This document shows positions 1 through 64,000 of a stretch of 64,000 bases of DNA, one piece after another. Made by a program: the position numbers and the translations under genes. Below the pieces are notes generated by a model. That model did no database searches. It had not been told where the DNA came from and saw only the letters and a list, made by a program, of their open reading frames with translations. How positions within the stretch are numbered: the stretch's first letter is position 1; each line of letters starts with the position of its first letter. Origin of the DNA: Caballeronia insecticola (lineage in GTDB: Bacteria; Pseudomonadota; Gammaproteobacteria; Burkholderiales; Burkholderiaceae); assembly GCF_000402035.1 (NCBI RefSeq), contig NC_021289.1, positions 930,001 through 994,000 on the forward strand, written 5' to 3'.

Positions 1-71
1 CGCTGCGCACGGCACAGCGACAACTCGCCGTCGTCGTGCAGCGGCTCGAGCGAAAAGCCGGTGAGATCCAT
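1..71 (-). CDS. N-terminus of a probable fused Ser/Thr kinase-ATPase-histidine kinase (partial)
   Basis: Only the first 23 codons are present; the gene runs off the left edge. The ATG on the minus strand is at 71..69, with an AAGGAG Shine-Dalgarno about 8 bases upstream. The visible peptide begins MDLTGFSLEPLHDDGELSLC. This opening resembles the N-terminus of the very large Burkholderia proteins that join a serine/threonine kinase-like domain, an AAA-type ATPase, a GAF domain and a histidine kinase. A FixJ-type response regulator lies about 2.3 kb away on the opposite strand and could be its partner. The identification rests on about 20 residues, so it is tentative. The existence of a gene start here is well supported by the ribosome binding site and reading frame. 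Confidence 0.5.
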   Translation of the reverse strand, partial: MDLTGFSLEPLHDDGELSLCRAQ

Positions 72-206
72 GGAGATGCTCCTTGTCTCGCTGCTCTCTT
101 CCGAGGAAAACGATACGTCGGACCGCACGGATCGCTTTACGAATCGAAAAGTAGCCTAGCACGCGAGGAGCGCGATGCACCTCCGGTGGATCAGTTCATG
201 TGGACG

Positions 207-1046
207 CTAGCGCCAGAGCGTACCCGTGTAATAGCCGAGTCGCGCCTCGACATCATGATTCTTCTGCAGGCCGAGTTCCATCAACTGAGAGATCTTTTCC
301 TGCGCTGCGGGACGTCCTACCGATGCGATGAAGGCATCCCATTCGGGTGCGACGGCCGAATCCGGCGGCAACGTTTGCGTGTTGACCTGCTGCTTGATCG
401 CGGCGAGCGATTGCTTGTCGAAGGACGCGATACGTGTGGCGAGCGCATCGACGAAGTCGTCCAGTTCGTTGTCGGGAAACGAGCGATTCACGTAGCCATA
501 GCGTTCGGCGAGCGGACCGTCGATATCGTTTCCGCTGACGAGCACTTCCAGCGCGCGGCCTCGGCCGATCATCCGCGATAGCCGTGTCATCGGTCCGCCG
601 CCGGGAACGAGCGCCGCGCCGATCTCCCATTGCGACAGCAACGTGCCTTCGTTGCTTGCAAAGCGCATGTCGCTCGCGAGTGCGAGTTCACTGCCGACGC
701 CGGTTGCGCGTCCGCGTATCTTCGCAATGGAGATGACCGATGTCCTGCCGAGACGCACCAGCATGTCGGGCAACGGCGGCAAGCCCGTCGGTCCCGGCGG
801 CATGCTTGTGGTGGCTTCGAGCGGCGGCACGAAATCGTAGTGCGTGAGAAAGAAGCCGGGCACCGCGCTCTCGAAGACGACCACCTTGACATGCGGGTCG
901 GTTTCGAGCGCGCTTACGACCGCGTTGAGTTGCGGCATCGTGTCCGGCCCGAAAATGTTGAAGGGCGGATTGTCGATGATGATCCGCCAGTACGACGGAC
1001 TGCGAGGTTCGATTCTGATCTGCGCGTGCGCGCTGTCCTGAGCCAT
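207..1046 (-). CDS. enoyl-CoA hydratase/isomerase family protein
   Basis: A 279-residue crotonase-fold protein. The oxyanion-hole and active-site region is recognisable. GVGSELALASD supplies a glutamate at residue 120. SQWEIGAALVPGGG supplies a second at 141, the positions of the two catalytic glutamates of classical hydratases. The N-terminal strand (YWRIIIDNPPFN) and the segment around FFLTHYDF (66-72) follow the family pattern. The start is taken at 1046 because GGAG lies 6 bases upstream; an ATG at 1058 is in frame but has no better site. The gene begins 27 bases after the stop of the DJ-1-like gene, so the two are probably co-transcribed. The substrate is unknown. The family also contains isomerases and hydrolases, so hydratase activity is only likely. 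Confidence 0.85.
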   Translation of the reverse strand: MAQDSAHAQIRIEPRSPSYWRIIIDNPPFNIFGPDTMPQLNAVVSALETDPHVKVVVFESAVPGFFLTHYDFVPPLEATTSMPPGPTGLPPLPDMLVRLGRTSVISIAKIRGRATGVGSELALASDMRFASNEGTLLSQWEIGAALVPGGGPMTRLSRMIGRGRALEVLVSGNDIDGPLAERYGYVNRSFPDNELDDFVDALATRIASFDKQSLAAIKQQVNTQTLPPDSAVAPEWDAFIASVGRPAAQEKISQLMELGLQKNHDVEARLGYYTGTLWR

Positions 1047-1073
1047 CTCGATCTCCATGGAAGCAATGCCGGA

Positions 1074-1751
1074 CTATCCGCGCAGCACCTTGAGCAAATC
1101 CTGCGCGGCCGACTTCGACGATGCAGGGTTCTGCCCCGTGATCAGACGCCCGTCGATGATCGACAGCACCTGCCAGTCAGGCACTTTCTCGAAGAGGCCG
1201 CCGAGCCGCTTGAGTTCGTCTTCGACGAGAAACGGCACGACCTTCGTGAGCTGCACCGCTTCTTCTTCCGAATTGGTGAAACCCGATACACGCTTTCCTT
1301 TCACGAGCGGTTCGCCGTTCACCTTGACGTGACGCAGCACGCCCGGCGCATGACATACGAAGGCGACCGGCTTGCCCAAATTCCAGAAGCGTTCGATCAG
1401 CGCGATCGAAACCGGATCTTCCGCCAGATCCCACATAGGCCCATGACCGCCGGGATAGAACACGGCGTCGTAGTCGTCGGCGTTCATGTCGGCGAGTTTG
1501 GCCGTGGTCGCGAGCACACGTTGCGCCGCGGGATCGGCTTTGAAACGCTCGGTCAGTTCTGTCTGGCCTTCCGGCGTATCGCTCTTGGGATCGAGAGGCG
1601 GCTGACCGCCTTTAGGCGAGCACACCGTGATATCCACGCCTGCATCCAGAAACGTGAAGTACGGCGCCGCGAATTCCTCCAACCAGAAACCGGTCTTCTT
1701 GCCCGTATTGCCAAGCTGGTCATGCGAAGTCATCACCATCAATATCTTCAT
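1074..1751 (-). CDS. DJ-1/PfpI family protein (Hsp31-like class I glutamine amidotransferase fold)
   Basis: A 225-residue protein of the DJ-1/PfpI superfamily. The nucleophile elbow AFVCHAPG places Cys133 next to His134, and Glu25 in GFWLEEFAAPY is the usual acidic partner. The segment DAVFYPGGHGPMWDL (95-109) is characteristic of the Hsp31/YajL-type branch. Members act as glyoxalase III-like or protein deglycase/chaperone enzymes in the cytoplasm. Which of these applies here cannot be read from the sequence. The ATG at 1751 is preferred over the in-frame GTG at 1760 because it starts the conserved first strand (MKILMVMTS). It is upstream of, and probably in one transcript with, the crotonase gene. 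A 16-bp palindrome lies about 100 bases upstream of the start. Confidence 0.88.
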   Translation of the reverse strand: MKILMVMTSHDQLGNTGKKTGFWLEEFAAPYFTFLDAGVDITVCSPKGGQPPLDPKSDTPEGQTELTERFKADPAAQRVLATTAKLADMNADDYDAVFYPGGHGPMWDLAEDPVSIALIERFWNLGKPVAFVCHAPGVLRHVKVNGEPLVKGKRVSGFTNSEEEAVQLTKVVPFLVEDELKRLGGLFEKVPDWQVLSIIDGRLITGQNPASSKSAAQDLLKVLRG

Positions 1752-1854
1752 GGTCCGCACCCATATAAAAGAGCTATTGGTTCATCCACGCATGGTCGTG
1801 GTGAAAGCACTATAGGCGGTGAAGCGTCGCGCATAGCGGCATGCGCATACCAAG

Positions 1855-1870
1855 GTATAGGGTTCTATAC
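1855..1870. promoter_or_regulatory. 16-bp palindrome upstream of the DJ-1-like gene
   Basis: GTATAG-GGTT-CTATAC is a perfect 6-bp inverted repeat around 4 bases. It lies 104 bases upstream of the DJ-1-like gene start in the spacer between that gene and the response regulator. It could be an operator half-site pair. No protein can be assigned to it. Confidence 0.35.
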
Positions 1871-2346
1871 AACGGCGCTATCGACTTGACCTGGCAGCCG
1901 CGGTTTCATTTCGTCACTATGTGCTTAGTGATTCGAAAGGAGGCTGACATCGGTTTGGTTCATGGACGCCGTTCGACGTCGTGGGGATTTTTACTGCTTA
2001 AGGCGGATTCTTTGGCTTAGTCAGTAACTGCTGTATCGACAACCGGAAAGTTCTCCCTGCGAATATCTGCTAGAGTTGGCACGTCTAAAAACAAGAAAAA
2101 AATTCCATTGCCGGTTGACCCGAATACACGGCCAAACAACCTGTCGACGCGCTTTCAATAAGGCTTCGAAGGTCTTCCGTCCGTCACGTCCACGTCACCG
2201 CGCTGAACCGATCCCGGTCGTGTATTTGTCGCGCGCAGTTCTTTTTTGCGTGTCTCCGATATCGTCTGATCATGCCGATGCTCGCTCCAAGAGCGCACGC
2301 ATTCGACTGATCATTGATCATGCGTTACCCACTTGTTGGAGGAATC
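1871..2346. other. gene-free spacer before the response regulator
   Basis: No convincing gene was found here. A 116-codon open frame from 2076 has no Shine-Dalgarno and is rich in Arg, Thr and His without family features. A strong purine-rich AAAGGAGG at about 1938 is not followed by a start codon at the right distance. The stretch is AT-richer than its neighbours and presumably carries the promoters of the flanking divergent genes. Confidence 0.5.
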
Positions 2347-3120
2347 ATGGTCCCCGGATTGCGTTCGACGCCGAACAGGACGAAGACCGAGAACACGACG
2401 CCCGTGGTCTATGTCATCGACGATGACGAATCGATCCGCTTCACGCTCGAAAGTCTTGCGCGGTCTGTCGGACTGCGGGTCGAGACTTTCGATTCGCCGG
2501 GTGCATTCCTCGCGTTTCCAAAGCACGACGCGCCGAGTTGCCTGATCCTCGACGTCAGGCTGCGCGGCGAAAGCGGCCTCGCATTTCAGGCCGACGCGGC
2601 CCGCTCAGGTCTGCGCATGCCGATACTTTTCATCACCGCGTATGGCGACATCGAAATGACGGTCAAGGCGATGAAAGCGGGCGCGCTCGACTTCTTCGAG
2701 AAGCCGTTTCGCGAGCAGGACATGATCGACGCCATCGCGCATGCGCTCAAACGCGATGCCCGGCGCCGCGCGTCCGAAGAGGCGCTTGCGGGCGTCTTCG
2801 CTTCGTACGAATCGCTCACGGTTCGCGAGAAGGAAGTGATGAAGCACGTCGTCGCGGGTCTGCTTAATAAGCAGATTGCCTACGAGATGAATTTGAGCGA
2901 GATCACCGTGAAGATCTATCGCGGCCAGGTCATGAAGAAGATGGCCTCGCGCAGTCTGCCCGATCTCGTGAGAAAGGCCGAGGCGCTCGGCATCGAATCG
3001 ACGTCTGCCACGTCGTTGAAGCTTGCGCCGCTGTCACGCATTGCCGACGACGACGATGCGACCGCATCGCCCGTCGTGGTCAACGTGATGCCGTCGCCGA
3101 GTGCTCGCCGGGCATCCTGA
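2347..3120 (+). CDS. FixJ/NarL-type response regulator
   Basis: A 257-residue two-domain response regulator. The receiver domain spans about residues 20-135. It has the acidic pocket (Asp25-27), the phosphoacceptor Asp69 in LILDVRL, Thr97 in ITAYG and Lys119 in FEKPF. The output domain (about 155-215) is a LuxR-type helix-turn-helix starting at SLTVREKEVM, with KQIAYEMNLSEITVKIYR as the recognition region. The C-terminal 40 residues are a low-complexity tail. The start at 2347 is chosen because GGAGGAATC immediately precedes it; earlier in-frame codons lack a ribosome binding site. It should bind DNA as a phosphorylated dimer. The nearest candidate sensor is the truncated gene at the left edge. 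Confidence 0.93.
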   Translation: MVPGLRSTPNRTKTENTTPVVYVIDDDESIRFTLESLARSVGLRVETFDSPGAFLAFPKHDAPSCLILDVRLRGESGLAFQADAARSGLRMPILFITAYGDIEMTVKAMKAGALDFFEKPFREQDMIDAIAHALKRDARRRASEEALAGVFASYESLTVREKEVMKHVVAGLLNKQIAYEMNLSEITVKIYRGQVMKKMASRSLPDLVRKAEALGIESTSATSLKLAPLSRIADDDDATASPVVVNVMPSPSARRAS

Positions 3121-3145
3121 GTGCTCGCTGGGTCAAACGCGATTT

Positions 3146-3538
3146 TTAAACCGGCGCCCGGCTTTCGAGCACCGATGCGAGAATCATCGAATGGCCATTG
3201 CACACGGTTGAGCGGCTGCTCGGTCGATAAACAAAATCACCGGGCGCGATGCGCTTGCCGCTCATCGCGCAGACGCCGGCCGCGCGCGCTCGCGACGTTC
3301 GCCATGTCTGATGCCCATAACAACCGCACGTAGCGTCGCGCCAGTAGACCGTCGCGGTCGTCGATGTCGGCCGTTCGACGACATCGACCATCGGCGCGCG
3401 ATCGAATGCGACGGCGGTCATTGCGGCGCGTTCGCGCTGAACCTGTCGCGATGCGCTTGCGAGATAAGCATTCGCTCGTCCATTCAACATGACGATGATC
3501 TGCGACCACGGGTCCGACAACTTGAGCGTGCGATGCAT
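3146..3538 (-). CDS. DUF3331 family protein (copy 1)
   Basis: A 130-residue protein recognisable as the Burkholderia-restricted DUF3331 family. It has the central block TATVYWRDATCGCYGHQTW and the cysteine-containing AAGVCAMSGKRIAPGDFVYRP, followed by NGHSMILASVL. A second copy lies at 15368-15745 with the same order of blocks. The Cys and His pattern (CGCYGH, CAMSGK) could bind a metal, but this is inference. The start is well supported by AGGGAGG upstream. It begins 15 bases downstream of the stop of the alpha/beta hydrolase gene on the same strand, so the two are likely one transcript. Function unknown. Confidence 0.85.
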   Translation of the reverse strand: MHRTLKLSDPWSQIIVMLNGRANAYLASASRQVQRERAAMTAVAFDRAPMVDVVERPTSTTATVYWRDATCGCYGHQTWRTSRARAAGVCAMSGKRIAPGDFVYRPSSRSTVCNGHSMILASVLESRAPV

Positions 3539-3553
3539 GATGAACCTCCCTGA

Positions 3554-4567
3554 TCACAGTTGCGCGGCTTGCTGAATGGATTGCGCGAAAGCATCGGGCG
3601 CTTCCTGCGGCAAGTTATGGCCGATACCGCCGCTAATGTTGCGGTGCAGATACTTGCCGCTGAACTTCTTCGCATAAGCGGCGGGCTCGGGATGCGGCGC
3701 GCCGTTGGCGTCGCCTTCGAGCGTGATGGTCGGCACGGATATCGCGGGCGCGGCGGCAAGACGCTGTTCGAGCGCATCGTATTGCGCTTCGCCCTGCGCG
3801 AGACCGAGACGCCATCGATAGTTGTGAATCACGATAGCCACGTGATCCGGGTTGTGGAACGATGCGGCAGAGCGCTGATACGTGGCATCGTCGAAATGCC
3901 ATTTGGGCGACGCGAGTTGCCAGATCAGCTTGTTGAACGCGTCCAGATTCGCCGCATAGCCGAGCGCGCCGCGCTCCGTCGCGAAGTAGTACTGGTACCA
4001 CCATTGAAGTTCGGCCGACGGTGGCAACGGCTTCTTGTTCGCCGCCTGACTGCCGATCAGATAGCCGCTGACCGACACCAGCGCCTTCACACGTTCGGGC
4101 CATAACGCGGCGATGATGTCCGCCGTGCGCGCCCCCCAGTCATAGCCGCCGAGCACGGCTTGATCGATCTTGAGCGCATCCATCAATGCGACGATATCGA
4201 GCGCGGTCACAACCTGTTGCCCATTGCGCGGCGTGCCCGTCGAAAGAAAGCGGGTGGACCCGTAGCCGCGCAAGTACGGCACGATCACGCGATAACCCGC
4301 CGACGCAAGCCGCGGCGCGACATCGGCATAGCTGTGGATGTCGTATGGCCAGCCGTGCAGCAGGATTACTGCGGGGCCGTCGCTCGGGCCGCTCTGCGCG
4401 TAGCCCACACTGAGCACGCCCGCGTCGATCTGCCTGATCGGTCCGAGGCTTGCGCTGCCCGCTGTCTGTCCGTAGGCAGTGCCCATCACGCCTGCCTCGG
4501 CCAGCGCGATCATCGCGAACGTCGCACCGACGATGCGGCGGCGTTGCATATCGACCGAATCGTTCAT
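3554..4567 (-). CDS. exported epoxide-hydrolase-like alpha/beta hydrolase
   Basis: A 337-residue alpha/beta hydrolase. The N-terminus (MQRRRIVGATFAMIALAEAG, from residue 7) is a signal peptide with a twin-arginine-like motif, so export to the periplasm, possibly by the Tat pathway, is likely. The mature domain shows HGWPYD (71-76) for the oxyanion hole. The nucleophile elbow GGYDWGA makes Asp143 the nucleophile, as in epoxide hydrolases and haloalkane dehalogenases rather than serine esterases. GIGHNLPQE near the end gives the catalytic His (about 317). The start at 4567 has GGAGAACGGG upstream. It is followed by the DUF3331 gene. The real substrate is unknown. Confidence 0.88.
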   Translation of the reverse strand: MNDSVDMQRRRIVGATFAMIALAEAGVMGTAYGQTAGSASLGPIRQIDAGVLSVGYAQSGPSDGPAVILLHGWPYDIHSYADVAPRLASAGYRVIVPYLRGYGSTRFLSTGTPRNGQQVVTALDIVALMDALKIDQAVLGGYDWGARTADIIAALWPERVKALVSVSGYLIGSQAANKKPLPPSAELQWWYQYYFATERGALGYAANLDAFNKLIWQLASPKWHFDDATYQRSAASFHNPDHVAIVIHNYRWRLGLAQGEAQYDALEQRLAAAPAISVPTITLEGDANGAPHPEPAAYAKKFSGKYLHRNISGGIGHNLPQEAPDAFAQSIQQAAQL

Positions 4568-4704
4568 TACCCGTTCTCCAGTTCGATGCTTTGGGAAACC
4601 CTCGCGTCTATGGAGAAGTGTATGGAGTCGGAAGGCCGGGCGCAGTCGTACCATCGTATGCGCGCGGTATCGATTGATTTGCCCGACCTATCTGAAGGTA
4701 TGCT

Positions 4705-5001
4705 TCACAGGCTGGCGTGCATGTGCGTGACGAAGGACCGGATGACGTGCTCGTTTCGCGACATCAGCACGAACGGACCCACGCGCGTCGATATCAGCAG
4801 CCCCGCTTCGACCAGCACTGCAAGATGCGCCGAGACGGTCGATTGAGACAGCCCGCTGCGCGCCTGAATCGCATTCGACGGAACGCCCTGGCCGAATTCG
4901 ATTCGCTCTTGCGCAAAGGCTTCGCCGGGCGTTTTCAGCCACGCGAGAATATCGCGCCGCACGGAACTGGCAAGCGCCTTGTGAATGAGATTCGCGTCCA
5001 T
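4705..5001 (-). CDS. ArsR-type winged-helix transcriptional regulator
   Basis: A 98-residue single-domain regulator. HKALASSVRRDILAWLKTPGEAF and QARSGLSQSTVSAHLAVLVEAGLL form the winged helix-turn-helix typical of ArsR proteins. No cysteine metal-binding motif is visible in the recognition helix, so a metal sensor of the classical ArsR/SmtB kind is unlikely. The start is ambiguous. The ATG at 5001 begins the conserved helix, while a TTG at 5016 would add five residues. It lies just after the stop of the acetolactate synthase gene (5020), so the two are probably co-transcribed and translationally coupled. It may control its own operon, but no operator was identified. Confidence 0.86.
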   Translation of the reverse strand: MDANLIHKALASSVRRDILAWLKTPGEAFAQERIEFGQGVPSNAIQARSGLSQSTVSAHLAVLVEAGLLISTRVGPFVLMSRNEHVIRSFVTHMHASL

Positions 5002-5019
5002 GATGTCGCTCGGCAAACG

Positions 5020-6885
5020 TCAGAACATATCGGCGGCGGGTTGCGTCGATATGCCCGACACGTCGGACTCCCGCGCCGAACGGGACGGTATGAACGGCCC
5101 CGTGATCATGTTCGAATAGCTTTGCCCGGGGCCTACCATCGGAAACACGTCGGCGTTGCGGTCGATCATCACTTCGAGAAACGCGGGGCCGTCGAATTCG
5201 ACGAACGCTTTGAGCTTCTCTTCGAGTTCGCGCGATGTCTCGACACGGCAGGCAAACGTAAAGCCATCGGCCTGTGCCGCGAGCACGAAGTCTTTCCGAT
5301 GCAGCGCCTTGTCGCTCACGACCATACGCCCGTCGTAAAAGAGACGCTGCCATTGGCGAATCATGCCGTCGCCGCCATTGTTGAGCAGCAGGACCTTGAC
5401 CGGCACGTCATACGTCGTCGCCGTTTCGAGTTCGCCGATATTCATGCGGATGCTGCCGTCACCGTCGATATCGATCACGAGCGCGTCCGGCCTCGCGAGT
5501 TGCGCGCCGATGGCCGCAGGCAGGCCGAATCCCATCGTGCCCATGCTGCCGGATGTGAGCAGGCTGCGCGGCTCGGCGAAGTCGAAGAACTGCGCGGCCC
5601 ACATCTGATGCTGGCCCACGCCGGTACTGATGATCGCGCGGCCACCTGTGATCTCGCTCAGCTTTTCGACGACCCACTGCGGCTGGATGGACGGATTGTC
5701 GCGGTCGTAGTTCATGCCGTACCTGCGCTTGAGATCGACTGCATGTTCGGTCCATTGCGTGGCCGGCAAGGCGTCGGGACCTCGCGCCATCAGCGAATGC
5801 AAGGCTTCCTTCGCATCGCCCACGTGACTCCACTGCACGCGTTTGACCTTGTTGATCTCCGCTTCGTCGATATCGATATGCGCCACGTATCGCGCGTTCG
5901 GTGCGAACGCTTCAGGACGGCCACCCGCGACGCGGTCGTCGAAACGCGCGCCCACGGCTATCAGGAAGTCGCAATCTTCGACCGCATAATTCGCGCATGC
6001 CGCGCCATGCATGCCGAGCATTCCAAGCGACAGTTCATGCTTCGGCGACATCGCGCCAAGCCCCATCAATGTCGATACGACCGGAATCCGATAACGCTCG
6101 CTAAAGCGGCGCAACTCCGCCGCAGCCCCCGATGTAATCACTCCGCCGCCCGCATAAAGCAGCGGCCGTTTGCTGTGCGCCAGCAGGTCGAAGAATTCGG
6201 CGCACTTGCTTTCTTCGAGACGAGCACCCTTGGCCACCAGACGAAGACGATCCGAATAGCCACGAAAATGCAGCGTGCCATGTCCGCGATACGGGCCCTT
6301 CCAGTTCTGAATGTCCTTGGGCACATCCACGACAACCGGACCCGGACGGCCCGTGCGTGCGATCTCGAATGCGCTGCGCAGCGTCTGTTCGAGCTTGTCC
6401 GGATCGGTCACGAGAAAGACTTGCTTGGCGCATGCGGACATGATGTTGAAGACCGGCGCTTCCTGAAACGCATCGCTGCCGATGGCCGCGCGCGGCACCT
6501 GACCGCATATGAGCACGACAGGCACGGAGTCGCCGTTGCAGTCGGCGATGGGCGTCACTGCATTCGTCGCGCCCGGCCCCGATGTCACCATGAAGACACC
6601 GACCTTGCCGCTTGCCCGCGCATAGCCCGCGGCCATGAAGCCCGCCGATTGTTCGTTGGCCGGCACCACGAGCCTGATCTGCTGCTCGGGTTGGTCCGCG
6701 TGCATTGCGTTGAAGCGGAACACGGCATCGTAGGTCGGCAGGATTGCGCCGCCGCTATAGCCGAACACGGTGTCGACACCTTGTTCGGCCAACACGCGCA
6801 GAATGATATCGGCGCCGGACATCGATTCGTCGATGGGATTCGGTTCGGGGAGAAGTTGCGGATTAACCTTCGGGTTTCGGCTCAT
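5020..6885 (-). CDS. ilvB: acetolactate synthase large subunit-like TPP enzyme
   Basis: A 621-residue thiamine diphosphate enzyme of the acetohydroxyacid synthase family. It would condense two pyruvates to acetolactate, or pyruvate with 2-oxobutyrate, using TPP, Mg and FAD. The N-terminal domain has VFGYSGGAILP and the activating glutamate in NEQSAGFMAAGYARA. The C-terminal domain has GSMGTMGFGLPAAIGA and the metal-binding motif GDGSIRMN...LLLNN. The length is slightly above the usual 550-600 residues. No small regulatory subunit (IlvN/IlvH) gene lies beside it. A catabolic-type synthase, or use of a subunit encoded elsewhere, is therefore possible. The ATG at 6885 has no clear Shine-Dalgarno and follows a strong hairpin. 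An ArsR-type gene lies directly downstream. Confidence 0.88.
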   Translation of the reverse strand: MSRNPKVNPQLLPEPNPIDESMSGADIILRVLAEQGVDTVFGYSGGAILPTYDAVFRFNAMHADQPEQQIRLVVPANEQSAGFMAAGYARASGKVGVFMVTSGPGATNAVTPIADCNGDSVPVVLICGQVPRAAIGSDAFQEAPVFNIMSACAKQVFLVTDPDKLEQTLRSAFEIARTGRPGPVVVDVPKDIQNWKGPYRGHGTLHFRGYSDRLRLVAKGARLEESKCAEFFDLLAHSKRPLLYAGGGVITSGAAAELRRFSERYRIPVVSTLMGLGAMSPKHELSLGMLGMHGAACANYAVEDCDFLIAVGARFDDRVAGGRPEAFAPNARYVAHIDIDEAEINKVKRVQWSHVGDAKEALHSLMARGPDALPATQWTEHAVDLKRRYGMNYDRDNPSIQPQWVVEKLSEITGGRAIISTGVGQHQMWAAQFFDFAEPRSLLTSGSMGTMGFGLPAAIGAQLARPDALVIDIDGDGSIRMNIGELETATTYDVPVKVLLLNNGGDGMIRQWQRLFYDGRMVVSDKALHRKDFVLAAQADGFTFACRVETSRELEEKLKAFVEFDGPAFLEVMIDRNADVFPMVGPGQSYSNMITGPFIPSRSARESDVSGISTQPAADMF

Positions 6886-6897
6886 ATCTGACTCGCA

Positions 6898-6947
6898 AGG
6901 AAACCGGCGCCGACGAAATCGGCGCGCGGATCAAGAAACGGTTTCCC
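6898..6947 (-). promoter_or_regulatory. nested hairpin in the leader of the acetolactate synthase gene
   Basis: On the minus strand the leader can fold into an outer stem GGAAACCG/CGGTTTCC (6939-6946 with 6899-6906). An inner perfect stem GCGCCGA/TCGGCGC closes on a 5-base loop (6908-6926). The structure ends 13 bases before the ATG, where a Shine-Dalgarno would be expected and none is obvious. It may control translation or termination, or be a double operator on the DNA. Confidence 0.5.
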
Positions 6948-7272
6948 TTCCAACTCGAGAACAGCGTATGTTCCGCACCAGTCGACAGACGATCATCCCG
7001 GCGAGTTCATCGCAACGGGTCATGTCCAGTCAGCATCGTGTCGATGCGCTTCCGGAAGAATTGTGAGGGCTGATTCATTCTGCCGACGATGCACGCCGCG
7101 CGGGCGATCATGCTGTTCGATAGCGGGCCATTCGATGCGCGTTTTGGGCCATGCGCGTTTGTTACATGAACGCAAAAGTCATTTACCGGTCATGGCGTCG
7201 TTAGCCTGCACCCGTTGCTATAGACTGATTCATCGCTCGAAGTTGACGCTCGTACTAGATGAAGGTCACGGC
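6948..7272. other. divergent spacer between ilvB-like gene and GlxA-type regulator
   Basis: No gene is supported here. An open frame continues upstream of the GlxA start from 7063, but its extra residues are Arg/Cys-rich and unlike the family. The region should contain the two divergent promoters; no clear -35/-10 pair was recognised. Confidence 0.45.
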
Positions 7273-8301
7273 ATGAAAGTCGCCATGGTTGTGTTCGACG
7301 GTGTGCAGGCACTCGACGTTGCAGGTCCGCTCGATGTATTCGCGGAGGCCAATACACATCTGCCCTTGCATCAACGATATGAAGTCACGCTCGTCGGCTA
7401 CAAGGCTGGTGTCGTGACGTGCTCGAACGGTATGCAACTGCATGTGCCGTTCGGCTTCGTCGATTCGACTATGCAGTTCGATCTGTTGCTCGTCGCCGGT
7501 GGACCGCAATTGCCCGATTGGCAGCCGCCCGACGCATTCCTCGCCTGGTTGCAAGATCAGGCCCGTGGCGCGGCGCGCTTCGGCTCCGTTTGCAATGGCG
7601 CGTTCCTGCTCGGACATGCAGGCCTCCTCGACGGCAAGCAGGCGACCACACACTGGGCGGACGCCGCGCGCCTGGCCCGCGAATTCCCGCATGCAGACGT
7701 GCAGCCCGACCGCATCTTCACGCGCGACGGACGTCTCTTCACCTCCGCGGGCGTGACGGCCGGCATCGACCTGTGTCTTTCTCTCGTGGCCGAAGACTGG
7801 GGACACGAACTGGCCGTGCATGTGGCCAAACGGCTCGTCGTCTATATTCAGCGTGAAGGCGGTCAGTCTCAGTACAGCCCTTATATCGGCGCGGGCAAGG
7901 ACGAAGCGCCGATCATCGGCAAGGTGCATCAGTATGTGACGGAGCATATCGCCGATGCGCTCTCTATCGAACAACTGGCAAGCGCCGTGTCCGTCAGCCG
8001 GCGGACCTTCTCTCGCGTGTTCGCGAAGTACGCGAAAGTGACGCCATCGGCGTTCGTTGAACAGGTTCGCGTCGATACGGCAAGAAAGCTCCTCGAAGAT
8101 AGCGACGCACCGCTCAAGACCGTCGCGTTCAAGTGCGGCTTTCACAGTGCCACGCATATGCGCACCACCTTCTCGCGACGCCTGAACGTTACGCCTAAGC
8201 AGTATCGTCAGCGGTTTCGCGTGGCGCCGAGTGCGCATGCCCAAGTGCATATAGATGTCGATCAACATATCGAGCAGGAAGAGCTTGCTGAACTTGCCTA
8301 A
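7273..8301 (+). CDS. GlxA-type transcriptional regulator (DJ-1/PfpI domain plus AraC HTH)
   Basis: A 342-residue regulator. The N-terminal half is a DJ-1/PfpI-like domain that starts MKVAMVVFDGVQALDVAGP and keeps a cysteine in GSVCNGAFLLGHAGLLDG (Cys107). The C-terminal third has two AraC helix-turn-helix motifs. These are LSIEQLASAVSVSRRTFSRVF and APLKTVAFKCGFHSATHMRTTF, followed by the family ending TPKQYRQRF. The start at 7273 has GAAGG upstream; earlier in-frame starts would add non-homologous sequence. It is divergent from the acetolactate synthase gene and could regulate it. Its last 47 bases overlap the annotated start of mug. The effector is unknown. Confidence 0.9.
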   Translation: MKVAMVVFDGVQALDVAGPLDVFAEANTHLPLHQRYEVTLVGYKAGVVTCSNGMQLHVPFGFVDSTMQFDLLLVAGGPQLPDWQPPDAFLAWLQDQARGAARFGSVCNGAFLLGHAGLLDGKQATTHWADAARLAREFPHADVQPDRIFTRDGRLFTSAGVTAGIDLCLSLVAEDWGHELAVHVAKRLVVYIQREGGQSQYSPYIGAGKDEAPIIGKVHQYVTEHIADALSIEQLASAVSVSRRTFSRVFAKYAKVTPSAFVEQVRVDTARKLLEDSDAPLKTVAFKCGFHSATHMRTTFSRRLNVTPKQYRQRFRVAPSAHAQVHIDVDQHIEQEELAELA

Positions 8302-8815
8302 CGAACTGCCGGATATTCTCGCGCCGCATCTGTCGGTGATCTTTTGCGGCATCAATCCCGGCTTGCTTGCGGCATCGACGGGCCATCACTTCGCGGGCAG
8401 AAATAACCGCTTCTGGCGCGTCGTGCATCTGGCTGGATTCACGCCCACGCAACTGAGCCCCGAAGACGATCGATCATTCCTTCGCTACGGATGCGGACTC
8501 ACGACGGCGGTATCGCGTCCAACCGCGCGCGCCGATCAGTTGACGCCACTCGAAATCAAGGCGGCAGCGTCGGCGTTCGAGATCAAGATCCAACAACATG
8601 CTCCGCTATACATCGCGTTCCTCGGAAAGATGGCACTGTCCGCCATCACCGGAAAGCGCGATATCGAATGGGGACTGCAAACGGAGCCGTTCGGCGGCGC
8701 GCGTGCGTGGGTATTGCCTAACCCAAGCGGTCTGAATCGATCATTCAGCCTCGATGCACTCGTGAGTGCTTATCGCGAATTGCGTCTCGCGGTTTCATCG
8801 CTCGACGAAAACTGA
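8255..8815 (+). CDS. mug: G/U mismatch-specific DNA glycosylase
   Basis: Base-excision-repair glycosylase that removes uracil or ethenocytosine mispaired with guanine. The active-site motif CGINPGLLA (Asn34) and the DNA-intercalation motif LPNPSGLNR near residue 149 are diagnostic for Mug/TDG-family enzymes. The length of 186 residues compares with about 168 for the E. coli protein. The difference is at the N-terminus. The ATG at 8255 lies inside the GlxA-type gene, whereas a TTG at 8285 preceded by AGGAAG would give a length close to E. coli Mug. The true start is therefore uncertain. The gene is probably co-transcribed with the regulator and converges on the LysR gene with only 4 bases between stops. 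Confidence 0.93.
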   Translation: MSINISSRKSLLNLPNELPDILAPHLSVIFCGINPGLLAASTGHHFAGRNNRFWRVVHLAGFTPTQLSPEDDRSFLRYGCGLTTAVSRPTARADQLTPLEIKAAASAFEIKIQQHAPLYIAFLGKMALSAITGKRDIEWGLQTEPFGGARAWVLPNPSGLNRSFSLDALVSAYRELRLAVSSLDEN

Positions 8816-8819
8816 TCCT

Positions 8820-9767
8820 TCATCTGCGCGATGCGTTGCTCTTGCGGTTTGCGGGCGCACCATCCGCGCCCTGCAAATGCGCGTTCTCACGCAAGGTCTC
8901 CGTGACGAATTCCAGAAACGCGCGCACCTTGCCGCTCGCGCGCCGACGCTCCACATGAAGCACGTTCACCGGAACGGGTTCAGGCTCGAATGCAGTAAGG
9001 ATCGGCCGAAGTCTGCGGCCCAGCACTTCGGGCGTCGCCTGATACGAGAGCAATTGCGTGATGCCGACTCCGTCGATGGCCGCCGACACGGCAGCAGGCG
9101 CGAGATCGACAATCATGCGCGGCTGAAGCCGCACCGGCAGCCTCGCACCCTGATCCCTGAAGACCCATTCGAGCGGATGCGTCGCGCCCGTGAAAGACAC
9201 GCAATCGTGCCGAGTCAGCTCGCGCGGATGAACGGGCTCTCCACGCGCTTCGAGATAACCGGGCGACGCATAGGTACGGCGCTGCACGAAGCCGAGCGGC
9301 ACGGCAAAGGTCGTCGAGTCGCCGAGATGACCGATGCGAATGGCGATATCGACGCCCTCTTCCAATAGACGCGTGGTCCGGTCGGCGTACACGGCGTTGA
9401 TGCTGACGTCCGGATAACGCAGCGCAAAGGCATTCACGAGCGGCGCAACGAACCGCTGTCCGAACAGCACCGGCGCTGAAATGGTCAGCCGTCCAAGCGG
9501 ATTGACGTGATAGGCCGCGATATTCGTTTCGGCATCCGTGATGGCGTCGAGCACCTTGCGACACGATTCAAGGTACGCGACGCCCGCATCCGTCGGCCGC
9601 ACGGAACGCGTCGTGCGCGCGAGCAACTGAGCACCGACGCGTGCTTCGAGCGAATTGAGCGCACGCGATACTGCCGCCGTCGACAACCCCAGCTTGTCCG
9701 ATGCGCCCGTCAAACTCCCGCGATCGACGATGGCCACATAGACTTCCATCTCGCGCAATCTGTCCAT
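8820..9767 (-). CDS. LysR family transcriptional regulator
   Basis: A 315-residue LysR-type regulator. The N-terminal winged helix-turn-helix begins MDRLREMEVYVAIVDRGSLT and includes LSTAAVSRALNSLEARVGAQLLARTTRS. The remainder is the two-lobed effector-binding domain. The sequence is closest to the CrgA/DmlR-like branch by its opening and the RTTRSVRPTDAG segment. The start at 9767 is set by the conserved domain; the upstream in-frame extension has no family features. It is divergent from the monooxygenase-fold gene at 10092 and could control it. Effector and targets are unknown. Confidence 0.92.
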   Translation of the reverse strand: MDRLREMEVYVAIVDRGSLTGASDKLGLSTAAVSRALNSLEARVGAQLLARTTRSVRPTDAGVAYLESCRKVLDAITDAETNIAAYHVNPLGRLTISAPVLFGQRFVAPLVNAFALRYPDVSINAVYADRTTRLLEEGVDIAIRIGHLGDSTTFAVPLGFVQRRTYASPGYLEARGEPVHPRELTRHDCVSFTGATHPLEWVFRDQGARLPVRLQPRMIVDLAPAAVSAAIDGVGITQLLSYQATPEVLGRRLRPILTAFEPEPVPVNVLHVERRRASGKVRAFLEFVTETLRENAHLQGADGAPANRKSNASRR

Positions 9768-10091
9768 TCCGAGTCCCAATCCGCATGCAATGCCGCAAGC
9801 CGCGAGTGTAGGCGTAACGGAGACGAATCCGCTCGTACGTGTCTTCGAATGACCCAAAACAAAGACACATTGGCCGATAGCCAACGCGCTCGCGATTGAT
9901 CGCGTTTCCGGTGGCCAACGCGTCATATTCATTGGCCCGATTCCCGCGCTGCCCGCGCTTTAACAAAGGCATCTCGTCCCCGACAATGAATTGAAGCGGC
10001 GCGTGGCGCATCGTGGTGAACAAGTGCTAAACCACAACACGCGATTTTTCAATATCACATCGTATAGCGCACTAAACCAAAGAGTCTCCTC
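9768..10091. other. divergent spacer, LysR to monooxygenase-fold gene
   Basis: No gene, repeat or clear promoter was recognised. The 60 bases before 10092 are AT-rich and probably hold the promoter of the following gene. Confidence 0.4.
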
Positions 10092-10766
10092 ATGTTCTCT
10101 GCAATGCTCGAAGTCAATCCCATTCCCGATCAATTCGACGCCTATCTCGGCATGGCAAAGATGCTTCGGCCCGAACTCGAAAAGATCGACGGATTCATCG
10201 ACAACACCCGCTACGCAAGCCTTACGCGCGAAGGATGGCTGCTTTCGCTATCGAGTTGGCGCGACGAGAAGTCACTCGTGCGCTGGCGCACCACGACGAA
10301 GCATCACAAGATTCAGCAGGCGGCGCGCGATCGCGTCTTCTCCGATTACCGCTTGCGCATCGGGCAGATCGTCGCGGACACGCGCGTGCCCAAAGGACAC
10401 GCGTTGTCCGAGCAGCGTCTGGATGCCACCGAAACCGGCATGGGCAAAGCGGTCACGTTGCTTGAAGCGAAACGCGCGCCAGACTGGCTGAAGGAAGCCG
10501 GTGCGCAAGGCGTCGCGGAATCGCTCGGTCTCGATACCCATGCGCGCGGTCTTGTCGCGTGGGACGCATTCGATGCGCTGCTGGAGCCGGGCAACGTCAT
10601 CGTCGTGGCGACCTGGCCCGATCAGGCAGCCGCCGATGCGTTCGAACGCAACGCAAGCCTAGCCAGCGATGTGCGCCTGCGGCACATTCGTGTGATTCGT
10701 GAATACGGCATGTTCGACCGGCGCGAAGCACCGCAATACTTCGAAGACGTGCAACGCACCGCTTAA
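10092..10766 (+). CDS. antibiotic biosynthesis monooxygenase-fold protein, two-domain
   Basis: A 224-residue protein. Residues 1-95 match the ABM (dimeric alpha/beta barrel) pattern: MFSAMLEVNPIPDQFDAYL, then LEKIDGFIDNTRY and REGWLLSLSSWRDEKSLVRWRTTTKHHKIQQAARDRVFSDY. Residues about 115-215 look like a second, more diverged copy (GNVIVVATWPDQAAADAFERN, LRHIRVIREYGMFDRREAPQYF). Such proteins act as cofactor-free monooxygenases or as small-molecule-binding proteins. Here the activity is not known. SD-like AGAGTCTCCTC precedes the ATG only weakly. The divergent LysR gene is the obvious candidate regulator. Confidence 0.75.
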   Translation: MFSAMLEVNPIPDQFDAYLGMAKMLRPELEKIDGFIDNTRYASLTREGWLLSLSSWRDEKSLVRWRTTTKHHKIQQAARDRVFSDYRLRIGQIVADTRVPKGHALSEQRLDATETGMGKAVTLLEAKRAPDWLKEAGAQGVAESLGLDTHARGLVAWDAFDALLEPGNVIVVATWPDQAAADAFERNASLASDVRLRHIRVIREYGMFDRREAPQYFEDVQRTA

Positions 10767-10794
10767 AGCCCCAAGGCCGTCGTGACCGGTTTCC

Positions 10795-10821
10795 GCTTGC
10801 CGTTTATCACGAACGGCAAGC
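10795..10821. repeat. perfect 10-bp inverted repeat downstream of the monooxygenase-fold gene
   Basis: GCTTGCCGTT and AACGGCAAGC flank the 7-base loop TATCACG. No T-run follows, so this is either a hairpin for transcript stability or Rho-type termination, or a protein binding site. It lies 29 bases after the stop codon. Confidence 0.5.
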
Positions 10822-11146
10822 AGGTCAACTGCAAGTTCGATTGGCCGCGACTATACTCCAAAGCATTCCAGAATAACGACGATGTCGTTTAAGGCGACGT
10901 CATGTCCTTAAAGCATCGCCTGGCAAATTTCGCACATGAAATGGCCTAAAAAGCGGCTCATTTCGGCTACATCAAGTGTCACTCGCTTCTAGAATTCCCT
11001 AAGCCGTTAAGTGGTTGCGACGCGGCCATCGGTCGAGTGCAAAGATTAAAGCAAAAGCTGGTCTCGATTCCTTGAAGCGCGCGCGGCCTCGAACGGCAAA
11101 GGCCACATGCGATGTCTGACTGAACACGAGCAGCTAGCGAACCCTT
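10822..11146. other. spacer upstream of the MFS efflux operon
   Basis: No gene was found. The stretch should contain the efflux operon promoter. The Shine-Dalgarno before 11147 is weak, and no regulator gene is adjacent on this side. Confidence 0.4.
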
Positions 11147-12721
11147 ATGACCACCGTCCAATCCACGACCGCCGATCAGCAAGCGGCAACGACCGTCGCC
11201 CCGCAGCAACCCGCGCTTTCGCTCGGTCTCGCGATGGGTCTGATCGGCATGCTGCTCGCCTCGTTGCTTGCCATCCTGAACGAACAGGTCACCGCGCTGG
11301 CAATGGCCGATATTCAGGGCGCACTGTCGATCGGACATGACGACGGCACCTGGCTCACGACATTATTCGAAGCGGCCAACGTCGCGACGATGGTGTTCGC
11401 ACCGTGGTTCGGCATCACTTTCACGCTCAAGCGATTCACCATCGGCGCCGTGGTCGCCACGATGTTCTTCGGCGTCCTGTGCCCGTTCGCACCGAACCTG
11501 CCGACGCTTTATACGCTGCGTGTGTTGCAAGGCATCGCGGGCGGCTGCCTTCCGCCGATGCTGATCATCGTCGCATTGCGTTATCTGCCGCCGAAGGTCA
11601 AGCTCTACGGCCTCGCCGGATATGCAATGACCGCGACATTCGGTCCGGCGCTCGGTACACCGCTCGCGGCGCTCTGGACCGAATACGTCAGCTGGAAAAT
11701 GGCGTTCTGGCAGATCGTGCCGCTCGGTTTGCTGAGTTGCGTTGCGATTCAACTGGGCTTGCCGACCGATCCGCTCAAGCTCGAACGCTTTCGCGCTTTC
11801 AACTGGACGGGCTTTCTTCTCGGATGCCCCGCCGTTGCGATGCTCGTCATCGGTCTTCTGCAAGGCGATCGTCTCGACTGGTTGAACTCGGAACTGATCC
11901 GCGTGATGTTCATCGGCGGGACCGTGCTGCTCGTGGCGTTCCTCGTCAACGAATGGTTTCATCCGCTTCCGTTCTTCAAGCTCCAGCTACTCGAACGCAG
12001 AAACTTCGCGCACGGACTCACGACGCTTGTCGGTGCGGTGATTCTGTTGGTCGGCGTTGCTGCAATACCGGGTCAATATCTCGCGAGGATTCACACGTAT
12101 CGCGCGTTGCAGACTACTCCCTTGTCGCTGTTGGTCGCGATTCCGCTGTTGCTCACGCTTCCGTTGACGGCGGCCGTGCTGAACCTCAAGCGTGTCGATT
12201 TTCGCTGGATTCTCGCGACCGGACTGTGCCTCATGATCGCCACGTGCGTGATGGGAAGCTACATCACATCCGAATGGGTCCGCGAGAATTTCTATTGGCT
12301 TCAGTCGCTGCAAATCGCCGCGCAGCCGATGGTCATCCTCGGCATTCTGATGGGCGTCACCACAGGTCTTCCTCCCACAGAAGGTCCGTTCGCATCGGCC
12401 ATGTTCAATTCGATCAAGACGTTTTCCGCAGCTATCGCAACGGCGCTCATCGAAGGAATTGGCACGGCGCGCGAACGCTTTCATTCAAACATGCTCGTCG
12501 ATCAATTTGGCAATCGTGCGCTCGTCACGAATCAAAGCATCGACTCGGGGCATGGTATCGGCGAACTCGCGCATCGCGTGCACGAGCAGGCGCTCGTGCT
12601 GATGTCCGCGGATCTCTACCGCGTGATGGCGTGCGTCGCCGTCGCCCTTCTTCTCCTTGTTCCGGTGCTTCCTGTGCGCATTTATCCGCCGTGGACCGTT
12701 ACGCCGCCCCCTTCCCATTAA
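11147..12721 (+). CDS. DHA2-type MFS multidrug transporter (EmrB-like)
   Basis: A 524-residue inner-membrane protein with many hydrophobic segments, consistent with the 14-helix DHA2 family. The first helix follows a 30-residue hydrophilic N-terminus (LSLGLAMGLIGMLLASLLAILN). The segment LRVLQGIAGGCLPPMLIIVAL resembles helix 4 of the family. It would export drugs or toxic metabolites using the proton gradient, passing them to the HlyD-type adaptor and the outer-membrane channel encoded directly downstream (12 bases and then a 4-base overlap). The substrate is not predictable. EmrB itself has the motif GxxxGPxxGG in helix 5; here the corresponding stretch is ATFGPALGTPLAA, a modest variation. 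Confidence 0.92.
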   Translation: MTTVQSTTADQQAATTVAPQQPALSLGLAMGLIGMLLASLLAILNEQVTALAMADIQGALSIGHDDGTWLTTLFEAANVATMVFAPWFGITFTLKRFTIGAVVATMFFGVLCPFAPNLPTLYTLRVLQGIAGGCLPPMLIIVALRYLPPKVKLYGLAGYAMTATFGPALGTPLAALWTEYVSWKMAFWQIVPLGLLSCVAIQLGLPTDPLKLERFRAFNWTGFLLGCPAVAMLVIGLLQGDRLDWLNSELIRVMFIGGTVLLVAFLVNEWFHPLPFFKLQLLERRNFAHGLTTLVGAVILLVGVAAIPGQYLARIHTYRALQTTPLSLLVAIPLLLTLPLTAAVLNLKRVDFRWILATGLCLMIATCVMGSYITSEWVRENFYWLQSLQIAAQPMVILGILMGVTTGLPPTEGPFASAMFNSIKTFSAAIATALIEGIGTARERFHSNMLVDQFGNRALVTNQSIDSGHGIGELAHRVHEQALVLMSADLYRVMACVAVALLLLVPVLPVRIYPPWTVTPPPSH

Positions 12722-12733
12722 GGGACGAAATCC

Positions 12734-13810
12734 ATGTCAACCTTCATCAGTTCCAATCTCAAGCTCATTCGCATCGCGGCGTTGGTCCTCGTGCTCGTCA
12801 TCGTGGCGTGGGCGTGCATCAGACTGCTTTCCGATTCATCGACGCAAACCACCAACGACGCCTACGTACAGGCCGATTTCACGCTGGTCGCGCCACGCAT
12901 CGCCGGGCAGATTTCCGGCGTGCTGGTCGAAGACAATCAGTCGGTCAAGGCAGGACAACTGCTGGTGCGTATCGATGACCGAGACTTTCGCGCCGCGTTG
13001 ATGAGCGCACAAGCCGACGTAACCGCCGCGCACGCATCCGTCGCGAACTTCGATGCTGAAATCGCGCGACAGCCCTCGCTCGTCGACCAGGCTCGCGCGA
13101 CGCTGCGCTCCGACGATGCCGCCATCGAGTTCGCGCGTGCGAACGCATCGCGTTATCAGAATCTCTCGGAGACGGGCGCGGGCACCACGCAGGAACATCA
13201 ACGCGCATCGAGCACGCTTTCGCAGCAACTCGCGCAGCAGGCGCATGATCGCGCCGCATTGAAGACGACCGAGCAGAACCTGGACGTGCTGCGCGCACAA
13301 CGTGACCGCTCCGCCGGGGCGCTCGCGCGTGCCGAAGCGGCATTGGAGCAGGCCAGGCTGAATCTGTCGTACACGGAGATTCATGCACCCGTCGATGGCA
13401 AGGTCGGACGGCGTTCCGCGCGCGTCGGCGCGTTCGTCACGCCCGGTGCACCGGTGCTCGCCATCGTTCCGTTGTCGAACGCTTATGTGGTCGCCAACTT
13501 TCAGGAGAATCAGATCACCCACATGCGTCCGGGCGAAAGCGTGCGCATCAAGGTCGACAGCTTTCCAGGCGTCGTGATCAAAGGCCGCGTCGACAGTCTC
13601 GCGCCTGCCACGGGCGTGAGCTTCGCGCCCATCGCGCCCGACAACGCAACGGGCAACTTCACCAAGGTCGTGCAACGCGTGCCGGTCAAGATCACGATCG
13701 ATCCCGGTCAGGAAGCTGCATCGGCGTTGAGCGTGGGACTGTCCGTCGAAGCGGAAGTGGCTGTCGGCCGCCAGGGCGAGAAGCTTGCGCAAGGAGCCGA
13801 TGCGAAATGA
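12734..13810 (+). CDS. HlyD/EmrA-type membrane fusion protein
   Basis: A 358-residue periplasmic adaptor with a single N-terminal anchor (about residues 13-33, RIAALVLVLVIVAWACIRLL). It continues with the lipoyl/barrel-sandwich half TTNDAYVQADFTLVAPRIAGQI, a long alpha-helical hairpin (about 90-195) and the returning half YTEIHAPVDGKVGRRSARVGAFV. It would link the MFS pump to the outer-membrane channel. AGGGACG precedes the ATG. The gene overlaps the next one by 4 bases (ATGA), which indicates translational coupling in the three-gene operon. Confidence 0.93.
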   Translation: MSTFISSNLKLIRIAALVLVLVIVAWACIRLLSDSSTQTTNDAYVQADFTLVAPRIAGQISGVLVEDNQSVKAGQLLVRIDDRDFRAALMSAQADVTAAHASVANFDAEIARQPSLVDQARATLRSDDAAIEFARANASRYQNLSETGAGTTQEHQRASSTLSQQLAQQAHDRAALKTTEQNLDVLRAQRDRSAGALARAEAALEQARLNLSYTEIHAPVDGKVGRRSARVGAFVTPGAPVLAIVPLSNAYVVANFQENQITHMRPGESVRIKVDSFPGVVIKGRVDSLAPATGVSFAPIAPDNATGNFTKVVQRVPVKITIDPGQEAASALSVGLSVEAEVAVGRQGEKLAQGADAK

Positions 13811-15345
13811 ACGCGAGCGAATCTACCCTGAGTGCATTGGCGCTTGCAATACTCGCGAGCTTCGCGATGACGGGCTGCATGCTCGGACCGGACTTCGAGC
13901 ATCCGAAGACGGCCACGCCGGATGTCTTCGAGCAGACCCGCGCCGCCGAGGCCGCGAGCAAAGCCGTGCAGGCCGAGTTCAACCCCGAGTGGTGGACCTT
14001 GTTCAACGATCCGGTGCTGAACGCAATGGAGCAACGGCTGGCGAGTGCCAACCTCGATGTCGCCGCGGCCTCCGCGCGTCTGCGGCAGAGCCGGGCCACG
14101 CAACGCGTCGCCGGTGCAGCAGAGTTGCCGACGCTGGATGCCGCCGCATCGTACAACCGCGAGCGCGGCAGCGAGAACGGCATTTTGTCGCTGCTCGGCG
14201 TCACGCCGTCGCAGAGTCAGCCGCAATCGGCGGCGGGGAATGCACCGCTCGGCGTCGCGGCCATTCCCGGTTCGAAGGGATCACCTGCCTATAACCTGTA
14301 TCAGTTCGGTTTCGATGCATCGTGGGAACTCGACATCTGGGGCCGCGCACGACGCGGCGTCGAAGCCGCGAGCGCGTTGACGGAAGCATCGTATGAAGAC
14401 CGCAACGCGATTCTGCTCTCGGCCCGCGCCGAACTGGCGCGCGATTACATCGAGTTGCGCGACACGCAATCGCTGCTCGACATCGCGAAACAGAATCTCG
14501 GCATCGGCCGCGATGCGTTGAGGCTCACGCAAATTCGCGTGCGAGAAGGCGTGACGACGGATCTCGATGTCGCCAATGCCGCCGCGCAAGTGGAGACGAT
14601 CGAGAGCCTGATTCCGACGCTCGAATCGCGCCGCAGCACCACGATCAACGCGATCGGCGTGCTGCTCGGCGAACAACCGGGCGCGCTTCAGTCGATGCTT
14701 GCCGAAGCGGGCGACGTTCCGAAGCTGCCGCAACAGGTGCCTATCGGCTTTCCGTCGGAACTCGTGCAGCGGCGTCCCGACATCAAGAAGGCCGAGGCGC
14801 AGTTGCATGCGGCCACCGCGTCGATCGGCATGGCGAAGGCGGATTTCTATCCGCGCATTTCGCTCAACGGCAGCGCCGGGTTTCAAAGCCTTCAGCTTTC
14901 CAATCTCGCCGATTGGGCATCGGGGCAGTTCGTCGTCGGGCCTTCGATCACGCTGCCTATCTTCGAAGGCGGGCGTCTCAAGGGCACGCTGCAACTGCGC
15001 GAGGCACAACAGGAAGAAGCCGCGATCGTCTACAAGCACACCGTGCTCGATGCATGGCGTGAAGTCGACGACGCACTCGTCGTGTATGACGCCGAACAGC
15101 GGCGGCGTGATCGTCTCATTTCCGTGGTCGCCTACAATCAGCGCGCGCTCGGCATTGCACAGCAACGCTACAAGGCAGGCGCGCTCGATTATCTCGATGT
15201 GCTCAACGTGCAAAGGCAGTTGCTGGATGCGCAGAGCAAGCTCGAACAGAGCAAGGCGACGGCCGCCGCGAATCTCATCTCGCTGTGCAAGGCGCTCGGC
15301 GGCGGATGGGAAACGACCTTCGACGGCAATATCGCCGGCCGCTGA
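13807..15345 (+). CDS. outer-membrane efflux channel lipoprotein (NodT/OprM family)
   Basis: A 512-residue TolC-like outer-membrane factor. The lipobox ending at Cys24 (AMTGC) predicts a lipoprotein. Two repeats of the family are visible, each with the equatorial helix pattern, for instance PEWWTLFNDPVLNAMEQRLASANLDVAAASARLRQ and later LVQRRPDIKKAEAQLHAATASIGMAKADFYPRISL. The end YLDVLNVQRQLLDAQSKLEQSKATAAANLISLCKALGGGW is typical. A Pro/Ser/Gln-rich insertion of about 40 residues (near 125-160) is longer than in many members. It completes the MFS tripartite pump. Confidence 0.93.
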   Translation: MNASESTLSALALAILASFAMTGCMLGPDFEHPKTATPDVFEQTRAAEAASKAVQAEFNPEWWTLFNDPVLNAMEQRLASANLDVAAASARLRQSRATQRVAGAAELPTLDAAASYNRERGSENGILSLLGVTPSQSQPQSAAGNAPLGVAAIPGSKGSPAYNLYQFGFDASWELDIWGRARRGVEAASALTEASYEDRNAILLSARAELARDYIELRDTQSLLDIAKQNLGIGRDALRLTQIRVREGVTTDLDVANAAAQVETIESLIPTLESRRSTTINAIGVLLGEQPGALQSMLAEAGDVPKLPQQVPIGFPSELVQRRPDIKKAEAQLHAATASIGMAKADFYPRISLNGSAGFQSLQLSNLADWASGQFVVGPSITLPIFEGGRLKGTLQLREAQQEEAAIVYKHTVLDAWREVDDALVVYDAEQRRRDRLISVVAYNQRALGIAQQRYKAGALDYLDVLNVQRQLLDAQSKLEQSKATAAANLISLCKALGGGWETTFDGNIAGR

Positions 15346-15367
15346 CGCACGCGATTGGGTACGCGCA

Positions 15368-15745
15368 TCACGCGGGCGTCGCCTGATCCAGCACCGACGC
15401 CAGGATCATCGCGCCCGCGTTGGAAGGAACGGGGCGCGGGTTCGGCCCATAGACCGCATCGCCCGGGCTGATCGCGCAGCCGCTCATCGCGCACACGCCC
15501 GCTGTGCGCGCACGCATGGCTCGCCATACCTGATCGCCGTAGCAGCAGCGCGTCGAGTCGCGCCATTCGATCGTGGCCGTGGTGGTCGAAGGACGCTCGA
15601 TCAACTTGACCGCGACGCGTCCGTCGCCTGCTTGAGCAAACGGCCGCCGCGTCAAGGGCGCTTCGATGCCCGCGCCCTCATGCCACGTCGTCAACTGGAA
15701 AATCGTTTGTGCCCAGGGATCGAGGGCGATAGCGGCTTCTGCCAT
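15368..15745 (-). CDS. DUF3331 family protein (copy 2)
   Basis: A 125-residue paralogue of the protein at 3146-3538. The shared blocks are TTATIEWRDSTRCCYGDQVW, AGVCAMSGCAISPGDAVYGP and NAGAMILASVL. The cysteines are rearranged (RCCYGD, CAMSGC), which gives four near the core. AAGGAG lies a few bases upstream of the ATG. It starts 42 bases downstream of the AraC regulator gene on the same strand and is probably in its transcript. It converges with the efflux operon. Function unknown. Confidence 0.85.
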   Translation of the reverse strand: MAEAAIALDPWAQTIFQLTTWHEGAGIEAPLTRRPFAQAGDGRVAVKLIERPSTTTATIEWRDSTRCCYGDQVWRAMRARTAGVCAMSGCAISPGDAVYGPNPRPVPSNAGAMILASVLDQATPA

Positions 15746-15787
15746 GTTTCAGCTCCTTATCGAAGGGATTGCGTGCGATGCGTAGCT

Positions 15788-16711
15788 TTAGGCTGCGTTG
15801 AGCGACGTCGTCTGCCAGTACTTCGGCGTGGCGCCGACCAGGCGCTTGAAGACCGTCGTGAAGTGCGCCTGTGAGCGAAAGCCGCAGCAGAACGCGACAT
15901 CGAGAATGCTGTGTTTGGACGTGCGCAAAAGCTCCTGCGCGCGCTCGATGCGCTTCTGCAGAAGGTACTCATGCGGCCGCATGCCGGTCGCGCGGCGGAA
16001 TTGCGCAGCGAAATGCATGCGCGTAAGACCGGTGCTCGCTGCGATATCCGCGAGACTGATGTTCTCCGCCAGATGCGACTCGACGAATTCCGACACGCGA
16101 TTGATGCGCCATTGCGGCAGCGCCGATGGCTCGCGCCCGCGCGCGGCCGTCGACGCGAAATGACGCGCGACGAGCCGCGACACGATCGCAAGACTCACGC
16201 TGTCGATAAAGACGCGGCCCAGCGCCGTGCCTTCGGTCTTGCAAACCGCGAGCGCCTGACCGAGACGTTCGAGCGCGGGATCGCGAATCAGCTTGGGATC
16301 GTCGAGCACGATATCGCCCGCATGCGAACGTTGAAACAAGTCCTCATAGCATTCGGCCAATGTCTGTTGCGGCACGAAGAGATGCAGCACATCCATCGCC
16401 GATTCGAAACGGGCTGACACGCGCGTGCCCGGCGCAGTCACTTGCACGACGCCTGCCGGCAAGCGGCCATGAATGATCTTGCGGCCCGCGTGATGAAAGA
16501 TCAGCGACGCGCACTTCAGATTCAGGCTGATGCAGTGAAACGTGCTGCTGCTTTCGTCCGTTGCTTCGAGCGGCGTTTCGCCGTGATGCAGCCAGCGCGA
16601 TATGGCCATCGGTTCAGAGCGGACCGGGCCCGGGTTGCGCCATCGGTCTTCGAGTTCGATCAAGGGTACGCGCGGCGGCGTATCGGGATGCGACAGCAGG
16701 CTGAGAGTCAT
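15788..16711 (-). CDS. AraC family transcriptional regulator
   Basis: A 307-residue regulator. The C-terminal 100 residues hold two helix-turn-helix motifs. The first is ENISLADIAASTGLTRMHFAAQFRRATGMRPHEYLLQKRIERAQELL. The second is HSILDVAFCCGFRSQAHFTTVFKRLVGATPKYW. The N-terminal domain has a cupin-like look and would bind the inducer. The start at 16711 is preferred, as the residues before it (up to 16774) have no family support. It is divergent from the RND efflux operon, 298 bases apart, and that spacer holds several copies of the hexamer GGTTGA/TCAACC. It is therefore the likely activator of the pump. Confidence 0.92.
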   Translation of the reverse strand: MTLSLLSHPDTPPRVPLIELEDRWRNPGPVRSEPMAISRWLHHGETPLEATDESSSTFHCISLNLKCASLIFHHAGRKIIHGRLPAGVVQVTAPGTRVSARFESAMDVLHLFVPQQTLAECYEDLFQRSHAGDIVLDDPKLIRDPALERLGQALAVCKTEGTALGRVFIDSVSLAIVSRLVARHFASTAARGREPSALPQWRINRVSEFVESHLAENISLADIAASTGLTRMHFAAQFRRATGMRPHEYLLQKRIERAQELLRTSKHSILDVAFCCGFRSQAHFTTVFKRLVGATPKYWQTTSLNAA

Positions 16712-16780
16712 GATGGTTTCGTCCGATGCTAGGGTCTTGCGGCCGCCCGGAAAGCCGGCACCGCGATGACTCAAAGTTAA

Positions 16781-16846
16781 TCAACCGGAAACGAACCGCC
16801 TAGCCGTACATAGGGTTGACTACCCTGCCCAATGGTTGCGTCAACC
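16781..16846. promoter_or_regulatory. cluster of GGTTGA/TCAACC sites between AraC gene and RND operon
   Basis: TCAACC occurs at 16781-16786 and 16841-16846, and GGTTGA at 16814-16819. The last two form GGTTGAC-N19-GTCAACC. A nested GGTTG-CGT-CAACC lies at 16834-16846. Repeated hexamers in a divergent promoter region next to an AraC gene are a reasonable operator candidate. Confidence 0.5.
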
Positions 16847-17009
16847 TATATCAAGGTTTAATTCGCGCGTTCCGCCACGCCCGCCCCGCATGCCGGCGTG
16901 CGATTCCACAAAAACGCCTCGAACCGCCGTGCAACACTGCCCCCGACTTCCCGCCCATGCGTGTGCAAGCCGCGGCGCACGCGCTCTCCTACTCAAGCTG
17001 ACAGGCACT

Positions 17010-20204
<3,195 letters not shown>

Positions 20205-20214
20205 GGAATATCGA

Positions 20215-21378
20215 ATGGACTCGCCAATTCGTTCTTCAAACGGCAAGCGCATGCCCAGGCTTGCAATCGCGATCGGCTGTGTGGCCGCTGCATTGCTCAC
20301 CATAGGCATCGTGCCGCGCCTGCATGCGCGCGCTGCGCAGACGCATCAGGTCGATGAGCAGCGCGAGCCGGTCGTCGCGACGATCGCGCCCACGCATGCG
20401 CCCGCCACGCAGGAATTGCTTTTGCCTGCATCGGTGATGCCGTGGGCCGATGCATCGATCTACGCGCGCACGAGCGGTTATGTGCAGCAGTGGTACGCCG
20501 ATATCGGCGCGCATGTGCATGCGGGGCAAGTGCTCGCCCGCATCGAAACGCCCGAACTCGACGCGCATCTGCAACAGGCTCGCGCCGATGCCGCGATGGC
20601 GCAAGCGGATTATCGCTTTGCGAGCAGCACGGCCGCGCGCTGGCAAACCATGTTGCAAACGCAGTCCGTCTCGCCGCAAGACGCCGACGCCAAGACCAGC
20701 GACAGCGACGCGAAACACGCGGCCTTGCAGGCGAAACAAGCGGACGTCACGCAACTCGAAGAGATGGCGTCGTACCAGAAGGTCACCGCGCCCTTCGATG
20801 GCGTGATTACCGTGCGCAACGTGGACGTAGGGTCGCTTGTCACCGCGGGCGGCGCGCCGGGACTCGCGGGCATGCCGGGCGAGCTGATGCATATCGAGCA
20901 GACGGATCGGCTGCGTGTCTTCGTCGATGTGCCGCAGGACGCGGCCGCGAGCGTGAAGCCCGGCATGCCCGTATGGCTCACGACGCAGCAATATCCCGGC
21001 CGGCGCTTTACCGCGACGGTCGCGCGCAGCGCGGACGCGATCGATCCGGTGAGCCGGACCTTGCGCGTCGAAGCGGACATCGACAATCACGATGGCGCGC
21101 TGATGCCGGGCGCGTATGCCGAGTTGCATCTATCGCTCGCGAGCGCCGCGCCCGAGCTTCAGTTGCCGGCCAGCGCGCTGCTGTTCCGGCCCGATGGCGT
21201 GACCGTCGCCGTGCTCGGCAGCGATGGTCGGGCCAAGCTCAAGAAGGTCACCATCGGCCGCGACTTCGGCATCTATGTCGAAATATCGACGGGACTCAAC
21301 GCGAACGATCGCGTGATCGACAACCCGAGCGATTCGATCCGCGACGGCGAAGCGCTCCGCACCGCTAGCCCAGCGTAA
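20215..21378 (+). CDS. RND efflux periplasmic adaptor subunit
   Basis: A 387-residue membrane fusion protein of the AcrA/MexA superfamily. An N-terminal hydrophobic segment (about 16-36) anchors or exports it. The barrel-sandwich halves are WADASIYARTSGYVQQWYADIGAHVHAGQVLARIETPEL and YQKVTAPFDGVITVRNVDVGSLV, with a short helical hairpin between. The beta-barrel and membrane-proximal domains follow. AAGGAATATCGA precedes the ATG at 20215. It sits between the pump and channel genes and should be co-transcribed with both. Confidence 0.94.
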   Translation: MDSPIRSSNGKRMPRLAIAIGCVAAALLTIGIVPRLHARAAQTHQVDEQREPVVATIAPTHAPATQELLLPASVMPWADASIYARTSGYVQQWYADIGAHVHAGQVLARIETPELDAHLQQARADAAMAQADYRFASSTAARWQTMLQTQSVSPQDADAKTSDSDAKHAALQAKQADVTQLEEMASYQKVTAPFDGVITVRNVDVGSLVTAGGAPGLAGMPGELMHIEQTDRLRVFVDVPQDAAASVKPGMPVWLTTQQYPGRRFTATVARSADAIDPVSRTLRVEADIDNHDGALMPGAYAELHLSLASAAPELQLPASALLFRPDGVTVAVLGSDGRAKLKKVTIGRDFGIYVEISTGLNANDRVIDNPSDSIRDGEALRTASPA

Positions 21379-21391
21379 ATGGACTTTTATC

Positions 21392-22852
21392 ATGCCCCAC
21401 ACTTCGGCTGCGCCCGTTCGCGCGATGCTTGCCGCATGTCTCGCCGGCGCCCTCGCCGCGTGCACGACCCTGCCGCGCTACAGCGCGCCCGCCATCGACG
21501 TTCCCGCGCAGTATGCGGCCGCGCAGCCTTCCGCGGGCTGGACCGTCGCCGCACCCGCGGATGACGCGCCGCGCGGCGCATGGTGGACCGTATTCGGCGA
21601 CCACGATCTCGATCAGTTGGAAGCACGCGTCGACGTATCGAATCACTCGTTGAAGAAGGCCGTCGCGCAATTGCAGGCGGCGCGCGCACTGGTCGATTAT
21701 CAGCGCGCGGGTTATGCGCCCACCGTGAGCGCGGGCGTCGCGCAGCAGCGCTTTCGCACGTCGCAGAACCTTCAGCATCGCTCGCTTGCGGGCAAGACGG
21801 TGCCCGATTATTCGACGGGCCTCGCCGCAAGCTGGGAGCCGGATTTGTTCGGCCGCGTGAAAGACGCCACTTTGCAGGCACACGACAACGCGCAGGCAAG
21901 CCAGGCCGATCTCGAAGCGGTGCGCTTGTCGGTGACGAGCGAACTAGCCGCCGATTACTTCGATCTGCGCTCGCTCGATCGGCAAAAGAAGCTGCTCGAC
22001 GACACCGTGACCGCATACGCATCCGCGCTGCACATCCTTCAGCAACGGCTCGCCGATGGCGCCATCGATGCATCCGCCGTCGCGCAAGCGCAAACGCAAC
22101 TGGAAAGCGCGCGCACACAGGATCGCGACATCGACGTGAAACGCACGCAACTTCAGGACGCGATTGCAACACTGTGCGGCGTGCCCGCTTCCACGTTCAC
22201 GCTCGCGCCCAACACCGCGCTATCGACGTTGCCGCAGATTCCTGCGGGCGTGCCGTCCGAACTGCTCGAACGCCGACCCGATATCGCTGCGGCCGAACGG
22301 CGTGTCGCGGCTGCCAATGCGCGCGTCGGCGTGGCGCATGCGGCGTTTTATCCGGATCTCACGTTATCGGCGTCGGCGGGTTTGGAGAGCACGTTCTTCG
22401 CGCCCTGGCTCACGGCGTCGAGTCTGTTCTGGTCGCTCGGCGCGCAACTGACAGGCACGCTCTTCGATGGCGGACGCCGCGACGCCGCGCTCGCGCATGC
22501 GCAGGCGCAGTACGAAGGCGCGGTCGCCGATTATCGGCAAACGGTGCTCAGTTCGTTTCAGGAAGTCGAAGACGACATGAGCGCGATCGATACGCTCGCA
22601 CAGGAAGCGCAGAGCCAGCAGCGCGCGACGGCCGCCGCCGAACTATCGCTCACGCTCGCGAAGAATCGCTATCAGGCGGGCGCTGCGGACTATCTGGAGG
22701 TTGCCAGTGCGCAGACCATCGCGCTCGAAAACGAACGCCAGAGCGAAACGATCGACGCGCGCCGCTTCGATGCAAGCGTCCATCTGCTCAAGGCGCTCGG
22801 CGGCGGATGGAACCGCGCGGCGCTCGGTGGCGCGGACATCGCCGGGCGATAA
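21392..22852 (+). CDS. outer-membrane efflux channel lipoprotein (OprM/NodT family)
   Basis: A 486-residue outer-membrane factor. The lipobox LAAC ends at Cys24, so a lipoprotein is expected. Family blocks include AWWTVFGDHDLDQLEARVDVSNHSLKKAVAQLQAA and LLERRPDIAAAERRVAAANARVGVAHAAFYPDLTL. The C-terminal block is YRQTVLSSFQEVEDDMSAI...NRYQAGAADYLEVASAQ. It begins 13 bases after the adaptor gene and completes the second tripartite pump. It is only distantly similar to the channel at 13807-15345, so each pump seems to have its own. Confidence 0.94.
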   Translation: MPHTSAAPVRAMLAACLAGALAACTTLPRYSAPAIDVPAQYAAAQPSAGWTVAAPADDAPRGAWWTVFGDHDLDQLEARVDVSNHSLKKAVAQLQAARALVDYQRAGYAPTVSAGVAQQRFRTSQNLQHRSLAGKTVPDYSTGLAASWEPDLFGRVKDATLQAHDNAQASQADLEAVRLSVTSELAADYFDLRSLDRQKKLLDDTVTAYASALHILQQRLADGAIDASAVAQAQTQLESARTQDRDIDVKRTQLQDAIATLCGVPASTFTLAPNTALSTLPQIPAGVPSELLERRPDIAAAERRVAAANARVGVAHAAFYPDLTLSASAGLESTFFAPWLTASSLFWSLGAQLTGTLFDGGRRDAALAHAQAQYEGAVADYRQTVLSSFQEVEDDMSAIDTLAQEAQSQQRATAAAELSLTLAKNRYQAGAADYLEVASAQTIALENERQSETIDARRFDASVHLLKALGGGWNRAALGGADIAGR

Positions 22853-23176
22853 CACCTTGGTATGAGCGCGTCACACGGCGGCATGACATGACTCATGCGC
22901 GAGTCGCATACGCCGCATATAGACGGCTGCTTTATCGGCGAATCCTGCACGCGAACGTTTAGGCGCTGCAACCTTGGTTGAAGCAGGAACGCTCCTTCGT
23001 AGGTGTAGTCGCCGGGCGAGCGAGCCGATACATTGTCATCACGGTCGCGATACGCAAATAAGCAGATACACAGAAACCAGCAAGCGTCGCTCGATGCGGC
23101 GGCTCACGGCCCGGTACAGGAGTGAAAACATTTTTGTTTGCTTCGTATAGCTAATCATCTTCTCAAGGAGTTCACC
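22853..23176. other. spacer after the RND operon
   Basis: No gene or clear terminator hairpin was found between the channel gene and the DUF4148 gene. The last 60 bases are AT-rich and probably hold the promoter of the small secreted protein. Confidence 0.4.
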
Positions 23177-23521
23177 ATGAAAAAGTATCTCGTTTGCCTG
23201 ACCCTCGCCGCCACCACGCTTGCCGCTCCGGCGTTCGCGTTTGCGCAGTCGAACGGTCCCGTCACGCGTGCCGAAGTGCGTGCCGATCTCGTCGCAGTCG
23301 AAAAGGCCGGCTATAACCCGGCAATCGCAAGCGATGCGTACTACCCGTCGGACATCCAGGCCGCCGAAGCGAAGGTCGCCGCGCAGCAAGGCGCCAGCGC
23401 CGCACAAGCATATGGCGGTGCACAGACCGGCACGAGCGCTTCGGGCGTCGGGAAGCATGTCGCCGCGAAGAACAACTGCGTCGGACCGGTCGACTTCTGC
23501 CAGCCGTATTTCGGCAGCTGA
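23177..23521 (+). CDS. DUF4148 family small secreted protein (copy 1)
   Basis: A 114-residue protein with a Sec signal peptide (MKKYLVCLTLAATTLAAPAFA, cleavage near residues 21-23). It carries the DUF4148 core VTRAEVRADLVAVEKAGYNP followed by YPSDIQAAEAKVAAQ. AAGGAG lies 9 bases before the ATG. A related protein is encoded at 33168-33476; both keep QSN-PVTRAEVRA. The C-terminus has two cysteines (NNCVGPVDFCQPYF), which the other copy lacks, and these could form a disulfide. The family is abundant in Burkholderia and unassigned in function; a periplasmic location is inferred. Confidence 0.9.
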   Translation: MKKYLVCLTLAATTLAAPAFAFAQSNGPVTRAEVRADLVAVEKAGYNPAIASDAYYPSDIQAAEAKVAAQQGASAAQAYGGAQTGTSASGVGKHVAAKNNCVGPVDFCQPYFGS

Positions 23522-23570
23522 TCCACGTGTCCGGATTGCTGATCTCTCAATGCCTCAAGCGGAGTTTTTC

Positions 23571-24359
23571 ATGAAGCGTATCTTGCAAGCAGCCTCGGTT
23601 CTGGCGTTGTCCGCCGGTGTTTTCGCATCGACGAACGCGCTGGCTCAGGATGCCGCGCACGCACCGGTCAAGAACATCGTCCTCGTGCATGGCGCGTGGG
23701 TCGATGGCTCGGGATGGAAGCCGGTCTACGACATCCTCACCAAGGACGGCTACCACGTCACGCTGGTTCAGGAGCCCCTGACCTCGTTCGACGCCGATGT
23801 CACCGCAACCAAGCGCGTCCTCGATCTGCAGGACGGCCCGACGATTCTGGTCGGCCATAGCTACGGCGGCTCGGTCATCACCGAGGCGGGCGTCGATCCG
23901 CATGTCGCGGGACTCGTCTATGTCGCGGCGCACGCGCCGAACGTGGGCGAAGACGAAGGCGCGCTCGGCAAGAAGACGCCCAGCTTCCTTGCGAAGCAGA
24001 CGGGCGCGGTGGAAAAAACCGCGGACGGCTACACGTATCTGAACCCGGCGGTGTTCCCGAAGGACTTCGCAGCGGATCTGCCGCTCAAGCAGGCGCAGTT
24101 CGAATCGCATTCGCAGATCCTCACGGCGGCGCAAGTCTTCACGACGCCGCTGACCGCAGCGGCATGGACGACGAAGCCGAGCTGGGGCATCGTCGCGGGC
24201 GACGACAAGATCATCAATCCGGATCTGGAACGCTGGTACTACGAACGCGCGCACAGCCACATGACGGTGATTCCCGGCGCGAGCCATTCCGTCTACGAAT
24301 CGCGGCCCAAGCAAGTGGCGGCGGTCATCGAAGATGCGGCGAAGCACGCTGTGCAGTAA
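23571..24359 (+). CDS. secreted serine alpha/beta hydrolase
   Basis: A 262-residue exported esterase-like enzyme. A signal peptide covers about residues 1-26 (to NALAQ). The fold shows VHGAWVDGSGW (39-49) as the oxyanion-hole region and the nucleophile elbow VGHSYGGS with Ser97. It ends with GASHSVYESRPKQVA containing the catalytic His. This is the pattern of the HGAW-type branch of alpha/beta hydrolases, which includes salicylate-esterase/hydroxynitrile-lyase-like proteins. The ATG at 23571 follows GGAG. It lies 49 bases after the DUF4148 gene, so joint transcription is possible. A strong hairpin follows the stop. Confidence 0.9.
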   Translation: MKRILQAASVLALSAGVFASTNALAQDAAHAPVKNIVLVHGAWVDGSGWKPVYDILTKDGYHVTLVQEPLTSFDADVTATKRVLDLQDGPTILVGHSYGGSVITEAGVDPHVAGLVYVAAHAPNVGEDEGALGKKTPSFLAKQTGAVEKTADGYTYLNPAVFPKDFAADLPLKQAQFESHSQILTAAQVFTTPLTAAAWTTKPSWGIVAGDDKIINPDLERWYYERAHSHMTVIPGASHSVYESRPKQVAAVIEDAAKHAVQ

Positions 24360-24376
24360 GCGACAATTGAAAGCTG

Positions 24377-24420
24377 GCGCGCGGCGCTCGTGGATGTATC
24401 ACGGGCGCCGCGCGCTTTCG
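24377..24420 (+). terminator. GC-rich hairpin after the secreted hydrolase gene
   Basis: An 11-bp perfect GC stem (24377-24387 with 24405-24415) is extended inward by CGTG/CACG across one mismatch. It is followed by a short pyrimidine run, TTTCG. The T-run is weak, so efficiency is uncertain. Confidence 0.6.
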
Positions 24421-24551
24421 TCTGCATTTTTGCTTGGAACACGGCGTTTCGTTCTTGCCGCTTCACCCGTCGATGCCGTATAAATTGTCTGGCCGCGCCT
24501 GGAGCATACGCCGCGTCCCCATCAGGCATGAATGATCAGACAGAGGAAGCG

Positions 24552-25946
24552 ATGGTTCGTCTCGTGATGATTCTTCTCGGCGTCGATTACCTGCGCACGC
24601 GCTGGCGCACGCTGCTGACGCTCGGCCTCTTCAGCATCCTGCTCGGCGGGGTCATCTTCACGGACGCGCTCGACGGCTCCCTGTACTTCCCCATCATGCC
24701 CTTCGCGCTGCTGATGCTGCTCGAAGGACTCGCCACGCTCGCGGTGGCGTGGACCGGCATGGGCGGACAGCGCACGCTGCGCTACGTAAAAGGCACGACG
24801 TTCTGCCTTTCGGCGCTGCTCGTGCTGATTGGCGGCGAGCACGGCAACTTCGTGCTGTCGCTCATCTTCGGCACGCTCTTTCTCGTCGATGGCGCGTTGC
24901 AGATCATCTCGGCGCGCGTGGTCCGCTTCCGCAGATGGCGGCTCGCGACGGCGGGCGGCGTGCTCGAAATCGCCATCGCGATCTTCTTTTATCAGCCGTA
25001 TCCAGACCATTACGCGGGCACCGTGGCGTACTGCGTCGCGTTCGGGCTTTTCTTCGGCGGCTGGAACATGATTCTGCTTGCGGCGCGCGTGCGTCGCATG
25101 GCGGCGAATCCCGCTGTCGAAGAGGACGCGGCCTCCGCCGCGCTGAACGCAAGTGCGGCTTCTGCTTCCGTTGCAGGCACCGTGTACGACGGCCCGCCGG
25201 GCCCCGACGAAGCGGCACTGACCGTGCATGTCTGGACGCCCGTCGGCACCGCGAAGACGCAGGCGAAGCGGCAATTGATCGTCGACCGCTATATTGCCGC
25301 CATCGACAGGAACGGGACCATTTCGACGGGTCACGCCGCGCTGGAGTCGCCCGAAGGCGTGTATATCAGCCTGTATCCGGCGGTCGAGATCGACCGTTCG
25401 CCGAACGAGTTCTCACGCACGCTGCGCGCGACGCGCGAGAACGATGTCCCCGGCCTCTTCCAGCCCGACTACGCGACGGAATCGAAGGCATGGTGCCCGT
25501 CGACGCAGCAGGTGCGCATCCGCAATTACGATCCGGGACGGCTTGCGCGCTTCTGGAACGAGTATCGCCGCGACGAGACCTATAACCTCACCTATCGCAA
25601 CTGTTCGAGCACCGTGGCGCGCGCGCTGGAAGCCGCGATAGAAGGCGCGTCCGCGCGCGTGTGGGGCACGGGCGGCGGATGGCGGCCGCTGGTGCGCATC
25701 ATGACGACGCCCGAACTGTGGGTCGCCGCGCAGGTGCGCAAACGCGCCGCCACGATGGCGTGGACGCCGGGTCTCACGCTCGACTATGCGCGCGCGCTCA
25801 GCATGCTCGCGGACCCGCGTCCGTCGGGCTGGGTGAAGATGGCGCGCATTGCGCTGGCGACGATGTATCGCTCGCGGCAACGCTGGCGCGCCGAGGAACA
25901 TGCCGCCGCACAGGCGCGCGAAACGGCTTCAGCCACGATGGACTGA
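24552..25946 (+). CDS. HdeD-like (DUF308) membrane protein fused to a papain-like C-terminal domain
   Basis: A 464-residue protein in two parts. Residues about 1-180 contain six hydrophobic segments with the alternating short-loop layout of HdeD/DUF308 proteins (LLTLGLFSILLGGVIF, FALLMLLEGLATLAVAW, LVDGALQIISARVVRFRRWR). An Ala/Ser linker (about 185-215) follows. The soluble C-terminal half has His261 in STGHAALES and Cys351 in YNLTYRNCSSTVARALE. This His-before-Cys order fits circularly permuted NlpC/P60-like hydrolases such as the YiiX group. The start at 24552 has GAGGAAGCG directly upstream; ATG 24528 is an alternative. Both the catalytic assignment and the role of the membrane half are inference. 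Confidence 0.75.
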   Translation: MVRLVMILLGVDYLRTRWRTLLTLGLFSILLGGVIFTDALDGSLYFPIMPFALLMLLEGLATLAVAWTGMGGQRTLRYVKGTTFCLSALLVLIGGEHGNFVLSLIFGTLFLVDGALQIISARVVRFRRWRLATAGGVLEIAIAIFFYQPYPDHYAGTVAYCVAFGLFFGGWNMILLAARVRRMAANPAVEEDAASAALNASAASASVAGTVYDGPPGPDEAALTVHVWTPVGTAKTQAKRQLIVDRYIAAIDRNGTISTGHAALESPEGVYISLYPAVEIDRSPNEFSRTLRATRENDVPGLFQPDYATESKAWCPSTQQVRIRNYDPGRLARFWNEYRRDETYNLTYRNCSSTVARALEAAIEGASARVWGTGGGWRPLVRIMTTPELWVAAQVRKRAATMAWTPGLTLDYARALSMLADPRPSGWVKMARIALATMYRSRQRWRAEEHAAAQARETASATMD

Positions 25947-25957
25947 GCCGCGCGCTT

Positions 25958-27112
25958 TCACTGCTCGCGCACTTTCTCGACGGCCTTGCGCGAGCGTCCC
26001 GTACGCGAAGACGACTTGCGCGCAGGCTTCGCAGGCCGCGCCTCCGCGACTACGGCTTCCGCGGGCGCGGGCGCTTCGACTTCCTGCGGAACATCGACAG
26101 GCGCCGGTTTTTTCGCTGCGGTCTTGCGCGCACGACGCGGCGCGGGCGTCTTTTTCTTCTTCGGCTCGACCGGCAGCGCTTCGGGCGCCTCACGTTCCGC
26201 GACGGCGCGTGACTCCTGCGCGGACTTGTGATGAACGTTCCCGCTGACTTCGGTTTCTCGCGGTGCGCTCGCCGTCTCGGCTTGCCTGATATCGGCCGCG
26301 CTCGCCTGCACTGAGCGATAGACGAACGAGCCGGATTTATCGTCGCGTCCGACTTCGAGCAGACCGCGCGATTGCGCTTCATCGAGCAGATTGCCGAACG
26401 CCCTGAAGCCGTATTGCGCTTCGCTGAAGCCCGGCTTGCGGCGCTTGATCGCGCTCTTGAGCACCGATGCCCAGATCTTGCCGCTCTCGCCGCGCTCCGA
26501 CGCCAGCGCCTCGAACGTTTCGACCGCGAACGCAATGGCCTGCGACTTGCGCGATTCCATTTCCTGCTTCGGCTGACGCTCTTCGTCGGAGGCGCGTCGT
26601 GCTTCGCGCGTTTCGCGGGCGATGGCGCGTTGCTGCTCGCGCACGAGATCGTCGTAGAAGATGAATTCGTCGCAATTGGCGACGAGCAGATCCGATGTCG
26701 ATTGCTTCACGCCGATACCGATCACCTTCTTCGCGTTCTCGCGCAGCTTCGAGACCAGCGGCGAGAAATCCGAGTCTCCGCTGATGATGACGAAGGTATC
26801 GACATGCGATTTCGTGTAGCAGAGATCGAGCGCATCGACGACGAGCCGGATATCGGCCGAGTTCTTGCCCGACTGCCGCACATGCGGTATTTCGATGAGT
26901 TCGAAACTGGCCTCGTGCATCGAGGCCTTGAAGCCCTTGTAACGATCCCAGTCGCAATACGCTTTCTTGACGACGATGCTTCCCTTCAGCAACAGGCGTT
27001 CAAGCACGGGTCTGATATCGAATTTTTCGTACTTCGCATCGCGAACGCCCAACGCGACGTTCTCGAAATCACAGAACAACGCCATGCTGACGCTTTCCTG
27101 AAGTCCAGCCAT
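25958..27112 (-). CDS. NYN (PIN-like) ribonuclease-domain protein with OST-HTH and basic tail
   Basis: A 384-residue protein. The NYN domain (about 8-160) keeps the acidic residues of PIN-like nucleases: Asp15 in FCDFEN, Asp87 in NSADIRLVVDA, and Asp113/Asp115 in ISGDSDFSPLV. Residues about 190-265 form an OST-HTH/LOTUS-like domain (GKIWASVLKSAIKRRKPGFSEAQYGFRAFGNLLDEAQSRGLL). The last 75 residues are rich in Lys, Ala and Pro, like a histone H1 tail, and could bind nucleic acid. The start at 27112 follows GGAGAACTGT; a GTG at 27151 would add 13 residues. It would act on RNA, but the target is unknown. Confidence 0.88.
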   Translation of the reverse strand: MAGLQESVSMALFCDFENVALGVRDAKYEKFDIRPVLERLLLKGSIVVKKAYCDWDRYKGFKASMHEASFELIEIPHVRQSGKNSADIRLVVDALDLCYTKSHVDTFVIISGDSDFSPLVSKLRENAKKVIGIGVKQSTSDLLVANCDEFIFYDDLVREQQRAIARETREARRASDEERQPKQEMESRKSQAIAFAVETFEALASERGESGKIWASVLKSAIKRRKPGFSEAQYGFRAFGNLLDEAQSRGLLEVGRDDKSGSFVYRSVQASAADIRQAETASAPRETEVSGNVHHKSAQESRAVAEREAPEALPVEPKKKKTPAPRRARKTAAKKPAPVDVPQEVEAPAPAEAVVAEARPAKPARKSSSRTGRSRKAVEKVREQ

Positions 27113-27187
27113 ACAGTTCTCCGGCTCATGTGGCACAGGTTGAATACGCACATGATAGCGTGCCGGACCGTACGGCTCCGTCCGGCG

Positions 27188-27577
27188 TCAAATCCAGATA
27201 TCGTTGGGCGCGGTGCGCTCGCTGTGCGTGGCGCCCGTATTCACCACGCCGCGCGGCTCGATCAGCAATATCTTCACTTCGCCCGCGGCATAGGGTTTGT
27301 GCTCCACGCCTTTAGGCACGACGCCGATTTCGCCCGCGCGCAGATGCATCGCGCCGTCGCGAAAGTCGATTCGCAGTTCGCCTTCGAGCACGATGAAGGT
27401 TTCATCCGTGTCCGCGTGACTGTGCCAGATGAAATCGCCTTCGACGCGCGCGACCTTGAACTGGTAATCGTTCATTTCGGCAATCACGCGCTGTTGCCAG
27501 AAGCCTTCGATTCGACTCGCTTTGTCGAGAGGATCGATTGCGATGCGCTGACCGCGCGAAGAGGGAATGGACGACAT
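27188..27577 (-). CDS. cupin domain-containing protein
   Basis: A 129-residue single-domain cupin. The first motif, FIWHSHADTDETFIVLEGELRIDF, contributes His, His and Glu metal ligands. The second motif is seen around GEIGVVPKGVEHKPYA with a further His. GGAG lies 6 bases upstream of the ATG at 27577; the in-frame extension to 27631 is not supported. It is downstream of the AraC gene (27661-28497) on the same strand, 83 bases apart. Small cupins of this type are metal-dependent dioxygenases, isomerases or binding proteins; which one cannot be decided here. Confidence 0.88.
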   Translation of the reverse strand: MSSIPSSRGQRIAIDPLDKASRIEGFWQQRVIAEMNDYQFKVARVEGDFIWHSHADTDETFIVLEGELRIDFRDGAMHLRAGEIGVVPKGVEHKPYAAGEVKILLIEPRGVVNTGATHSERTAPNDIWI

Positions 27578-27660
27578 GATGTGCTCCGTATCAATGACGA
27601 TGAACGAAGCCCAGCGTAACGTCCGCATCATGCGCGCGTCTTGAACGATCGTGCAACCGT

Positions 27661-28497
27661 TCAGCGCAATGCGATGCCGCCCGCCAGCGCACGCCAGCGC
27701 GCGGGCGGCATGCCGTAGGCCTGCGTGAACTGCCGCGTCATATGACTTTGATCCGCGAAGCCCGCATACGCGGCGACATCGGCGAGCGGCGTGCCGGCAA
27801 GCATGAGACGCCGCGCGAGATCGAGACGGCGCATTGTCAGATATCGATACGGGCTCGTGCCGTAGAACTTGCGGAAATCGCGCGATAACGCGAAACGATC
27901 GCGCCCCGTCACGCGTTCCAGTTCGTCAAGCGTAATGACGCGCTCGCAATTCGCATGCAGAAAATCGTGCGCGCGCACGGCACTCGCGTAATCGCCGCTA
28001 CCAGCAACGCTTCCGGCTCCCGACGCCTGAGCGAGCGCCAGCGCCAGTTCCGTCAGCGCATCGTGTTGTTCGAGCGGTTCGAGCGGCGGCAGCGCGCCTT
28101 CGGTCCGTTGCAGCAGGGCTTCGGTTGCGCGCGACACGCGTGAATCGGTGGTGACGCCGCCTTCGATGAACGGCAGCGCCCGGCCGCCGAGAATCGCCTG
28201 AATCAGCGCCGGATCGACGTATAGCATGCGATAGCGAAAGCCTTCGCCGGTGCCCGCCTGACCGTCGTGTGGCTCGTCGGGATGCAGGACCATCGTGTGT
28301 CCCGCCACGCTGTGACGCAGCCCGCGCCGGTAGTTGAAGCTCTGCACGCCCGCGAGCGTGCGGCCGATCGCATAGGTGTCGTGGCGATGCATGCCGTAAG
28401 CCTTGCCGCCGAACCACGCCTCGATCCGTTCGATACCTTCTGTCGGTTCCGCGCGCCGCACCCAGTCCGATGCCGCTGCCTTGTTGCGATCGTTCAT
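27661..28497 (-). CDS. AraC family transcriptional regulator with cupin-like sensor domain
   Basis: A 278-residue regulator. The N-terminal AraC-binding (cupin) domain contains GMHRHDTYAIGRTLAGVQSFNYRRG and VLHPDEPHDGQAGT. The C-terminal part has two helix-turn-helix motifs, ITLDELERVTGRDRFALSRDFRKFYGTSPYRYLTMRRLDLARRLM and PLADVAAYAGFADQSHMTRQFTQAYGMPPARW. It is divergent from the beta-propeller gene (143 bases between starts) and upstream of the cupin gene. Either could be its target. The effector is unknown. Confidence 0.92.
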   Translation of the reverse strand: MNDRNKAAASDWVRRAEPTEGIERIEAWFGGKAYGMHRHDTYAIGRTLAGVQSFNYRRGLRHSVAGHTMVLHPDEPHDGQAGTGEGFRYRMLYVDPALIQAILGGRALPFIEGGVTTDSRVSRATEALLQRTEGALPPLEPLEQHDALTELALALAQASGAGSVAGSGDYASAVRAHDFLHANCERVITLDELERVTGRDRFALSRDFRKFYGTSPYRYLTMRRLDLARRLMLAGTPLADVAAYAGFADQSHMTRQFTQAYGMPPARWRALAGGIALR

Positions 28498-28640
28498 GTC
28501 GAGTCAATCCAGTGCCGATGTCATCGCCCGGTTTCATACTAGCCGATGCGCACCGTCGTCGTGCATGGAAGTTCTGTCTCAAGCAACGCTTGATCGGGCC
28601 GTTAAGCACAATAGCGGCCCCTGAAGCAAGGAACCGGGCG

Positions 28641-30827
28641 ATGAAACGATTTGCCTTATTGATGACCTCTCTCGCGGCGCTGAGCCTCGCGCCGCACGCA
28701 CACGCCGCGCCGTCGCAACTCGCGGCCACGACTTCGTGGATCGGCAACAGCTTCGGTTTCGGCGACGGCAAATGGATGCAGCAGGACATCCAGGCGCTCG
28801 ACGTCGCCGCCGACGGCACCGTCTACACCAACTCGCCGTGGGACGAGAGCGGCGCCGAGATCGCCGCCTACCGCAACGGCGACCGCATTGCGGTGGCGGG
28901 CGCGACGCACGGCTGGGGCGCGGCGGGCGGCGACGCCGTCACGTCGAACGGCAGCTATCTCTACGCCGCGATGTCGATCGGCAATCAGGGCGGCGGGCTC
29001 GTCGGCGCGGACTATCCGCCGAACGGCTATACGTGGTTCGGCATCACGCGGCGCGCGATCGGCAATATCGCGCAGGGCGCGCCGTTCGCGGGCGGCGTGG
29101 GGAACAGCGCGAACGCGTCGAAGAACAGTTTCCTGATCGTCGATACCGTTCCCGCCAGCACCGACGCCGGCATTCGCGGGCTCGCGGCGAACGAGAGCGA
29201 ACTTTTCGTCGCCGATCAATATTCGAACCGCATCATCGTGTTCGATGCGAATACGATGCGCCGCAAACGCGCGTTCGATGTCGCGACGGCGGCACCGGGC
29301 AAACGTATCGGACGCATTGCGCTCGATGCGGACGGATCGCTGTGGATCATCGCGGGCGCGTCGATCGTGCACTATTCGGCGGCAGGCGCGCAGCTCGGCG
29401 GCGCGCCGGTGCTGCCCAACGGCGCCGTGCCCGCGGATCTCACGATAGCGCCGTCGGGCGACCTCTATATCGCCGATATCGGACCGGCCCAGCAAATCCG
29501 TCCGTACAAAAAAACCGCCGCGGGCATGCTGTTGGCCGCGGCGCCCGTCGGCACGTTGAACGGCGTGAATCACGCGCCCGCAGGCAAGATCGAGGCGGGG
29601 CGGCTGAACTTCGTGACCGGTATCGGCTTCGATGCGGCGGGCAATCTGTACGTCGGCCAGAACGGCGAAGGACCGCGCGCGCTGAACTCGGCTTCGGTCG
29701 GCTCGGGCGCGGTGCTGCAGGCGTTCAAGGGCATCTCGCGTTCGCTGCTGTGGGAACTCGACGGCCTCGTGTTCGTCGACGGCGCGGCCTTCGATCCGGG
29801 CGCGCCGAACACCGTCTACACCGGCTCGAAAATCTTTACGATCGACTGGACCAAGCCGCCCGGCAAGCAATGGACCTACGCGGCCTATACCGTCGATCGT
29901 ATCGGCTATCCGGACGATCCGGAACTGCATATCGGGCGCGACGTGCGCGGCGAACCGATGGTGCGGCGTCTCAACGGCAACCGGCCCTATCTGTACACGC
30001 TCGATCCGTATTCGCACGAACTCTACGTACATCGCTTCGATACGGCGCACGGCAGTATCGCGATTCCGTCGGGCATGTTCGCGGAAAGCTTCATTGCGGG
30101 CGGCTTTCCGGCGAATCAGCCGGCGTGGGGCGAATGGATGTGGCGCGACATCGACGGCGACGGCCGCCTCGACGACACCGAATTCACCGCCAATCCCGCG
30201 ACGGGCAGCGCGGTCGGCAACAGCTTTATCTGGGTCGATGCGACGGGCGGCGTCTGGTTCGGCACGCCGACGAGCGGCATTCGCCAGATGCCGGTGCAAA
30301 GCTTCGATGCGCTCGGCAATCCGGTCTATTCGTACGCGGCGGCGAAGACCTACGCGATGCCCGCGCCGTTCACGCGCATCGGACGTGTGCTGTATGTCGC
30401 CGAAACGGACACGATGTACATCACGGGCTTCACGCAAGCCGTTCCTTACGATGCCACGCGCTGGAAAGAAGCCGGACCGTATCTCGCGCGCTACGACAAC
30501 TGGAGCGCGGGCACGCCGGTCATGACGTACGGCATTGCGCTGCCGTGGAATACCGCGAGCACGCCACCCGTGACGACTGTCGGCCTTGCGACGGCGGGCG
30601 ATTATCTGTTCGTCGCGGAGCTATATACGCAGAAGATCGACGTGTACGACGCGCGCACCGGCGCGCCGGTCGGCTACATGACGCCGGGCGCGAATGTAGG
30701 CGGCACGAGCGGCCATGTGGATGTGGAACTGGGGATCAGCGCAATGCGGCGGGCGAACGGAGAGTATGTCGTCCTCGTGGAAGACGACGCCCGCGCGAAG
30801 ATCTTGATGTATCAGTGGACGCCGTAA
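28641..30827 (+). CDS. secreted NHL-type beta-propeller protein with an EF-hand loop
   Basis: A 728-residue protein with a Sec signal peptide (MKRFALLMTSLAALSLAPHAHAA). The mature part repeats short NHL/SMP-30-like strands, for example LFVADQYSNRIIVFD, LYIADIGPAQQIRPY, LYVGQNGEGPRALN and LFVAELYTQKIDVYD. This indicates a beta-propeller exposed in the periplasm or outside the cell. Residues 503-514 (DIDGDGRLDDTE) fit the 12-residue calcium-binding EF-hand loop. The start at 28641 follows AAGGAACCGGGCG. No catalytic motif was recognised. Sugar dehydrogenase, lactonase and pure binding roles all remain possible. Confidence 0.8.
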   Translation: MKRFALLMTSLAALSLAPHAHAAPSQLAATTSWIGNSFGFGDGKWMQQDIQALDVAADGTVYTNSPWDESGAEIAAYRNGDRIAVAGATHGWGAAGGDAVTSNGSYLYAAMSIGNQGGGLVGADYPPNGYTWFGITRRAIGNIAQGAPFAGGVGNSANASKNSFLIVDTVPASTDAGIRGLAANESELFVADQYSNRIIVFDANTMRRKRAFDVATAAPGKRIGRIALDADGSLWIIAGASIVHYSAAGAQLGGAPVLPNGAVPADLTIAPSGDLYIADIGPAQQIRPYKKTAAGMLLAAAPVGTLNGVNHAPAGKIEAGRLNFVTGIGFDAAGNLYVGQNGEGPRALNSASVGSGAVLQAFKGISRSLLWELDGLVFVDGAAFDPGAPNTVYTGSKIFTIDWTKPPGKQWTYAAYTVDRIGYPDDPELHIGRDVRGEPMVRRLNGNRPYLYTLDPYSHELYVHRFDTAHGSIAIPSGMFAESFIAGGFPANQPAWGEWMWRDIDGDGRLDDTEFTANPATGSAVGNSFIWVDATGGVWFGTPTSGIRQMPVQSFDALGNPVYSYAAAKTYAMPAPFTRIGRVLYVAETDTMYITGFTQAVPYDATRWKEAGPYLARYDNWSAGTPVMTYGIALPWNTASTPPVTTVGLATAGDYLFVAELYTQKIDVYDARTGAPVGYMTPGANVGGTSGHVDVELGISAMRRANGEYVVLVEDDARAKILMYQWTP

Positions 30828-30847
30828 AGCGCGCCGTCATGCCTTCG

Positions 30848-31243
30848 CTACGCTTTCGAATGACGCGCGGCGAGCGTGGCAAGATCGCGGCGCACCCAGT
30901 CGGCATCGGCGGCGAATTTTTCGTCCGACATGCCCGGCTGACGAAACAGCGTGAGCGCCACTTCCGCGCCCGCGCCGTTCTGAAACACCCGCAGCGGCAC
31001 ATACACTTCGTCGCCGTTCGGAAGAGACACGCGATGATCCATCACGCCGAACGCGTTGTGGCCGGTAAAGCGAATCGTTACATCGCCTGCCGGCCCGCGA
31101 GCGCGCCAGTGATCGCCGCAGTCTTCCAGCGTGGATTGCGCGAGCCCCGACGCCCAGGTCGGGAACACGTCGGGACGCCAGATCGCGTCATAAAGCTCGC
31201 GCCAGTCGCGCCCGATAAACACGGCGATGGTCCGCGTTTCCAT
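30848..31243 (-). CDS. SRPBCC (START/polyketide cyclase-like) family protein
   Basis: A 131-residue single-domain protein. METRTIAVFIGRDWRELYDAIWRPDVFPTWASGLAQS matches the N-terminal strand-helix of the SRPBCC/Bet v 1 fold. The central strands (DVTIRFTGHNAFGVMDHRVSLPNGDEVYVPLRVFQNGAGAEVALTLFR) and the long C-terminal helix complete it. Such proteins bind hydrophobic ligands in a deep cavity. It starts 12 bases downstream of the KfrA-like gene stop and is probably in the same transcript. It converges with the beta-propeller gene. Confidence 0.82.
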   Translation of the reverse strand: METRTIAVFIGRDWRELYDAIWRPDVFPTWASGLAQSTLEDCGDHWRARGPAGDVTIRFTGHNAFGVMDHRVSLPNGDEVYVPLRVFQNGAGAEVALTLFRQPGMSDEKFAADADWVRRDLATLAARHSKA

Positions 31244-31255
31244 GGCGCGCGTCCG

Positions 31256-32902
31256 TCAGCCTTCGATCTTCGACATGACCGCCGTCGCCTGATCGTAGCG
31301 GTAGCCCTTCTGCGCGAGTTGCTGCGACATCTTGTCCCCGATCAGCCTCTGTTGCGCCTCGCGCAAGACCAGTTCGTGATCCGGCTTCAGACGCTCCAGT
31401 TCGACCGCGAGCCTGCGCATGAGCGCGACTTCGCCGGTGCTGCGGGCATCGATGAAAAGAATCTTTTCGCTGGCCACGTCCAGACGCTGACGCAGGTCTT
31501 TCGCGTAGGTGACCCATTGCTCGGCGTTGGCACGCAGTTCGTCGTAGGCCTTCGAATGCGACTTGGCCTGCGCCGAAATCTGCCGCTGCAGCGAAGCGAT
31601 TTCCGCCTCGTCGCTCTGCTCTTTCTCGACGAGGCGCTTCGCGAGGTCCGTCGCGTTTTTCTCCGCCGCTTCGGCGCGTTCGCGCAGCGCGTTCACTTCG
31701 CCGGACACGCGTGCCAGTTCGGCGCTTTCGGCCGTCCGTTCTTCGGTCAGGCGGCCGAGTTGCGTCCGCGCTTCTTCCAGTTCGCCGTTCATGCGCTGAA
31801 TCTGCTCGCGCTGCGCCGATGCTTCGTCGCCATGCGTGGCCGATGTCTCGCGCTCCGACGCCAGCGCCGTACGCGCTTCGTTCAGTTCGGCTTCCAGCGC
31901 GGCGATGCGCTCGAGGCTCTCGCTTGCGCGCGATTCGGCGGCTTGCGCACGCGCGGTCGTTTCTTCCGAATGCGCTTGCGACGTCTGGTTCAACGCGGCG
32001 TGCTCGTCGCGTGCTGCATCGCGTTCCTGCACGATGCGCGCAATTTCGTCGTCCTTACCCGCGATGAGCGTCTGCGCGCTCGCATGATCCTGCCGAACCT
32101 GATCGCGTTCCTGCTCGATGCGCGCGATCTCTTCGTCCTTGCCGGCGATGAGCGTCTGCGCGCTCGCATGATCCTGCCGGACCTGGTCGCGTTCCTGCTC
32201 GATGCGCGCAATCTCTTCGTCCTTTCCGGCGATGAGCGTCTGCACGCTTGCGTGATCCTGCCGGACCTGATCGCGTTCCTGCGTGATGCGCGCGATCTCT
32301 TCGTCCTTGCCGGCGATCATCGAGCTCAGCGTTTCGTTCGTGCGGCGCTGCTCTTCGAGCGATTCTTTCACGGCCTGCAATTGCGACTGTTCCATCGCTG
32401 CGCGCGCCTCGACGGCCTGCGCGCGCGCCGTGGCTTCGGCGAACTCTTCCCGCACGCGCGCAATCGCTTCCTCGGATTCGCGCAGCTTGGCCGCGAGATC
32501 GTCCAGTTCCTGACGATGCTTCGCGGCATCCGCGTTCGTCCGTTCGAATTCGGCGAGCGCTTCGTCGCGCTCGTACAGCGCCGTGGAGAGCCGCTGGCTC
32601 GTCGCGGAAAGACGCTGACCGGCGGCGCGCTCGGTCTCGTCGCGTGAAACCGACCAGAGCCGGCGCGCCACGTTCATGAGCGAGTCGGCGAGGTCGTCGG
32701 GCAAGGCGGCCGGGGCCGGTTGCGGGGTGTGCGTCTGTTGCGCGTCGCGCCAGCGCTGCAGGCCGGCGCCGATGGCGACGATCGACGCGCCGCGCGCCTC
32801 CGCCCAGACGGTTACAGGGGAGACCTTGCGGCCTTCGGCGCTCAGGCGGTCGGCGATCGAAGCGATCTGCTCGTCGGTGATGATGTCTACGTCGTTGGGC
32901 AT
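31256..32902 (-). CDS. KfrA-type DNA-binding coiled-coil protein
   Basis: A 548-residue protein. The N-terminal 60 residues (ITDEQIASIADRLSAEGRKVSPVTVWAEARGASIVAIGAGLQRWRD) match the KfrA_N DNA-binding domain. Residues about 105-500 are almost uninterrupted heptad-like coiled coil rich in Glu, Ala, Arg and Gln. Within it, a 28-residue unit (EEIARIEQERDQVRQDHASA and the following QTLIAGKD) is repeated nearly perfectly. The start at 32902 begins the conserved domain; the open frame upstream is not KfrA-like. KfrA proteins from plasmids are autoregulators and nucleoid-like or partition-assisting proteins. Chromosomal relatives are less well understood, and the role here is unknown. Confidence 0.85.
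   Translation of the reverse strand: MPNDVDIITDEQIASIADRLSAEGRKVSPVTVWAEARGASIVAIGAGLQRWRDAQQTHTPQPAPAALPDDLADSLMNVARRLWSVSRDETERAAGQRLSATSQRLSTALYERDEALAEFERTNADAAKHRQELDDLAAKLRESEEAIARVREEFAEATARAQAVEARAAMEQSQLQAVKESLEEQRRTNETLSSMIAGKDEEIARITQERDQVRQDHASVQTLIAGKDEEIARIEQERDQVRQDHASAQTLIAGKDEEIARIEQERDQVRQDHASAQTLIAGKDDEIARIVQERDAARDEHAALNQTSQAHSEETTARAQAAESRASESLERIAALEAELNEARTALASERETSATHGDEASAQREQIQRMNGELEEARTQLGRLTEERTAESAELARVSGEVNALRERAEAAEKNATDLAKRLVEKEQSDEAEIASLQRQISAQAKSHSKAYDELRANAEQWVTYAKDLRQRLDVASEKILFIDARSTGEVALMRRLAVELERLKPDHELVLREAQQRLIGDKMSQQLAQKGYRYDQATAVMSKIEG
32063..32314 (-). repeat. three tandem 84-bp repeats within the KfrA-like gene
   Basis: Units start at 32063, 32147 and 32231, and the period ends at 32315. 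Each encodes the same 28 residues with few base differences. Diverged partial copies flank both sides (about 32000-32062 and after 32315). The near-identity at DNA level points to recent duplication or ongoing homogenisation. Confidence 0.9.
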
Positions 32903-33102
32903 ATTGCGCCTCGAAATCAGTGGCGTCGCACGCAAAAAACTGCGATACGTTGTTACATTTGGCGGAATCCGCGTCGGGCGGAAATGGATGATACCGACTT
33001 TCCGCGAACATCTTTCACAGTGCGTCACAAGCCGCGCGTGAAGGTCATTTTTCAACGAGAGTGTATCGCCTGCGCCACTGCCAATTCGAGTGCATCTGTC
33101 GC

Positions 33103-33148
33103 AAAAAAACGTATCGGGTCCGAACGGTCGATTTCGTTCGGACCCGAT
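33103..33148 (-). terminator. Rho-independent terminator of the second DUF4148 gene
   Basis: A perfect 14-bp stem (33113-33126 with 33135-33148) with an 8-base loop is followed, on the minus strand, by seven T residues (33109-33103). It lies 20 bases after the stop of the DUF4148 gene. Confidence 0.92.
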
Positions 33149-33167
33149 GCCGCCGGTTGCACGACGC

Positions 33168-33476
33168 TTACGGCCGCGCGTACACGGAGCCGAGGCCGAT
33201 GACGCCGGAATCCGTCGAGCGCGCGCCCGACACCGCGCTGCCGTTCGCCGACGCGCCATAGGCCGTGACGCCTTTCTGCGCGTTCAGGCGCGCCTGCGCG
33301 GCCTCGATGTTGCGCGGATATTGCGTCTGGTCGCTCGACGGATCGTAGCCGGCCTGTTCCAGCTCGACGAGTTGAGCGCGCACTTCGGCGCGGGTGACCG
33401 GCTGATTCGATTGTGCGAACGACAAGGCCGGAAGCGCGAGCGCCACGGCAACGATAAGCGATTGAATGCTTTTCAT
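33168..33476 (-). CDS. DUF4148 family small secreted protein (copy 2)
   Basis: A 102-residue protein. A signal peptide (MKSIQSLIVAVALALPALSFA) precedes the core QPVTRAEVRAQLVELEQAGYDP and YPRNIEAAQARLNAQKG. It is the same family as 23177-23521 but lacks that copy's C-terminal cysteines. GGAGG precedes the ATG by about 8 bases, and a strong terminator follows. It is a monocistronic unit. Function unknown; periplasmic location inferred from the signal peptide. Confidence 0.9.
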   Translation of the reverse strand: MKSIQSLIVAVALALPALSFAQSNQPVTRAEVRAQLVELEQAGYDPSSDQTQYPRNIEAAQARLNAQKGVTAYGASANGSAVSGARSTDSGVIGLGSVYARP

Positions 33477-33735
33477 GATTTCAACCTCCAGAGAATGTGA
33501 TGGATGTCTGCCCGGCGATTCGCCGTTTGTTTTCGAATCGTTCGGGCCTGGAGGTATTAAAACCGCGGGACGTATCTGGCATGTTTCGCGTAAGCGGCGT
33601 TATGAGTCGCCGTGTGTCGTCCGGCCATGCGGATACAGTGCGATACAAACCGGCCGTCGAGGACCGCATGCGGTCTACAATCGGCGTGGCCGTATCGCGG
33701 CGCGAAACGATCTCGATCAATCACGGAGGAGAGCC

Positions 33736-34668
33736 ATGCAGACCCCGCGTCCATCGCTGAACGCCTTGCGCGCGTTCGAGGCCGTGGCGCGCCTGCGCAG
33801 CATGACGCTGGCCGCGCAGGAACTGTGCGTTACGCACGGCGCGATCAGCCGTCAGGTCAAGGCGCTGGAGGACACGCTCGGCATCACGCTGCTTGTGCGC
33901 TCGGCACAGTCGTCGGACCCGACGCCCGAAGGCAAGCGTCTCGCCGAGGGCCTGACGACCGCGTTCAGTCTCATCGATGCGAGCATCGAGCAACTCAAGC
34001 CCGAGCCGCTCACGCTGTCGTGCTCGGCGAGCATCATGATGAACTGGCTGATTCCGCGTATCGCGGGGTTTCATCGGCGTTATCCGCAGACCGAGCTCAA
34101 GTTCAACATGAACTACGACCAGATCGATTTCGTGCGCGACAAGATCAGCGTCGCGATTCGCGCGAGCACCATCGCGCCGCCGAAAGACGCGATCACGCGC
34201 AGGCTCATCGACGAATGGATCGGCCCGGTGTGCTCGCCGGAGTATGCGCAATCGATCGGCCTGGCCGCGCCCGCGGATCTCGCGCGCGCGAAGCTGCTCA
34301 GCACGCGCACGCGTCCCGAAGCGTGGTCCGACTGGTTCGCCGCGACGGACAGCGCGCCCGTATCCGGCGCGCTCACCGATGTCTACGAGCACTTCTACCT
34401 GCTGATTCAGGCCGCCGCATGCGGTCTGGGCGTCGCGCTCGCGCCGCAGATGCTCGTCATGAACGACCTCGTTTCCGGCAAGCTGATCGCACCGTTCGGC
34501 TTCGCGCCGGGGCCGCGTCAACTGGTGTTGTGGATCGCGCCGCATCTGCGCGCCCACGCCGATGTCGCGCAGCTCGAACAGTGGTTGAGCGAAGAGATGA
34601 ACGAGAGTCTGAAGGAGATGACGGCGTTTTTGCGTGCGTCGGATGGCGCGATGCTTGGAGGGGGATGA
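33736..34668 (+). CDS. LysR family transcriptional regulator (GcvA-like branch)
   Basis: A 310-residue regulator. The helix-turn-helix segment PSLNALRAFEAVARLRSMTLAAQELCVTHGAISRQVKALEDTLGI is typical of GcvA-like LysR proteins. The effector domain follows, ending with a short tail. GGAGGAGAG lies directly upstream of the ATG at 33736. It is divergent from the DUF4148 gene (259 bases apart). It stands alone, with no obvious operon partner on its own strand. Confidence 0.92.
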   Translation: MQTPRPSLNALRAFEAVARLRSMTLAAQELCVTHGAISRQVKALEDTLGITLLVRSAQSSDPTPEGKRLAEGLTTAFSLIDASIEQLKPEPLTLSCSASIMMNWLIPRIAGFHRRYPQTELKFNMNYDQIDFVRDKISVAIRASTIAPPKDAITRRLIDEWIGPVCSPEYAQSIGLAAPADLARAKLLSTRTRPEAWSDWFAATDSAPVSGALTDVYEHFYLLIQAAACGLGVALAPQMLVMNDLVSGKLIAPFGFAPGPRQLVLWIAPHLRAHADVAQLEQWLSEEMNESLKEMTAFLRASDGAMLGGG

Positions 34669-35114
34669 GTTTGGTGTGGCGCGCGTTGGTGCGTGAGGGA
34701 TGGAAGTGGTATGGCTTAGGTTCGAACGACTGCGCGTTGGGGCGCTTGACGAGCCTTGATGGCGCTTAAGCCCATCCCAGTTATGCGCGTGCGGATTCGG
34801 TTGTCCATGACGGGAGTCGAAGTCAATATCTACGGCCGAACTTCTACCGCGATATTCAACGGCACGTCCAGAGTGTTGTAGGACGGTTGCCATTTGCCGA
34901 ATCCAAATACCACACGTTCCTCTCTCGTCTCCTTATTTTGCTTAGGAAACGAGAATATCGAACGTCGTGGCTTTCCCTGACGAACCAGGGTCGTCAAAAT
35001 TTGTATTGCGGTTTTTTGGCAAGCTAAGCAGGAAGCACCGCCATCGAGTCGAAGCCGATCAATACATTGATCATCGAAATAACTCAACTTCGATGATTCA
35101 TCGCATCGAAATCA
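34669..35114. other. AT-richer spacer between LysR gene and OiaK-like gene
   Basis: About 450 bases of visibly lower GC than the flanks. It contains one 85-codon minus-strand frame, listed separately, and no recognisable repeat ends or transposase motifs. It may be a degraded insertion or an acquired fragment. Confidence 0.45.
34830..35087 (-). CDS. possible small protein of unknown function, TTG start
   Basis: An 85-residue frame starting at TTG, 27 bases downstream of the OiaK-like gene on the same strand. It contains a CLAC pair of cysteines and a C-terminal stretch WQPSYNTLDVPLNIAVEV that looks protein-like. There is no Shine-Dalgarno and no internal ATG. Codon use is unlike its neighbours, with many A/T third positions. 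No family was recognised. It could be a real horizontally acquired gene, a remnant of a longer gene, or chance. Confidence 0.3.
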   Translation of the reverse strand: MSYFDDQCIDRLRLDGGASCLACQKTAIQILTTLVRQGKPRRSIFSFPKQNKETREERVVFGFGKWQPSYNTLDVPLNIAVEVRP

Positions 35115-36488
35115 TCACGCGCCCGCCCGCACCGCGCCGAAGAACGACACGCCGCCGATCTGCCCGCCCTTCAGCACGATCTCGAGGCCGTCGCGCGCGG
35201 GGTCGTCGGACCATGCGCGGCACAGCGGCGCGCCCGGCGCCATGCCCGCCACGACGCTCAGCGCGGAGATGCCGAGCTTGCTCGCCACTTCGCCGGAACT
35301 GTCGCCGCCCGCGACGACCACGCGTCGCAACGGCGTGCGTTCGAGCAGCCGGCGCATGACGTCGGCGAGCGCTTCGCCCACTCGACGCGCGGCTTCGGCA
35401 CGCGCAAGCGCAGCGTCGGCGGCGATGGCGTCGAAATCGAGCACGGCCGGATCGTCGGGGCCTTCGGCGCTGAACACCAGCGGGCTTTGGCCGCGGCTCA
35501 CGGCGTGCGACGCGATGCCGACCACGCGTTCGACTTCGGCGTCGCGCGTCTGTGCATCGAGCGCGCGGCGCAAATCGAGCCGTTCGACGCAGAAGCCGTT
35601 GTCGCGCGCCCAGCGAATCTGCGCGGCCGTGACCGGCGAACAGCTTCCGCTGACGGCGGCGATCACATCGACAGCGGATGCCGTGGGCAAGCCCGGCGTC
35701 TGCGGAACGAGCCCGCACGCGCGCCAATGCGCCGCGAGCGCATATTGCAGCCCCGACGACGACGCCGTGAACACGCCTTCGCCGCGTGCGTCCCAGACGA
35801 GCTTGCCCGCCGCCGCGAGCGTGGCTTCGTCGAGCACGTCGATCATGACGACAGGTATATCGTCGCTCAGCAACGCGTGCAGATGCGGCTCGGCCTCGGG
35901 CGAACGCAGCCGCACGAAATCGACCAGCTCGATGCGCCGCGCCGTCTGGCGGCGCAAATGCACGCGCAAGTCGGCCTCGTTCATCGGCGTGACGGGATGA
36001 CGCGACATCGTGGGGTGACGGTCGAGACGGAAGCCCTCGCCGTCCACCACCGCGAACAGATTGCCGAACGCCTGATAGCGCTTCAGACGCGGCGCGCCGA
36101 CGATCATCGGCGACCACTTGCCGCGCATCTGCGTCACGCCGATGTCGATCGCGCGTCCGATCGAGCCCGTCTGCGGCGACGAATCGAATGTCGAGCACAC
36201 CTTGTATTGCAGGACCGGCGCGCCGAGCGCCGCGAGGCTCGCGAAGGCGCGCGGCAATTCGTCGTCCATCCATTGCGGCGAGCGCCCGCGCGACGACCCC
36301 GCAAGCCCCACGCAGCGCACGTCCGGAAAGCGCGCGAGCAATTCGGGCGTGGGCGCTTGCAGGCACAGGAGCGTCGGCACGCCGGCGGCGGTCATCGCTT
36401 CCATGGCGTCGGTGGAGCCGGTGAAGTCGTCGCCGTAATAGGCGAGCAGCAGGCCGTCCGGCCATGCGGCATCGTTCGCGGCTGTCAT
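35115..36488 (-). CDS. oiaK: four-carbon acid sugar kinase family protein, probable 3-oxo-isoapionate kinase
   Basis: A 457-residue sugar-acid kinase (DUF1537 / four-carbon acid sugar kinase family). The N-terminal substrate domain opens with LLLAYYGDDFTGSTDAMEAM, the family signature. The C-terminal nucleotide-binding domain includes VVVAGGDSSGEVASKLGI and ends LKGGQIGGVSFFGAV. The ATG at 36488 overlaps the stop of the RuBisCO-like gene by 4 bases, so the two are translationally coupled. In characterised D-apionate pathways a kinase of this family phosphorylates 3-oxo-isoapionate to its 4-phosphate, the substrate of the RuBisCO-like protein. The specific name is inferred from this context; other family members act on threonate or erythronate. 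Confidence 0.85.
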   Translation of the reverse strand: MTAANDAAWPDGLLLAYYGDDFTGSTDAMEAMTAAGVPTLLCLQAPTPELLARFPDVRCVGLAGSSRGRSPQWMDDELPRAFASLAALGAPVLQYKVCSTFDSSPQTGSIGRAIDIGVTQMRGKWSPMIVGAPRLKRYQAFGNLFAVVDGEGFRLDRHPTMSRHPVTPMNEADLRVHLRRQTARRIELVDFVRLRSPEAEPHLHALLSDDIPVVMIDVLDEATLAAAGKLVWDARGEGVFTASSSGLQYALAAHWRACGLVPQTPGLPTASAVDVIAAVSGSCSPVTAAQIRWARDNGFCVERLDLRRALDAQTRDAEVERVVGIASHAVSRGQSPLVFSAEGPDDPAVLDFDAIAADAALARAEAARRVGEALADVMRRLLERTPLRRVVVAGGDSSGEVASKLGISALSVVAGMAPGAPLCRAWSDDPARDGLEIVLKGGQIGGVSFFGAVRAGA

Positions 36489-37735
36489 GTCCAGAACTCC
36501 AGCGCGGCCTTCAACGCGGGATTGCGTTCGGCCTGACGGGCGATCGGCACGCCTTCGATCGCCGCGACCCACGCTTCGCGCAGCGCCTCGACGCCCGCCG
36601 CCACGCCGCCCGGATGGCCGAAGATGCCGCCGCCCGCCGTGTGGATCAGATCCGCGCAGCCGATCGCGGCGTACGTGTCCGCGGCTTGCAGGCCCGTCTG
36701 GCCGGAGCTGAAGACGGGCATCGCGGTCATCGGCGCGGCGTCCATGACGGGAGTGAGCACCGCGCGCGCCGCCGCAATCACGCTGTCGTCCGGCTCGCTG
36801 AACTTGTTGCGCAAGCCGTTCACATGCAGATGATCCGCGCCCGCGAGACGCCACAGCATCTGCCACGGCGCGTAGTCCCAGCCGAGCGCCGCGCTGCGCG
36901 TCAGATAGCCCCAGCCCGCACGATGCGCATGAATCGGCAACTGGCTGTGGCGGCGCAACTCGCGCATGCCGACGAGACCAATCGAGTTGAGCACCGCCAT
37001 CACGCACGTTCCGCCCTGTTCGAGCACGAGATCGTGGCGGCGCTTCATTTCGTCGAGATCGCCGGTCACGTTGAACGCGACCATCACCTTCTTGCCGGTG
37101 CGTTCGGCGTGATCGTTCACGACGCGCATCACCGCGCGCACGCGTTCGTCGAACGGGCAATGCGAGCCGTCGGCCTGCAGTTCATCGTCCTTGATGAAAT
37201 CGATGCCGCCCGCCACCAGCGCCTGCACCTGTTCCGCCGTCTGCGCAGGCGAGAGTCCCACGCTCGGCTTGATGATGGTGCCGATCAGCGGCCCGTGCGT
37301 TACGCCCGTCAGCGTGCGCGTGCCCTCGATGCCGAACGCCGGTCCCGGATACGCCTTTGCGAACGAAGCCGGCAGACGCAGGCCCGTCAACCGCAAGCCC
37401 GACACCTGCCGCAACTCGAACAGATTGCCCGCGATCGTCGACATCAGATTCGGCAGCGACGGCCCGAAGTTCTCGATCGGCCAGGAAAGTTCGAGCGCGC
37501 ATTGCGTATAGCAGTTCGATGTTGCGCCGCCCGTGAGACTCGGCGTGTCGCTCGTGCCGAGCACGTCGAGCCGTTCGACGCGCGCGCCCGAACGCGCCTT
37601 CAGCTCCGGCGTTTCGTTGGGCAGCGCGATGAAGGTACCGCTCGACTGCTCGCCCGCGATGGTCTCGGCGGCAATACGCGGGTCGACGCCCGTTTCGAGC
37701 CAGTAAGTGGCGTGGATGCGTTCGGTCACAGTCAT
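36485..37735 (-). CDS. RuBisCO-like protein, probable 3-oxo-isoapionate-4-phosphate processing enzyme
   Basis: A 416-residue RuBisCO large-subunit homologue. It keeps Lys156 in TIIKPSVGLSP and the Mg-site motif GGIDFIKDDE, with Lys182 (the residue carbamylated in RuBisCO), Asp184 and Glu185. The phosphate-binding end resembles SSGQTGLQA and GGGIFGHPGG. It lacks the length and several loops of carbon-fixing forms. RuBisCO-like proteins next to an ApnO-like and an OiaK-like gene act as decarboxylase or transcarboxylase/hydrolase (OiaX/OiaT type) on 3-oxo-isoapionate 4-phosphate. Which of the two reactions applies cannot be told here. GAGGAA precedes the ATG closely. It is 48 bases downstream of apnO. 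Confidence 0.88.
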   Translation of the reverse strand: MTVTERIHATYWLETGVDPRIAAETIAGEQSSGTFIALPNETPELKARSGARVERLDVLGTSDTPSLTGGATSNCYTQCALELSWPIENFGPSLPNLMSTIAGNLFELRQVSGLRLTGLRLPASFAKAYPGPAFGIEGTRTLTGVTHGPLIGTIIKPSVGLSPAQTAEQVQALVAGGIDFIKDDELQADGSHCPFDERVRAVMRVVNDHAERTGKKVMVAFNVTGDLDEMKRRHDLVLEQGGTCVMAVLNSIGLVGMRELRRHSQLPIHAHRAGWGYLTRSAALGWDYAPWQMLWRLAGADHLHVNGLRNKFSEPDDSVIAAARAVLTPVMDAAPMTAMPVFSSGQTGLQAADTYAAIGCADLIHTAGGGIFGHPGGVAAGVEALREAWVAAIEGVPIARQAERNPALKAALEFWT

Positions 37736-37783
37736 TTCCTCGATGGCGGTTCAATCATTCACATGCCGATGCCACGCGGCGCA

Positions 37784-38614
37784 TCAGGTGATCCGGCGAA
37801 TGCTCTCCGCGATTTCCTCGCGATCGAACACGTTTTTCCAGTCGTCGCGCATGAGACGCGGCTTGCCGAACTCGATCGCCTTGTTGCACGCATCGGAAAA
37901 CGCGCCGGGAATCTCGTTGAAAATCACCGCGCCGAGAATGTTCATGTGGCCCAGCAGGAAGTCGCGCGCCGCCTGTTCGGGCACGCCGCGCCTGACGGTC
38001 TCGTCCATCGCCTCGCGCATCACGTAGAGCAGCGTCGCGCAGATCGTTTCCGAAAGACCCGGCTCCAGAATCGCCATCTGATCGACGGTCAGGCGATACG
38101 AGCGCAGGATCGGCGCGTAGATCACCTTCGCGACAGCTTCGCCGAGATCGAACGCCTCTTCCGGCCCCTGCATCAGCGCGCTGACGATCGACTGCTTCGC
38201 GTGCGCGCCGCCGAAGTGATCGTGGACCGACTTTTCGTCGAGGTCGTAATTGAAGATGATCGGATGACACGGATGCGCGACGAAGTACGTCAGGTCCTGG
38301 CGCTCCGGAAGATGGCCCGCGAACGGAGCGGCGGCGTCGAGGGTCATGATCATCGTGCCGGCGGGCAGTTTCGGCGCGATGGCATGCGAGAGCTTGCCGA
38401 TGAGCGTGTCGGGCACCGCGAGGATGACGACCTGCGCGCCGTCGAGCGCCGCGTCCTCGGACACGCATTCGATGCCCAGTTCGTCCTTCAGACGCTTCTG
38501 CCCGGCCGCGCCCGGCTCGACGTGCGCCACGCGATAGTCCGATTTCAGCAGGTTGCTGGACAGGCGCACGCCCATCTTTCCGCCTGCGCCGAACAATGCA
38601 ATTTTCTCGTTCAT
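37784..38614 (-). CDS. apnO: ApnO-like NAD-dependent oxidoisomerase
   Basis: A 276-residue dehydrogenase. The Rossmann motif is IALFGAGGKMGVRLSSNLL (4-22), followed by VVILAVPDTLIGKLSH. The C-terminal helical domain of the phosphogluconate-dehydrogenase type includes YAPILRSYRLTVDQMAILEPGLSETICATLLYVMREAMDE. Proteins with this sequence type next to an OiaK kinase and a RuBisCO-like protein are D-apionate oxidoisomerases, which turn D-apionate into 3-oxo-isoapionate with NAD. GGAG lies 11 bases before the ATG. It follows the interrupted MFS gene by 19 bases in the same operon. The assignment is by context and fold; activity on other branched acids is possible. Confidence 0.85.
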   Translation of the reverse strand: MNEKIALFGAGGKMGVRLSSNLLKSDYRVAHVEPGAAGQKRLKDELGIECVSEDAALDGAQVVILAVPDTLIGKLSHAIAPKLPAGTMIMTLDAAAPFAGHLPERQDLTYFVAHPCHPIIFNYDLDEKSVHDHFGGAHAKQSIVSALMQGPEEAFDLGEAVAKVIYAPILRSYRLTVDQMAILEPGLSETICATLLYVMREAMDETVRRGVPEQAARDFLLGHMNILGAVIFNEIPGAFSDACNKAIEFGKPRLMRDDWKNVFDREEIAESIRRIT

Positions 38615-38633
38615 GTCGATATCTCCAATGTGT

Positions 38634-39980
38634 TTAATGTGCGTTAGCGGCGACGGCTTCGGGCGTCCGCTCCCGGCTGGTGCGTCCGATCGCCAGCGCG
38701 AGTGCGGCGGACATCAGCATCATGGCGCCGACGATCAGCATCGGCAGTTGATACGAGCCGGTCATGTCCTTCGCCATGCCGGTGATATACGGCGCGACGA
38801 AGCCCGCCAGATTGCCGACCGTGTTGATCAGCGCGATGCCGGCGGCAGCGGCCGCACCCGACAGAAAGCGCGCGGGCAGCGCCCAGAAGTTCGGCAGCGC
38901 GGAGAAGATCGCGCAGGCCAGCACGGTTATCACAGCGATGGTCGCGGCGGGCGAGCCCATCTGCATGGCGAGCGGCACGCTCACTGCGCCGATCAGCGCC
39001 GGCACCGCGATATGCCACGAGCGCACGCCGCGCCGGGTCGCGTCACGGCTCCACAGGAACAGCACGATGGCGGCCGGCAGATACGGAACCGCGGTGATCA
39101 GGCCTTTCTGGAACACGTTGAAGTGCGTGCCGAAGCGCGCCTCGAAGCCACCGATGATCGTCGGCAGGAAGAACGCGAGTGCGTACAGACCGTAGATCAG
39201 GCCGAAGTACATCAGCGCGAACAGCCAGACCCGGCCGCTCGTCAGCGCGGCAAGCGGATTGCCGTGGCCCTTGCTCGCCGATGCGCCCTTCGCGCGGTCT
39301 TCTTCGTCGAGACGCGCAACCAGCCAGTCGCGTTCGGCGGGCGTGAGCCATTTGGCGTCGGCGGGCTTGTCGGTCAGATAAAACCACGCAATCACGCCGA
39401 CGAGAATGGCCGGAATCGCGACGCCAAAGAACATGATGCGCCAGCCGGCGAGATCGAAGAGCCCGTTCGCCTGAATCAGCAACGCGGCAAGCGGCGCACC
39501 GATGACGATGGTGAGCGGCTGCGCGAGATAGAACAGCGCGAGGATGTGGCTGCGATGCTTGGCGGGCACCCACATGCTGAGGAACAGAATCGCGCCGGGA
39601 AAGAAGCCCGCTTCAGCGACGCCCAGCAGAAAGCGCAGCGTTTACAGTCCGTTGATGCTGCTCACCCACGTGAACAGCAGCGCAACCACGCCCCACGTCA
39701 CCATGATGCGCGCGAGCCAGCGGCGCGCGCCGAACTTGTGCAGCGCGAGATTGCTGGGAATCTCCAGCACGATATAGCCGACGAAAAACACGCCCGCCGC
39801 GAGTCCGAATTGCGCGGCGGTGAGACCCAGGTCCTTGTTCATCCCGTTCGGACCGGCGAAGGAGATCGCGGTCCGGTCGAGGAAGTTGATGAAGAACATC
39901 AGCGCGACGAACGGCACGAGCCGCCACGACACTTTCCTGATCGCCGATCGCTCGACGGACTGCGTTTCTGCAACGTTCAT
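38634..39980 (-). pseudogene. ACS-family MFS transporter interrupted by an in-frame TAA
   Basis: One continuous 448-codon frame encodes an MFS transporter of the anion:cation symporter family. The N-terminus reads VSWRLVPFVALMFFINFLDRTAISFAGPNGM. Codon 113 is TAA (39644-39642), where homologues have a residue such as Tyr in the helix-4 segment NGL-x-TLRFLLGVAEAGFFPGA. After it the frame runs to 38634 without another stop and keeps all family features, including DLAGWRIMFFGVAIPAILVGV. A single C-to-A change in a TAC codon would explain it. GGAGGAGAC precedes the ATG. It is the first gene of the apionate operon and presumably imported its substrate. Sequencing error or readthrough are alternatives. 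Confidence 0.88.
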
Positions 39981-40179
39981 GTCTCCTCCAGACGTAGCGC
40001 ACGGGTGTGGTCAACTGGTGCGATGAGTAGACCATCGTCGGGGAGTCGTAAATATAGGTGGAAACGTGTGAATCGCTCGATTTTTTCTCACATCTGCGTG
40101 CGGAAAATTCCATCTAAACGACGGTTTTTTGGGCTTCCGTCCAGATTAAAACTCACAACGATGACGTAATCTTCGCGGC

Positions 40180-40208
40180 AAAAAAAATGCCGCGCTGAGC
40201 ACGGCATT
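40180..40208 (-). terminator. Rho-independent terminator after the MHS symporter gene
   Basis: On the minus strand AATGCCG pairs with CGGCATT (40202-40208 with 40186-40192), followed by an eight-base T-run. It lies 23 bases after the symporter stop. It separates the symporter/peptidase operon from the apionate operon. Confidence 0.85.
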
Positions 40209-40231
40209 CCAATGCGTTATGAATCGAAGCG

Positions 40232-41506
40232 TCAGGCAGCAAGACGCGCGGAACGCGGCGTTCCGCCTCCCCGGCTCACCGCCGCCAGCGCCGCGAGACT
40301 GATCACCGCCGTGAACATCATGTAGAAACTCGGCGCCGCCTTGCTCCCGGTCGCGCTCAGCAGCCAGATGATGATCGCGGGCGTGAACCCGCCGAACACC
40401 GTCACGCCGATGTTGTAGCCGATCGACATGCCCGTCGCGCGGGTCGACACCGGGAAAATCTCCGACATCAGCGCCGGCAGCGCGCCGAAGTAGATCGCCT
40501 TCAACAGCGCGAGCCACGCCACGAGCGCGAACAACGCCGGCACCGACACGTGCGACACGACATACGCGAACGCCGGATAGCCCGTCACGAACAACAGCAG
40601 CGCCGCCGTCGACATCTGCTTCACGCGGCCGATCCTGTCGGAGAGATGACCCGCGAACGGCGTGACCAGCGTCAGCATCAGGCCGCCGACCGTGCTTGCG
40701 GCGAATCCCGTCGATGCATCGAGATGCAACTCGCGGATCGCGAACGTCGGCACGTATTGCAGCAGATAGTTGACCGCCGTCGACACCGTCAGCGCGCCGA
40801 TCGACACGAGCAGCAATGCCTTCTGATGCGTGAAGACATCGCGGATCGGCGTGGCCGTGTGCTGCGCTTCGGTGTAATCGGCGGCGTCTTCGAGATAGCG
40901 GCGCAGGAACAGGCCCGCCGGCCCGATCAGCAAGCCGAAGAAAAACGGAATGCGCCAGCCCCACGCCGCGAGTTCCGCCGCGGGCATCAGCTTGGCCAGC
41001 GCGAAGCCGAAGATCGAAGCCATCAGCGTGGCAAGCCCTTGCGTCGCGAACTGCCAGCTCGCGAGCAGGCCGCGCCGGTCGGGCGCATGCTCGATCAGCA
41101 TCGCCGTCGAGGGGCCGAACTCGCCGCCCGCCGAAAAGCCCTGAATCAGCCGCGCGATGAACACGCCCGCCGGCGCGAACAGTCCGATCGACGCATACGT
41201 CGGAATCAGCGCGATGATCGCGGTGCCGATCATCATCAGCGCGACGGACATCATCAGCGCCGCTTTGCGCCCGCGCCGGTCGGCATAGGCGCCGAGCACC
41301 ATGCCGCCGATCGGGCGCACCAGATACGACGCGCCGAACGAGCCGAACGTGAGCAGCATCGACGCCGTCTCGTTCGCGGCCGGGAAGAAGTTCTTCGCGA
41401 TATACACGGCGAAGAACGCATAGATCGCGATGTCGAACCATTCAAGCGCGTTGCCGACCGAAGTCGCGAGCACGATCTGCGTCAGGCTCAGGGGCTTTTT
41501 CTTCAT
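40232..41506 (-). CDS. MHS-type metabolite:H+ symporter
   Basis: A 424-residue, probably 12-helix member of the metabolite:H+ symporter family (as ProP, KgtP and ShiA). The diagnostic N-terminus is LATSVGNALEWFDIAIYAFFAVYIAKNFFP. The loop-2 motif GGMVLGAYADRRGRKAAL, LIQGFSAGGEFGPSTAMLIEHAP and FAGHLSDRIGRVK follow. It would import an organic acid, amino acid or zwitterion with protons. The start at 41506 begins the conserved MKKKPLSLTQIVLA. It is 28 bases downstream of the M20 peptidase gene and followed by a terminator, so the two form an operon. The substrate is unknown but should be what the peptidase hydrolyses. Confidence 0.92.
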   Translation of the reverse strand: MKKKPLSLTQIVLATSVGNALEWFDIAIYAFFAVYIAKNFFPAANETASMLLTFGSFGASYLVRPIGGMVLGAYADRRGRKAALMMSVALMMIGTAIIALIPTYASIGLFAPAGVFIARLIQGFSAGGEFGPSTAMLIEHAPDRRGLLASWQFATQGLATLMASIFGFALAKLMPAAELAAWGWRIPFFFGLLIGPAGLFLRRYLEDAADYTEAQHTATPIRDVFTHQKALLLVSIGALTVSTAVNYLLQYVPTFAIRELHLDASTGFAASTVGGLMLTLVTPFAGHLSDRIGRVKQMSTAALLLFVTGYPAFAYVVSHVSVPALFALVAWLALLKAIYFGALPALMSEIFPVSTRATGMSIGYNIGVTVFGGFTPAIIIWLLSATGSKAAPSFYMMFTAVISLAALAAVSRGGGTPRSARLAA

Positions 41507-41534
41507 GATGTCCGCGTGTAAGTGAAGTGGCCGG

Positions 41535-42953
41535 TCAGCGGGCGTCGCGCGCGGCGACAATCGCCGTGCCCGTCTCGCCGAGATCCCACCAAAGGCCCGC
41601 CATCACGCCGAGCGCTTCGCGCATGACGGGCGCCAGAACGTGCTCGTTCGGCGCGTGCTGGTTGCAGGCGGGATACGAATGCGGCACCCAGAGCGTCGGC
41701 AGGCCGAGCGTCTTCGCGAAGACATCGTTGGGCACGGTGCCGCCGAGGTTCGGCAACAGCGCGGGCTTCTTGCCGGTGGTCGTGCGCATCGAGTCGAGCG
41801 CCCAGTGCACCCACGGATCGTCGAGATCGAGGCGCGTCGCGGGCGTGCCGCGCGCAGCCTTCACCGTCACCTCCGTGAAGCCGTGTTGCGCGAAATGACG
41901 TTCGAGATGCGTTTGCAAATGTTCCCAATCCGTGCCGACCACGAAGCGCAACTGACACACGGCCTTCGCGACGGGCGGAATGGCGTTGACGGGCGCATCG
42001 GCGTTGCCGGATTTCATCGCGAGCACTTCGAGCGCATTCCAGCCGATCACGCGTTCGGTCGGCGTCAGGCCCGGCTCGCCCCAGTTCGGATCGATGTCGG
42101 GCGAACTTTCGTCGCGGCCGAGCTCGATATCCGCGAGCGCCTCGCGCACCGCATCCGTGATCGGCGGCGGGCGCAACCCGTCGACGGCAATGCGTCCGTC
42201 GCGATCGATCAGACTCGCGATCGCATGCGACAGCACGACCGCCGGATTGCGCAGCACGCCGCCCCAGTTGCCCGAGTGGTGGCCGCCTTCGCGCAGGTTC
42301 ACGGTGAGTTCGAACGGCACGCCGCCGCGCGAGCCGAGAAAGAGCGTCGGACGTTCGGCCGACACGCGCGGCCCGTCGGAGGCAATGAACACGTCCGCCG
42401 CGAGCGCGTCCTTGTGCGCGGCGCAGACTTCGTCGAGGCCCGGCGAGCCGATCTCCTCGCCGGTCTCGAAGATCACCTTCACGTTGTAGCCCAGCTTGCC
42501 TTCGCGCGCCTGCAAGGTCGCGGCGAGTGCGGCGAAGTTGACCGAGTGCTGACCTTTGTTGTCGGCGGTGCCGCGGCCGTACCAGCGCTCGTCATCGACG
42601 ACGATCTCCCACGGCTTCAGACCCGCGCGCCATTGCTCGTCGTAACCGCGCACGACATCGCCGTGGCCGTAGGTCAGCACGGTGGGCAAATCAGCGGATT
42701 CATGGCGCTCGGCGATCAGAAACGGCGGCCCGCCCGCGACGGGATTCGCCACGACGCGCGCCGTAAAGCCGAGACGCGCGAGCGTGTCGCTGACTTCGTC
42801 GGTGAGATAAGCGTGCAGCGCGGGATTTTCGCCGTTCTGGCTCTCGGTGCGAAACGCGACACGACGCTGCAAATCGGTGAAAAAAGCGCCCGAATCGAAT
42901 GCCTTGCACGCGATGTCGATGGCGCTTGCGCGAGTGTTCTGGGGTTCTTTCAC
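41535..42953 (-). CDS. M20 family metallopeptidase/amidohydrolase
   Basis: A 472-residue di-zinc hydrolase of the ArgE/DapE/carboxypeptidase G2 group. Metal ligands and catalytic residues are visible: His97 in TYGHGDVV, Asp131 in RGTADNKGQH, the base pair Glu166-Glu167 in ETGEEIGSPG, and the distal His near HSYPACNQHAPNEH. The dimerisation (lid) domain lies between about 220 and 350. The GTG at 42953 is taken as the start because GGAGACGCC precedes it; an earlier in-frame ATG at 43025 lies in the LysR promoter region. Together with the symporter it suggests uptake and hydrolysis of an N-acyl amino acid or small peptide. Confidence 0.9.
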   Translation of the reverse strand: MKEPQNTRASAIDIACKAFDSGAFFTDLQRRVAFRTESQNGENPALHAYLTDEVSDTLARLGFTARVVANPVAGGPPFLIAERHESADLPTVLTYGHGDVVRGYDEQWRAGLKPWEIVVDDERWYGRGTADNKGQHSVNFAALAATLQAREGKLGYNVKVIFETGEEIGSPGLDEVCAAHKDALAADVFIASDGPRVSAERPTLFLGSRGGVPFELTVNLREGGHHSGNWGGVLRNPAVVLSHAIASLIDRDGRIAVDGLRPPPITDAVREALADIELGRDESSPDIDPNWGEPGLTPTERVIGWNALEVLAMKSGNADAPVNAIPPVAKAVCQLRFVVGTDWEHLQTHLERHFAQHGFTEVTVKAARGTPATRLDLDDPWVHWALDSMRTTTGKKPALLPNLGGTVPNDVFAKTLGLPTLWVPHSYPACNQHAPNEHVLAPVMREALGVMAGLWWDLGETGTAIVAARDAR

Positions 42954-43006
42954 GGCGTCTCCAAAAACGTGAGCTATGCAATTCCAGCCCAGTCTAGAAA
43001 CGCCAA

Positions 43007-43022
43007 AAATTCGCGACAATTT
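43007..43022. promoter_or_regulatory. dyad AAATT-N6-AATTT in the divergent peptidase/LysR spacer
   Basis: An AT-rich dyad in the 118-base spacer between the M20 peptidase start and the LysR start. The spacing and position fit a LysR-type binding site (ATT-rich arms). It is the only clear symmetry in this short spacer. Confidence 0.4.
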
Positions 43023-43071
43023 CAATATTTGCAGCTACCCTTGCCGAAAAGGCAACGCACGGGCAAGCACG

Positions 43072-44031
43072 ATGCTGCATGGAATCGCACTCAAATACTT
43101 CGTGGAGGTCGCGCGTTCGGGCTCGCTCGCGGCGGCATCGGAACAGCTTCATGTGGCCGTGTCGGCCATCAGCCGGCAGATCGCGAAGCTGGAAGAACAG
43201 GCGGGCGCGCCGCTCTTCGAACGCATGCCGCGCGGCATGATCCTGACCGAAGCGGGCGAATTGCTCGTGCAGCACGCGCGCCGCGCGCTGATGGACGGCG
43301 ACGCCGTGCTCGATGAAATTTCGGAGATGCATGCGCTCAAGCACGGCAACGTGCGCATCGGCTGCACGGAGGGCTTCACGCGTTGCTTTTTACCGAGCGT
43401 GATGGCGGCGCATTATCGCGCGCATGCGCGCACGCGTTTCATGATGCGTTCGGGCTCGCCCGCGCAGGTCGAGCATTGGGTGGCGAGCGGCGAAGTCGAT
43501 ATCGGCCTCGCCTTCTCGACGTCGACCTCAACGGCGCTCAGTGTCGAATACAGCGTGAAGGCGCCGGTCTGCGCGCTGCTGCCGCCGACGCATCCGCTCG
43601 CGGGCAAGCCGAACCTCACGCTCGACGACATCCTGCAATATCCGACGGCCGTGCTCGATCGCGGAACCACCGTGCGGCAGTTGATCGACTGGTGCTGCTC
43701 GGCGCGCGGCGTGCATCTGGAGCCGGTCCTGACGAGCAACAATTCGAGCGCGATGCATCACTTCGCCGCGCTCACCGGCGCAATCACGCTCGGCAGCGCG
43801 GTTGCGCTGGAAGGCGATCCCGGCCCGCCGACGCTCGTCGCCACGCCTATCGACGAACCCTTGCTGAACGAGCGCCTGCTGCAAGTCACGTTGATGCGCG
43901 AACGGCGGTTGCCGCCCGCCGTCGATCAGTTTCTCAAGACGCTGACGGACGCGCTGCGTGAAAGCCTCGGCAAGCCGGCCGCGGCTGCGCCGGTGTCTGC
44001 GTCTGCGTCCGCGAGGAAGAAGAAGCGCTAG
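43072..44031 (+). CDS. LysR family transcriptional regulator
   Basis: A 319-residue LysR protein. The helix-turn-helix segment is LKYFVEVARSGSLAAASEQLHVAVSAISRQIAKLEEQAGAPLFERMPRG. The effector domain (about 95-295) starts HGNVRIGCTEGFTRCFLPSVMA. The C-terminus ends in a basic tail RKKKR. The start at 43072 begins the conserved domain; in-frame codons up to 42976 lie in the shared promoter spacer. It is divergent from the peptidase/symporter operon and is its likely regulator. It converges with the VOC gene, 3 bases between stops. Confidence 0.92.
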   Translation: MLHGIALKYFVEVARSGSLAAASEQLHVAVSAISRQIAKLEEQAGAPLFERMPRGMILTEAGELLVQHARRALMDGDAVLDEISEMHALKHGNVRIGCTEGFTRCFLPSVMAAHYRAHARTRFMMRSGSPAQVEHWVASGEVDIGLAFSTSTSTALSVEYSVKAPVCALLPPTHPLAGKPNLTLDDILQYPTAVLDRGTTVRQLIDWCCSARGVHLEPVLTSNNSSAMHHFAALTGAITLGSAVALEGDPGPPTLVATPIDEPLLNERLLQVTLMRERRLPPAVDQFLKTLTDALRESLGKPAAAAPVSASASARKKKR

Positions 44032-44034
44032 CGG

Positions 44035-44415
44035 TCACTGCGTGGAGACCCACCACGTCGTGCCGGCGGCATCGCGAAAGCCGCCGCGGAAGTCGTCGTC
44101 GGCGCGTTTGCGCGTGGGCGGCTGCACGGCTTGCGCGCCGTTTTGCAGCGCGCGATCGTAGACGGCCTGCGCATCGCGCACATACACATGGACATGCGGC
44201 CCCGACGACGACGCACCGCCCGCGCCGCCGCCGATCATCACGATACTGTCGTCGATGCGCACTTCCGCATGCATCAGCGAGCCGTCGGGACCGTCGAAGC
44301 GCCGCATCAGCACGCCGTCGAAGACGCGTTCGAGAAAACTAATGATGCCTGGCGCATCATCGCAAACGAGATAAGGGCTGACAGACGGATAGTTCGCGGG
44401 CTTCCATTCGTTCAT
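44035..44415 (-). CDS. VOC family protein (PhnB/glyoxalase-like)
   Basis: A 126-residue vicinal-oxygen-chelate fold protein of the PhnB-like branch. It opens VSPYLVCDDAPGIISFLERVFDGVLMRRF. It continues with HAEVRIDDSIVMIGGG, then VYVRDAQAVYDRALQNGAQAVQPP and FRGGFRDAAGTTWWVST. His49 of MHAEVRI and a late acidic or aromatic residue would be possible metal ligands. GAGGACGTT precedes the ATG. No operon partner is evident. The activity is not assignable; antibiotic-binding, dioxygenase and glyoxalase-like roles all occur in the family. Confidence 0.87.
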   Translation of the reverse strand: MNEWKPANYPSVSPYLVCDDAPGIISFLERVFDGVLMRRFDGPDGSLMHAEVRIDDSIVMIGGGAGGASSSGPHVHVYVRDAQAVYDRALQNGAQAVQPPTRKRADDDFRGGFRDAAGTTWWVSTQ

Positions 44416-44485
44416 AACGTCCTCGAATTGTGGTGACTGGGATATCTAGCGTAAATGAAACCCGCGAACGCGTGTCGCAGGACGC

Positions 44486-45754
44486 TCAGACGCCTTCCGC
44501 GACATCGACATCGTCGAGTGACTTCGACACAGCCTTCGGGCTTTCGGCGACAGCCTTCGGCGCCGGTTCGTAGCGATGCACGTCATGCGTGACGAAGCCG
44601 AGATCGTGGCTCGGAATCTCGAACCATTCCGGATGTCCGAACGAACGGCGGATGTCTTCGAGTCCGCTTGCCCAGTGCTCGTCCATCGTGTCGTTGCTGA
44701 ACTCGAAGTCCTTGTAATGGCCTTCGAAGAACTTGTTCTTGTAGATCAGATGCACGACATTCACCGCGCCGCCGTCCGCGGCCTTCTGCGCGTCGCGCAA
44801 CATCGGATGCGCGCGCCGTGTTTTCTCGGGAATATGTTCGAGCAACTCCTTGATGAGCCGCGCATGCTTCTGATTGTGCGCGACGAAATCAGTGATCGCG
44901 CGCGTTCTGCTCGAATACTGAATGTCCTTCGTGCGTTCGCTGATGTCGAGAAAATCGCCCGGCAGCGTGCCGCTCGCGCTCCACAGATCGACTTGAAACA
45001 CGAGTGTGTCCCTGTGCTGACACTCGCGGAAAATTTCCGTCAACGGCGTATTCGAGACGAGCCCGCCGTCCCAATAGAATTCGCCGTCGATCTCCACTGC
45101 CGGAAAACCCGGCGGCAACGCGCCCGACGCCATGAAATGCTCGGGCGCGAGACGCATCTTCGTGTTGTCGAAATACACGAGATTGCCGGTACGCACGTTG
45201 ACCGCGCCGACCGACACGCGCATGGCGCCATCGTTGATGCGGTCGAAGTCGGCGAAGCGCAGCAGCGTCTCGCGCAACGCGGACGTATCGTAGAAGCTCA
45301 CTTCGCTCGGGCGCTTGCTCTTCGTGCTCGGCACGAAATTAGGCACCTCGATGCGCGGCGAGAAGAAACCTTTCTGTCCTTCGGTCAGCGCGCGCATCGC
45401 CGCCCACATGCTCGAAAACTTGCGGCCGAGGTTGGCAAAGCCGAACGTCGCGGGCAGAAAAGCGCCGACGTGCCCGACGAGATCGGCAGGCTGGCAGATC
45501 GTGTTCCAGAAGCCGCTCAGCGCGGCCACGCGATTCTCGGGCGCGTTGCCCGCGATGATCGCGGTATTCAACGCGCCGATCGAAATGCCCGATGTCCACG
45601 TCGGTTCGACGCCGACTTCGGCCAGACCTTCGAACACGCCGGCCTGATACGAGCCCAGCGCGCCGCCGCCTTGCAGCACGAGGCAAATGTCATCGTAGCC
45701 CGGCAGCGCGAGTGGATTGGGCTGCGTGAGTGTGTTGCGTTGACTGCGGCGCAT
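44486..45754 (-). CDS. patatin-like phospholipase with DUF3734 domain
   Basis: A 422-residue lipid acyl hydrolase. The glycine-rich oxyanion motif is LQGGGALGSYQAGVF (28-41). The nucleophile motif GISIG has Ser58, and Asp229 in WDGGLVSNTP completes the Ser-Asp dyad. The C-terminal part (about 260-370) fits DUF3734, common in Burkholderiales patatins. It is 10 bases downstream of the 3-hydroxybutyrate dehydrogenase gene. This gene order (adc, bdh, patatin) recurs in Burkholderia and links it to polyhydroxybutyrate or acetoacetate metabolism. Its own substrate, lipid or polymer, is not established. Confidence 0.92.
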   Translation of the reverse strand: MRRSQRNTLTQPNPLALPGYDDICLVLQGGGALGSYQAGVFEGLAEVGVEPTWTSGISIGALNTAIIAGNAPENRVAALSGFWNTICQPADLVGHVGAFLPATFGFANLGRKFSSMWAAMRALTEGQKGFFSPRIEVPNFVPSTKSKRPSEVSFYDTSALRETLLRFADFDRINDGAMRVSVGAVNVRTGNLVYFDNTKMRLAPEHFMASGALPPGFPAVEIDGEFYWDGGLVSNTPLTEIFRECQHRDTLVFQVDLWSASGTLPGDFLDISERTKDIQYSSRTRAITDFVAHNQKHARLIKELLEHIPEKTRRAHPMLRDAQKAADGGAVNVVHLIYKNKFFEGHYKDFEFSNDTMDEHWASGLEDIRRSFGHPEWFEIPSHDLGFVTHDVHRYEPAPKAVAESPKAVSKSLDDVDVAEGV

Positions 45755-45764
45755 TGGGTTCTCC

Positions 45765-46547
45765 TTATTGCATGAACCAGCCGTGGCTCACCACGACCGA
45801 CTGACCGGTGAGCGCGTTCGACTCGAAGCCCGCGAGGAACGCAACCGTGTTGGCGACATCGGCGACGGTGGTGAACTCGCCATCGACCGTTTCCTTGAGC
45901 ATCACGTTCTTCACGACGTCGGCTTCGGAAATGCCGAGGGCTTTCGCCTGCTCCGGAATCTGCTTCTCGACGAGCGGCGTGCGCACGAAACCGGGGCACA
46001 CCACGTTAGCGCGCACGCCACGCGGACCGCCTTCCTTCGCGACGACGCGCGCGAGCCCGAGCAGCCCGTGCTTGGCGGTCACATACGCCGACTTCAGCTT
46101 CGACGCTTCGTGCGAATGCACCGAGCCCATATAGATGATCGAGCCGCCCTTGCCCGACGCGTACATGTGTTTGATCGCGGCCTTCGTCGTGAGGAACGCG
46201 CCGTCGAGATGGATGGCGAGCATCTTCTTCCAGTCGGCGAACGCGTATTCCTCGATCGGCGCGACGATCTGAATGCCCGCGTTCGACACGAGCACGTCGA
46301 TGCCGCCGAGCTTCGCGACCGTCTCTTCGATGCCCGCGTTCACCGCGTCTTCGTTCGTCACGTCCATGGCGACGGCGATCGCCTTCGCGCCCGTGGCGAC
46401 GATGCTGTCCGCGACCGTCTGCGCATTCGCGAGATTCAGGTCGGCGATGACGACAGCCGCGCCGTCGGCTGCGAGCTTGCGCGCCGTCTGTTCACCGATG
46501 CCGCTTGCTGCGCCCGTCACGAGCGCGACTTTCCCTTGCAGTGCCAT
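45765..46547 (-). CDS. bdhA: 3-hydroxybutyrate dehydrogenase
   Basis: A 260-residue short-chain dehydrogenase that interconverts (R)-3-hydroxybutyrate and acetoacetate with NAD. The cofactor motif TGAASGIG lies at 11-18, the NAG motif at 89-91, and the catalytic Ser142, Tyr155 and Lys159 in [18 protein letters not shown]. The segments [13 protein letters not shown] and [20 protein letters not shown] are characteristic of bacterial 3-hydroxybutyrate dehydrogenases. The end [11 protein letters not shown] supports the assignment. It lies between the acetoacetate decarboxylase (33 bases upstream) and patatin genes in one operon. Confidence 0.93.
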
Positions 46548-46580
46548 GTGTGTGTTCCTCTTGAGTGAATAGGTTCGACG

Positions 46581-47360
46581 TTACTGATTGACTGCCAGCC
46601 TGACGTTGTCGGCGGGAGCGAGATAGTCGTAGGCAACTTCGCCGATATCGAGCGTGAGATTCGCGATGACATGCCGCGCGCCGACCACGCGGCGTACCGG
46701 CAGACTCGCGACCGGCGCGAGCGCATGCGCGTGCAGTTCGAGCGCGGCGGGGCCTTCCCATGCGCCCGTCACGGTGACGTCGCGCAGGAAGAAGCGCACC
46801 AGTTCGCAGACGCGCGCAGTGCCATCGACATGCGGCAGCACCTTCAGCAGATAGTTGGGCGTTTCGGCGAGTTTCTTGCGCTCGGCTTCGAGATCGAGCG
46901 GACGATACTTGTAGCCCATCGTGCCGGTCGCGATGCGTTGCGTGCCGTAGTCGAGCGTGCCGAGCAGCGTGTCCTTGCCATCGACCGAAAGACGCGGCGA
47001 CGCCAGCTTCTTCGGAAAGCCCCAGATTTCGCGGCCACCGGCGATCGGACCTTCGTCGTCGAGATACATCGCATGCGTATAGCTGGCCTTGTTGCCGTCC
47101 GGATCGACCACCGAGATCACCTGACCGCTTTCGGTGTAATCGCCGAAACCGGATGAATCCGGCATGCGAATGAACTCGTAATGCACGAGACCGCTGTCTA
47201 CTTCGAGCGGCTCCGGAACCACGGCGCGCAATGCATCGAGATCAGTCTCGTAAGAGATGATGAAGTACTCGCGATTGAGAAAGCGAAACGGCGGACGCGG
47301 ATAAGCGGGACTGTGCACGGGCATTGCAAAGGCATTTCTGCGGATGTCGTCTTCTTTCAT
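46581..47360 (-). CDS. adc: acetoacetate decarboxylase
   Basis: A 259-residue enzyme that converts acetoacetate to acetone and CO2. The Schiff-base region [14 protein letters not shown] provides Lys117-Lys118, the equivalent of the catalytic lysine pair of the clostridial enzyme. The flanking [17 protein letters not shown] contains the acidic residues of the active site. The start at 47360 begins [11 protein letters not shown]; the in-frame extension to 47468 is not supported. It is first in the adc-bdh-patatin operon. With bdh it would drain 3-hydroxybutyrate to acetone, or act in the reverse balance of the PHB cycle. Confidence 0.92.
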
Positions 47361-47721
47361 TTTTCGGCCCTGGGTTGAGAACAGGCACGATGGTAGATGC
47401 AGACGATGACATTTGTCGCGGACCACAGGCAGCATCACGCGATCGACGGAAGCCTTGCAAAAACACAAAACCCCGCAGCTTCAAGGTCTTATGTCCATGC
47501 ATTCACGATTGCATTTTTTTGTGCAATATACTGTTGCCTTAGCGGGCCGTCGCGAAAGAAAGCGCAGCGGTTACGCTCGGCTGCGACCGGTAACATTCGA
47601 TCGGGAGCCAATTTCCGCAGGTTGCAAAAAGCTTTCAGTTTTTACTATGTTGTTGGGAGGCAAAGCGGCGACTCATGCGTTGTTTTGCCCCCTTCAGGCC
47701 ATCCCTCAAAGCGAGTTACTG
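47361..47721. promoter_or_regulatory. AT-rich divergent spacer with repeated TTGCA motifs
   Basis: Promoter region between adc and the small secreted protein gene. TTGCA or its complement TGCAA occurs four times: near 47454, at 47509-47513, at 47522-47526 and near 47622. Two of these form the dyad ATTGCA-N8-TGCAAT (47508-47527). TGC/GCA-type sites are known for the PHB regulator PhaR, and the adjacent genes belong to that metabolism, but the link is inference. Confidence 0.4.
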
Positions 47722-47907
47722 ATGAAAACGTCCTTGAAGAAGTCTCTTGTGCTTTTGGTGCTGGCAGCTTTTGCGGCCCCGACTTTGTCGTTCGCGGCTG
47801 CGGACTACCCCAATAACAAGGCGCGCCCCGCGTACCACAAGAAGGGCCAGAAGCATAAGCACAGCAAGAAGTCCACGACGACACCGCCCGCCTCGCAAAC
47901 GCAATAA
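47722..47907 (+). CDS. small Lys/His-rich secreted protein
   Basis: A 61-residue protein. A signal peptide (MKTSLKKSLVLLVLAAFAAPTLSFAA) is followed by a 35-residue mature part rich in Lys and His (YHKKGQKHKHSKKSTTT) and then Pro/Ser/Gln. A GCGAG stretch lies 8 bases upstream of the ATG, and a textbook terminator follows the stop, so this is a real transcription unit. No family is recognised with certainty. The charge pattern would suit binding to metal, nucleic acid or an anionic surface polymer. Confidence 0.72.
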   Translation: MKTSLKKSLVLLVLAAFAAPTLSFAAADYPNNKARPAYHKKGQKHKHSKKSTTTPPASQTQ

Positions 47908-47942
47908 GCCGTTTCGTTTCGCTTCGTTCGGTTTAATCTCGG

Positions 47943-47978
47943 GCACGCGCGTTCGCTTGCGGACGCGCGTGCTTTTTT
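47943..47978 (+). terminator. Rho-independent terminator of the small secreted protein gene
   Basis: A 9-bp perfect stem GCACGCGCG/CGCGCGTGC (47943-47951 with 47964-47972) with a 12-base loop is followed by six T residues. Confidence 0.93.
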
Positions 47979-48008
47979 ATTCCGGCTTATTTCTGGTTTA
48001 TTTCTAGT

Positions 48009-48581
48009 TTATTTCCGCTGAACGGCGTCTTGATTCAGACGCGATCGCATTGCGTCGAGGCGCGCGCTGTCGATATGTCCGCGCAAGGACATCGTCTCCA
48101 ACGCCTGCAGCGCGGGCGCAGCGCCGCATATCGACGCGGCTTTCGCATCGGCGTCGAGTTCCAGCGCGGCAGAACGCTTCGCGCCGTGTGCGCGCTGCAT
48201 CTTCCAGCACGCGAAATACGCCAGCACGAAACCCATGCCGGGCATGCTCACGCGCCAGAGTTCATCGTCGGATAAGGTTGCGAACAGCACGCACGGAATC
48301 GATATGAGCGCCGCCATCGCGAGCGCGGTCCACGCGAAGTCGAAGAGCATGGCCCTGCGCTGCGTCGCGTGGCCGACTTCGTGCGCGACGACGATACACA
48401 GCAACGCTTCCGGCAACGCGAGCGTGCCGCGATCGATCTCGATGCAGTTGAACAGCGCCTCATAGCACGGCCCGCCCGACGATGTCACGAAGCGCACGCG
48501 CGGCGGCGCGACACGCAGCGCGGCGGCATCGGCGGCGACGAGCGATCGGACATGGCCTTCTTCAGCAAGGAACGGGTTCAT
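48009..48581 (-). CDS. membrane-bound zinc metallopeptidase (M48-like)
   Basis: A 190-residue gluzincin-type peptidase. HEVGH (67-71) supplies two zinc ligands and the catalytic Glu68. ELDADAKAAS (141-150) supplies the third ligand Glu141. Two transmembrane segments lie between them (about 80-103 and 112-127), as in HtpX/M48 and related minimal peptidases. The protein is shorter than HtpX (about 290 residues) and lacks its N-terminal pair of helices. It may process membrane or small secreted proteins. It is convergent with the small Lys/His-rich protein gene. The SDR gene is upstream on the same strand but reads into it (37 bases apart), so the order is peptidase first. Confidence 0.82.
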   Translation of the reverse strand: MNPFLAEEGHVRSLVAADAAALRVAPPRVRFVTSSGGPCYEALFNCIEIDRGTLALPEALLCIVVAHEVGHATQRRAMLFDFAWTALAMAALISIPCVLFATLSDDELWRVSMPGMGFVLAYFACWKMQRAHGAKRSAALELDADAKAASICGAAPALQALETMSLRGHIDSARLDAMRSRLNQDAVQRK

Positions 48582-48617
48582 GTGCGAAGGCTCGTCATGG
48601 TCGTTCCTGGTGTTTCG

Positions 48618-49469
48618 TTAAGCGGGATTGTCCGTCCACGCGCCGCGCGCTTCCCAGGCATCGATCTCGGCCGTGAGCCGCGCGAGCTTGCCGCGCACGA
48701 GTTCGAGTCCGGGCCGGCCGAGCACGAGATGTCCGGGCGGCTCGGCCGCCGTCACCGCCTCGATGATGACCTGCGCCGCGCGCGCCGGATCGCCCGGCTG
48801 CTTGCCGCTGCGTTCCGCGATCGCCGCGCGGCGGCTGCCCGACGTCTGCGCATACGCCTCGATCGGCTGGCGCGTCTGCCTGAGCGAGCGCCCCGCCCAG
48901 TCCGTGCGGAACGGACCGGGTTCGACCGCCGTCACCTTGATGCCGAGTTCTTCCGTCTCGCGCGCGAGTGCTTCGCCGAGACCTTCAAGCGCAAATTTCG
49001 TCGCCGCGTAATAGCCGCTGCCCGGATTGCCGACGAGCCCGCCCACCGACGTGATATTCACGATATGCCCCGACCGGCGCTCGCGCATGCGCGGCAGCAC
49101 GGCGCGGATCATCGCGGCCGCGCCGAAGAAATTGGCTTCGAACATCGCGCGCACTTCGTCTTCTTCGCCTTCTTCCACCGCCGACAGATAACCGAAGCCC
49201 GCATTGTTGACGAGCACATCGATATGTCCGAACGCGGCGTATGCGCGCTCGACGGACGACTTGATTTCATCGGCGCGGGTCACGTCGAGTTGCACCGGGA
49301 TGGCGCGGTCCGGCGCGCGCGCGACGAGATCGGCGACGCTTTCGGGATTGCGCGCGGCCACGACTGCGCGCCAGCCTCGATCGATGACCGCCATCGCCAG
49401 TTCACGGCCGAAGCCGGTCGAGCAGCCGGTGATGAACCAGACGGGCGTGTCGTTCGATGATGCGGACAT
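48618..49469 (-). CDS. short-chain dehydrogenase/reductase
   Basis: A 283-residue SDR. The cofactor motif is WFITGCSTGFGREL (11-24), followed by NNAGFGYLSAVEE, NITSVGG and the catalytic YYAATKFALEGLGE with Tyr and Lys spaced by three. The C-terminus EPGPFRTDWAGRSL matches the oxidoreductases often annotated as ketoreductase-like or YdfG/RhlG-like SDRs. GGAGAACCGCA precedes the ATG at 49469; the longer frame up to 49943 is not supported. The natural substrate is unknown. It is 36 bases upstream of the metallopeptidase start on the same strand. Confidence 0.9.
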   Translation of the reverse strand: MSASSNDTPVWFITGCSTGFGRELAMAVIDRGWRAVVAARNPESVADLVARAPDRAIPVQLDVTRADEIKSSVERAYAAFGHIDVLVNNAGFGYLSAVEEGEEDEVRAMFEANFFGAAAMIRAVLPRMRERRSGHIVNITSVGGLVGNPGSGYYAATKFALEGLGEALARETEELGIKVTAVEPGPFRTDWAGRSLRQTRQPIEAYAQTSGSRRAAIAERSGKQPGDPARAAQVIIEAVTAAEPPGHLVLGRPGLELVRGKLARLTAEIDAWEARGAWTDNPA

Positions 49470-49618
49470 TGCGGTTCTCCATGGAAAACGCGCGGCGTAT
49501 CGATCATTCTGATCGAAGCGCGCGAAAAGTGTTCGAGATCGGGATGGGCCTGGCAGCGGCTCGACCGTTATGTTGAAGCAAACGGCGAAAACATGCAGCG
49601 CGTCGGACGACGCCGCTT

Positions 49619-49870
49619 CTAGCGCAGCACGGGCATGCGGATCGCACGATGCGTGCGGGGTTCGAGCATGGCCGCTTGCTCGATGCGAGCAGCGACGATC
49701 TTCCAGCCGGCGAGTTCCTGATCGAGCAAGGCGACCGTTAGGAGGATGCGGCTGCGTGCGGATGTCGACTCCGTGGCCAGCGCGCACGCGCGCAACGGCG
49801 AGAGCGCGGCCTCGCGCTCCGCGATCTGCCTCGCGATTCTTGCGTGCAGCGGGTTGGGCGTTTCGTGCAT
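49619..49870 (-). CDS. small hypothetical protein
   Basis: An 83-residue, Ala/Arg-rich, mostly helical protein starting MHETPNPLHARIARQIAER. GGAAGAAGAA directly precedes the ATG, which supports translation. No signal peptide, membrane segment or known family is visible. It lies upstream of the SDR gene, 149 bases apart, and divergent from the betaine-type ABC operon (about 280 bases between starts). The function is unknown. Confidence 0.55.
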   Translation of the reverse strand: MHETPNPLHARIARQIAEREAALSPLRACALATESTSARSRILLTVALLDQELAGWKIVAARIEQAAMLEPRTHRAIRMPVLR

Positions 49871-50151
49871 TTCTTCTTCCGTAAAACATGGATGGTCGCC
49901 GCATCTTCAGCAAGCCCCGCGCCTGCGAGCGGCCTTGCGGCAACGCAGCATGACCGTGTCCAAGTCCGACGTTTTATCGCCGTCTCTATCCTATTGATTT
50001 GTCGATATAAAACCGCGTCACTTGCGCGCCATGCCGCTTTTGTGACAAACAATGTCGACTCGAGGTTAGCTATATTTGCCCGCTCGGCCCTATCGTGTAA
50101 GCCATAGCGGTACCCAACATAAACATGGCTCATCAGAGCTCAGGAGACATA

Positions 50152-50877
50152 GTGGAAACCCTTGCCTTCATCTGGGACAACCTGGCGAGCATTGCCAGGA
50201 TGACCGGCGAGCACATCGAAATCGTCGGTGTGGGCGTCGGGCTCGCGATCGTGACCGGCGTGCCGCTCGGCATCGCGATCACGGTGAACGAACGGCTCGC
50301 GAAGATCGTGCTGTATGTCGCCGCGATCATCATGACCATTCCGTCGGTCGCGCTGTTCGGGCTCATGATTCCGGTGCTCTCCGTGATCGGCCAGGGCATC
50401 GGCTTTCTGCCGACCGTCATCTCCCTCTTCCTCTATTCGCAGTTGCCGATCGTGCGCAACACCTACACGGCGATCACCAACATCGATCCCGCCTTGCGCG
50501 AAGCCGCGCGCGGCATGGGCATGACCACGGGCGAGCGCCTGCGCAAGGTCGAGATTCCCATCGCGCTGCCGATCATCATGGCCGGCGTGCGCATGGCGGT
50601 GGTGATCAACGTGGGTATCGCGGCGATTGCGGCGTATATCGGCGCGGGCGGACTCGGCAAGCTCATCAGCCGCGGCATTTCGCAATCGGACCCGCGTCAG
50701 CTGATTGCGGGCGCGATCCTCGTGAGCGTGCTCGCCATCGCGGCGGATATCGGGCTCTCGTGGGTGCAGCGTTTCCTCACGCCGAAGGGTCTTCGCCAGC
50801 CTTCCCGCGCGGCCAGCCTCGCGCTGCGCCTGACCGCCATGACGGGCTTTCGCAAACAAACCGGACACGCGCAATAA
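50152..50877 (+). CDS. betaine-type ABC transporter permease 1 (OpuC/OsmU family)
   Basis: A 241-residue inner-membrane permease. The segment IVLYVAAIIMTIPSVALFGLMIPVL and the EAA-type coupling motif DPALREAARGMGMTTGERLRKVEIPIALPIIMAGVR are typical of OpuCB/YehW-like permeases. INVGIAAIAAYIGAGGLGKLISRGI is the usual C-terminal helix region. The GTG at 50152 has AGGAG at the right distance (CAGGAGACATA); the ATG at 50125 has none. It is the first gene of the ten-gene operon, with 3 bases to the ATPase. It would form a heterodimer with the second permease at 51996-52700. Confidence 0.9.
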   Translation: METLAFIWDNLASIARMTGEHIEIVGVGVGLAIVTGVPLGIAITVNERLAKIVLYVAAIIMTIPSVALFGLMIPVLSVIGQGIGFLPTVISLFLYSQLPIVRNTYTAITNIDPALREAARGMGMTTGERLRKVEIPIALPIIMAGVRMAVVINVGIAAIAAYIGAGGLGKLISRGISQSDPRQLIAGAILVSVLAIAADIGLSWVQRFLTPKGLRQPSRAASLALRLTAMTGFRKQTGHAQ

Positions 50878-50880
50878 ATC

Positions 50881-51999
50881 ATGATCAAGCTCAGCAACCT
50901 TACCAAGCGATATGACGGCGCGGCGAGCGCGGTCGTCGACGGCATCAACATGGAAGTCGGCGCGGGCGAGATCTGCGTGCTGCTCGGGCCGTCCGGCTGC
51001 GGCAAGACCACGACGCTCAAGATGATCAATCGTCTCGTGCGGCCGACCTCCGGCAAGATCTATCTCGAAGGGCGCGACACCGACGAGTTCGAAGTGGTCG
51101 AACTGCGCCGCCGCATCGGCTATGTGATTCAGCAGATCGGGCTCTTTCCGAACATGACGGTCGAAGAGAACATCAGCGTGGTGCCGACGCTGCTCGGCTG
51201 GGACAAGGCGAAGGCGCGCCGTCGCGCGGCGGAGTTGCTGGAGATCGTCGCGCTCGATCCGGCCACCTATCTCACGCGTTATCCGAAGGACCTGTCGGGC
51301 GGCCAGGCGCAGCGCGTGGGCGTGGCACGCGCGCTCGCCACCGACCCGCCCGTCATGCTGATGGACGAACCCTTCGGCGCCATCGATCCGATCAACCGCG
51401 AACTGATTCAGGACGAGTTTCTGCGCATTCAGAAGCAGGTGAAGAAGACGATCATGTTCGTGAGCCACGACATCGACGAAGCCGTGAAAATGGCCGACAA
51501 GATCGCGATTTTCCGCAACGGTCATCTCGAGCAATTCGATTCGCCCGACAACATTCTCGCGCGGCCCGCGACGCCGTTCATCGCCGGCTTCGTCGGCACG
51601 GACCGCGCGCTAAAGCGCCTGCGTCTGCTGCGCGCCCGCGATGCGCTCTCCGCGTGCGATTGCCTCGTGCGCGTCGGCGACGACAGCACGCGCGCCCGTT
51701 CGATGATGGAGAAGCACGGCGTCGCGCAGATCGTGCTCGTCGATGCCGCCAACAAGCCGCACGGCTATCTCACGGCCGAGCGTCTGCTGAAAGTGGAAGG
51801 CCCGGTCACGGCGGCGCACGCGCTTCCGGTACAAGCGATCGCGAGCCAGAAGGACGATTTGCGCACCGTGGTGTCGAGCATGTTCGCGAGCGGCGCATCG
51901 TGGATGCCCACCGTCGATGAGGACGGCCGCTTCGTCGGCTACGTGAGTCAGGAACGTATCGTCGATATGTTGAAGCTGCCCGCAGGAGAGCACGCATGA
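50881..51999 (+). CDS. betaine-type ABC transporter ATPase with CBS domains
   Basis: A 372-residue ATP-binding subunit. Walker A is GPSGCGKTT (about 38-46). The signature is LSGGQAQRVGVARALA, and Walker B is VMLMDEPFGAID. The C-terminal 120 residues form a CBS pair (MEKHGVAQIVLVDAANKPHGYL and FASGASWMPTVDEDGRFVGYV). In OpuA/OpuC ATPases this senses ionic strength or nucleotide and gates transport. It lies between the two permease genes and overlaps the second by 4 bases. Gene order permease-ATPase-permease-binding protein matches OpuC/OsmU-type systems for betaines and related compatible solutes. Confidence 0.93.
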   Translation: MIKLSNLTKRYDGAASAVVDGINMEVGAGEICVLLGPSGCGKTTTLKMINRLVRPTSGKIYLEGRDTDEFEVVELRRRIGYVIQQIGLFPNMTVEENISVVPTLLGWDKAKARRRAAELLEIVALDPATYLTRYPKDLSGGQAQRVGVARALATDPPVMLMDEPFGAIDPINRELIQDEFLRIQKQVKKTIMFVSHDIDEAVKMADKIAIFRNGHLEQFDSPDNILARPATPFIAGFVGTDRALKRLRLLRARDALSACDCLVRVGDDSTRARSMMEKHGVAQIVLVDAANKPHGYLTAERLLKVEGPVTAAHALPVQAIASQKDDLRTVVSSMFASGASWMPTVDEDGRFVGYVSQERIVDMLKLPAGEHA

Positions 52000-52700
52000 A
52001 ACGCGTCTTGTCCGTTGCGCTGCTTGCCGTGCTGAGCACGCAGGCGCATGCCGATAGCTTGTGGTCCACCATCAGCCAGTATCGCGGCGATATCGTGTAC
52101 CAAGGGCTCCACATGATGATGATGGTCGCCGTGGCGGGCGTGCTCGCGATCATCGTCGCGGTGCCTGCGGGCGTCTATCTGAGCCGTCCATCGCAGAAGC
52201 GCGGCGCGGCCGTCGTGATGCAGTCGCTCAATGCCGGACAAGCCGTGCCGAAGCTTGCGCTGCTCGCGCTCGCGATGAGCGTCATGGGCATCGGCGCGGT
52301 GCCTGCGATCTTCGGCCTGTGGGTCGCGACGCTGTTGCCGATCGCGCTGAACACCTACGAAGGCCTGCGCGCAGTGCCGCCCGCGTTGATCGAAGCCGCA
52401 ACCGGCATGGGCATGACGACGTGGCAGATTCTCTGGCGCGTCGAGTTGCCCAACGCGCTCTACGTGATCTTCGCGGGCGTGCGTACTGCACTCGCGATTA
52501 CCGTCGGCACCGCGCCGCTCGCGTTTCTGATCGGCGGCGGCGGGCTCGGCGAACTCATCTTCACCGGCATCGACCTGAACGACTTCGGCATGCTGCTCGC
52601 GGGCGCCGTGCCCACTGCGCTGCTCGCGATCTTCACCGATGCGTTCATCGGGCAGATGCAGCGCATGCTCGTGTCGCGCGGCGTGAATCCGCAAACATGA
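51996..52700 (+). CDS. betaine-type ABC transporter permease 2
   Basis: A 234-residue permease beginning with a signal-like hydrophobic stretch (MKRVLSVALLAVLSTQAHA) that may be cleaved or act as the first helix. The coupling motif PPALIEAATGMGMTTWQILWRVELPNALYVIFAGVRT matches the partner permease. The helix TVGTAPLAFLIGGGGLGELIFTGI is conserved in OpuCD/YehY-type permeases. It overlaps the ATPase gene by 4 bases and precedes the binding-protein gene by 36. The presence of two different permeases agrees with a heterodimeric importer. Confidence 0.9.
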   Translation: MKRVLSVALLAVLSTQAHADSLWSTISQYRGDIVYQGLHMMMMVAVAGVLAIIVAVPAGVYLSRPSQKRGAAVVMQSLNAGQAVPKLALLALAMSVMGIGAVPAIFGLWVATLLPIALNTYEGLRAVPPALIEAATGMGMTTWQILWRVELPNALYVIFAGVRTALAITVGTAPLAFLIGGGGLGELIFTGIDLNDFGMLLAGAVPTALLAIFTDAFIGQMQRMLVSRGVNPQT

Positions 52701-52736
52701 TTCATTAACCCACATTTCGCAACGTAGAGAGAGACC

Positions 52737-53621
52737 ATGAAAAAGTTATTCGCTGTATCGTTCGGCATCCTTATTTCGATGCTTGCAAGCGTATCCGCGA
52801 GCGGGGCATCGGTGGTCGTCGGCGGCAAGAACTTCACCGAGCAGCAACTGATGGCCGAGATGACCACGCGCTATCTCGAAGCCAAGGGCTTCACCGTGAC
52901 GAAGAAAGACGGCATGGGCAGCGCCGTGCTGCGTCAGGCGCAGGAAAACGGTCAGGTCGATGTGTATTGGGAATATACCGGCACGTCGCTCATCACTTAC
53001 AACAAGGTCAACGACCGCCTCTCGCCCGAGGACACCTACAAGAAGGTCAAGGAACTCGATGCGGCCAAGGGCCTTGTATGGCTCAATCCATCGAAGGCGA
53101 ACAACACCTATGCGTTCGCGATGAATCAGGACGAAGCGAAGAAGCTTGGCATCGTCACGATGAGCGATCTCGCGAAGGCGATCAAGGACGGCAAGGAACT
53201 GACGTTCGCGTGCAACTCCGAGTTCTATGCGCGCCCCGACGGCCTGCGCCCGCTGCAAAAGCAATATGGCTTCGAGTTCAGCCAGGGCGATGTGAAGCGC
53301 ATGGACACGGGCCTCACGTATCAGGCACTGAAGGATCGTCAGGTGAATATCGCGCTGGTGTTCGCGACGGACGGCCGCGTGCCCGCCTTCAACTTTGTCT
53401 TGCTGAAGGACGACAAAGGCTACTTCCCCTCCTACGCGTTGACGCCGGTGATCCGAAAGGTGACGCTCGATGCGAACCCGACACTCGGACCGTTGCTCAA
53501 CGCGCTCTCGGCGAAGCTCGACGCCTCCACGATGGCGCGCCTGAATGCAAGCGTCGACGTGCAGAAGAAGTCGTTCTCCGATGTCGCCAATCAGTTTCTC
53601 AAAGAGTCCGGGCTGATCTGA
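52737..53621 (+). CDS. betaine-type periplasmic substrate-binding protein (OpuAC family)
   Basis: A 294-residue exported binding protein. The signal peptide covers about residues 1-24. GGKNFTEQQLMAEMTTRYLEAKGF and the segment VYWEYTGTSLITYNKV are signatures of OpuAC/OpuCC/OsmF-type proteins for quaternary ammonium compounds. The aromatic residues of that segment (Tyr, Trp, Tyr) can build a cation-binding cage. It belongs to the four-gene importer and is followed by enzymes of CoA chemistry. The imported compound is therefore probably used as a carbon and nitrogen source rather than only as an osmoprotectant. Confidence 0.92.
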   Translation: MKKLFAVSFGILISMLASVSASGASVVVGGKNFTEQQLMAEMTTRYLEAKGFTVTKKDGMGSAVLRQAQENGQVDVYWEYTGTSLITYNKVNDRLSPEDTYKKVKELDAAKGLVWLNPSKANNTYAFAMNQDEAKKLGIVTMSDLAKAIKDGKELTFACNSEFYARPDGLRPLQKQYGFEFSQGDVKRMDTGLTYQALKDRQVNIALVFATDGRVPAFNFVLLKDDKGYFPSYALTPVIRKVTLDANPTLGPLLNALSAKLDASTMARLNASVDVQKKSFSDVANQFLKESGLI

Positions 53622-53652
53622 CCCGCGCCTCGCACAACACAGGACCGACCTC

Positions 53653-54471
53653 ATGACCACGATCAAAGTGGCCGCCGCGCAGACCGACACGGCATACGGC
53701 GACATGCAGGCGAATCTCGCGCGGCATCTCGATCACATCGGCGATGCGAAGAAGCGCGGCGTGCGTCTGCTCGTCTTTCCCGAGCTTTCGCTGCATGGCC
53801 ACAGCGGCGGCAAGGACGCGCTGCGCCTCGCGATGACACGCAACGACGCCGCGATCCGCCAACTCGCCGAAGCCAGCGCGGGCATGCATGTGACGTTCGG
53901 CTTCATCGAGGAAGCGCCGGGCGGCCAGTTCTACAACAGCCAGGCAACGGTCGCGAACGGCAGGCTCGTGCATGTGCATCGAAAGGCCATGCTGGCGACG
54001 TACGGCAAGCTGCGCGACGGACTTTACTTCGCTGCCGGCGCGAAGCCCGAAAGCTTTGCCATCGACGACGAATGGCGCGTCGCGACACCCATCTGCAACG
54101 ACCTGTGGAATCCGGCCGTCGTGCACGGCCTCATGTGCGACGGCGTCACGCTGCTCGCCGCACCGATCAGCTCCGCACGCGAAGCAGTGGGCGAAGCCTT
54201 CGACAATCCGTCGGGCTGGGACATCAACCTGCGCTTCTATGCGCTCACGTATGGCGTGCCGATCGTCATGGCGAACCGCGTCGGCACCGAAGGCATGATG
54301 ACCTTCTGGGGCGGCTCGCGCATTCTCGACGCCTTCGGCAAGACCATCGCGCAGGCAGAGGGCGACGAGGAATGCCTCGTTGTCGGCGAAGTGGATTACG
54401 AAGCGATCCGCCGCGCGCGCTTCCTGCTGCCGACCGTGCGCGACGCGCGCGTCTATGCGCAGCGTATCTGA
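53653..54471 (+). CDS. nitrilase-superfamily amidohydrolase
   Basis: A 272-residue carbon-nitrogen hydrolase. The catalytic triad is visible: Glu44 in VFPELSLHG, Lys111 in VHRKAMLATYG and Cys148 in ATPICNDLWNP. The fold is that of the nitrilase superfamily, whose members hydrolyse nitriles, amides, ureido compounds or carbamoyl groups. NDLWNP at the Cys differs from the ICYDxxFPE pattern of amidases such as Nit2. It lies between the binding-protein gene (31 bases) and the acyl-CoA dehydrogenase gene (19 bases). It probably releases a carboxylate from an amide-type substrate for the ligase downstream; this step is inference. Confidence 0.88.
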   Translation: MTTIKVAAAQTDTAYGDMQANLARHLDHIGDAKKRGVRLLVFPELSLHGHSGGKDALRLAMTRNDAAIRQLAEASAGMHVTFGFIEEAPGGQFYNSQATVANGRLVHVHRKAMLATYGKLRDGLYFAAGAKPESFAIDDEWRVATPICNDLWNPAVVHGLMCDGVTLLAAPISSAREAVGEAFDNPSGWDINLRFYALTYGVPIVMANRVGTEGMMTFWGGSRILDAFGKTIAQAEGDEECLVVGEVDYEAIRRARFLLPTVRDARVYAQRI

Positions 54472-54490
54472 ACGAACATAAGCAACCACC

Positions 54491-55663
54491 ATGCGCGATT
54501 TTCTTTTGAACGATGCGGACCGGGCCTTCCGCGCCGATGTCCGCGAATTCCTGCAACGCGAGCTCTTACCGCGCGCCGCCGATATCGAAGACCGTCAGGA
54601 CTGGGATGCCGTCAAGCACGTCGTGCGCGCGCTCGGCGCGGCGGGCTATCTGAAGCTCATGTTCCCCGATCTTTATCGCGGCAAGCTCGAACACCCTGGC
54701 CTCACGCACGCGACGATCCTCTCCGAAGAAGCGTCGTACATCAACTATGCGTTCGAGACGACCATCGCGACGGCGCTTTCCTGTGCGTATCCGCTGCATC
54801 GTCATGCAAGCGAGCGTCTGCGCGATGCCTATCTCTCGCCGATTCTCGAAGGCACGGCTATCGGCGCGATCTGCGTGACCGAGCCGAATGTCGGCAGCGA
54901 CTCGGCGGGCATGGAGACGCGCATCGACTTCGATGCGGCGCGCAACGAGTGGGTCATCAACGGCTTCAAGCGTTATATCTCGAATGCATCCGTCGCCGAT
55001 GTGTATATCGTCTACGGCCTCACGGACGAAGGCATGACCGCGGTCGCGGTACCGAAGAGCGCGAACGGCATCGGTTTCCCGCGCAACTATACGTTCATGG
55101 GGCGGCGCGGTTGCATTGTCGGCGAGGTGAAGTTCGATAACTGCCGCGTGCCCGCCGATCATCTGCTGGGCGAACGCGGCGGCGGCTTTCGCATCATGCG
55201 CGGCATGTTCAATTTCGAGCGCGCGATTCTCGGCGGCTCGGGACTCGGCGTCGCACGCAGCGCCTTCGATATCGCCACGGCCCACGCGCAGACGCGCACG
55301 TCGTTCGGTCAGCCGCTCGGCTGCAAGCAACTCATCTGGGACAAGATCGCGCAGATGAGCTGGCGCATCGATGCATCGGAACTCATTACTTATCGCGCGA
55401 CGAAGATGTACGACGCGGGCGCCGACGGCAAAGCATTGATGAAGGAAGCCGCCATGGCCAAGCTGGTCGCGACCGAAACCGCGAACTATTGCGCCAACGA
55501 AACCGTGCAGATTCTCGGCGGCGACGGCATCACCAAGGAATACGGCCGCGCGGAGCAACTCTATCGCGACGCGCGCGCGCTCACTATCGTCGGCGGCACG
55601 TCAGAAGTTGCCAAGTATCTGATCGCGGGCCGCGATCTTCCCGACATCCGGATTACTCTCTAG
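54491..55663 (+). CDS. acyl-CoA dehydrogenase, CaiA-like
   Basis: A 390-residue flavin enzyme. FAD-binding blocks CVTEPNVGSDSAGM (128-141) and GFKRYISNASVADVYIVY (158-175) are present, with YGRAEQLYRDARALTIVGGTSEV near the end. The catalytic glutamate of medium-chain enzymes (IYEGT) is replaced here by IVGGT. Instead Glu243 in NFERAIL sits where isovaleryl- and long-chain dehydrogenases carry theirs. It would oxidise or reduce the alpha-beta bond of an acyl-CoA made by the ligase encoded 18 bases downstream. In carnitine systems such an enzyme is crotonobetainyl-CoA reductase or gamma-butyrobetainyl-CoA dehydrogenase. Confidence 0.9.
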   Translation: MRDFLLNDADRAFRADVREFLQRELLPRAADIEDRQDWDAVKHVVRALGAAGYLKLMFPDLYRGKLEHPGLTHATILSEEASYINYAFETTIATALSCAYPLHRHASERLRDAYLSPILEGTAIGAICVTEPNVGSDSAGMETRIDFDAARNEWVINGFKRYISNASVADVYIVYGLTDEGMTAVAVPKSANGIGFPRNYTFMGRRGCIVGEVKFDNCRVPADHLLGERGGGFRIMRGMFNFERAILGGSGLGVARSAFDIATAHAQTRTSFGQPLGCKQLIWDKIAQMSWRIDASELITYRATKMYDAGADGKALMKEAAMAKLVATETANYCANETVQILGGDGITKEYGRAEQLYRDARALTIVGGTSEVAKYLIAGRDLPDIRITL

Positions 55664-55681
55664 AGAGCAACACCACGCATC

Positions 55682-57256
55682 ATGCTCACGATCACGTCGC
55701 TTTTCGAAAACACGGTTGCGAAGTATCCGGACCGTCCCGCGCTCACCTGCGGCGCCGTTTCACTCACCTATGCGCAATGGGACGCGCGCGTGCGCCGTCT
55801 TGCGCAGGCGCTCTTCGAACTCGGCGTGCGGCAGATGGATCGCGTCGCCATTCTGCAAAAGACATCCGACGCAACGCCGACCGCGTACATGGCGTGCCAG
55901 CTGCTCGGCGCGATTGCGGTGCCGATGAACTTCCGCTTGTCCGCCAACGAAGCCGCGTTCATTCTGCGCGATGCGGGCGCGCGCGCGCTGATCTACGATA
56001 CGTCGATGCTTCCGGTCGTCGCGAAGATCGAGCAGACGCTGCCGGATCTGCGCACGTTTGTATGCGTGAACGACGATGCGGACATGCCGCCGCATCATCA
56101 TTCGTTCGAGGCGCTGATAGAAAGCGTCGGCCAGTTTGACGCGCCGCTGCCGCGCCTCAGCCCCGACGATATCTCCGCCCTCGTCTACACATCCGGCACG
56201 ACAGGGCGCCCGAAAGGCGCGATCCACACGCACGGCAACGACGTTGCCATCGCGACGAACTGCGTGATGGAATACAGCCTCACGAGCACGGACGCGGCGC
56301 TGCATATCGCGCCGCTCTATCACGTCGGCGGCATGCAGGCGTACTTCGTGCCGCATCTGATGGTGGGCGCGCACAACGTGATCCTGCCGCGCTACGAACC
56401 GCTTGCGACGCTGCAGGCCATCGCGCATTACGGCATCACGACGCTCTTCGCCGTGCCGACGCAGATACAGGACATGCTCTTCCATCCCGGCTTCGCATCG
56501 ATCGATACGAGCAGCCTGCGCATGATCACCACGGGCGGCGCGGCCATTCCCGCCAGAACCATGCAGCGCGTGATCGACGAGTTCTGCCCGAGCATCTTCA
56601 ACGGCTACGGCATGACGGAAGCGAGCCTCACGCTGCTGCTGCATCCGCGCGATGCGCTCACGTATCTCGGTTCGTGCGGCAAGCCCACGCTCATCAGCAC
56701 ATGCCGCGTGATCCGCAACGATCCCGAACGCGTCGTGCCGCCGGGCGAAACCGTCGCGCCCGGTGAAGTCGGTCAATTGATCGTCAAGGGTCCGCAACTC
56801 GCATCCGGCTACTGGAACAATCCCGTCGAAACCGACAAGAAGTTCAAAGGCGGCTGGCTCTATACCGGCGATCTGTTCAGTGTCGATGCAGCGGGCTATT
56901 TCCACTTTCAGGGCCGCGCCGACGACATGATCGTGTCCGGCGGCGAGAACATCTATCCGCGCGAAATCGAGGAAGTGCTGTATCACTGCCCCGGCGTGCA
57001 GGAAGCCGCCGTGATCGGCGTGCCCGACGAAAAGTGGGGACAAGCGGTGACGGCGTTCATCGTGCGCAGCGTTGCGACGCTGACGGAAAACGATGTCGTC
57101 GCGTTCTGCAAGAACGGCGACGATCTCGCGCCCTACAAGCGTCCCAAGAAAATTTTCTTCGTCGAGAAACTGCCGTTGAATCCGAGCGGCAAAGTGCTGC
57201 GTCACGAACTCGCCGGACCCGTTTATCAAAGCATGCTTGCAGGAGCCCCGCAATGA
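55682..57256 (+). CDS. class I adenylate-forming acyl-CoA ligase, CaiC-like
   Basis: A 524-residue AMP-forming acid:CoA ligase. The ATP motif YTSGTTGRPKG begins at residue 169. NGYGMTEASLT and GWLYTGDLFSVDAAGYFHFQGRADDMIVSGGENIYPREIE follow, and the C-terminal catalytic lysine is in LPLNPSGKVLRHEL. The overall architecture matches ligases for short or medium acids, including the betaine/carnitine-CoA ligase CaiC. It overlaps the crotonase gene by 4 bases. It would activate the imported acid so that the dehydrogenase and crotonase can act on it. The acid is not known. Confidence 0.9.
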   Translation: MLTITSLFENTVAKYPDRPALTCGAVSLTYAQWDARVRRLAQALFELGVRQMDRVAILQKTSDATPTAYMACQLLGAIAVPMNFRLSANEAAFILRDAGARALIYDTSMLPVVAKIEQTLPDLRTFVCVNDDADMPPHHHSFEALIESVGQFDAPLPRLSPDDISALVYTSGTTGRPKGAIHTHGNDVAIATNCVMEYSLTSTDAALHIAPLYHVGGMQAYFVPHLMVGAHNVILPRYEPLATLQAIAHYGITTLFAVPTQIQDMLFHPGFASIDTSSLRMITTGGAAIPARTMQRVIDEFCPSIFNGYGMTEASLTLLLHPRDALTYLGSCGKPTLISTCRVIRNDPERVVPPGETVAPGEVGQLIVKGPQLASGYWNNPVETDKKFKGGWLYTGDLFSVDAAGYFHFQGRADDMIVSGGENIYPREIEEVLYHCPGVQEAAVIGVPDEKWGQAVTAFIVRSVATLTENDVVAFCKNGDDLAPYKRPKKIFFVEKLPLNPSGKVLRHELAGPVYQSMLAGAPQ

Positions 57257-58053
57257 GCGACCCCGTACTCTACGAACAGGACGGCCACGTCGTCACGATG
57301 ACGCTGAACCGCCCCGAAACGCGCAATGCGATCACCGAAATGGAAGTGGTCGATGCGATCATCGCGAGTCTCGAACGCGCGCAAGGCGACATGTCGGTGC
57401 GTGCGATCGTGCTGACGGGCGCCGGTCCGGCGTTCTCGTCGGGCGGCAACATCAAGCATATGCGCGACGAAGTTGGCACCTTTTCCGGCAATTCGGCGCA
57501 GATTCGCGAGAACTACCGGCGCGGCATTCAGCGCATTCCACGCGCGTTCCATGAACTCGATGTGCCGTGCATCGCGGCCGTCAACGGTCCCGCTCATGGT
57601 GCGGGTTGCGACCTCGCGCTGATGTGCGATATCCGCATCGCGGGCGAAAGCGCGCTGTTCGCGGAGAGCTTCGCGAAGGTCGGCATCATTCCCGGCGATG
57701 GCGGTGCATGGCTCCTGCCGCGCGCGGTCGGCCTGTCGCGCGCGAACGAAATGATCTTCACCGGCCGCGCGATCGATGCGAAGCGCGCCGCCGAATGGGG
57801 ACTCGTATCGAGCGTCGTGCCCGATGCGCAATTGATGGAAACCGCGCTCACGCTCGCACGCGAAATCGCGGGCAATGCGCCCGATATCCTGCGCATGTCG
57901 AAGCGGCTTGTGCGCGAGGGACAGCGCATGGATCTGCCGAGCCTGCTCGAACTGTCGGCGGCGTTTCAGGGCATTGCGCATCGCACGGCGGATCATCGCG
58001 AAGCGATCGCGGCGACCTTCGAGCGACGCGCGCCGAACTATACGGGAGCCTAA
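57253..58053 (+). CDS. atypical crotonase (enoyl-CoA hydratase/isomerase superfamily)
   Basis: A 266-residue crotonase-fold protein. The oxyanion-hole parts are SSGGNIKHM (62-70) and AHGAGCDLALMCDIRIA. The first catalytic glutamate of classic hydratases is Asp120 here. The second is Phe140 in FAESFAKVGIIPGDGGA. Asp149 in that loop could act as the acid/base instead, as in isomerase- and cyclase-type members. AGGAGC precedes the ATG. In a carnitine-type pathway the slot between ligase and downstream steps would be filled by CaiD hydratase. The residue changes argue that this enzyme does something else, for example isomerisation or decarboxylation. Confidence 0.88.
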   Translation: MSDPVLYEQDGHVVTMTLNRPETRNAITEMEVVDAIIASLERAQGDMSVRAIVLTGAGPAFSSGGNIKHMRDEVGTFSGNSAQIRENYRRGIQRIPRAFHELDVPCIAAVNGPAHGAGCDLALMCDIRIAGESALFAESFAKVGIIPGDGGAWLLPRAVGLSRANEMIFTGRAIDAKRAAEWGLVSSVVPDAQLMETALTLAREIAGNAPDILRMSKRLVREGQRMDLPSLLELSAAFQGIAHRTADHREAIAATFERRAPNYTGA

Positions 58054-58056
58054 TGC

Positions 58057-59373
58057 ATGGGCACGTCCGCCATTGCGTTCATTCATGAGCTGTCGTTCGA
58101 TGTGCTGCCGCAAAAGGTCATCGATCAGGCGAAGCTGTGCGTGCTCGATCTGCTCGGCGTCGCGATGGCGGGCCGGTCGACGGCGCTATCGCATATCGCG
58201 CACGATCACGCCGCCGAGTTTTTCGCCGCCGGCACGTTACGCTCGCGCATGCTCTTCGATGGCCGCGCGGCCAGCCCTCTTGGCGCGGGTCTCGCGGGCG
58301 CGATGACCATCGACAGTTGCGACGGTCACGACGGCCACGCGCAAACCAAGGGACATGTCGGTGTCACCGTGCTGCCCGCACTGCTCGCACTCGCCGATGC
58401 GCTGCCCGGCATGAGCGGCCGCGAATTCCTCGCGTGCATCGTGCTGGGCTATGAACTCGGCACGCGCGCGGGCATTGCGCTGCACGCAAGCGCCTGCGAT
58501 TATCATACGTCGGGCGCATGGAACGCCCTGGCCGCGGCGGCGCTCGCCGCGCGCGTCCTGCCGCTCGACATGCGTCAGACGCGCGAGGCGCTCGGTATCG
58601 CGGAGTATCACGGGCCGCGCAGTCAGATGATGCGCTGCATCGATCACCCGACCATGGTGAAGGACGGCTCCGGCTGGGGCTGCATGGCGGGTCTGTCCGC
58701 CGCGTTTCTGGCACGGCGCGGCTTCACGGGTGCGCCTGCGCTGACCATCGAACAAGACGCAACCCGCAATCTCTGGAGCGATCTCGGCGAACGCTGGCGC
58801 ATCATGGAGCAATACTTCAAACCGCAACCGGTCTGCCGCTGGGCGCACCCCGCCATCGATGCGGCGCTCGCGCTCAAGTCGCGGCACGGCTTCACGAGCG
58901 AGCAGATTCGCGCGGTGAACGTGCGCACGTTCCATCACGCGACCCGGCTTGCACACGCCGCGCCCGCGACGACCGAGGAAGCGCAATACAGCCTGCTGTT
59001 TCCGGTGGCCGTCGCGCTGAGGCACGGCGTGGTGCGTTTTGATTCGCTGCACGGCGATGCCCTCCGCGATAAAGACGTGCTGCGCCTGAGTCATCTCATC
59101 CGCACCGAAGATCACGCCGAGTACACGTCGCGCTTTCCGGACGAGCGCATCGCGGAGATCAGCATCGAATTGTTCGACGGGCGGCGCGTCGATTCCGGTC
59201 CCACGCAGGCGCTCGGCGATCCCGCTCTGCCACTCGATGCAAACGCGATCCGCGCCAAGTTCCGCCACTTCGCGGGCGCATCGAGCGAACTGGAACGCGC
59301 CGTCGATGCACTCGATGCGAACGACACTGCCATCGCACTGCTGCTCGATCTCGTGCTTTCACCTCGCGTCTGA
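58057..59373 (+). CDS. MmgE/PrpD family protein
   Basis: A 438-residue member of the MmgE/PrpD family, whose characterised relatives are 2-methylcitrate dehydratase, cis-aconitate decarboxylase and iminodisuccinate epimerase. It shows LGVAMAGRSTALSHIAHD, the Asp/His-rich MTIDSCDGHDGHAQTKGHVGVTVLPALLAL, and HASACDYHTSGAWNALAAAALAARVL. The PHPA-like and MVKDGSGWGCMAG segments around 205-215 are also typical. It lies 3 bases after the crotonase and 3 before the regulator gene. In this operon it may eliminate water or a leaving group, or epimerise, a hydroxy or amino acid intermediate; the actual reaction is unknown. Confidence 0.9.
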   Translation: MGTSAIAFIHELSFDVLPQKVIDQAKLCVLDLLGVAMAGRSTALSHIAHDHAAEFFAAGTLRSRMLFDGRAASPLGAGLAGAMTIDSCDGHDGHAQTKGHVGVTVLPALLALADALPGMSGREFLACIVLGYELGTRAGIALHASACDYHTSGAWNALAAAALAARVLPLDMRQTREALGIAEYHGPRSQMMRCIDHPTMVKDGSGWGCMAGLSAAFLARRGFTGAPALTIEQDATRNLWSDLGERWRIMEQYFKPQPVCRWAHPAIDAALALKSRHGFTSEQIRAVNVRTFHHATRLAHAAPATTEEAQYSLLFPVAVALRHGVVRFDSLHGDALRDKDVLRLSHLIRTEDHAEYTSRFPDERIAEISIELFDGRRVDSGPTQALGDPALPLDANAIRAKFRHFAGASSELERAVDALDANDTAIALLLDLVLSPRV

Positions 59374-59376
59374 CGA

Positions 59377-60411
59377 ATGAACGCGAACGACATCCCGCCG
59401 ACCGCACGCGCCACAAAAACGGCGCGCGCGCCGGCGCCTGTCGATGCAGCGGAGGCGCTCAAGCCGCAGCGCATGGGCTTCTTCCTGGTGCCGCATTTTT
59501 CGATGATGTCGCTCAGTTCCGTCACCGAGCCATTGCGCGCGGCCAATCGCGTGAGCGGCAAGGACTTGTATAGCTGGCATCTGATCAGCGCGGACGGCGA
59601 GCCGGTCTCGTCGAGTTCGGGCTTTGCGTTGTTGCCCGACTTCGCGATCACATCGTCGCCGGAACTGAGTCATGTGTTCGTCGTCGCGAGTATCGGCGTT
59701 TCGAACTATCGTAATGCGCAGGTCTTCGAGTTTCTGCGCCGCTATGCCGCGAAGGGTTCGACGCTCGGCGGTATCAGCCTGGGCACGATGATCCTCGCGC
59801 GTGCGGGTTTGCTCGACAAGCGCCGCTGCACGATTCACTGGGAAGCGCTCAAGGAACTCGCCGACGAGTTTCCGTCGCTCGACGTGAGCCGCGATCTCTA
59901 TTGCATCGAAGGCGACCGCATGACATGCAGCGGCGGCACGGCTGCCATCGACATGATGCTCGATCTGATCGCGCGTCAACATGGACATCAGCTTGCGGCC
60001 GAAGTCGCGGATCAGTTCATTCACACGCGCATGCGCACCGCGCAGGAAAGCCAGAAGATGGCGATTCAATGGCGCTATGGCGTGGAAGACCGGCGCATCG
60101 TGCATGCGGTTACGCTGATGGAACAGAACATCGAGCGTCCCATTCCCATGAAAACGATCGCCTCGCTCGCAGGCATTTCGCCGCGCACGTTCGAGCGCAT
60201 GTGGATCAAGCATTTTCACGTGCGGCCGTCGCAGTTTTATCTTGAACTCAGGCTCAAGGCCGCACAAAAGCTGATTCGCGAATCGTCGCTTTCGCTGCTC
60301 GACATCGCGATGAATTGCGGCTTCGCGAGCGCGTCGCATCTCGGGCGCTGCTACAAGCAGTTCTTTTCGAAGACACCCGGACAAGAACGCGCCGCAGGCG
60401 ACGCTCGTTGA
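59377..60411 (+). CDS. GlxA-type transcriptional regulator (GbdR/CdhR-like)
   Basis: A 344-residue regulator with an N-terminal DJ-1/PfpI-like domain (MGFFLVPHFSMMSLSSVTEPLRAANR) and a C-terminal AraC module. The latter comprises IPMKTIASLAGISPRTFERMWIKHFHVRPSQFYLELRLKAAQKLI and LSLLDIAMNCGFASASHLGRCYKQFF. The nucleophile Cys of DJ-1 enzymes is absent; the elbow reads GGISLGTMI, so it is a sensor, not an enzyme. This is the architecture of GbdR and CdhR, which respond to dimethylglycine/betaine and carnitine. Being last in the operon (3 bases after the PrpD-like gene), it probably regulates it. Confidence 0.92.
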   Translation: MNANDIPPTARATKTARAPAPVDAAEALKPQRMGFFLVPHFSMMSLSSVTEPLRAANRVSGKDLYSWHLISADGEPVSSSSGFALLPDFAITSSPELSHVFVVASIGVSNYRNAQVFEFLRRYAAKGSTLGGISLGTMILARAGLLDKRRCTIHWEALKELADEFPSLDVSRDLYCIEGDRMTCSGGTAAIDMMLDLIARQHGHQLAAEVADQFIHTRMRTAQESQKMAIQWRYGVEDRRIVHAVTLMEQNIERPIPMKTIASLAGISPRTFERMWIKHFHVRPSQFYLELRLKAAQKLIRESSLSLLDIAMNCGFASASHLGRCYKQFFSKTPGQERAAGDAR

Positions 60412-60423
60412 TACCGCGATGCG

Positions 60424-61050
60424 TTATCCGGCATCGCCCGAACTGATCGCAGTCTGCATGCTCTTCAGAAGCTTCACCAGATAGCGCAGCAGCCCGACCG
60501 TATCGCCGAATTCGATGAAGCCCGGCTTGACGCCATCGCTGAAGAGCAGCGTGCCGTCGAGCGTCGCATCGACAATCAGGCCGCCGTATGCGGCGTGCGG
60601 CATGTATTCGTCGGCGGGAATGCGGAACACGTTGCCGTTGACGGCGGCATCGCGCAGGCGCATCAGAAATTGCACTTCAGGTGCGCGTGAGGCGGACAGC
60701 CGATGAACGTCGAAGTATTCCGCGACCGCCAGCAGCGCATTCGTGCAAGGCACGATCATCGCGAACGCGATGCGCTTTTCGGGTGTGTCGAACGATGGCC
60801 AAGAAAACTCGGCACCCTCTGCATTCGATGTCGGCTGTTTGGTCGGCGTGCCGTCCTCGCTATGCGCATGCGCTTCCGGATGCGATTTCTTGCGCGCCAA
60901 TAACCGTTGCGCTTTCGCGAAGTCGGGCGGCGGCGCGTCACGCTCGATCCAGTCGGACAGAAGGCTCGCGTATGCGGCGAGCATTGTCACCTGCGCTTCG
61001 ATGAACGCGACGCCGATTCTGCATGCGTCGGGCGATTTGCTGTCGGACAT
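60424..61050 (-). CDS. hypothetical protein
   Basis: A 208-residue protein without a recognised family. The N-terminal third is helical and ends in a Lys/His/Ser-rich linker (RLLARKKSHPEAHAHSEDGTPTKQP). The rest has a mixed fold with the segment IRLRDAAVNGNVFRIPADEYMPHAAYGGLIVDATLDGTLLFS as inferred from the frame. AAGGAGAGC directly precedes the ATG at 61050, so translation is well supported. No signal peptide or membrane segment is visible. It converges with the GlxA-type regulator gene, 12 bases between stops. The role is unknown. Confidence 0.7.
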   Translation of the reverse strand: MSDSKSPDACRIGVAFIEAQVTMLAAYASLLSDWIERDAPPPDFAKAQRLLARKKSHPEAHAHSEDGTPTKQPTSNAEGAEFSWPSFDTPEKRIAFAMIVPCTNALLAVAEYFDVHRLSASRAPEVQFLMRLRDAAVNGNVFRIPADEYMPHAAYGGLIVDATLDGTLLFSDGVKPGFIEFGDTVGLLRYLVKLLKSMQTAISSGDAG

Positions 61051-61462
61051 GTGCTCTCCTTGGTGAACCGTAAGTTCATGTGCAAGACGCAACAAGCGCG
61101 CCTGTTTGAGGGCGGCTGAGATAAAAGACCGTTAGTTGCATATGAATCAACGAGAACTCGACGAAAACGAATACCGGCTCGACGCCCATACTGTGGATGA
61201 AAGGCTACAAATCACATTAGAGACATTTACCAACGCCTGACATAGCGTTATATTCCTTCCGCTATAGCGTGAGTCGTCGACTGAAGGCGTCGAGGCAACG
61301 CTACTTGCCTACTCCATCGGCGGAATGTCTCTCTGCCTGTTTGTCGAAGCACCCTGAACATCACGAAGCACTCGACCTTTGCGCGGTTTTCGCGCGAAGC
61401 CGGGACGATTGCGCTCGCGCTTTCGAGAGTGCCGTGACCGGACCACATCAAGGACAAGAAGA
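61051..61462. other. porin upstream region
   Basis: About 410 bases between the hypothetical gene and the porin start. It holds a 32-codon open frame (61142-61240) and a perfect 10-bp palindrome CGCTATAGCG at 61260-61269. It is AT-richer than its flanks and likely contains the porin promoter and a long leader. Confidence 0.45.
61142..61240 (+). CDS. possible 32-residue leader or small protein
   Basis: An ATG-started frame encodes MNQRELDENEYRLDAHTVDE and twelve more residues before TGA. The composition (acidic, helical, few Arg codons) looks protein-like rather than random GC-rich sequence. No clear Shine-Dalgarno precedes it. It may be a leader peptide of the porin transcript, a small protein, or chance. 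Confidence 0.25.
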   Translation: MNQRELDENEYRLDAHTVDERLQITLETFTNA

Positions 61463-62629
61463 ATGAAGAAGCACATCGTAGCGGCGGCGGTACTTGGCAC
61501 ATTCGGCATTGCAGCGCAGGCGCAAAGCAGCGTCACGCTGTACGGCATCATCGACGCCGGCATCACGTATGCCAACAAGGTCGCGACCGCCACCGGCCAC
61601 GACAGCGTCGTGAAGTACGGCGACGGCGTCGCGCAAGGCAGCCGCTGGAGCCTGCGCGGCACGGAAGATCTGGGCGGCGGTCTGAAGGCGATCTTCGTGC
61701 TGGAAAGCGGCTTCAACAGCGGCGACGGCACGCTTGGCCAGGGCGGCGCGGAATTCGGCCGTCAGGCCTATGTCGGCCTCGCGAACAACCAGTACGGCTC
61801 GCTGACCCTCGGTCGTCAGTATTCGTTTTCGACCGACTATCTCGGCGGCAACTACACGATGGGCAGCCAGACGCCCGCCGGCAACTACGCGTACCACATC
61901 AACGATCTCGACCAGTTGACGTCGAGCCGCATCAACAACTCGGTCAAGTTCAGCAGCGCCAATTTCTACGGCGTGACCTTCGGCGCGATGTACGGCTTCT
62001 CGAACTCGACAAATTTCGCAGGCTCGCCGACGACGACCGCCGGCGGCACGACGACACAAGGTTCGTCGAGCGCCTACAGCTTCGGCCTGAACTATGCGCA
62101 AGGGCCGTTCTCGGTCGGCGCGGCGTACACCAACATTCGCTTCCCGAATGGCGCGACGCCCGCGTTCAGCGTGAGCATCGCGAACGTCAACACGGGCGGC
62201 CTGCGCGATCTCGAAACCTTCGGCGTCGGCGCGCGCTATACGATCGCGGCCGCCGTCATCTGGGCGAACTGGACGCACACGAAGTTCGAACCGATCGCGG
62301 GCGCGGACTCGAAGCTGAACAACTATGAAATCGGCGGCAAGTACGGCTTCACGCCGGCATTGAGCGCGGGCCTCGGCTACACGTTCTCGAAGCTCGACGA
62401 CAACTTCGAAGGCAAGTGGCATCAGATCAACAGCGTCGTGGATTACGCGCTATCCAAGCGCACCGATGTCTATGTGATCGCCGCATATCAGAAGGCGTCG
62501 GGCAGCAATACCGTGGCCGGCCGCAATGTGCCCGTGCAGGCTGAGATCGGCTCGGCGTCGTCGTTCATCGGCAATGCCGGTGCGAACACGCAGTTCGTGA
62601 CGCGCGTGGGGCTGCGTCATCGCTTCTGA
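61463..62629 (+). CDS. OmpC-like trimeric porin, Burkholderia type
   Basis: A 388-residue outer-membrane porin. The signal peptide MKKHIVAAAVLGTFGIAAQA is followed by the family opening QSSVTLYGIIDAGITYANK and SRWSLRGTEDLGGGLKAIFVLESGF. RQAYVGLANNQYGSLTLGRQYSF and repeated amphipathic strands follow, and the protein ends in a terminal aromatic residue (GLRHRF) for BAM recognition. These are hallmarks of the 16-stranded general porins of Burkholderiales. AAGAAGA precedes the ATG at 61463. It is monocistronic with its own terminator. It would allow passive uptake of small hydrophilic solutes. Confidence 0.95.
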   Translation: MKKHIVAAAVLGTFGIAAQAQSSVTLYGIIDAGITYANKVATATGHDSVVKYGDGVAQGSRWSLRGTEDLGGGLKAIFVLESGFNSGDGTLGQGGAEFGRQAYVGLANNQYGSLTLGRQYSFSTDYLGGNYTMGSQTPAGNYAYHINDLDQLTSSRINNSVKFSSANFYGVTFGAMYGFSNSTNFAGSPTTTAGGTTTQGSSSAYSFGLNYAQGPFSVGAAYTNIRFPNGATPAFSVSIANVNTGGLRDLETFGVGARYTIAAAVIWANWTHTKFEPIAGADSKLNNYEIGGKYGFTPALSAGLGYTFSKLDDNFEGKWHQINSVVDYALSKRTDVYVIAAYQKASGSNTVAGRNVPVQAEIGSASSFIGNAGANTQFVTRVGLRHRF

Positions 62630-62650
62630 TCGAAGGCCGATGTAGAACGA

Positions 62651-62682
62651 GCGCGATGCCGGATGCGGTATCGCGCTTTTTT
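62651..62682. terminator. hairpin terminator between porin and TetR genes
   Basis: GCGCGATGCC pairs with GGTATCGCGC (one G-T pair) around GGATGC, followed by six T residues on the plus strand. The T-run overlaps the stop codon of the convergent TetR gene. Confidence 0.85.
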
Positions 62683-63313
62683 ATTTGCGTGGCGCGTGGC
62701 GCTCGTAGCGCGCGAGGAACATATCGGCGGCGGATTCCGCCACTTTCTTCTGCTCATGCTTCGAGAGCGGCGGCTGGCCCATCGTCACTTGCGGCCAGAA
62801 CGCGAAGCCCTTCACGATGCCATGCAATTGCTGCCCGGCGAATACCGGATCGGCAACCGAGAGACGCCCGTCCGCGGCGGCTTTTCTGATCCATACCGTC
62901 AGATCTTCTTCACGCTGGCCGATGCGCGCCACCATGTCGCGCGCGCGCTCGGGCGAATGAATGCCCGCCGCGATCGCCACCCGCGCCAGCGACAAAAAAG
63001 CCTCGTCGGTCATGAGCCGCAACTTGCGCGCGAGCAATGCGAGCAACTGCGCGCGCAGCGGTTCATCGGCGTTGTATGCGGGCGTGTCGCCAGTCTCGCT
63101 GGCATCCCAGAGACGATGCAGGATGGCCGCGAACAGCGCCTCCTTGCTCGGGAAGTGGTTGTAGACCGTGCGCTTGGAGACGCCCGCGCTTGTGGCAATG
63201 CGGTCCATGCTGGTTGCGTCGTAGCCCGCCGCGATGAACTCCTCCACGGCCGCGTTCACGATGGCGGCGCGCTTGCGGTCGGTCAGGCGTTGGGGAATGT
63301 CGTTCGAATCCAT
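62681..63313 (-). CDS. TetR family transcriptional regulator
   Basis: A 210-residue regulator. The N-terminal helix-turn-helix lies in RAAIVNAAVEEFIAAGYDATSMDRIATSAGVSKRTVYNHFPSKEALFAAIL. The helical C-terminal domain resembles AcrR-type members with a tetracyclin-repressor-like fold (family TetR_C_33/33-like by pattern). It is divergent from the metallo-beta-lactamase-fold gene, with 85 bases between starts. That spacer contains an imperfect 20-bp palindrome, so repression of both genes is likely. The ligand is unknown. Confidence 0.93.
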   Translation of the reverse strand: MDSNDIPQRLTDRKRAAIVNAAVEEFIAAGYDATSMDRIATSAGVSKRTVYNHFPSKEALFAAILHRLWDASETGDTPAYNADEPLRAQLLALLARKLRLMTDEAFLSLARVAIAAGIHSPERARDMVARIGQREEDLTVWIRKAAADGRLSVADPVFAGQQLHGIVKGFAFWPQVTMGQPPLSKHEQKKVAESAADMFLARYERHAPRK

Positions 63314-63357
63314 CTTTAGATTTTACACCGAGCGGTTTACTTTAATCTCAAAAATAA

Positions 63358-63377
63358 ACTACACTGTACAGTCTACT
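63358..63377. promoter_or_regulatory. candidate TetR operator
   Basis: ACTACACTGTACAGTCTACT has a perfect 10-bp core palindrome ACTGTACAGT (63363-63372) and 16 of 20 symmetric positions. It lies 22-41 bases before the hydrolase ATG and 45 bases from the TetR start. Confidence 0.6.
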
Positions 63378-63398
63378 TTCTGCCCGGATTCGCGAACC

Positions 63399-64000
63399 AT
63401 GACTTCGTTTGCCGACCGCATCAGCCGCTCCCTGGGTATCGCCGCCGCGAAGCGCGGCCGCGCGCTTTCGAGTGCGTCGCCGCAGCATGACGGCGCGCGC
63501 TTTCGCAACGTGAAGCCGCGCCCCGTCGAAGGCATCGGCAAGACATTGCGAATCGTGTGGAACGTGCTGTTCAACAAGCCGCGCAATACGATGCCCGCGC
63601 AGGCGCCCGTCGTCGATACGCTCACGCGCGCGCAACTCGACGCCGCGCCCGACTGCAGTCTTTTTCGGCTCGGCCATTCGACGCTGCTCTTCAAGTTGCG
63701 CGGCGAATACTGGCTGACCGATCCGGTCTTCGCCGAGCGCGCGTCGCCGTTCAAGCGGCTCGGGCCGAAGCGCTTTCATGCGCCGCCCATCGCGCTCGAT
63801 GATCTGCCGCCTTTGCGCGGTGTGATTCTCTCGCACGATCATTACGACCATCTCGACCGCGACACCGTGCTCACGCTCGCCGCGACCACGCAGGTCTTTC
63901 TCACGCCGCTCGGCGTTGGCGACCGTTTGATCGACTGGGGCATCGATGCCGCGAAAGTGCGCCAGCTCGACTGGTGGCAAAGCACGCAGATCGACGGCCT
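63399..64000 (+). CDS. metallo-beta-lactamase-fold hydrolase, partial
   Basis: The first 200 codons of a hydrolase that runs off the right edge. LFRLGHSTLLFKLRGEYWLTDPVF and the metal motif ILSHDHYDHLDRDT (HxHxDH) mark the metallo-beta-lactamase superfamily. The N-terminal extension and spacing point to the RomA/NAPE-PLD-like or UlaG-like branch. The extension of about 80 residues is basic. The ATG at 63399 lies just after the candidate TetR operator; no strong Shine-Dalgarno is visible. The divergent TetR gene is its probable repressor. The substrate is unknown. Confidence 0.88.
   Translation, partial: MTSFADRISRSLGIAAAKRGRALSSASPQHDGARFRNVKPRPVEGIGKTLRIVWNVLFNKPRNTMPAQAPVVDTLTRAQLDAAPDCSLFRLGHSTLLFKLRGEYWLTDPVFAERASPFKRLGPKRFHAPPIALDDLPPLRGVILSHDHYDHLDRDTVLTLAATTQVFLTPLGVGDRLIDWGIDAAKVRQLDWWQSTQIDG

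Follow-up and report, generated by a model that had tools for sequence, protein, structure and literature searches.

A ten-gene operon of Caballeronia insecticola that looks like an import and breakdown system for an amide-bearing betaine

A run of ten plus-strand genes at positions 50152 to 60411 of the window (the whole 64,000-nucleotide stretch of Caballeronia insecticola contig NC_021289.1 analysed here) looks like an undescribed system for the import, deamidation and breakdown of a betaine-like nutrient, kept in distant soil and sea bacteria; a search of the open literature for this gene combination found no description of it. The reading that we favour, tentatively and at somewhat less than even confidence, is that the operon lets the cell import and degrade a zwitterionic amino-acid betaine bearing a carboxamide on its side chain, the leading candidate being glutamine betaine (N,N,N-trimethylglutamine). 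Across genomes the near-constant core of the system consists of a betaine-type ABC importer and a nitrilase-fold protein (NIT), which a GbdR-like regulator usually accompanies. A preliminary description of this DNA had proposed a single catabolic pathway, distinct from the Cai route, for an amide- or nitrile-bearing betaine; the catabolic, non-Cai character and the amide class, as far as sequence can tell, stood, whereas the single fixed pathway did not and the nitrile was unsupported.

Gene content of the operon

The ten open reading frames are as tightly spaced as first described, with successive gaps of 3, -4, 36, 31, 19, 18, -4, 3 and 3 bases, and each named family is backed by Pfam and NCBIfam profile matches. 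The operon starts at a GTG at 50152 with AGGAG ahead of it, and an alternative ATG upstream at 50125 is possible. In a consensus scan, which gives weak evidence, no promoter-like plus-strand site fell within the run, and its plus-strand terminator-like sites were all intragenic, with none in the gaps.

By their Pfam domains the first four genes encode a complete importer: an OpuB/ProW-like permease (241 aa, 50152..50877; PF00528, E 5e-24), a ProV/OpuA-like ATPase with a CBS domain (372 aa, 50881..51999; PF00005 and PF00571; TIGR01186 at 326.9 bits against a cut-off of 326.6), a second permease (234 aa, 51996..52700; PF00528, E 6e-23), and SBP, a betaine-type periplasmic binding protein (294 aa, 52737..53621; PF04069, OpuAC) that matches A. 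fulgidus ProX (1sw2) with E 2e-43. The betaine-contact residues of AfProX comprise an aromatic cage and a carboxylate side, as listed in an excerpt of PMC10087775; Y63, Y111, R149 and Y214 are retained in SBP, Y190 is changed to Phe, and D109 mostly to Asn. The pocket residues of SBP are Y80, N123, Y125, R166, F209 and Y233. At these columns Y80, Y125, R166 and Y233 are kept in 50/50 rows and F209 (Tyr in ProX) in 49/50, while column 123 (Asp in ProX) holds Asn in 42 rows, Asp in 6 and Ser in 2. The residue totals of 50, 49, 26, 24 and 99 rows include the window itself and locus L118, which comes from the same genome as L033 and was excluded from the trees. SBP appears to retain the predicted betaine-binding pocket, which favours a betaine-type ligand. 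Like the OpuC, OsmU and ProX importers, this is a complete four-gene system with a betaine pocket, but it differs from them in being tied to catabolic genes.

The fifth gene, NIT (272 aa, 53653..54471; PF00795, CN_hydrolase), is closest to glutamine-hydrolysing domains (105 bits with the NCBIfam NAD+ synthase profile; E 1e-18 with PDB 5kha). Its triad E44-K111-C148 and Y117 are invariant in 49/49 rows, and the spacing of Y117 equals that of tbNadE Tyr127, a residue that contacts bound glutamine according to an excerpt of PMC6946656. The nitrilase fold, the E-K-C triad and the Tyr spacing are common to NIT, the glutaminase domain of NAD+ synthetase and N-carbamoylputrescine amidase; unlike these, NIT is a stand-alone protein, its match reaches only ~100 bits, and the Glu that follows the Cys (tbNadE Glu177 in the same excerpt) is replaced by Ala in 37 rows and Asn in 12, with Glu in 0 of 49.

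Three genes for CoA enzymes follow: ACAD, an acyl-CoA dehydrogenase with three Pfam domains (390 aa, 54491..55663), LIG, an AMP-forming acyl-CoA ligase (524 aa, 55682..57256; PF00501, PF13193), and CROT, a crotonase-fold protein (266 aa, 57253..58053; PF00378, ECH_1; NF006699 at 417 bits against a cut-off of 354). In a column comparison, E243 of ACAD is the probable catalytic base and E89, at the acyl-tail column, is invariant in 26/26 rows. In the alignment E89 falls on R87 of 3mpi and on the Arg of the host's own glutaryl-CoA dehydrogenase (GCDH), which sits 277 residues ahead of the YEG glutamate, the same spacing as Arg97-Glu374 in B. pseudomallei GCDH; of the 11 host ACAD paralogues, five gave a usable alignment row. 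The pocket Arg of GCDH itself touches the terminal carboxylate of the substrate. Judged from these alignments, ACAD has an invariant Glu in place of this Arg at the distal end of its acyl pocket. A tyrosine bonded to the Arg interacts with the terminal carboxylate, according to an extract of PMC3169403. Two observations count against the favoured reading: CaiA, used as a cationic-acyl control, has Tyr and no acid at the E89 column, so that the acidic-residue clue is not general, and ACAD scores almost equally well with short-chain acyl-CoA dehydrogenases.

The two Glu of the crotonase pair have catalytic roles in hydratases. CROT lacks this pair and has D120 and F140 at its columns, which together with D149 are found in 24/24 rows, whereas CaiD has Glu at both. 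According to Pfam, neither a 3-hydroxyacyl-CoA dehydrogenase nor a thiolase is among the ten genes. The E. coli carnitine operon (caiTABCDE) likewise directs a CoA ligase, an acyl-CoA dehydrogenase-fold enzyme and a crotonase at a betaine, but the window operon adds NIT, PRPD, an ABC importer and the GbdR-like regulator. Cai-type carnitine metabolism is excluded by low identity (27% to CaiA, 27% to CaiC and 32% to CaiD, which are not orthologues), by the absence of any Pfam family for the CaiB CoA-transferase or CaiT antiporter among the ten genes, and by the crotonase without its Glu pair, so that the mismatch with the known route is upheld.

The MmgE/PrpD-family protein PRPD (438 aa, 58057..59373; PF03972, PF19305) has both Pfam domains over cut-off (139.6 and 108.9 bits vs 32.1 each) and fails the NCBIfam cut-off for PrpD, 2-methylcitrate dehydratase (19 vs 575 bits). 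Ten sequences were matched in a PDB sequence search, among them the distant cis-aconitate decarboxylase IRG1 (E 6e-17) and IDS-epimerase (E 5e-13). PRPD shares its family with both and keeps His100, His150 and Lys255 as in two decarboxylase rows; it differs from them in carrying its own subfamily motif AEYHGPRSQMMR, and the E-values are remote only. REG, the last gene (344 aa, 59377..60411), joins DJ-1/PfpI and AraC domains by Pfam and is nearest to GbdR, at 341.8 bits below the NCBIfam cut-off of 480.

Recurrence and module exchange

The gene content recurs in Burkholderiaceae, Alcaligenaceae, Azospirillum, Caenispirillum and Rhodobacterales, and its recurrence in such distant lineages marks the operon as an inherited unit. 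Judged from gene order, the arrangement is far beyond chance, because a gene-neighbourhood search found all ten families in the same order at 9 further Burkholderiaceae loci (8 from 299 genomes drawn, plus Caballeronia NK8) and the nine-gene block from importer to PRPD, with a front regulator, in Rhodobacterales, Caenispirillum, Azospirillum and one Alcaligenaceae genome; that front regulator belongs to the REG family at 37-52% identity. In a draw based on NIT, 17/299 genomes of the same family (15 with PRPD) and 6/398 of the phylum were positive, the window's genome included in each.

The ten-gene content is not fixed, since elsewhere the CoA enzymes and PRPD are absent or replaced by a Rieske demethylase set. 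Among 48 NIT rows, in which near-copies such as L044 and L046 were retained, the importer is visible beside NIT in 46 and the CoA enzymes are present in 25; an MmgE/PrpD protein occurs in 37. A stachydrine-demethylase-like Rieske set is present in 14, with the oxygenase visible in 12; L044 and L046 were called by their reductase and flavoproteins, the Rieske gene lying past the fetched end. The retrieval of the majority of loci via the PRPD gene biases all these shares and inflates that of PRPD. CoA, PRPD and Rieske modules come and go across one NIT tree. The Rieske partner scores 436 bits with stachydrine demethylase vs 120 with carnitine CntA; these clusters join the same importer and NIT families to an Stc2-like oxygenase and a GbcB-like reductase, whereas the window operon has no such enzyme. 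Several loci count against the favoured reading: L157 and L158 hold NIT orthologues with no importer in view, and L060, which is absent from the module-share table, has ACAD, LIG, CROT and PRPD with no importer or NIT seen. Importer- or NIT-linked PRPD genes also do not form one clade (9 changes on the tree). At L069, PRPD adjoins an enolase-family gene closest to a sugar-acid enzyme, which likewise counts against the favoured reading; for this reason a link of PRPD to hydroxyproline-betaine epimerase was dropped.

Proposed pathway and alternatives

Several lines of evidence point to an amide-bearing amino-acid betaine: importer and NIT co-occur while other modules vary, the betaine-contact columns of SBP are kept, NIT is nearest to glutamine-hydrolysing domains with triad and Y117 intact, E89 of ACAD is invariant at the GCDH Arg column, and the Rieske partner fits stachydrine demethylase far better than CntA. 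In addition, three of four minimal loci (L062, L066, L073) have a gene for YdiJ (D-2-hydroxyglutarate dehydrogenase, over cut-off) that follows REG in the same orientation, although it could be a chance neighbour. The candidacy of glutamine betaine draws on the occurrence of this compound and glutamic acid betaine in cereals, as extracts of PMC5890289 and PMC5920414 state. The OpuC-type importer would bring in the betaine under the control of REG, which may activate the operon on a betaine-type inducer, and NIT, as an E-K-C amidase, would split the amide to give ammonia and the dicarboxylic glutamate betaine. LIG could then couple the freed carboxylate to CoA and ACAD desaturate the product, E89 holding the cationic end. 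More speculatively, CROT, probably no standard hydratase, and PRPD, whose relatives perform carbanion chemistry beside a carboxylate, might rearrange or split this product to a C5 acid of the 2-hydroxy- or 2-oxoglutarate type; the chemistry of PRPD on glutamate betaine is not obvious, which we count against the favoured reading. The N-methyl groups would be taken off by enzymes encoded elsewhere in the genome, and other lineages may pass the NIT product to a stachydrine-demethylase-like Rieske route, either in place of the CoA route or alongside it. The narrower proposal of a dedicated glutamine-betaine pathway, with NIT a betaine-specific amidase, ACAD acting on (trimethylammonio)glutaryl-CoA, PRPD acting on betaines and CoA and Rieske routes swapped behind the importer-amidase core, is decidedly doubtful. 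Aspartate or asparagine betaine, chemically attractive for PRPD, was given less weight because a C5 compound agrees better with YdiJ and the GCDH-like C5 pocket, and a nicotinamide or trigonelline amide was dropped because the CoA module makes no sense for it.

An unlikely alternative is an omega-betaine amide (4-trimethylammoniobutyramide or 5-trimethylammoniovaleramide), with NIT acting in the manner of DavA, the 5-aminovaleramide amidase, and LIG, ACAD and CROT beta-oxidising gamma-butyrobetaine or valerobetaine. These are the enzyme classes used for such acids, and the N+ of gamma-butyrobetainyl-CoA would stand at the place of the terminal carboxylate of glutaryl-CoA, suiting E89; yet the Rieske partner is of Stc2/GbcA and not CntA type, the SBP pocket looks like one that takes alpha-betaines, CROT is without the Glu pair at 32% identity to CaiD, and the ten genes hold no 3-hydroxyacyl-CoA dehydrogenase or thiolase. 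We would give the same low weight to PRPD as an epimerase for N-methylated amino acids, comparable to IDS-epimerase on iminodisuccinate, in an operon that opens D-forms of amino-acid betaines. IDS-epimerase is among its PDB matches, PRPD is absent from some loci, and of 100 clustered loci 18 contain MTTB-type genes and 11 contain DMGDH-like genes (raw counts), with Rieske sets in others; however, PRPD is about equally near to cis-aconitate decarboxylase and also adjoins the sugar-acid enzyme gene. MTTB itself was discarded as a member of the window system, the gene being absent from the genome.

It is still less probable that the substrate is a short betaine (alanine or beta-alanine betaine), the variable modules being alternative means of trimethylamine expulsion and NIT having a side role. 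At L159 and L160 the core lies next to genes for a HalD-like oxygenase and for an M24 protein resembling DddP, L159 having a malonate-semialdehyde-type dehydrogenase as well, and L065 holds HalD, M24, importer and PRPD; such neighbours do not follow from glutamine betaine and are counted against it. The M24 proteins nevertheless score far below the DddP cut-off (315-321 vs 600), and NIT would be needless although it is the most constant catabolic companion of the importer. That the importer is there for osmoprotection, with the catabolic genes as mere neighbours, is very improbable: its family does take in OsmF, OpuC and ProX, but the tight spacing, the order kept in distant proteobacteria, the GbdR-like regulator and the way in which catabolic modules have repeatedly been swapped next to this importer argue for a catabolic operon.

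If an amide-bearing amino-acid betaine is the substrate, the operon may show how a neglected plant-made nutrient is consumed. We know of no degradation pathway for glutamine betaine. Plants contain amino-acid betaines other than glycine betaine and proline betaine, and a study of bread made from rye and wheat identified twelve (extract of PMC5890289). The importer-amidase core would serve as a marker gene pair, and one purified protein could settle the substrate question. Two routes for one compound would allow a natural comparison; Paracoccus denitrificans PD1222, which is amenable to manipulation, has both the CoA and Rieske modules, without crotonase. Genes for N-methyl disposal were found elsewhere in the genome: on a different contig, at G000:C4:1413171, lies a near-full-length GbcA/Stc2-like Rieske oxygenase, and ~20 kb from it are the alpha and beta subunits of sarcosine oxidase, both over their cut-offs.

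Operon layout and conservation

The ten plus-strand genes occupy 50152-60411, with intergenic gaps of -4 to 36 bases, and the gene families named in the preliminary description are each backed by Pfam and NCBIfam. Because AGGAG lies just upstream, the GTG at 50152 is most plausibly the start of gene 1. Scans, which are weak evidence, found neither plus-strand promoter-like sites (by consensus) within the ten-gene run nor plus-strand terminator-like sites in its gaps. The neighbours on either side belong to other transcripts. Upstream lie an SDR-type dehydrogenase gene and an acetoacetate decarboxylase-family gene (46584-47468), both on the minus strand; downstream, a minus-strand ORF (60427-61095) adjoins the operon, followed by a porin gene and a plus-strand ORF (62663-63316), neither ORF having a Pfam match at E <= 0.001. 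The genome measures 6.96 Mb, and the operon proteins share 86-97% identity with those of a Caballeronia sp. NK8 replicon.

Counting the genome of the window, 16 of 299 same-family genomes have a match to the MmgE/PrpD-family protein (PRPD) at E <= 1e-60. Loci were read in 14 of the 15 others; G267, whose match has internal stops and lies on a 9 kb contig, was left out. The gene-neighbourhood search proposed earlier recovered the ten families in window order in eight of these 14 loci (G061, G282, G256, G232, G287, G136, G040 and G251) as well as in Caballeronia NK8. The other six (G153, G262, G108, G139, G047 and G238) carry the importer, the nitrilase-fold hydrolase (NIT), a Rieske oxygenase, its reductase and PRPD, together with two flavoproteins and a divergent GlxA-type regulator.

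A PRPD alignment scan of bacterial and archaeal genomes found at least 582 relatives. Among the best 80, the full set, regulator first (GbdR-like REG, importer, NIT, acyl-CoA dehydrogenase ACAD, acyl-CoA ligase LIG, crotonase-fold CROT and PRPD), was found in loci L042, L045, L049, L055, L063, L067, L106, L107, L115 and L117; L118 (Pandoraea terrae) is the same genome as G251. The operon of L049, titled Oceanobacillus (Bacillota), falls among Rhodobacterales on the NIT tree, which may reflect a mislabelled genome, contamination or transfer. Peptide patterns of the PRPD subfamily also identify members in L079, L080, L082, L084 and L090, and since these assemblies are titled Acidimicrobiales, the subfamily may reach past Proteobacteria.

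An importer-NIT core with variable modules

Outside the full set, the partners of the importer and NIT vary. In four minimal loci (L059, L062, L066 and L073), neither the CoA module (ACAD, LIG, CROT) nor the Rieske module is in view beside the importer, NIT, PRPD and divergent regulator. In L041, L044 and L046 the importer, NIT and PRPD are joined by the Rieske-set flavoproteins and reductase, the Rieske gene proper being in view only in L041. Plasmid records of Paracoccus denitrificans PD1222 and P. versutus place importer, NIT, ACAD, LIG, PRPD and the Rieske set next to one another; those of P. alcaliphilus and P. yeei have importer, NIT and Rieske set without PRPD, and L133 (a plasmid), L162 and L163 (genome loci) have importer, NIT, ACAD, LIG, CROT and regulator, again without PRPD. 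On the Ancylobacter polymorphus plasmid (L021, 2-10 kb), two CocE/NonD-type hydrolase genes are interspersed with those of a second betaine-type importer and with a distant (27%) nitrilase-fold gene.

Across 48 NIT rows (window counted, one duplicate genome taken out), the importer binding protein (SBP) is in view in 46, the exceptions being L157 and L158. PRPD accompanies 37, a share inflated because most loci were fetched via PRPD; the CoA module accompanies 25 and the Rieske set 14, of which 12 show the oxygenase gene itself. On a quick NIT tree supported by SH-aLRT only, the minimum number of changes is eight for the CoA module, five for PRPD and three for the Rieske set, and the six rows of one supported Paracoccus group (96) all have the Rieske set but differ in CoA module and PRPD. 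In the PRPD tree (98 rows) members with an importer or NIT linkage group together without forming one clade, and linkage changes nine times, at least four of these forced by well-supported branches. The simplest reading is that one NIT product is processed afterwards by exchangeable modules.

Residue clues to the substrate

The SBP columns of AfProX K13 and T66, further contacts in that protein, are kept in all 50 rows. Those of Y63, Y111, R149 and Y214 are likewise identical throughout; the Y190 column is Phe in 49 and the D109 column is Asn in 42, Asp in six and Ser in two. PMC10087775 lists AfProX contact residues and gives glycine betaine and proline betaine as ligands, so that, by analogy, an alpha-betaine is the likely importer ligand. 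Among named families, NIT comes closest to the NAD+ synthetase glutamine-hydrolysing domain (NCBIfam 105 bits; 5kha, E 1e-18) and to N-carbamoylputrescine amidase (94 bits). Its E44, K111, C148 and Y117 are invariant (49/49); Y117 lies six residues past the catalytic Lys, a spacing shared by Tyr127 of tbNadE, which touches the glutaminase ligand and Glu177 (PMC6946656). The residue following the Cys is Ala in 37 rows, Asn in 12 and never Glu, and this loss of an acid could reflect a pocket fitting a quaternised amine.

ACAD retains E243 (26/26) at the place of the catalytic base in isovaleryl-type enzymes. E89 is equally invariant (26/26), and its column holds R87 in 3mpi and Arg in L169, the host glutaryl-CoA dehydrogenase (GCDH). 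GCDH structures are the top PDB matches of L169 (796 bits), and 277 residues separate its Arg from the YEG glutamate, as between Arg97 and Glu374 in B. pseudomallei GCDH. The other four alignable host paralogues have Gly (L165, L168 and L170) or Ala (L166) there; six more yielded no alignment row. In GCDH the Arg itself touches the terminal carboxylate of the substrate. A Tyr hydrogen-bonded to Arg97 (human Arg94) also meets this carboxylate, according to PMC3169403. The charge reversal from Arg to Glu would suit a cationic acyl end; however, this column is Tyr in CaiA, an enzyme that acts on trimethylammonium acyl substrates.

CROT carries D120 and F140 in the columns of the two hydratase glutamates, along with an invariant D149 (all 24/24). 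The same three residues are found in 7mcm, which is annotated as an enoyl-CoA hydratase; CROT itself is probably not a hydratase of the standard kind. PRPD relatives decarboxylate, dehydrate or epimerise beside a carboxylate. His100, His150 and Lys255 are kept in all 99 rows and are common to both decarboxylase rows, and the PDB matches are led by IRG1 (E 6e-17) and include IDS-epimerase (E 5e-13). A role as 2-methylcitrate dehydratase was ruled out (19 vs 575 bits).

Candidate substrates and N-methyl disposal

A small alpha-betaine bearing an amide on its side chain fits the binding protein, NIT and the partner modules, and we put it forward tentatively, at rather less than an even chance, as the substrate class. 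A C5 skeleton would fit both the E89 clue and a YdiJ-type D-2-hydroxyglutarate dehydrogenase gene that follows REG on the same strand in three minimal loci (L066, 1490 bits; L062, 1451; L073, 1436; cut-off 1350) and was not seen at that place in the fourth, L059. Glutamine betaine, a cereal compound (PMC5890289 and PMC5920414; see also the table in PMC12706699), has both features and is the favoured candidate, although the chance that it is the exact compound is low. Several loci are misfits. A HalD-like Fe/2OG oxygenase and a DddP-like M24 protein adjoin NIT and the betaine importer in L159 (5.4-14.7 kb) and L160 (4.5-14.1 kb), with a malonate-semialdehyde-type (MMSDH-type) dehydrogenase alongside in L159 only; in L065 (2.1-9.8 kb) they accompany importer and PRPD, NIT not being in view. 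This suggests a shorter carbon chain, or an M24 module for another compound, and the two genes could possibly form a separate betaine or sulfonium lyase route. In addition, PRPD adjoins a sugar-acid enzyme in L069, two NIT orthologues have no importer in view, and in L060 the CoA module occurs together with PRPD, neither importer nor NIT being in view.

The Cai carnitine route was excluded on sequence, and REG scores below the GbdR model (342 vs 480 bits). Searches of an open-access library for this gene combination and for related pathways turned up no published description of it, and we file the operon as a betaine-utilisation cluster of modular layout with a candidate substrate only.

Host genes elsewhere could dispose of the N-methyl groups, which speaks against a missing end to the pathway. 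A single Stc2/GbcA-like Rieske oxygenase in the host genome is nearly full-length (463 bits, cut-off 670) and adjoins an OpuAC binding protein (L129); ten other matches are weaker and partial. The alpha (1435 bits, cut-off 1164) and beta (730, cut-off 529) subunits of sarcosine oxidase are encoded about 20 kb from it. A genome search found no MTTB gene. The PD1222 Rieske protein scores 436 bits as stachydrine demethylase vs 120 as carnitine monooxygenase. Among 100 clustered loci, an MTTB-type gene occurs in 18 and a DMGDH-like gene in 11, anywhere in the fetched stretch, L042 being among them; the MTTB members tested (L042, L060, L063 and L070) score 278-306 bits, under the pyrrolysine-type cut-off of 525. 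In L042 (10-20 kb), genes for a non-pyrrolysine-type MTTB, a DMGDH-like flavoprotein and a protein of the sarcosine-oxidase-alpha type come after an operon of the CoA-module type, possibly a whole demethylation line in one place.
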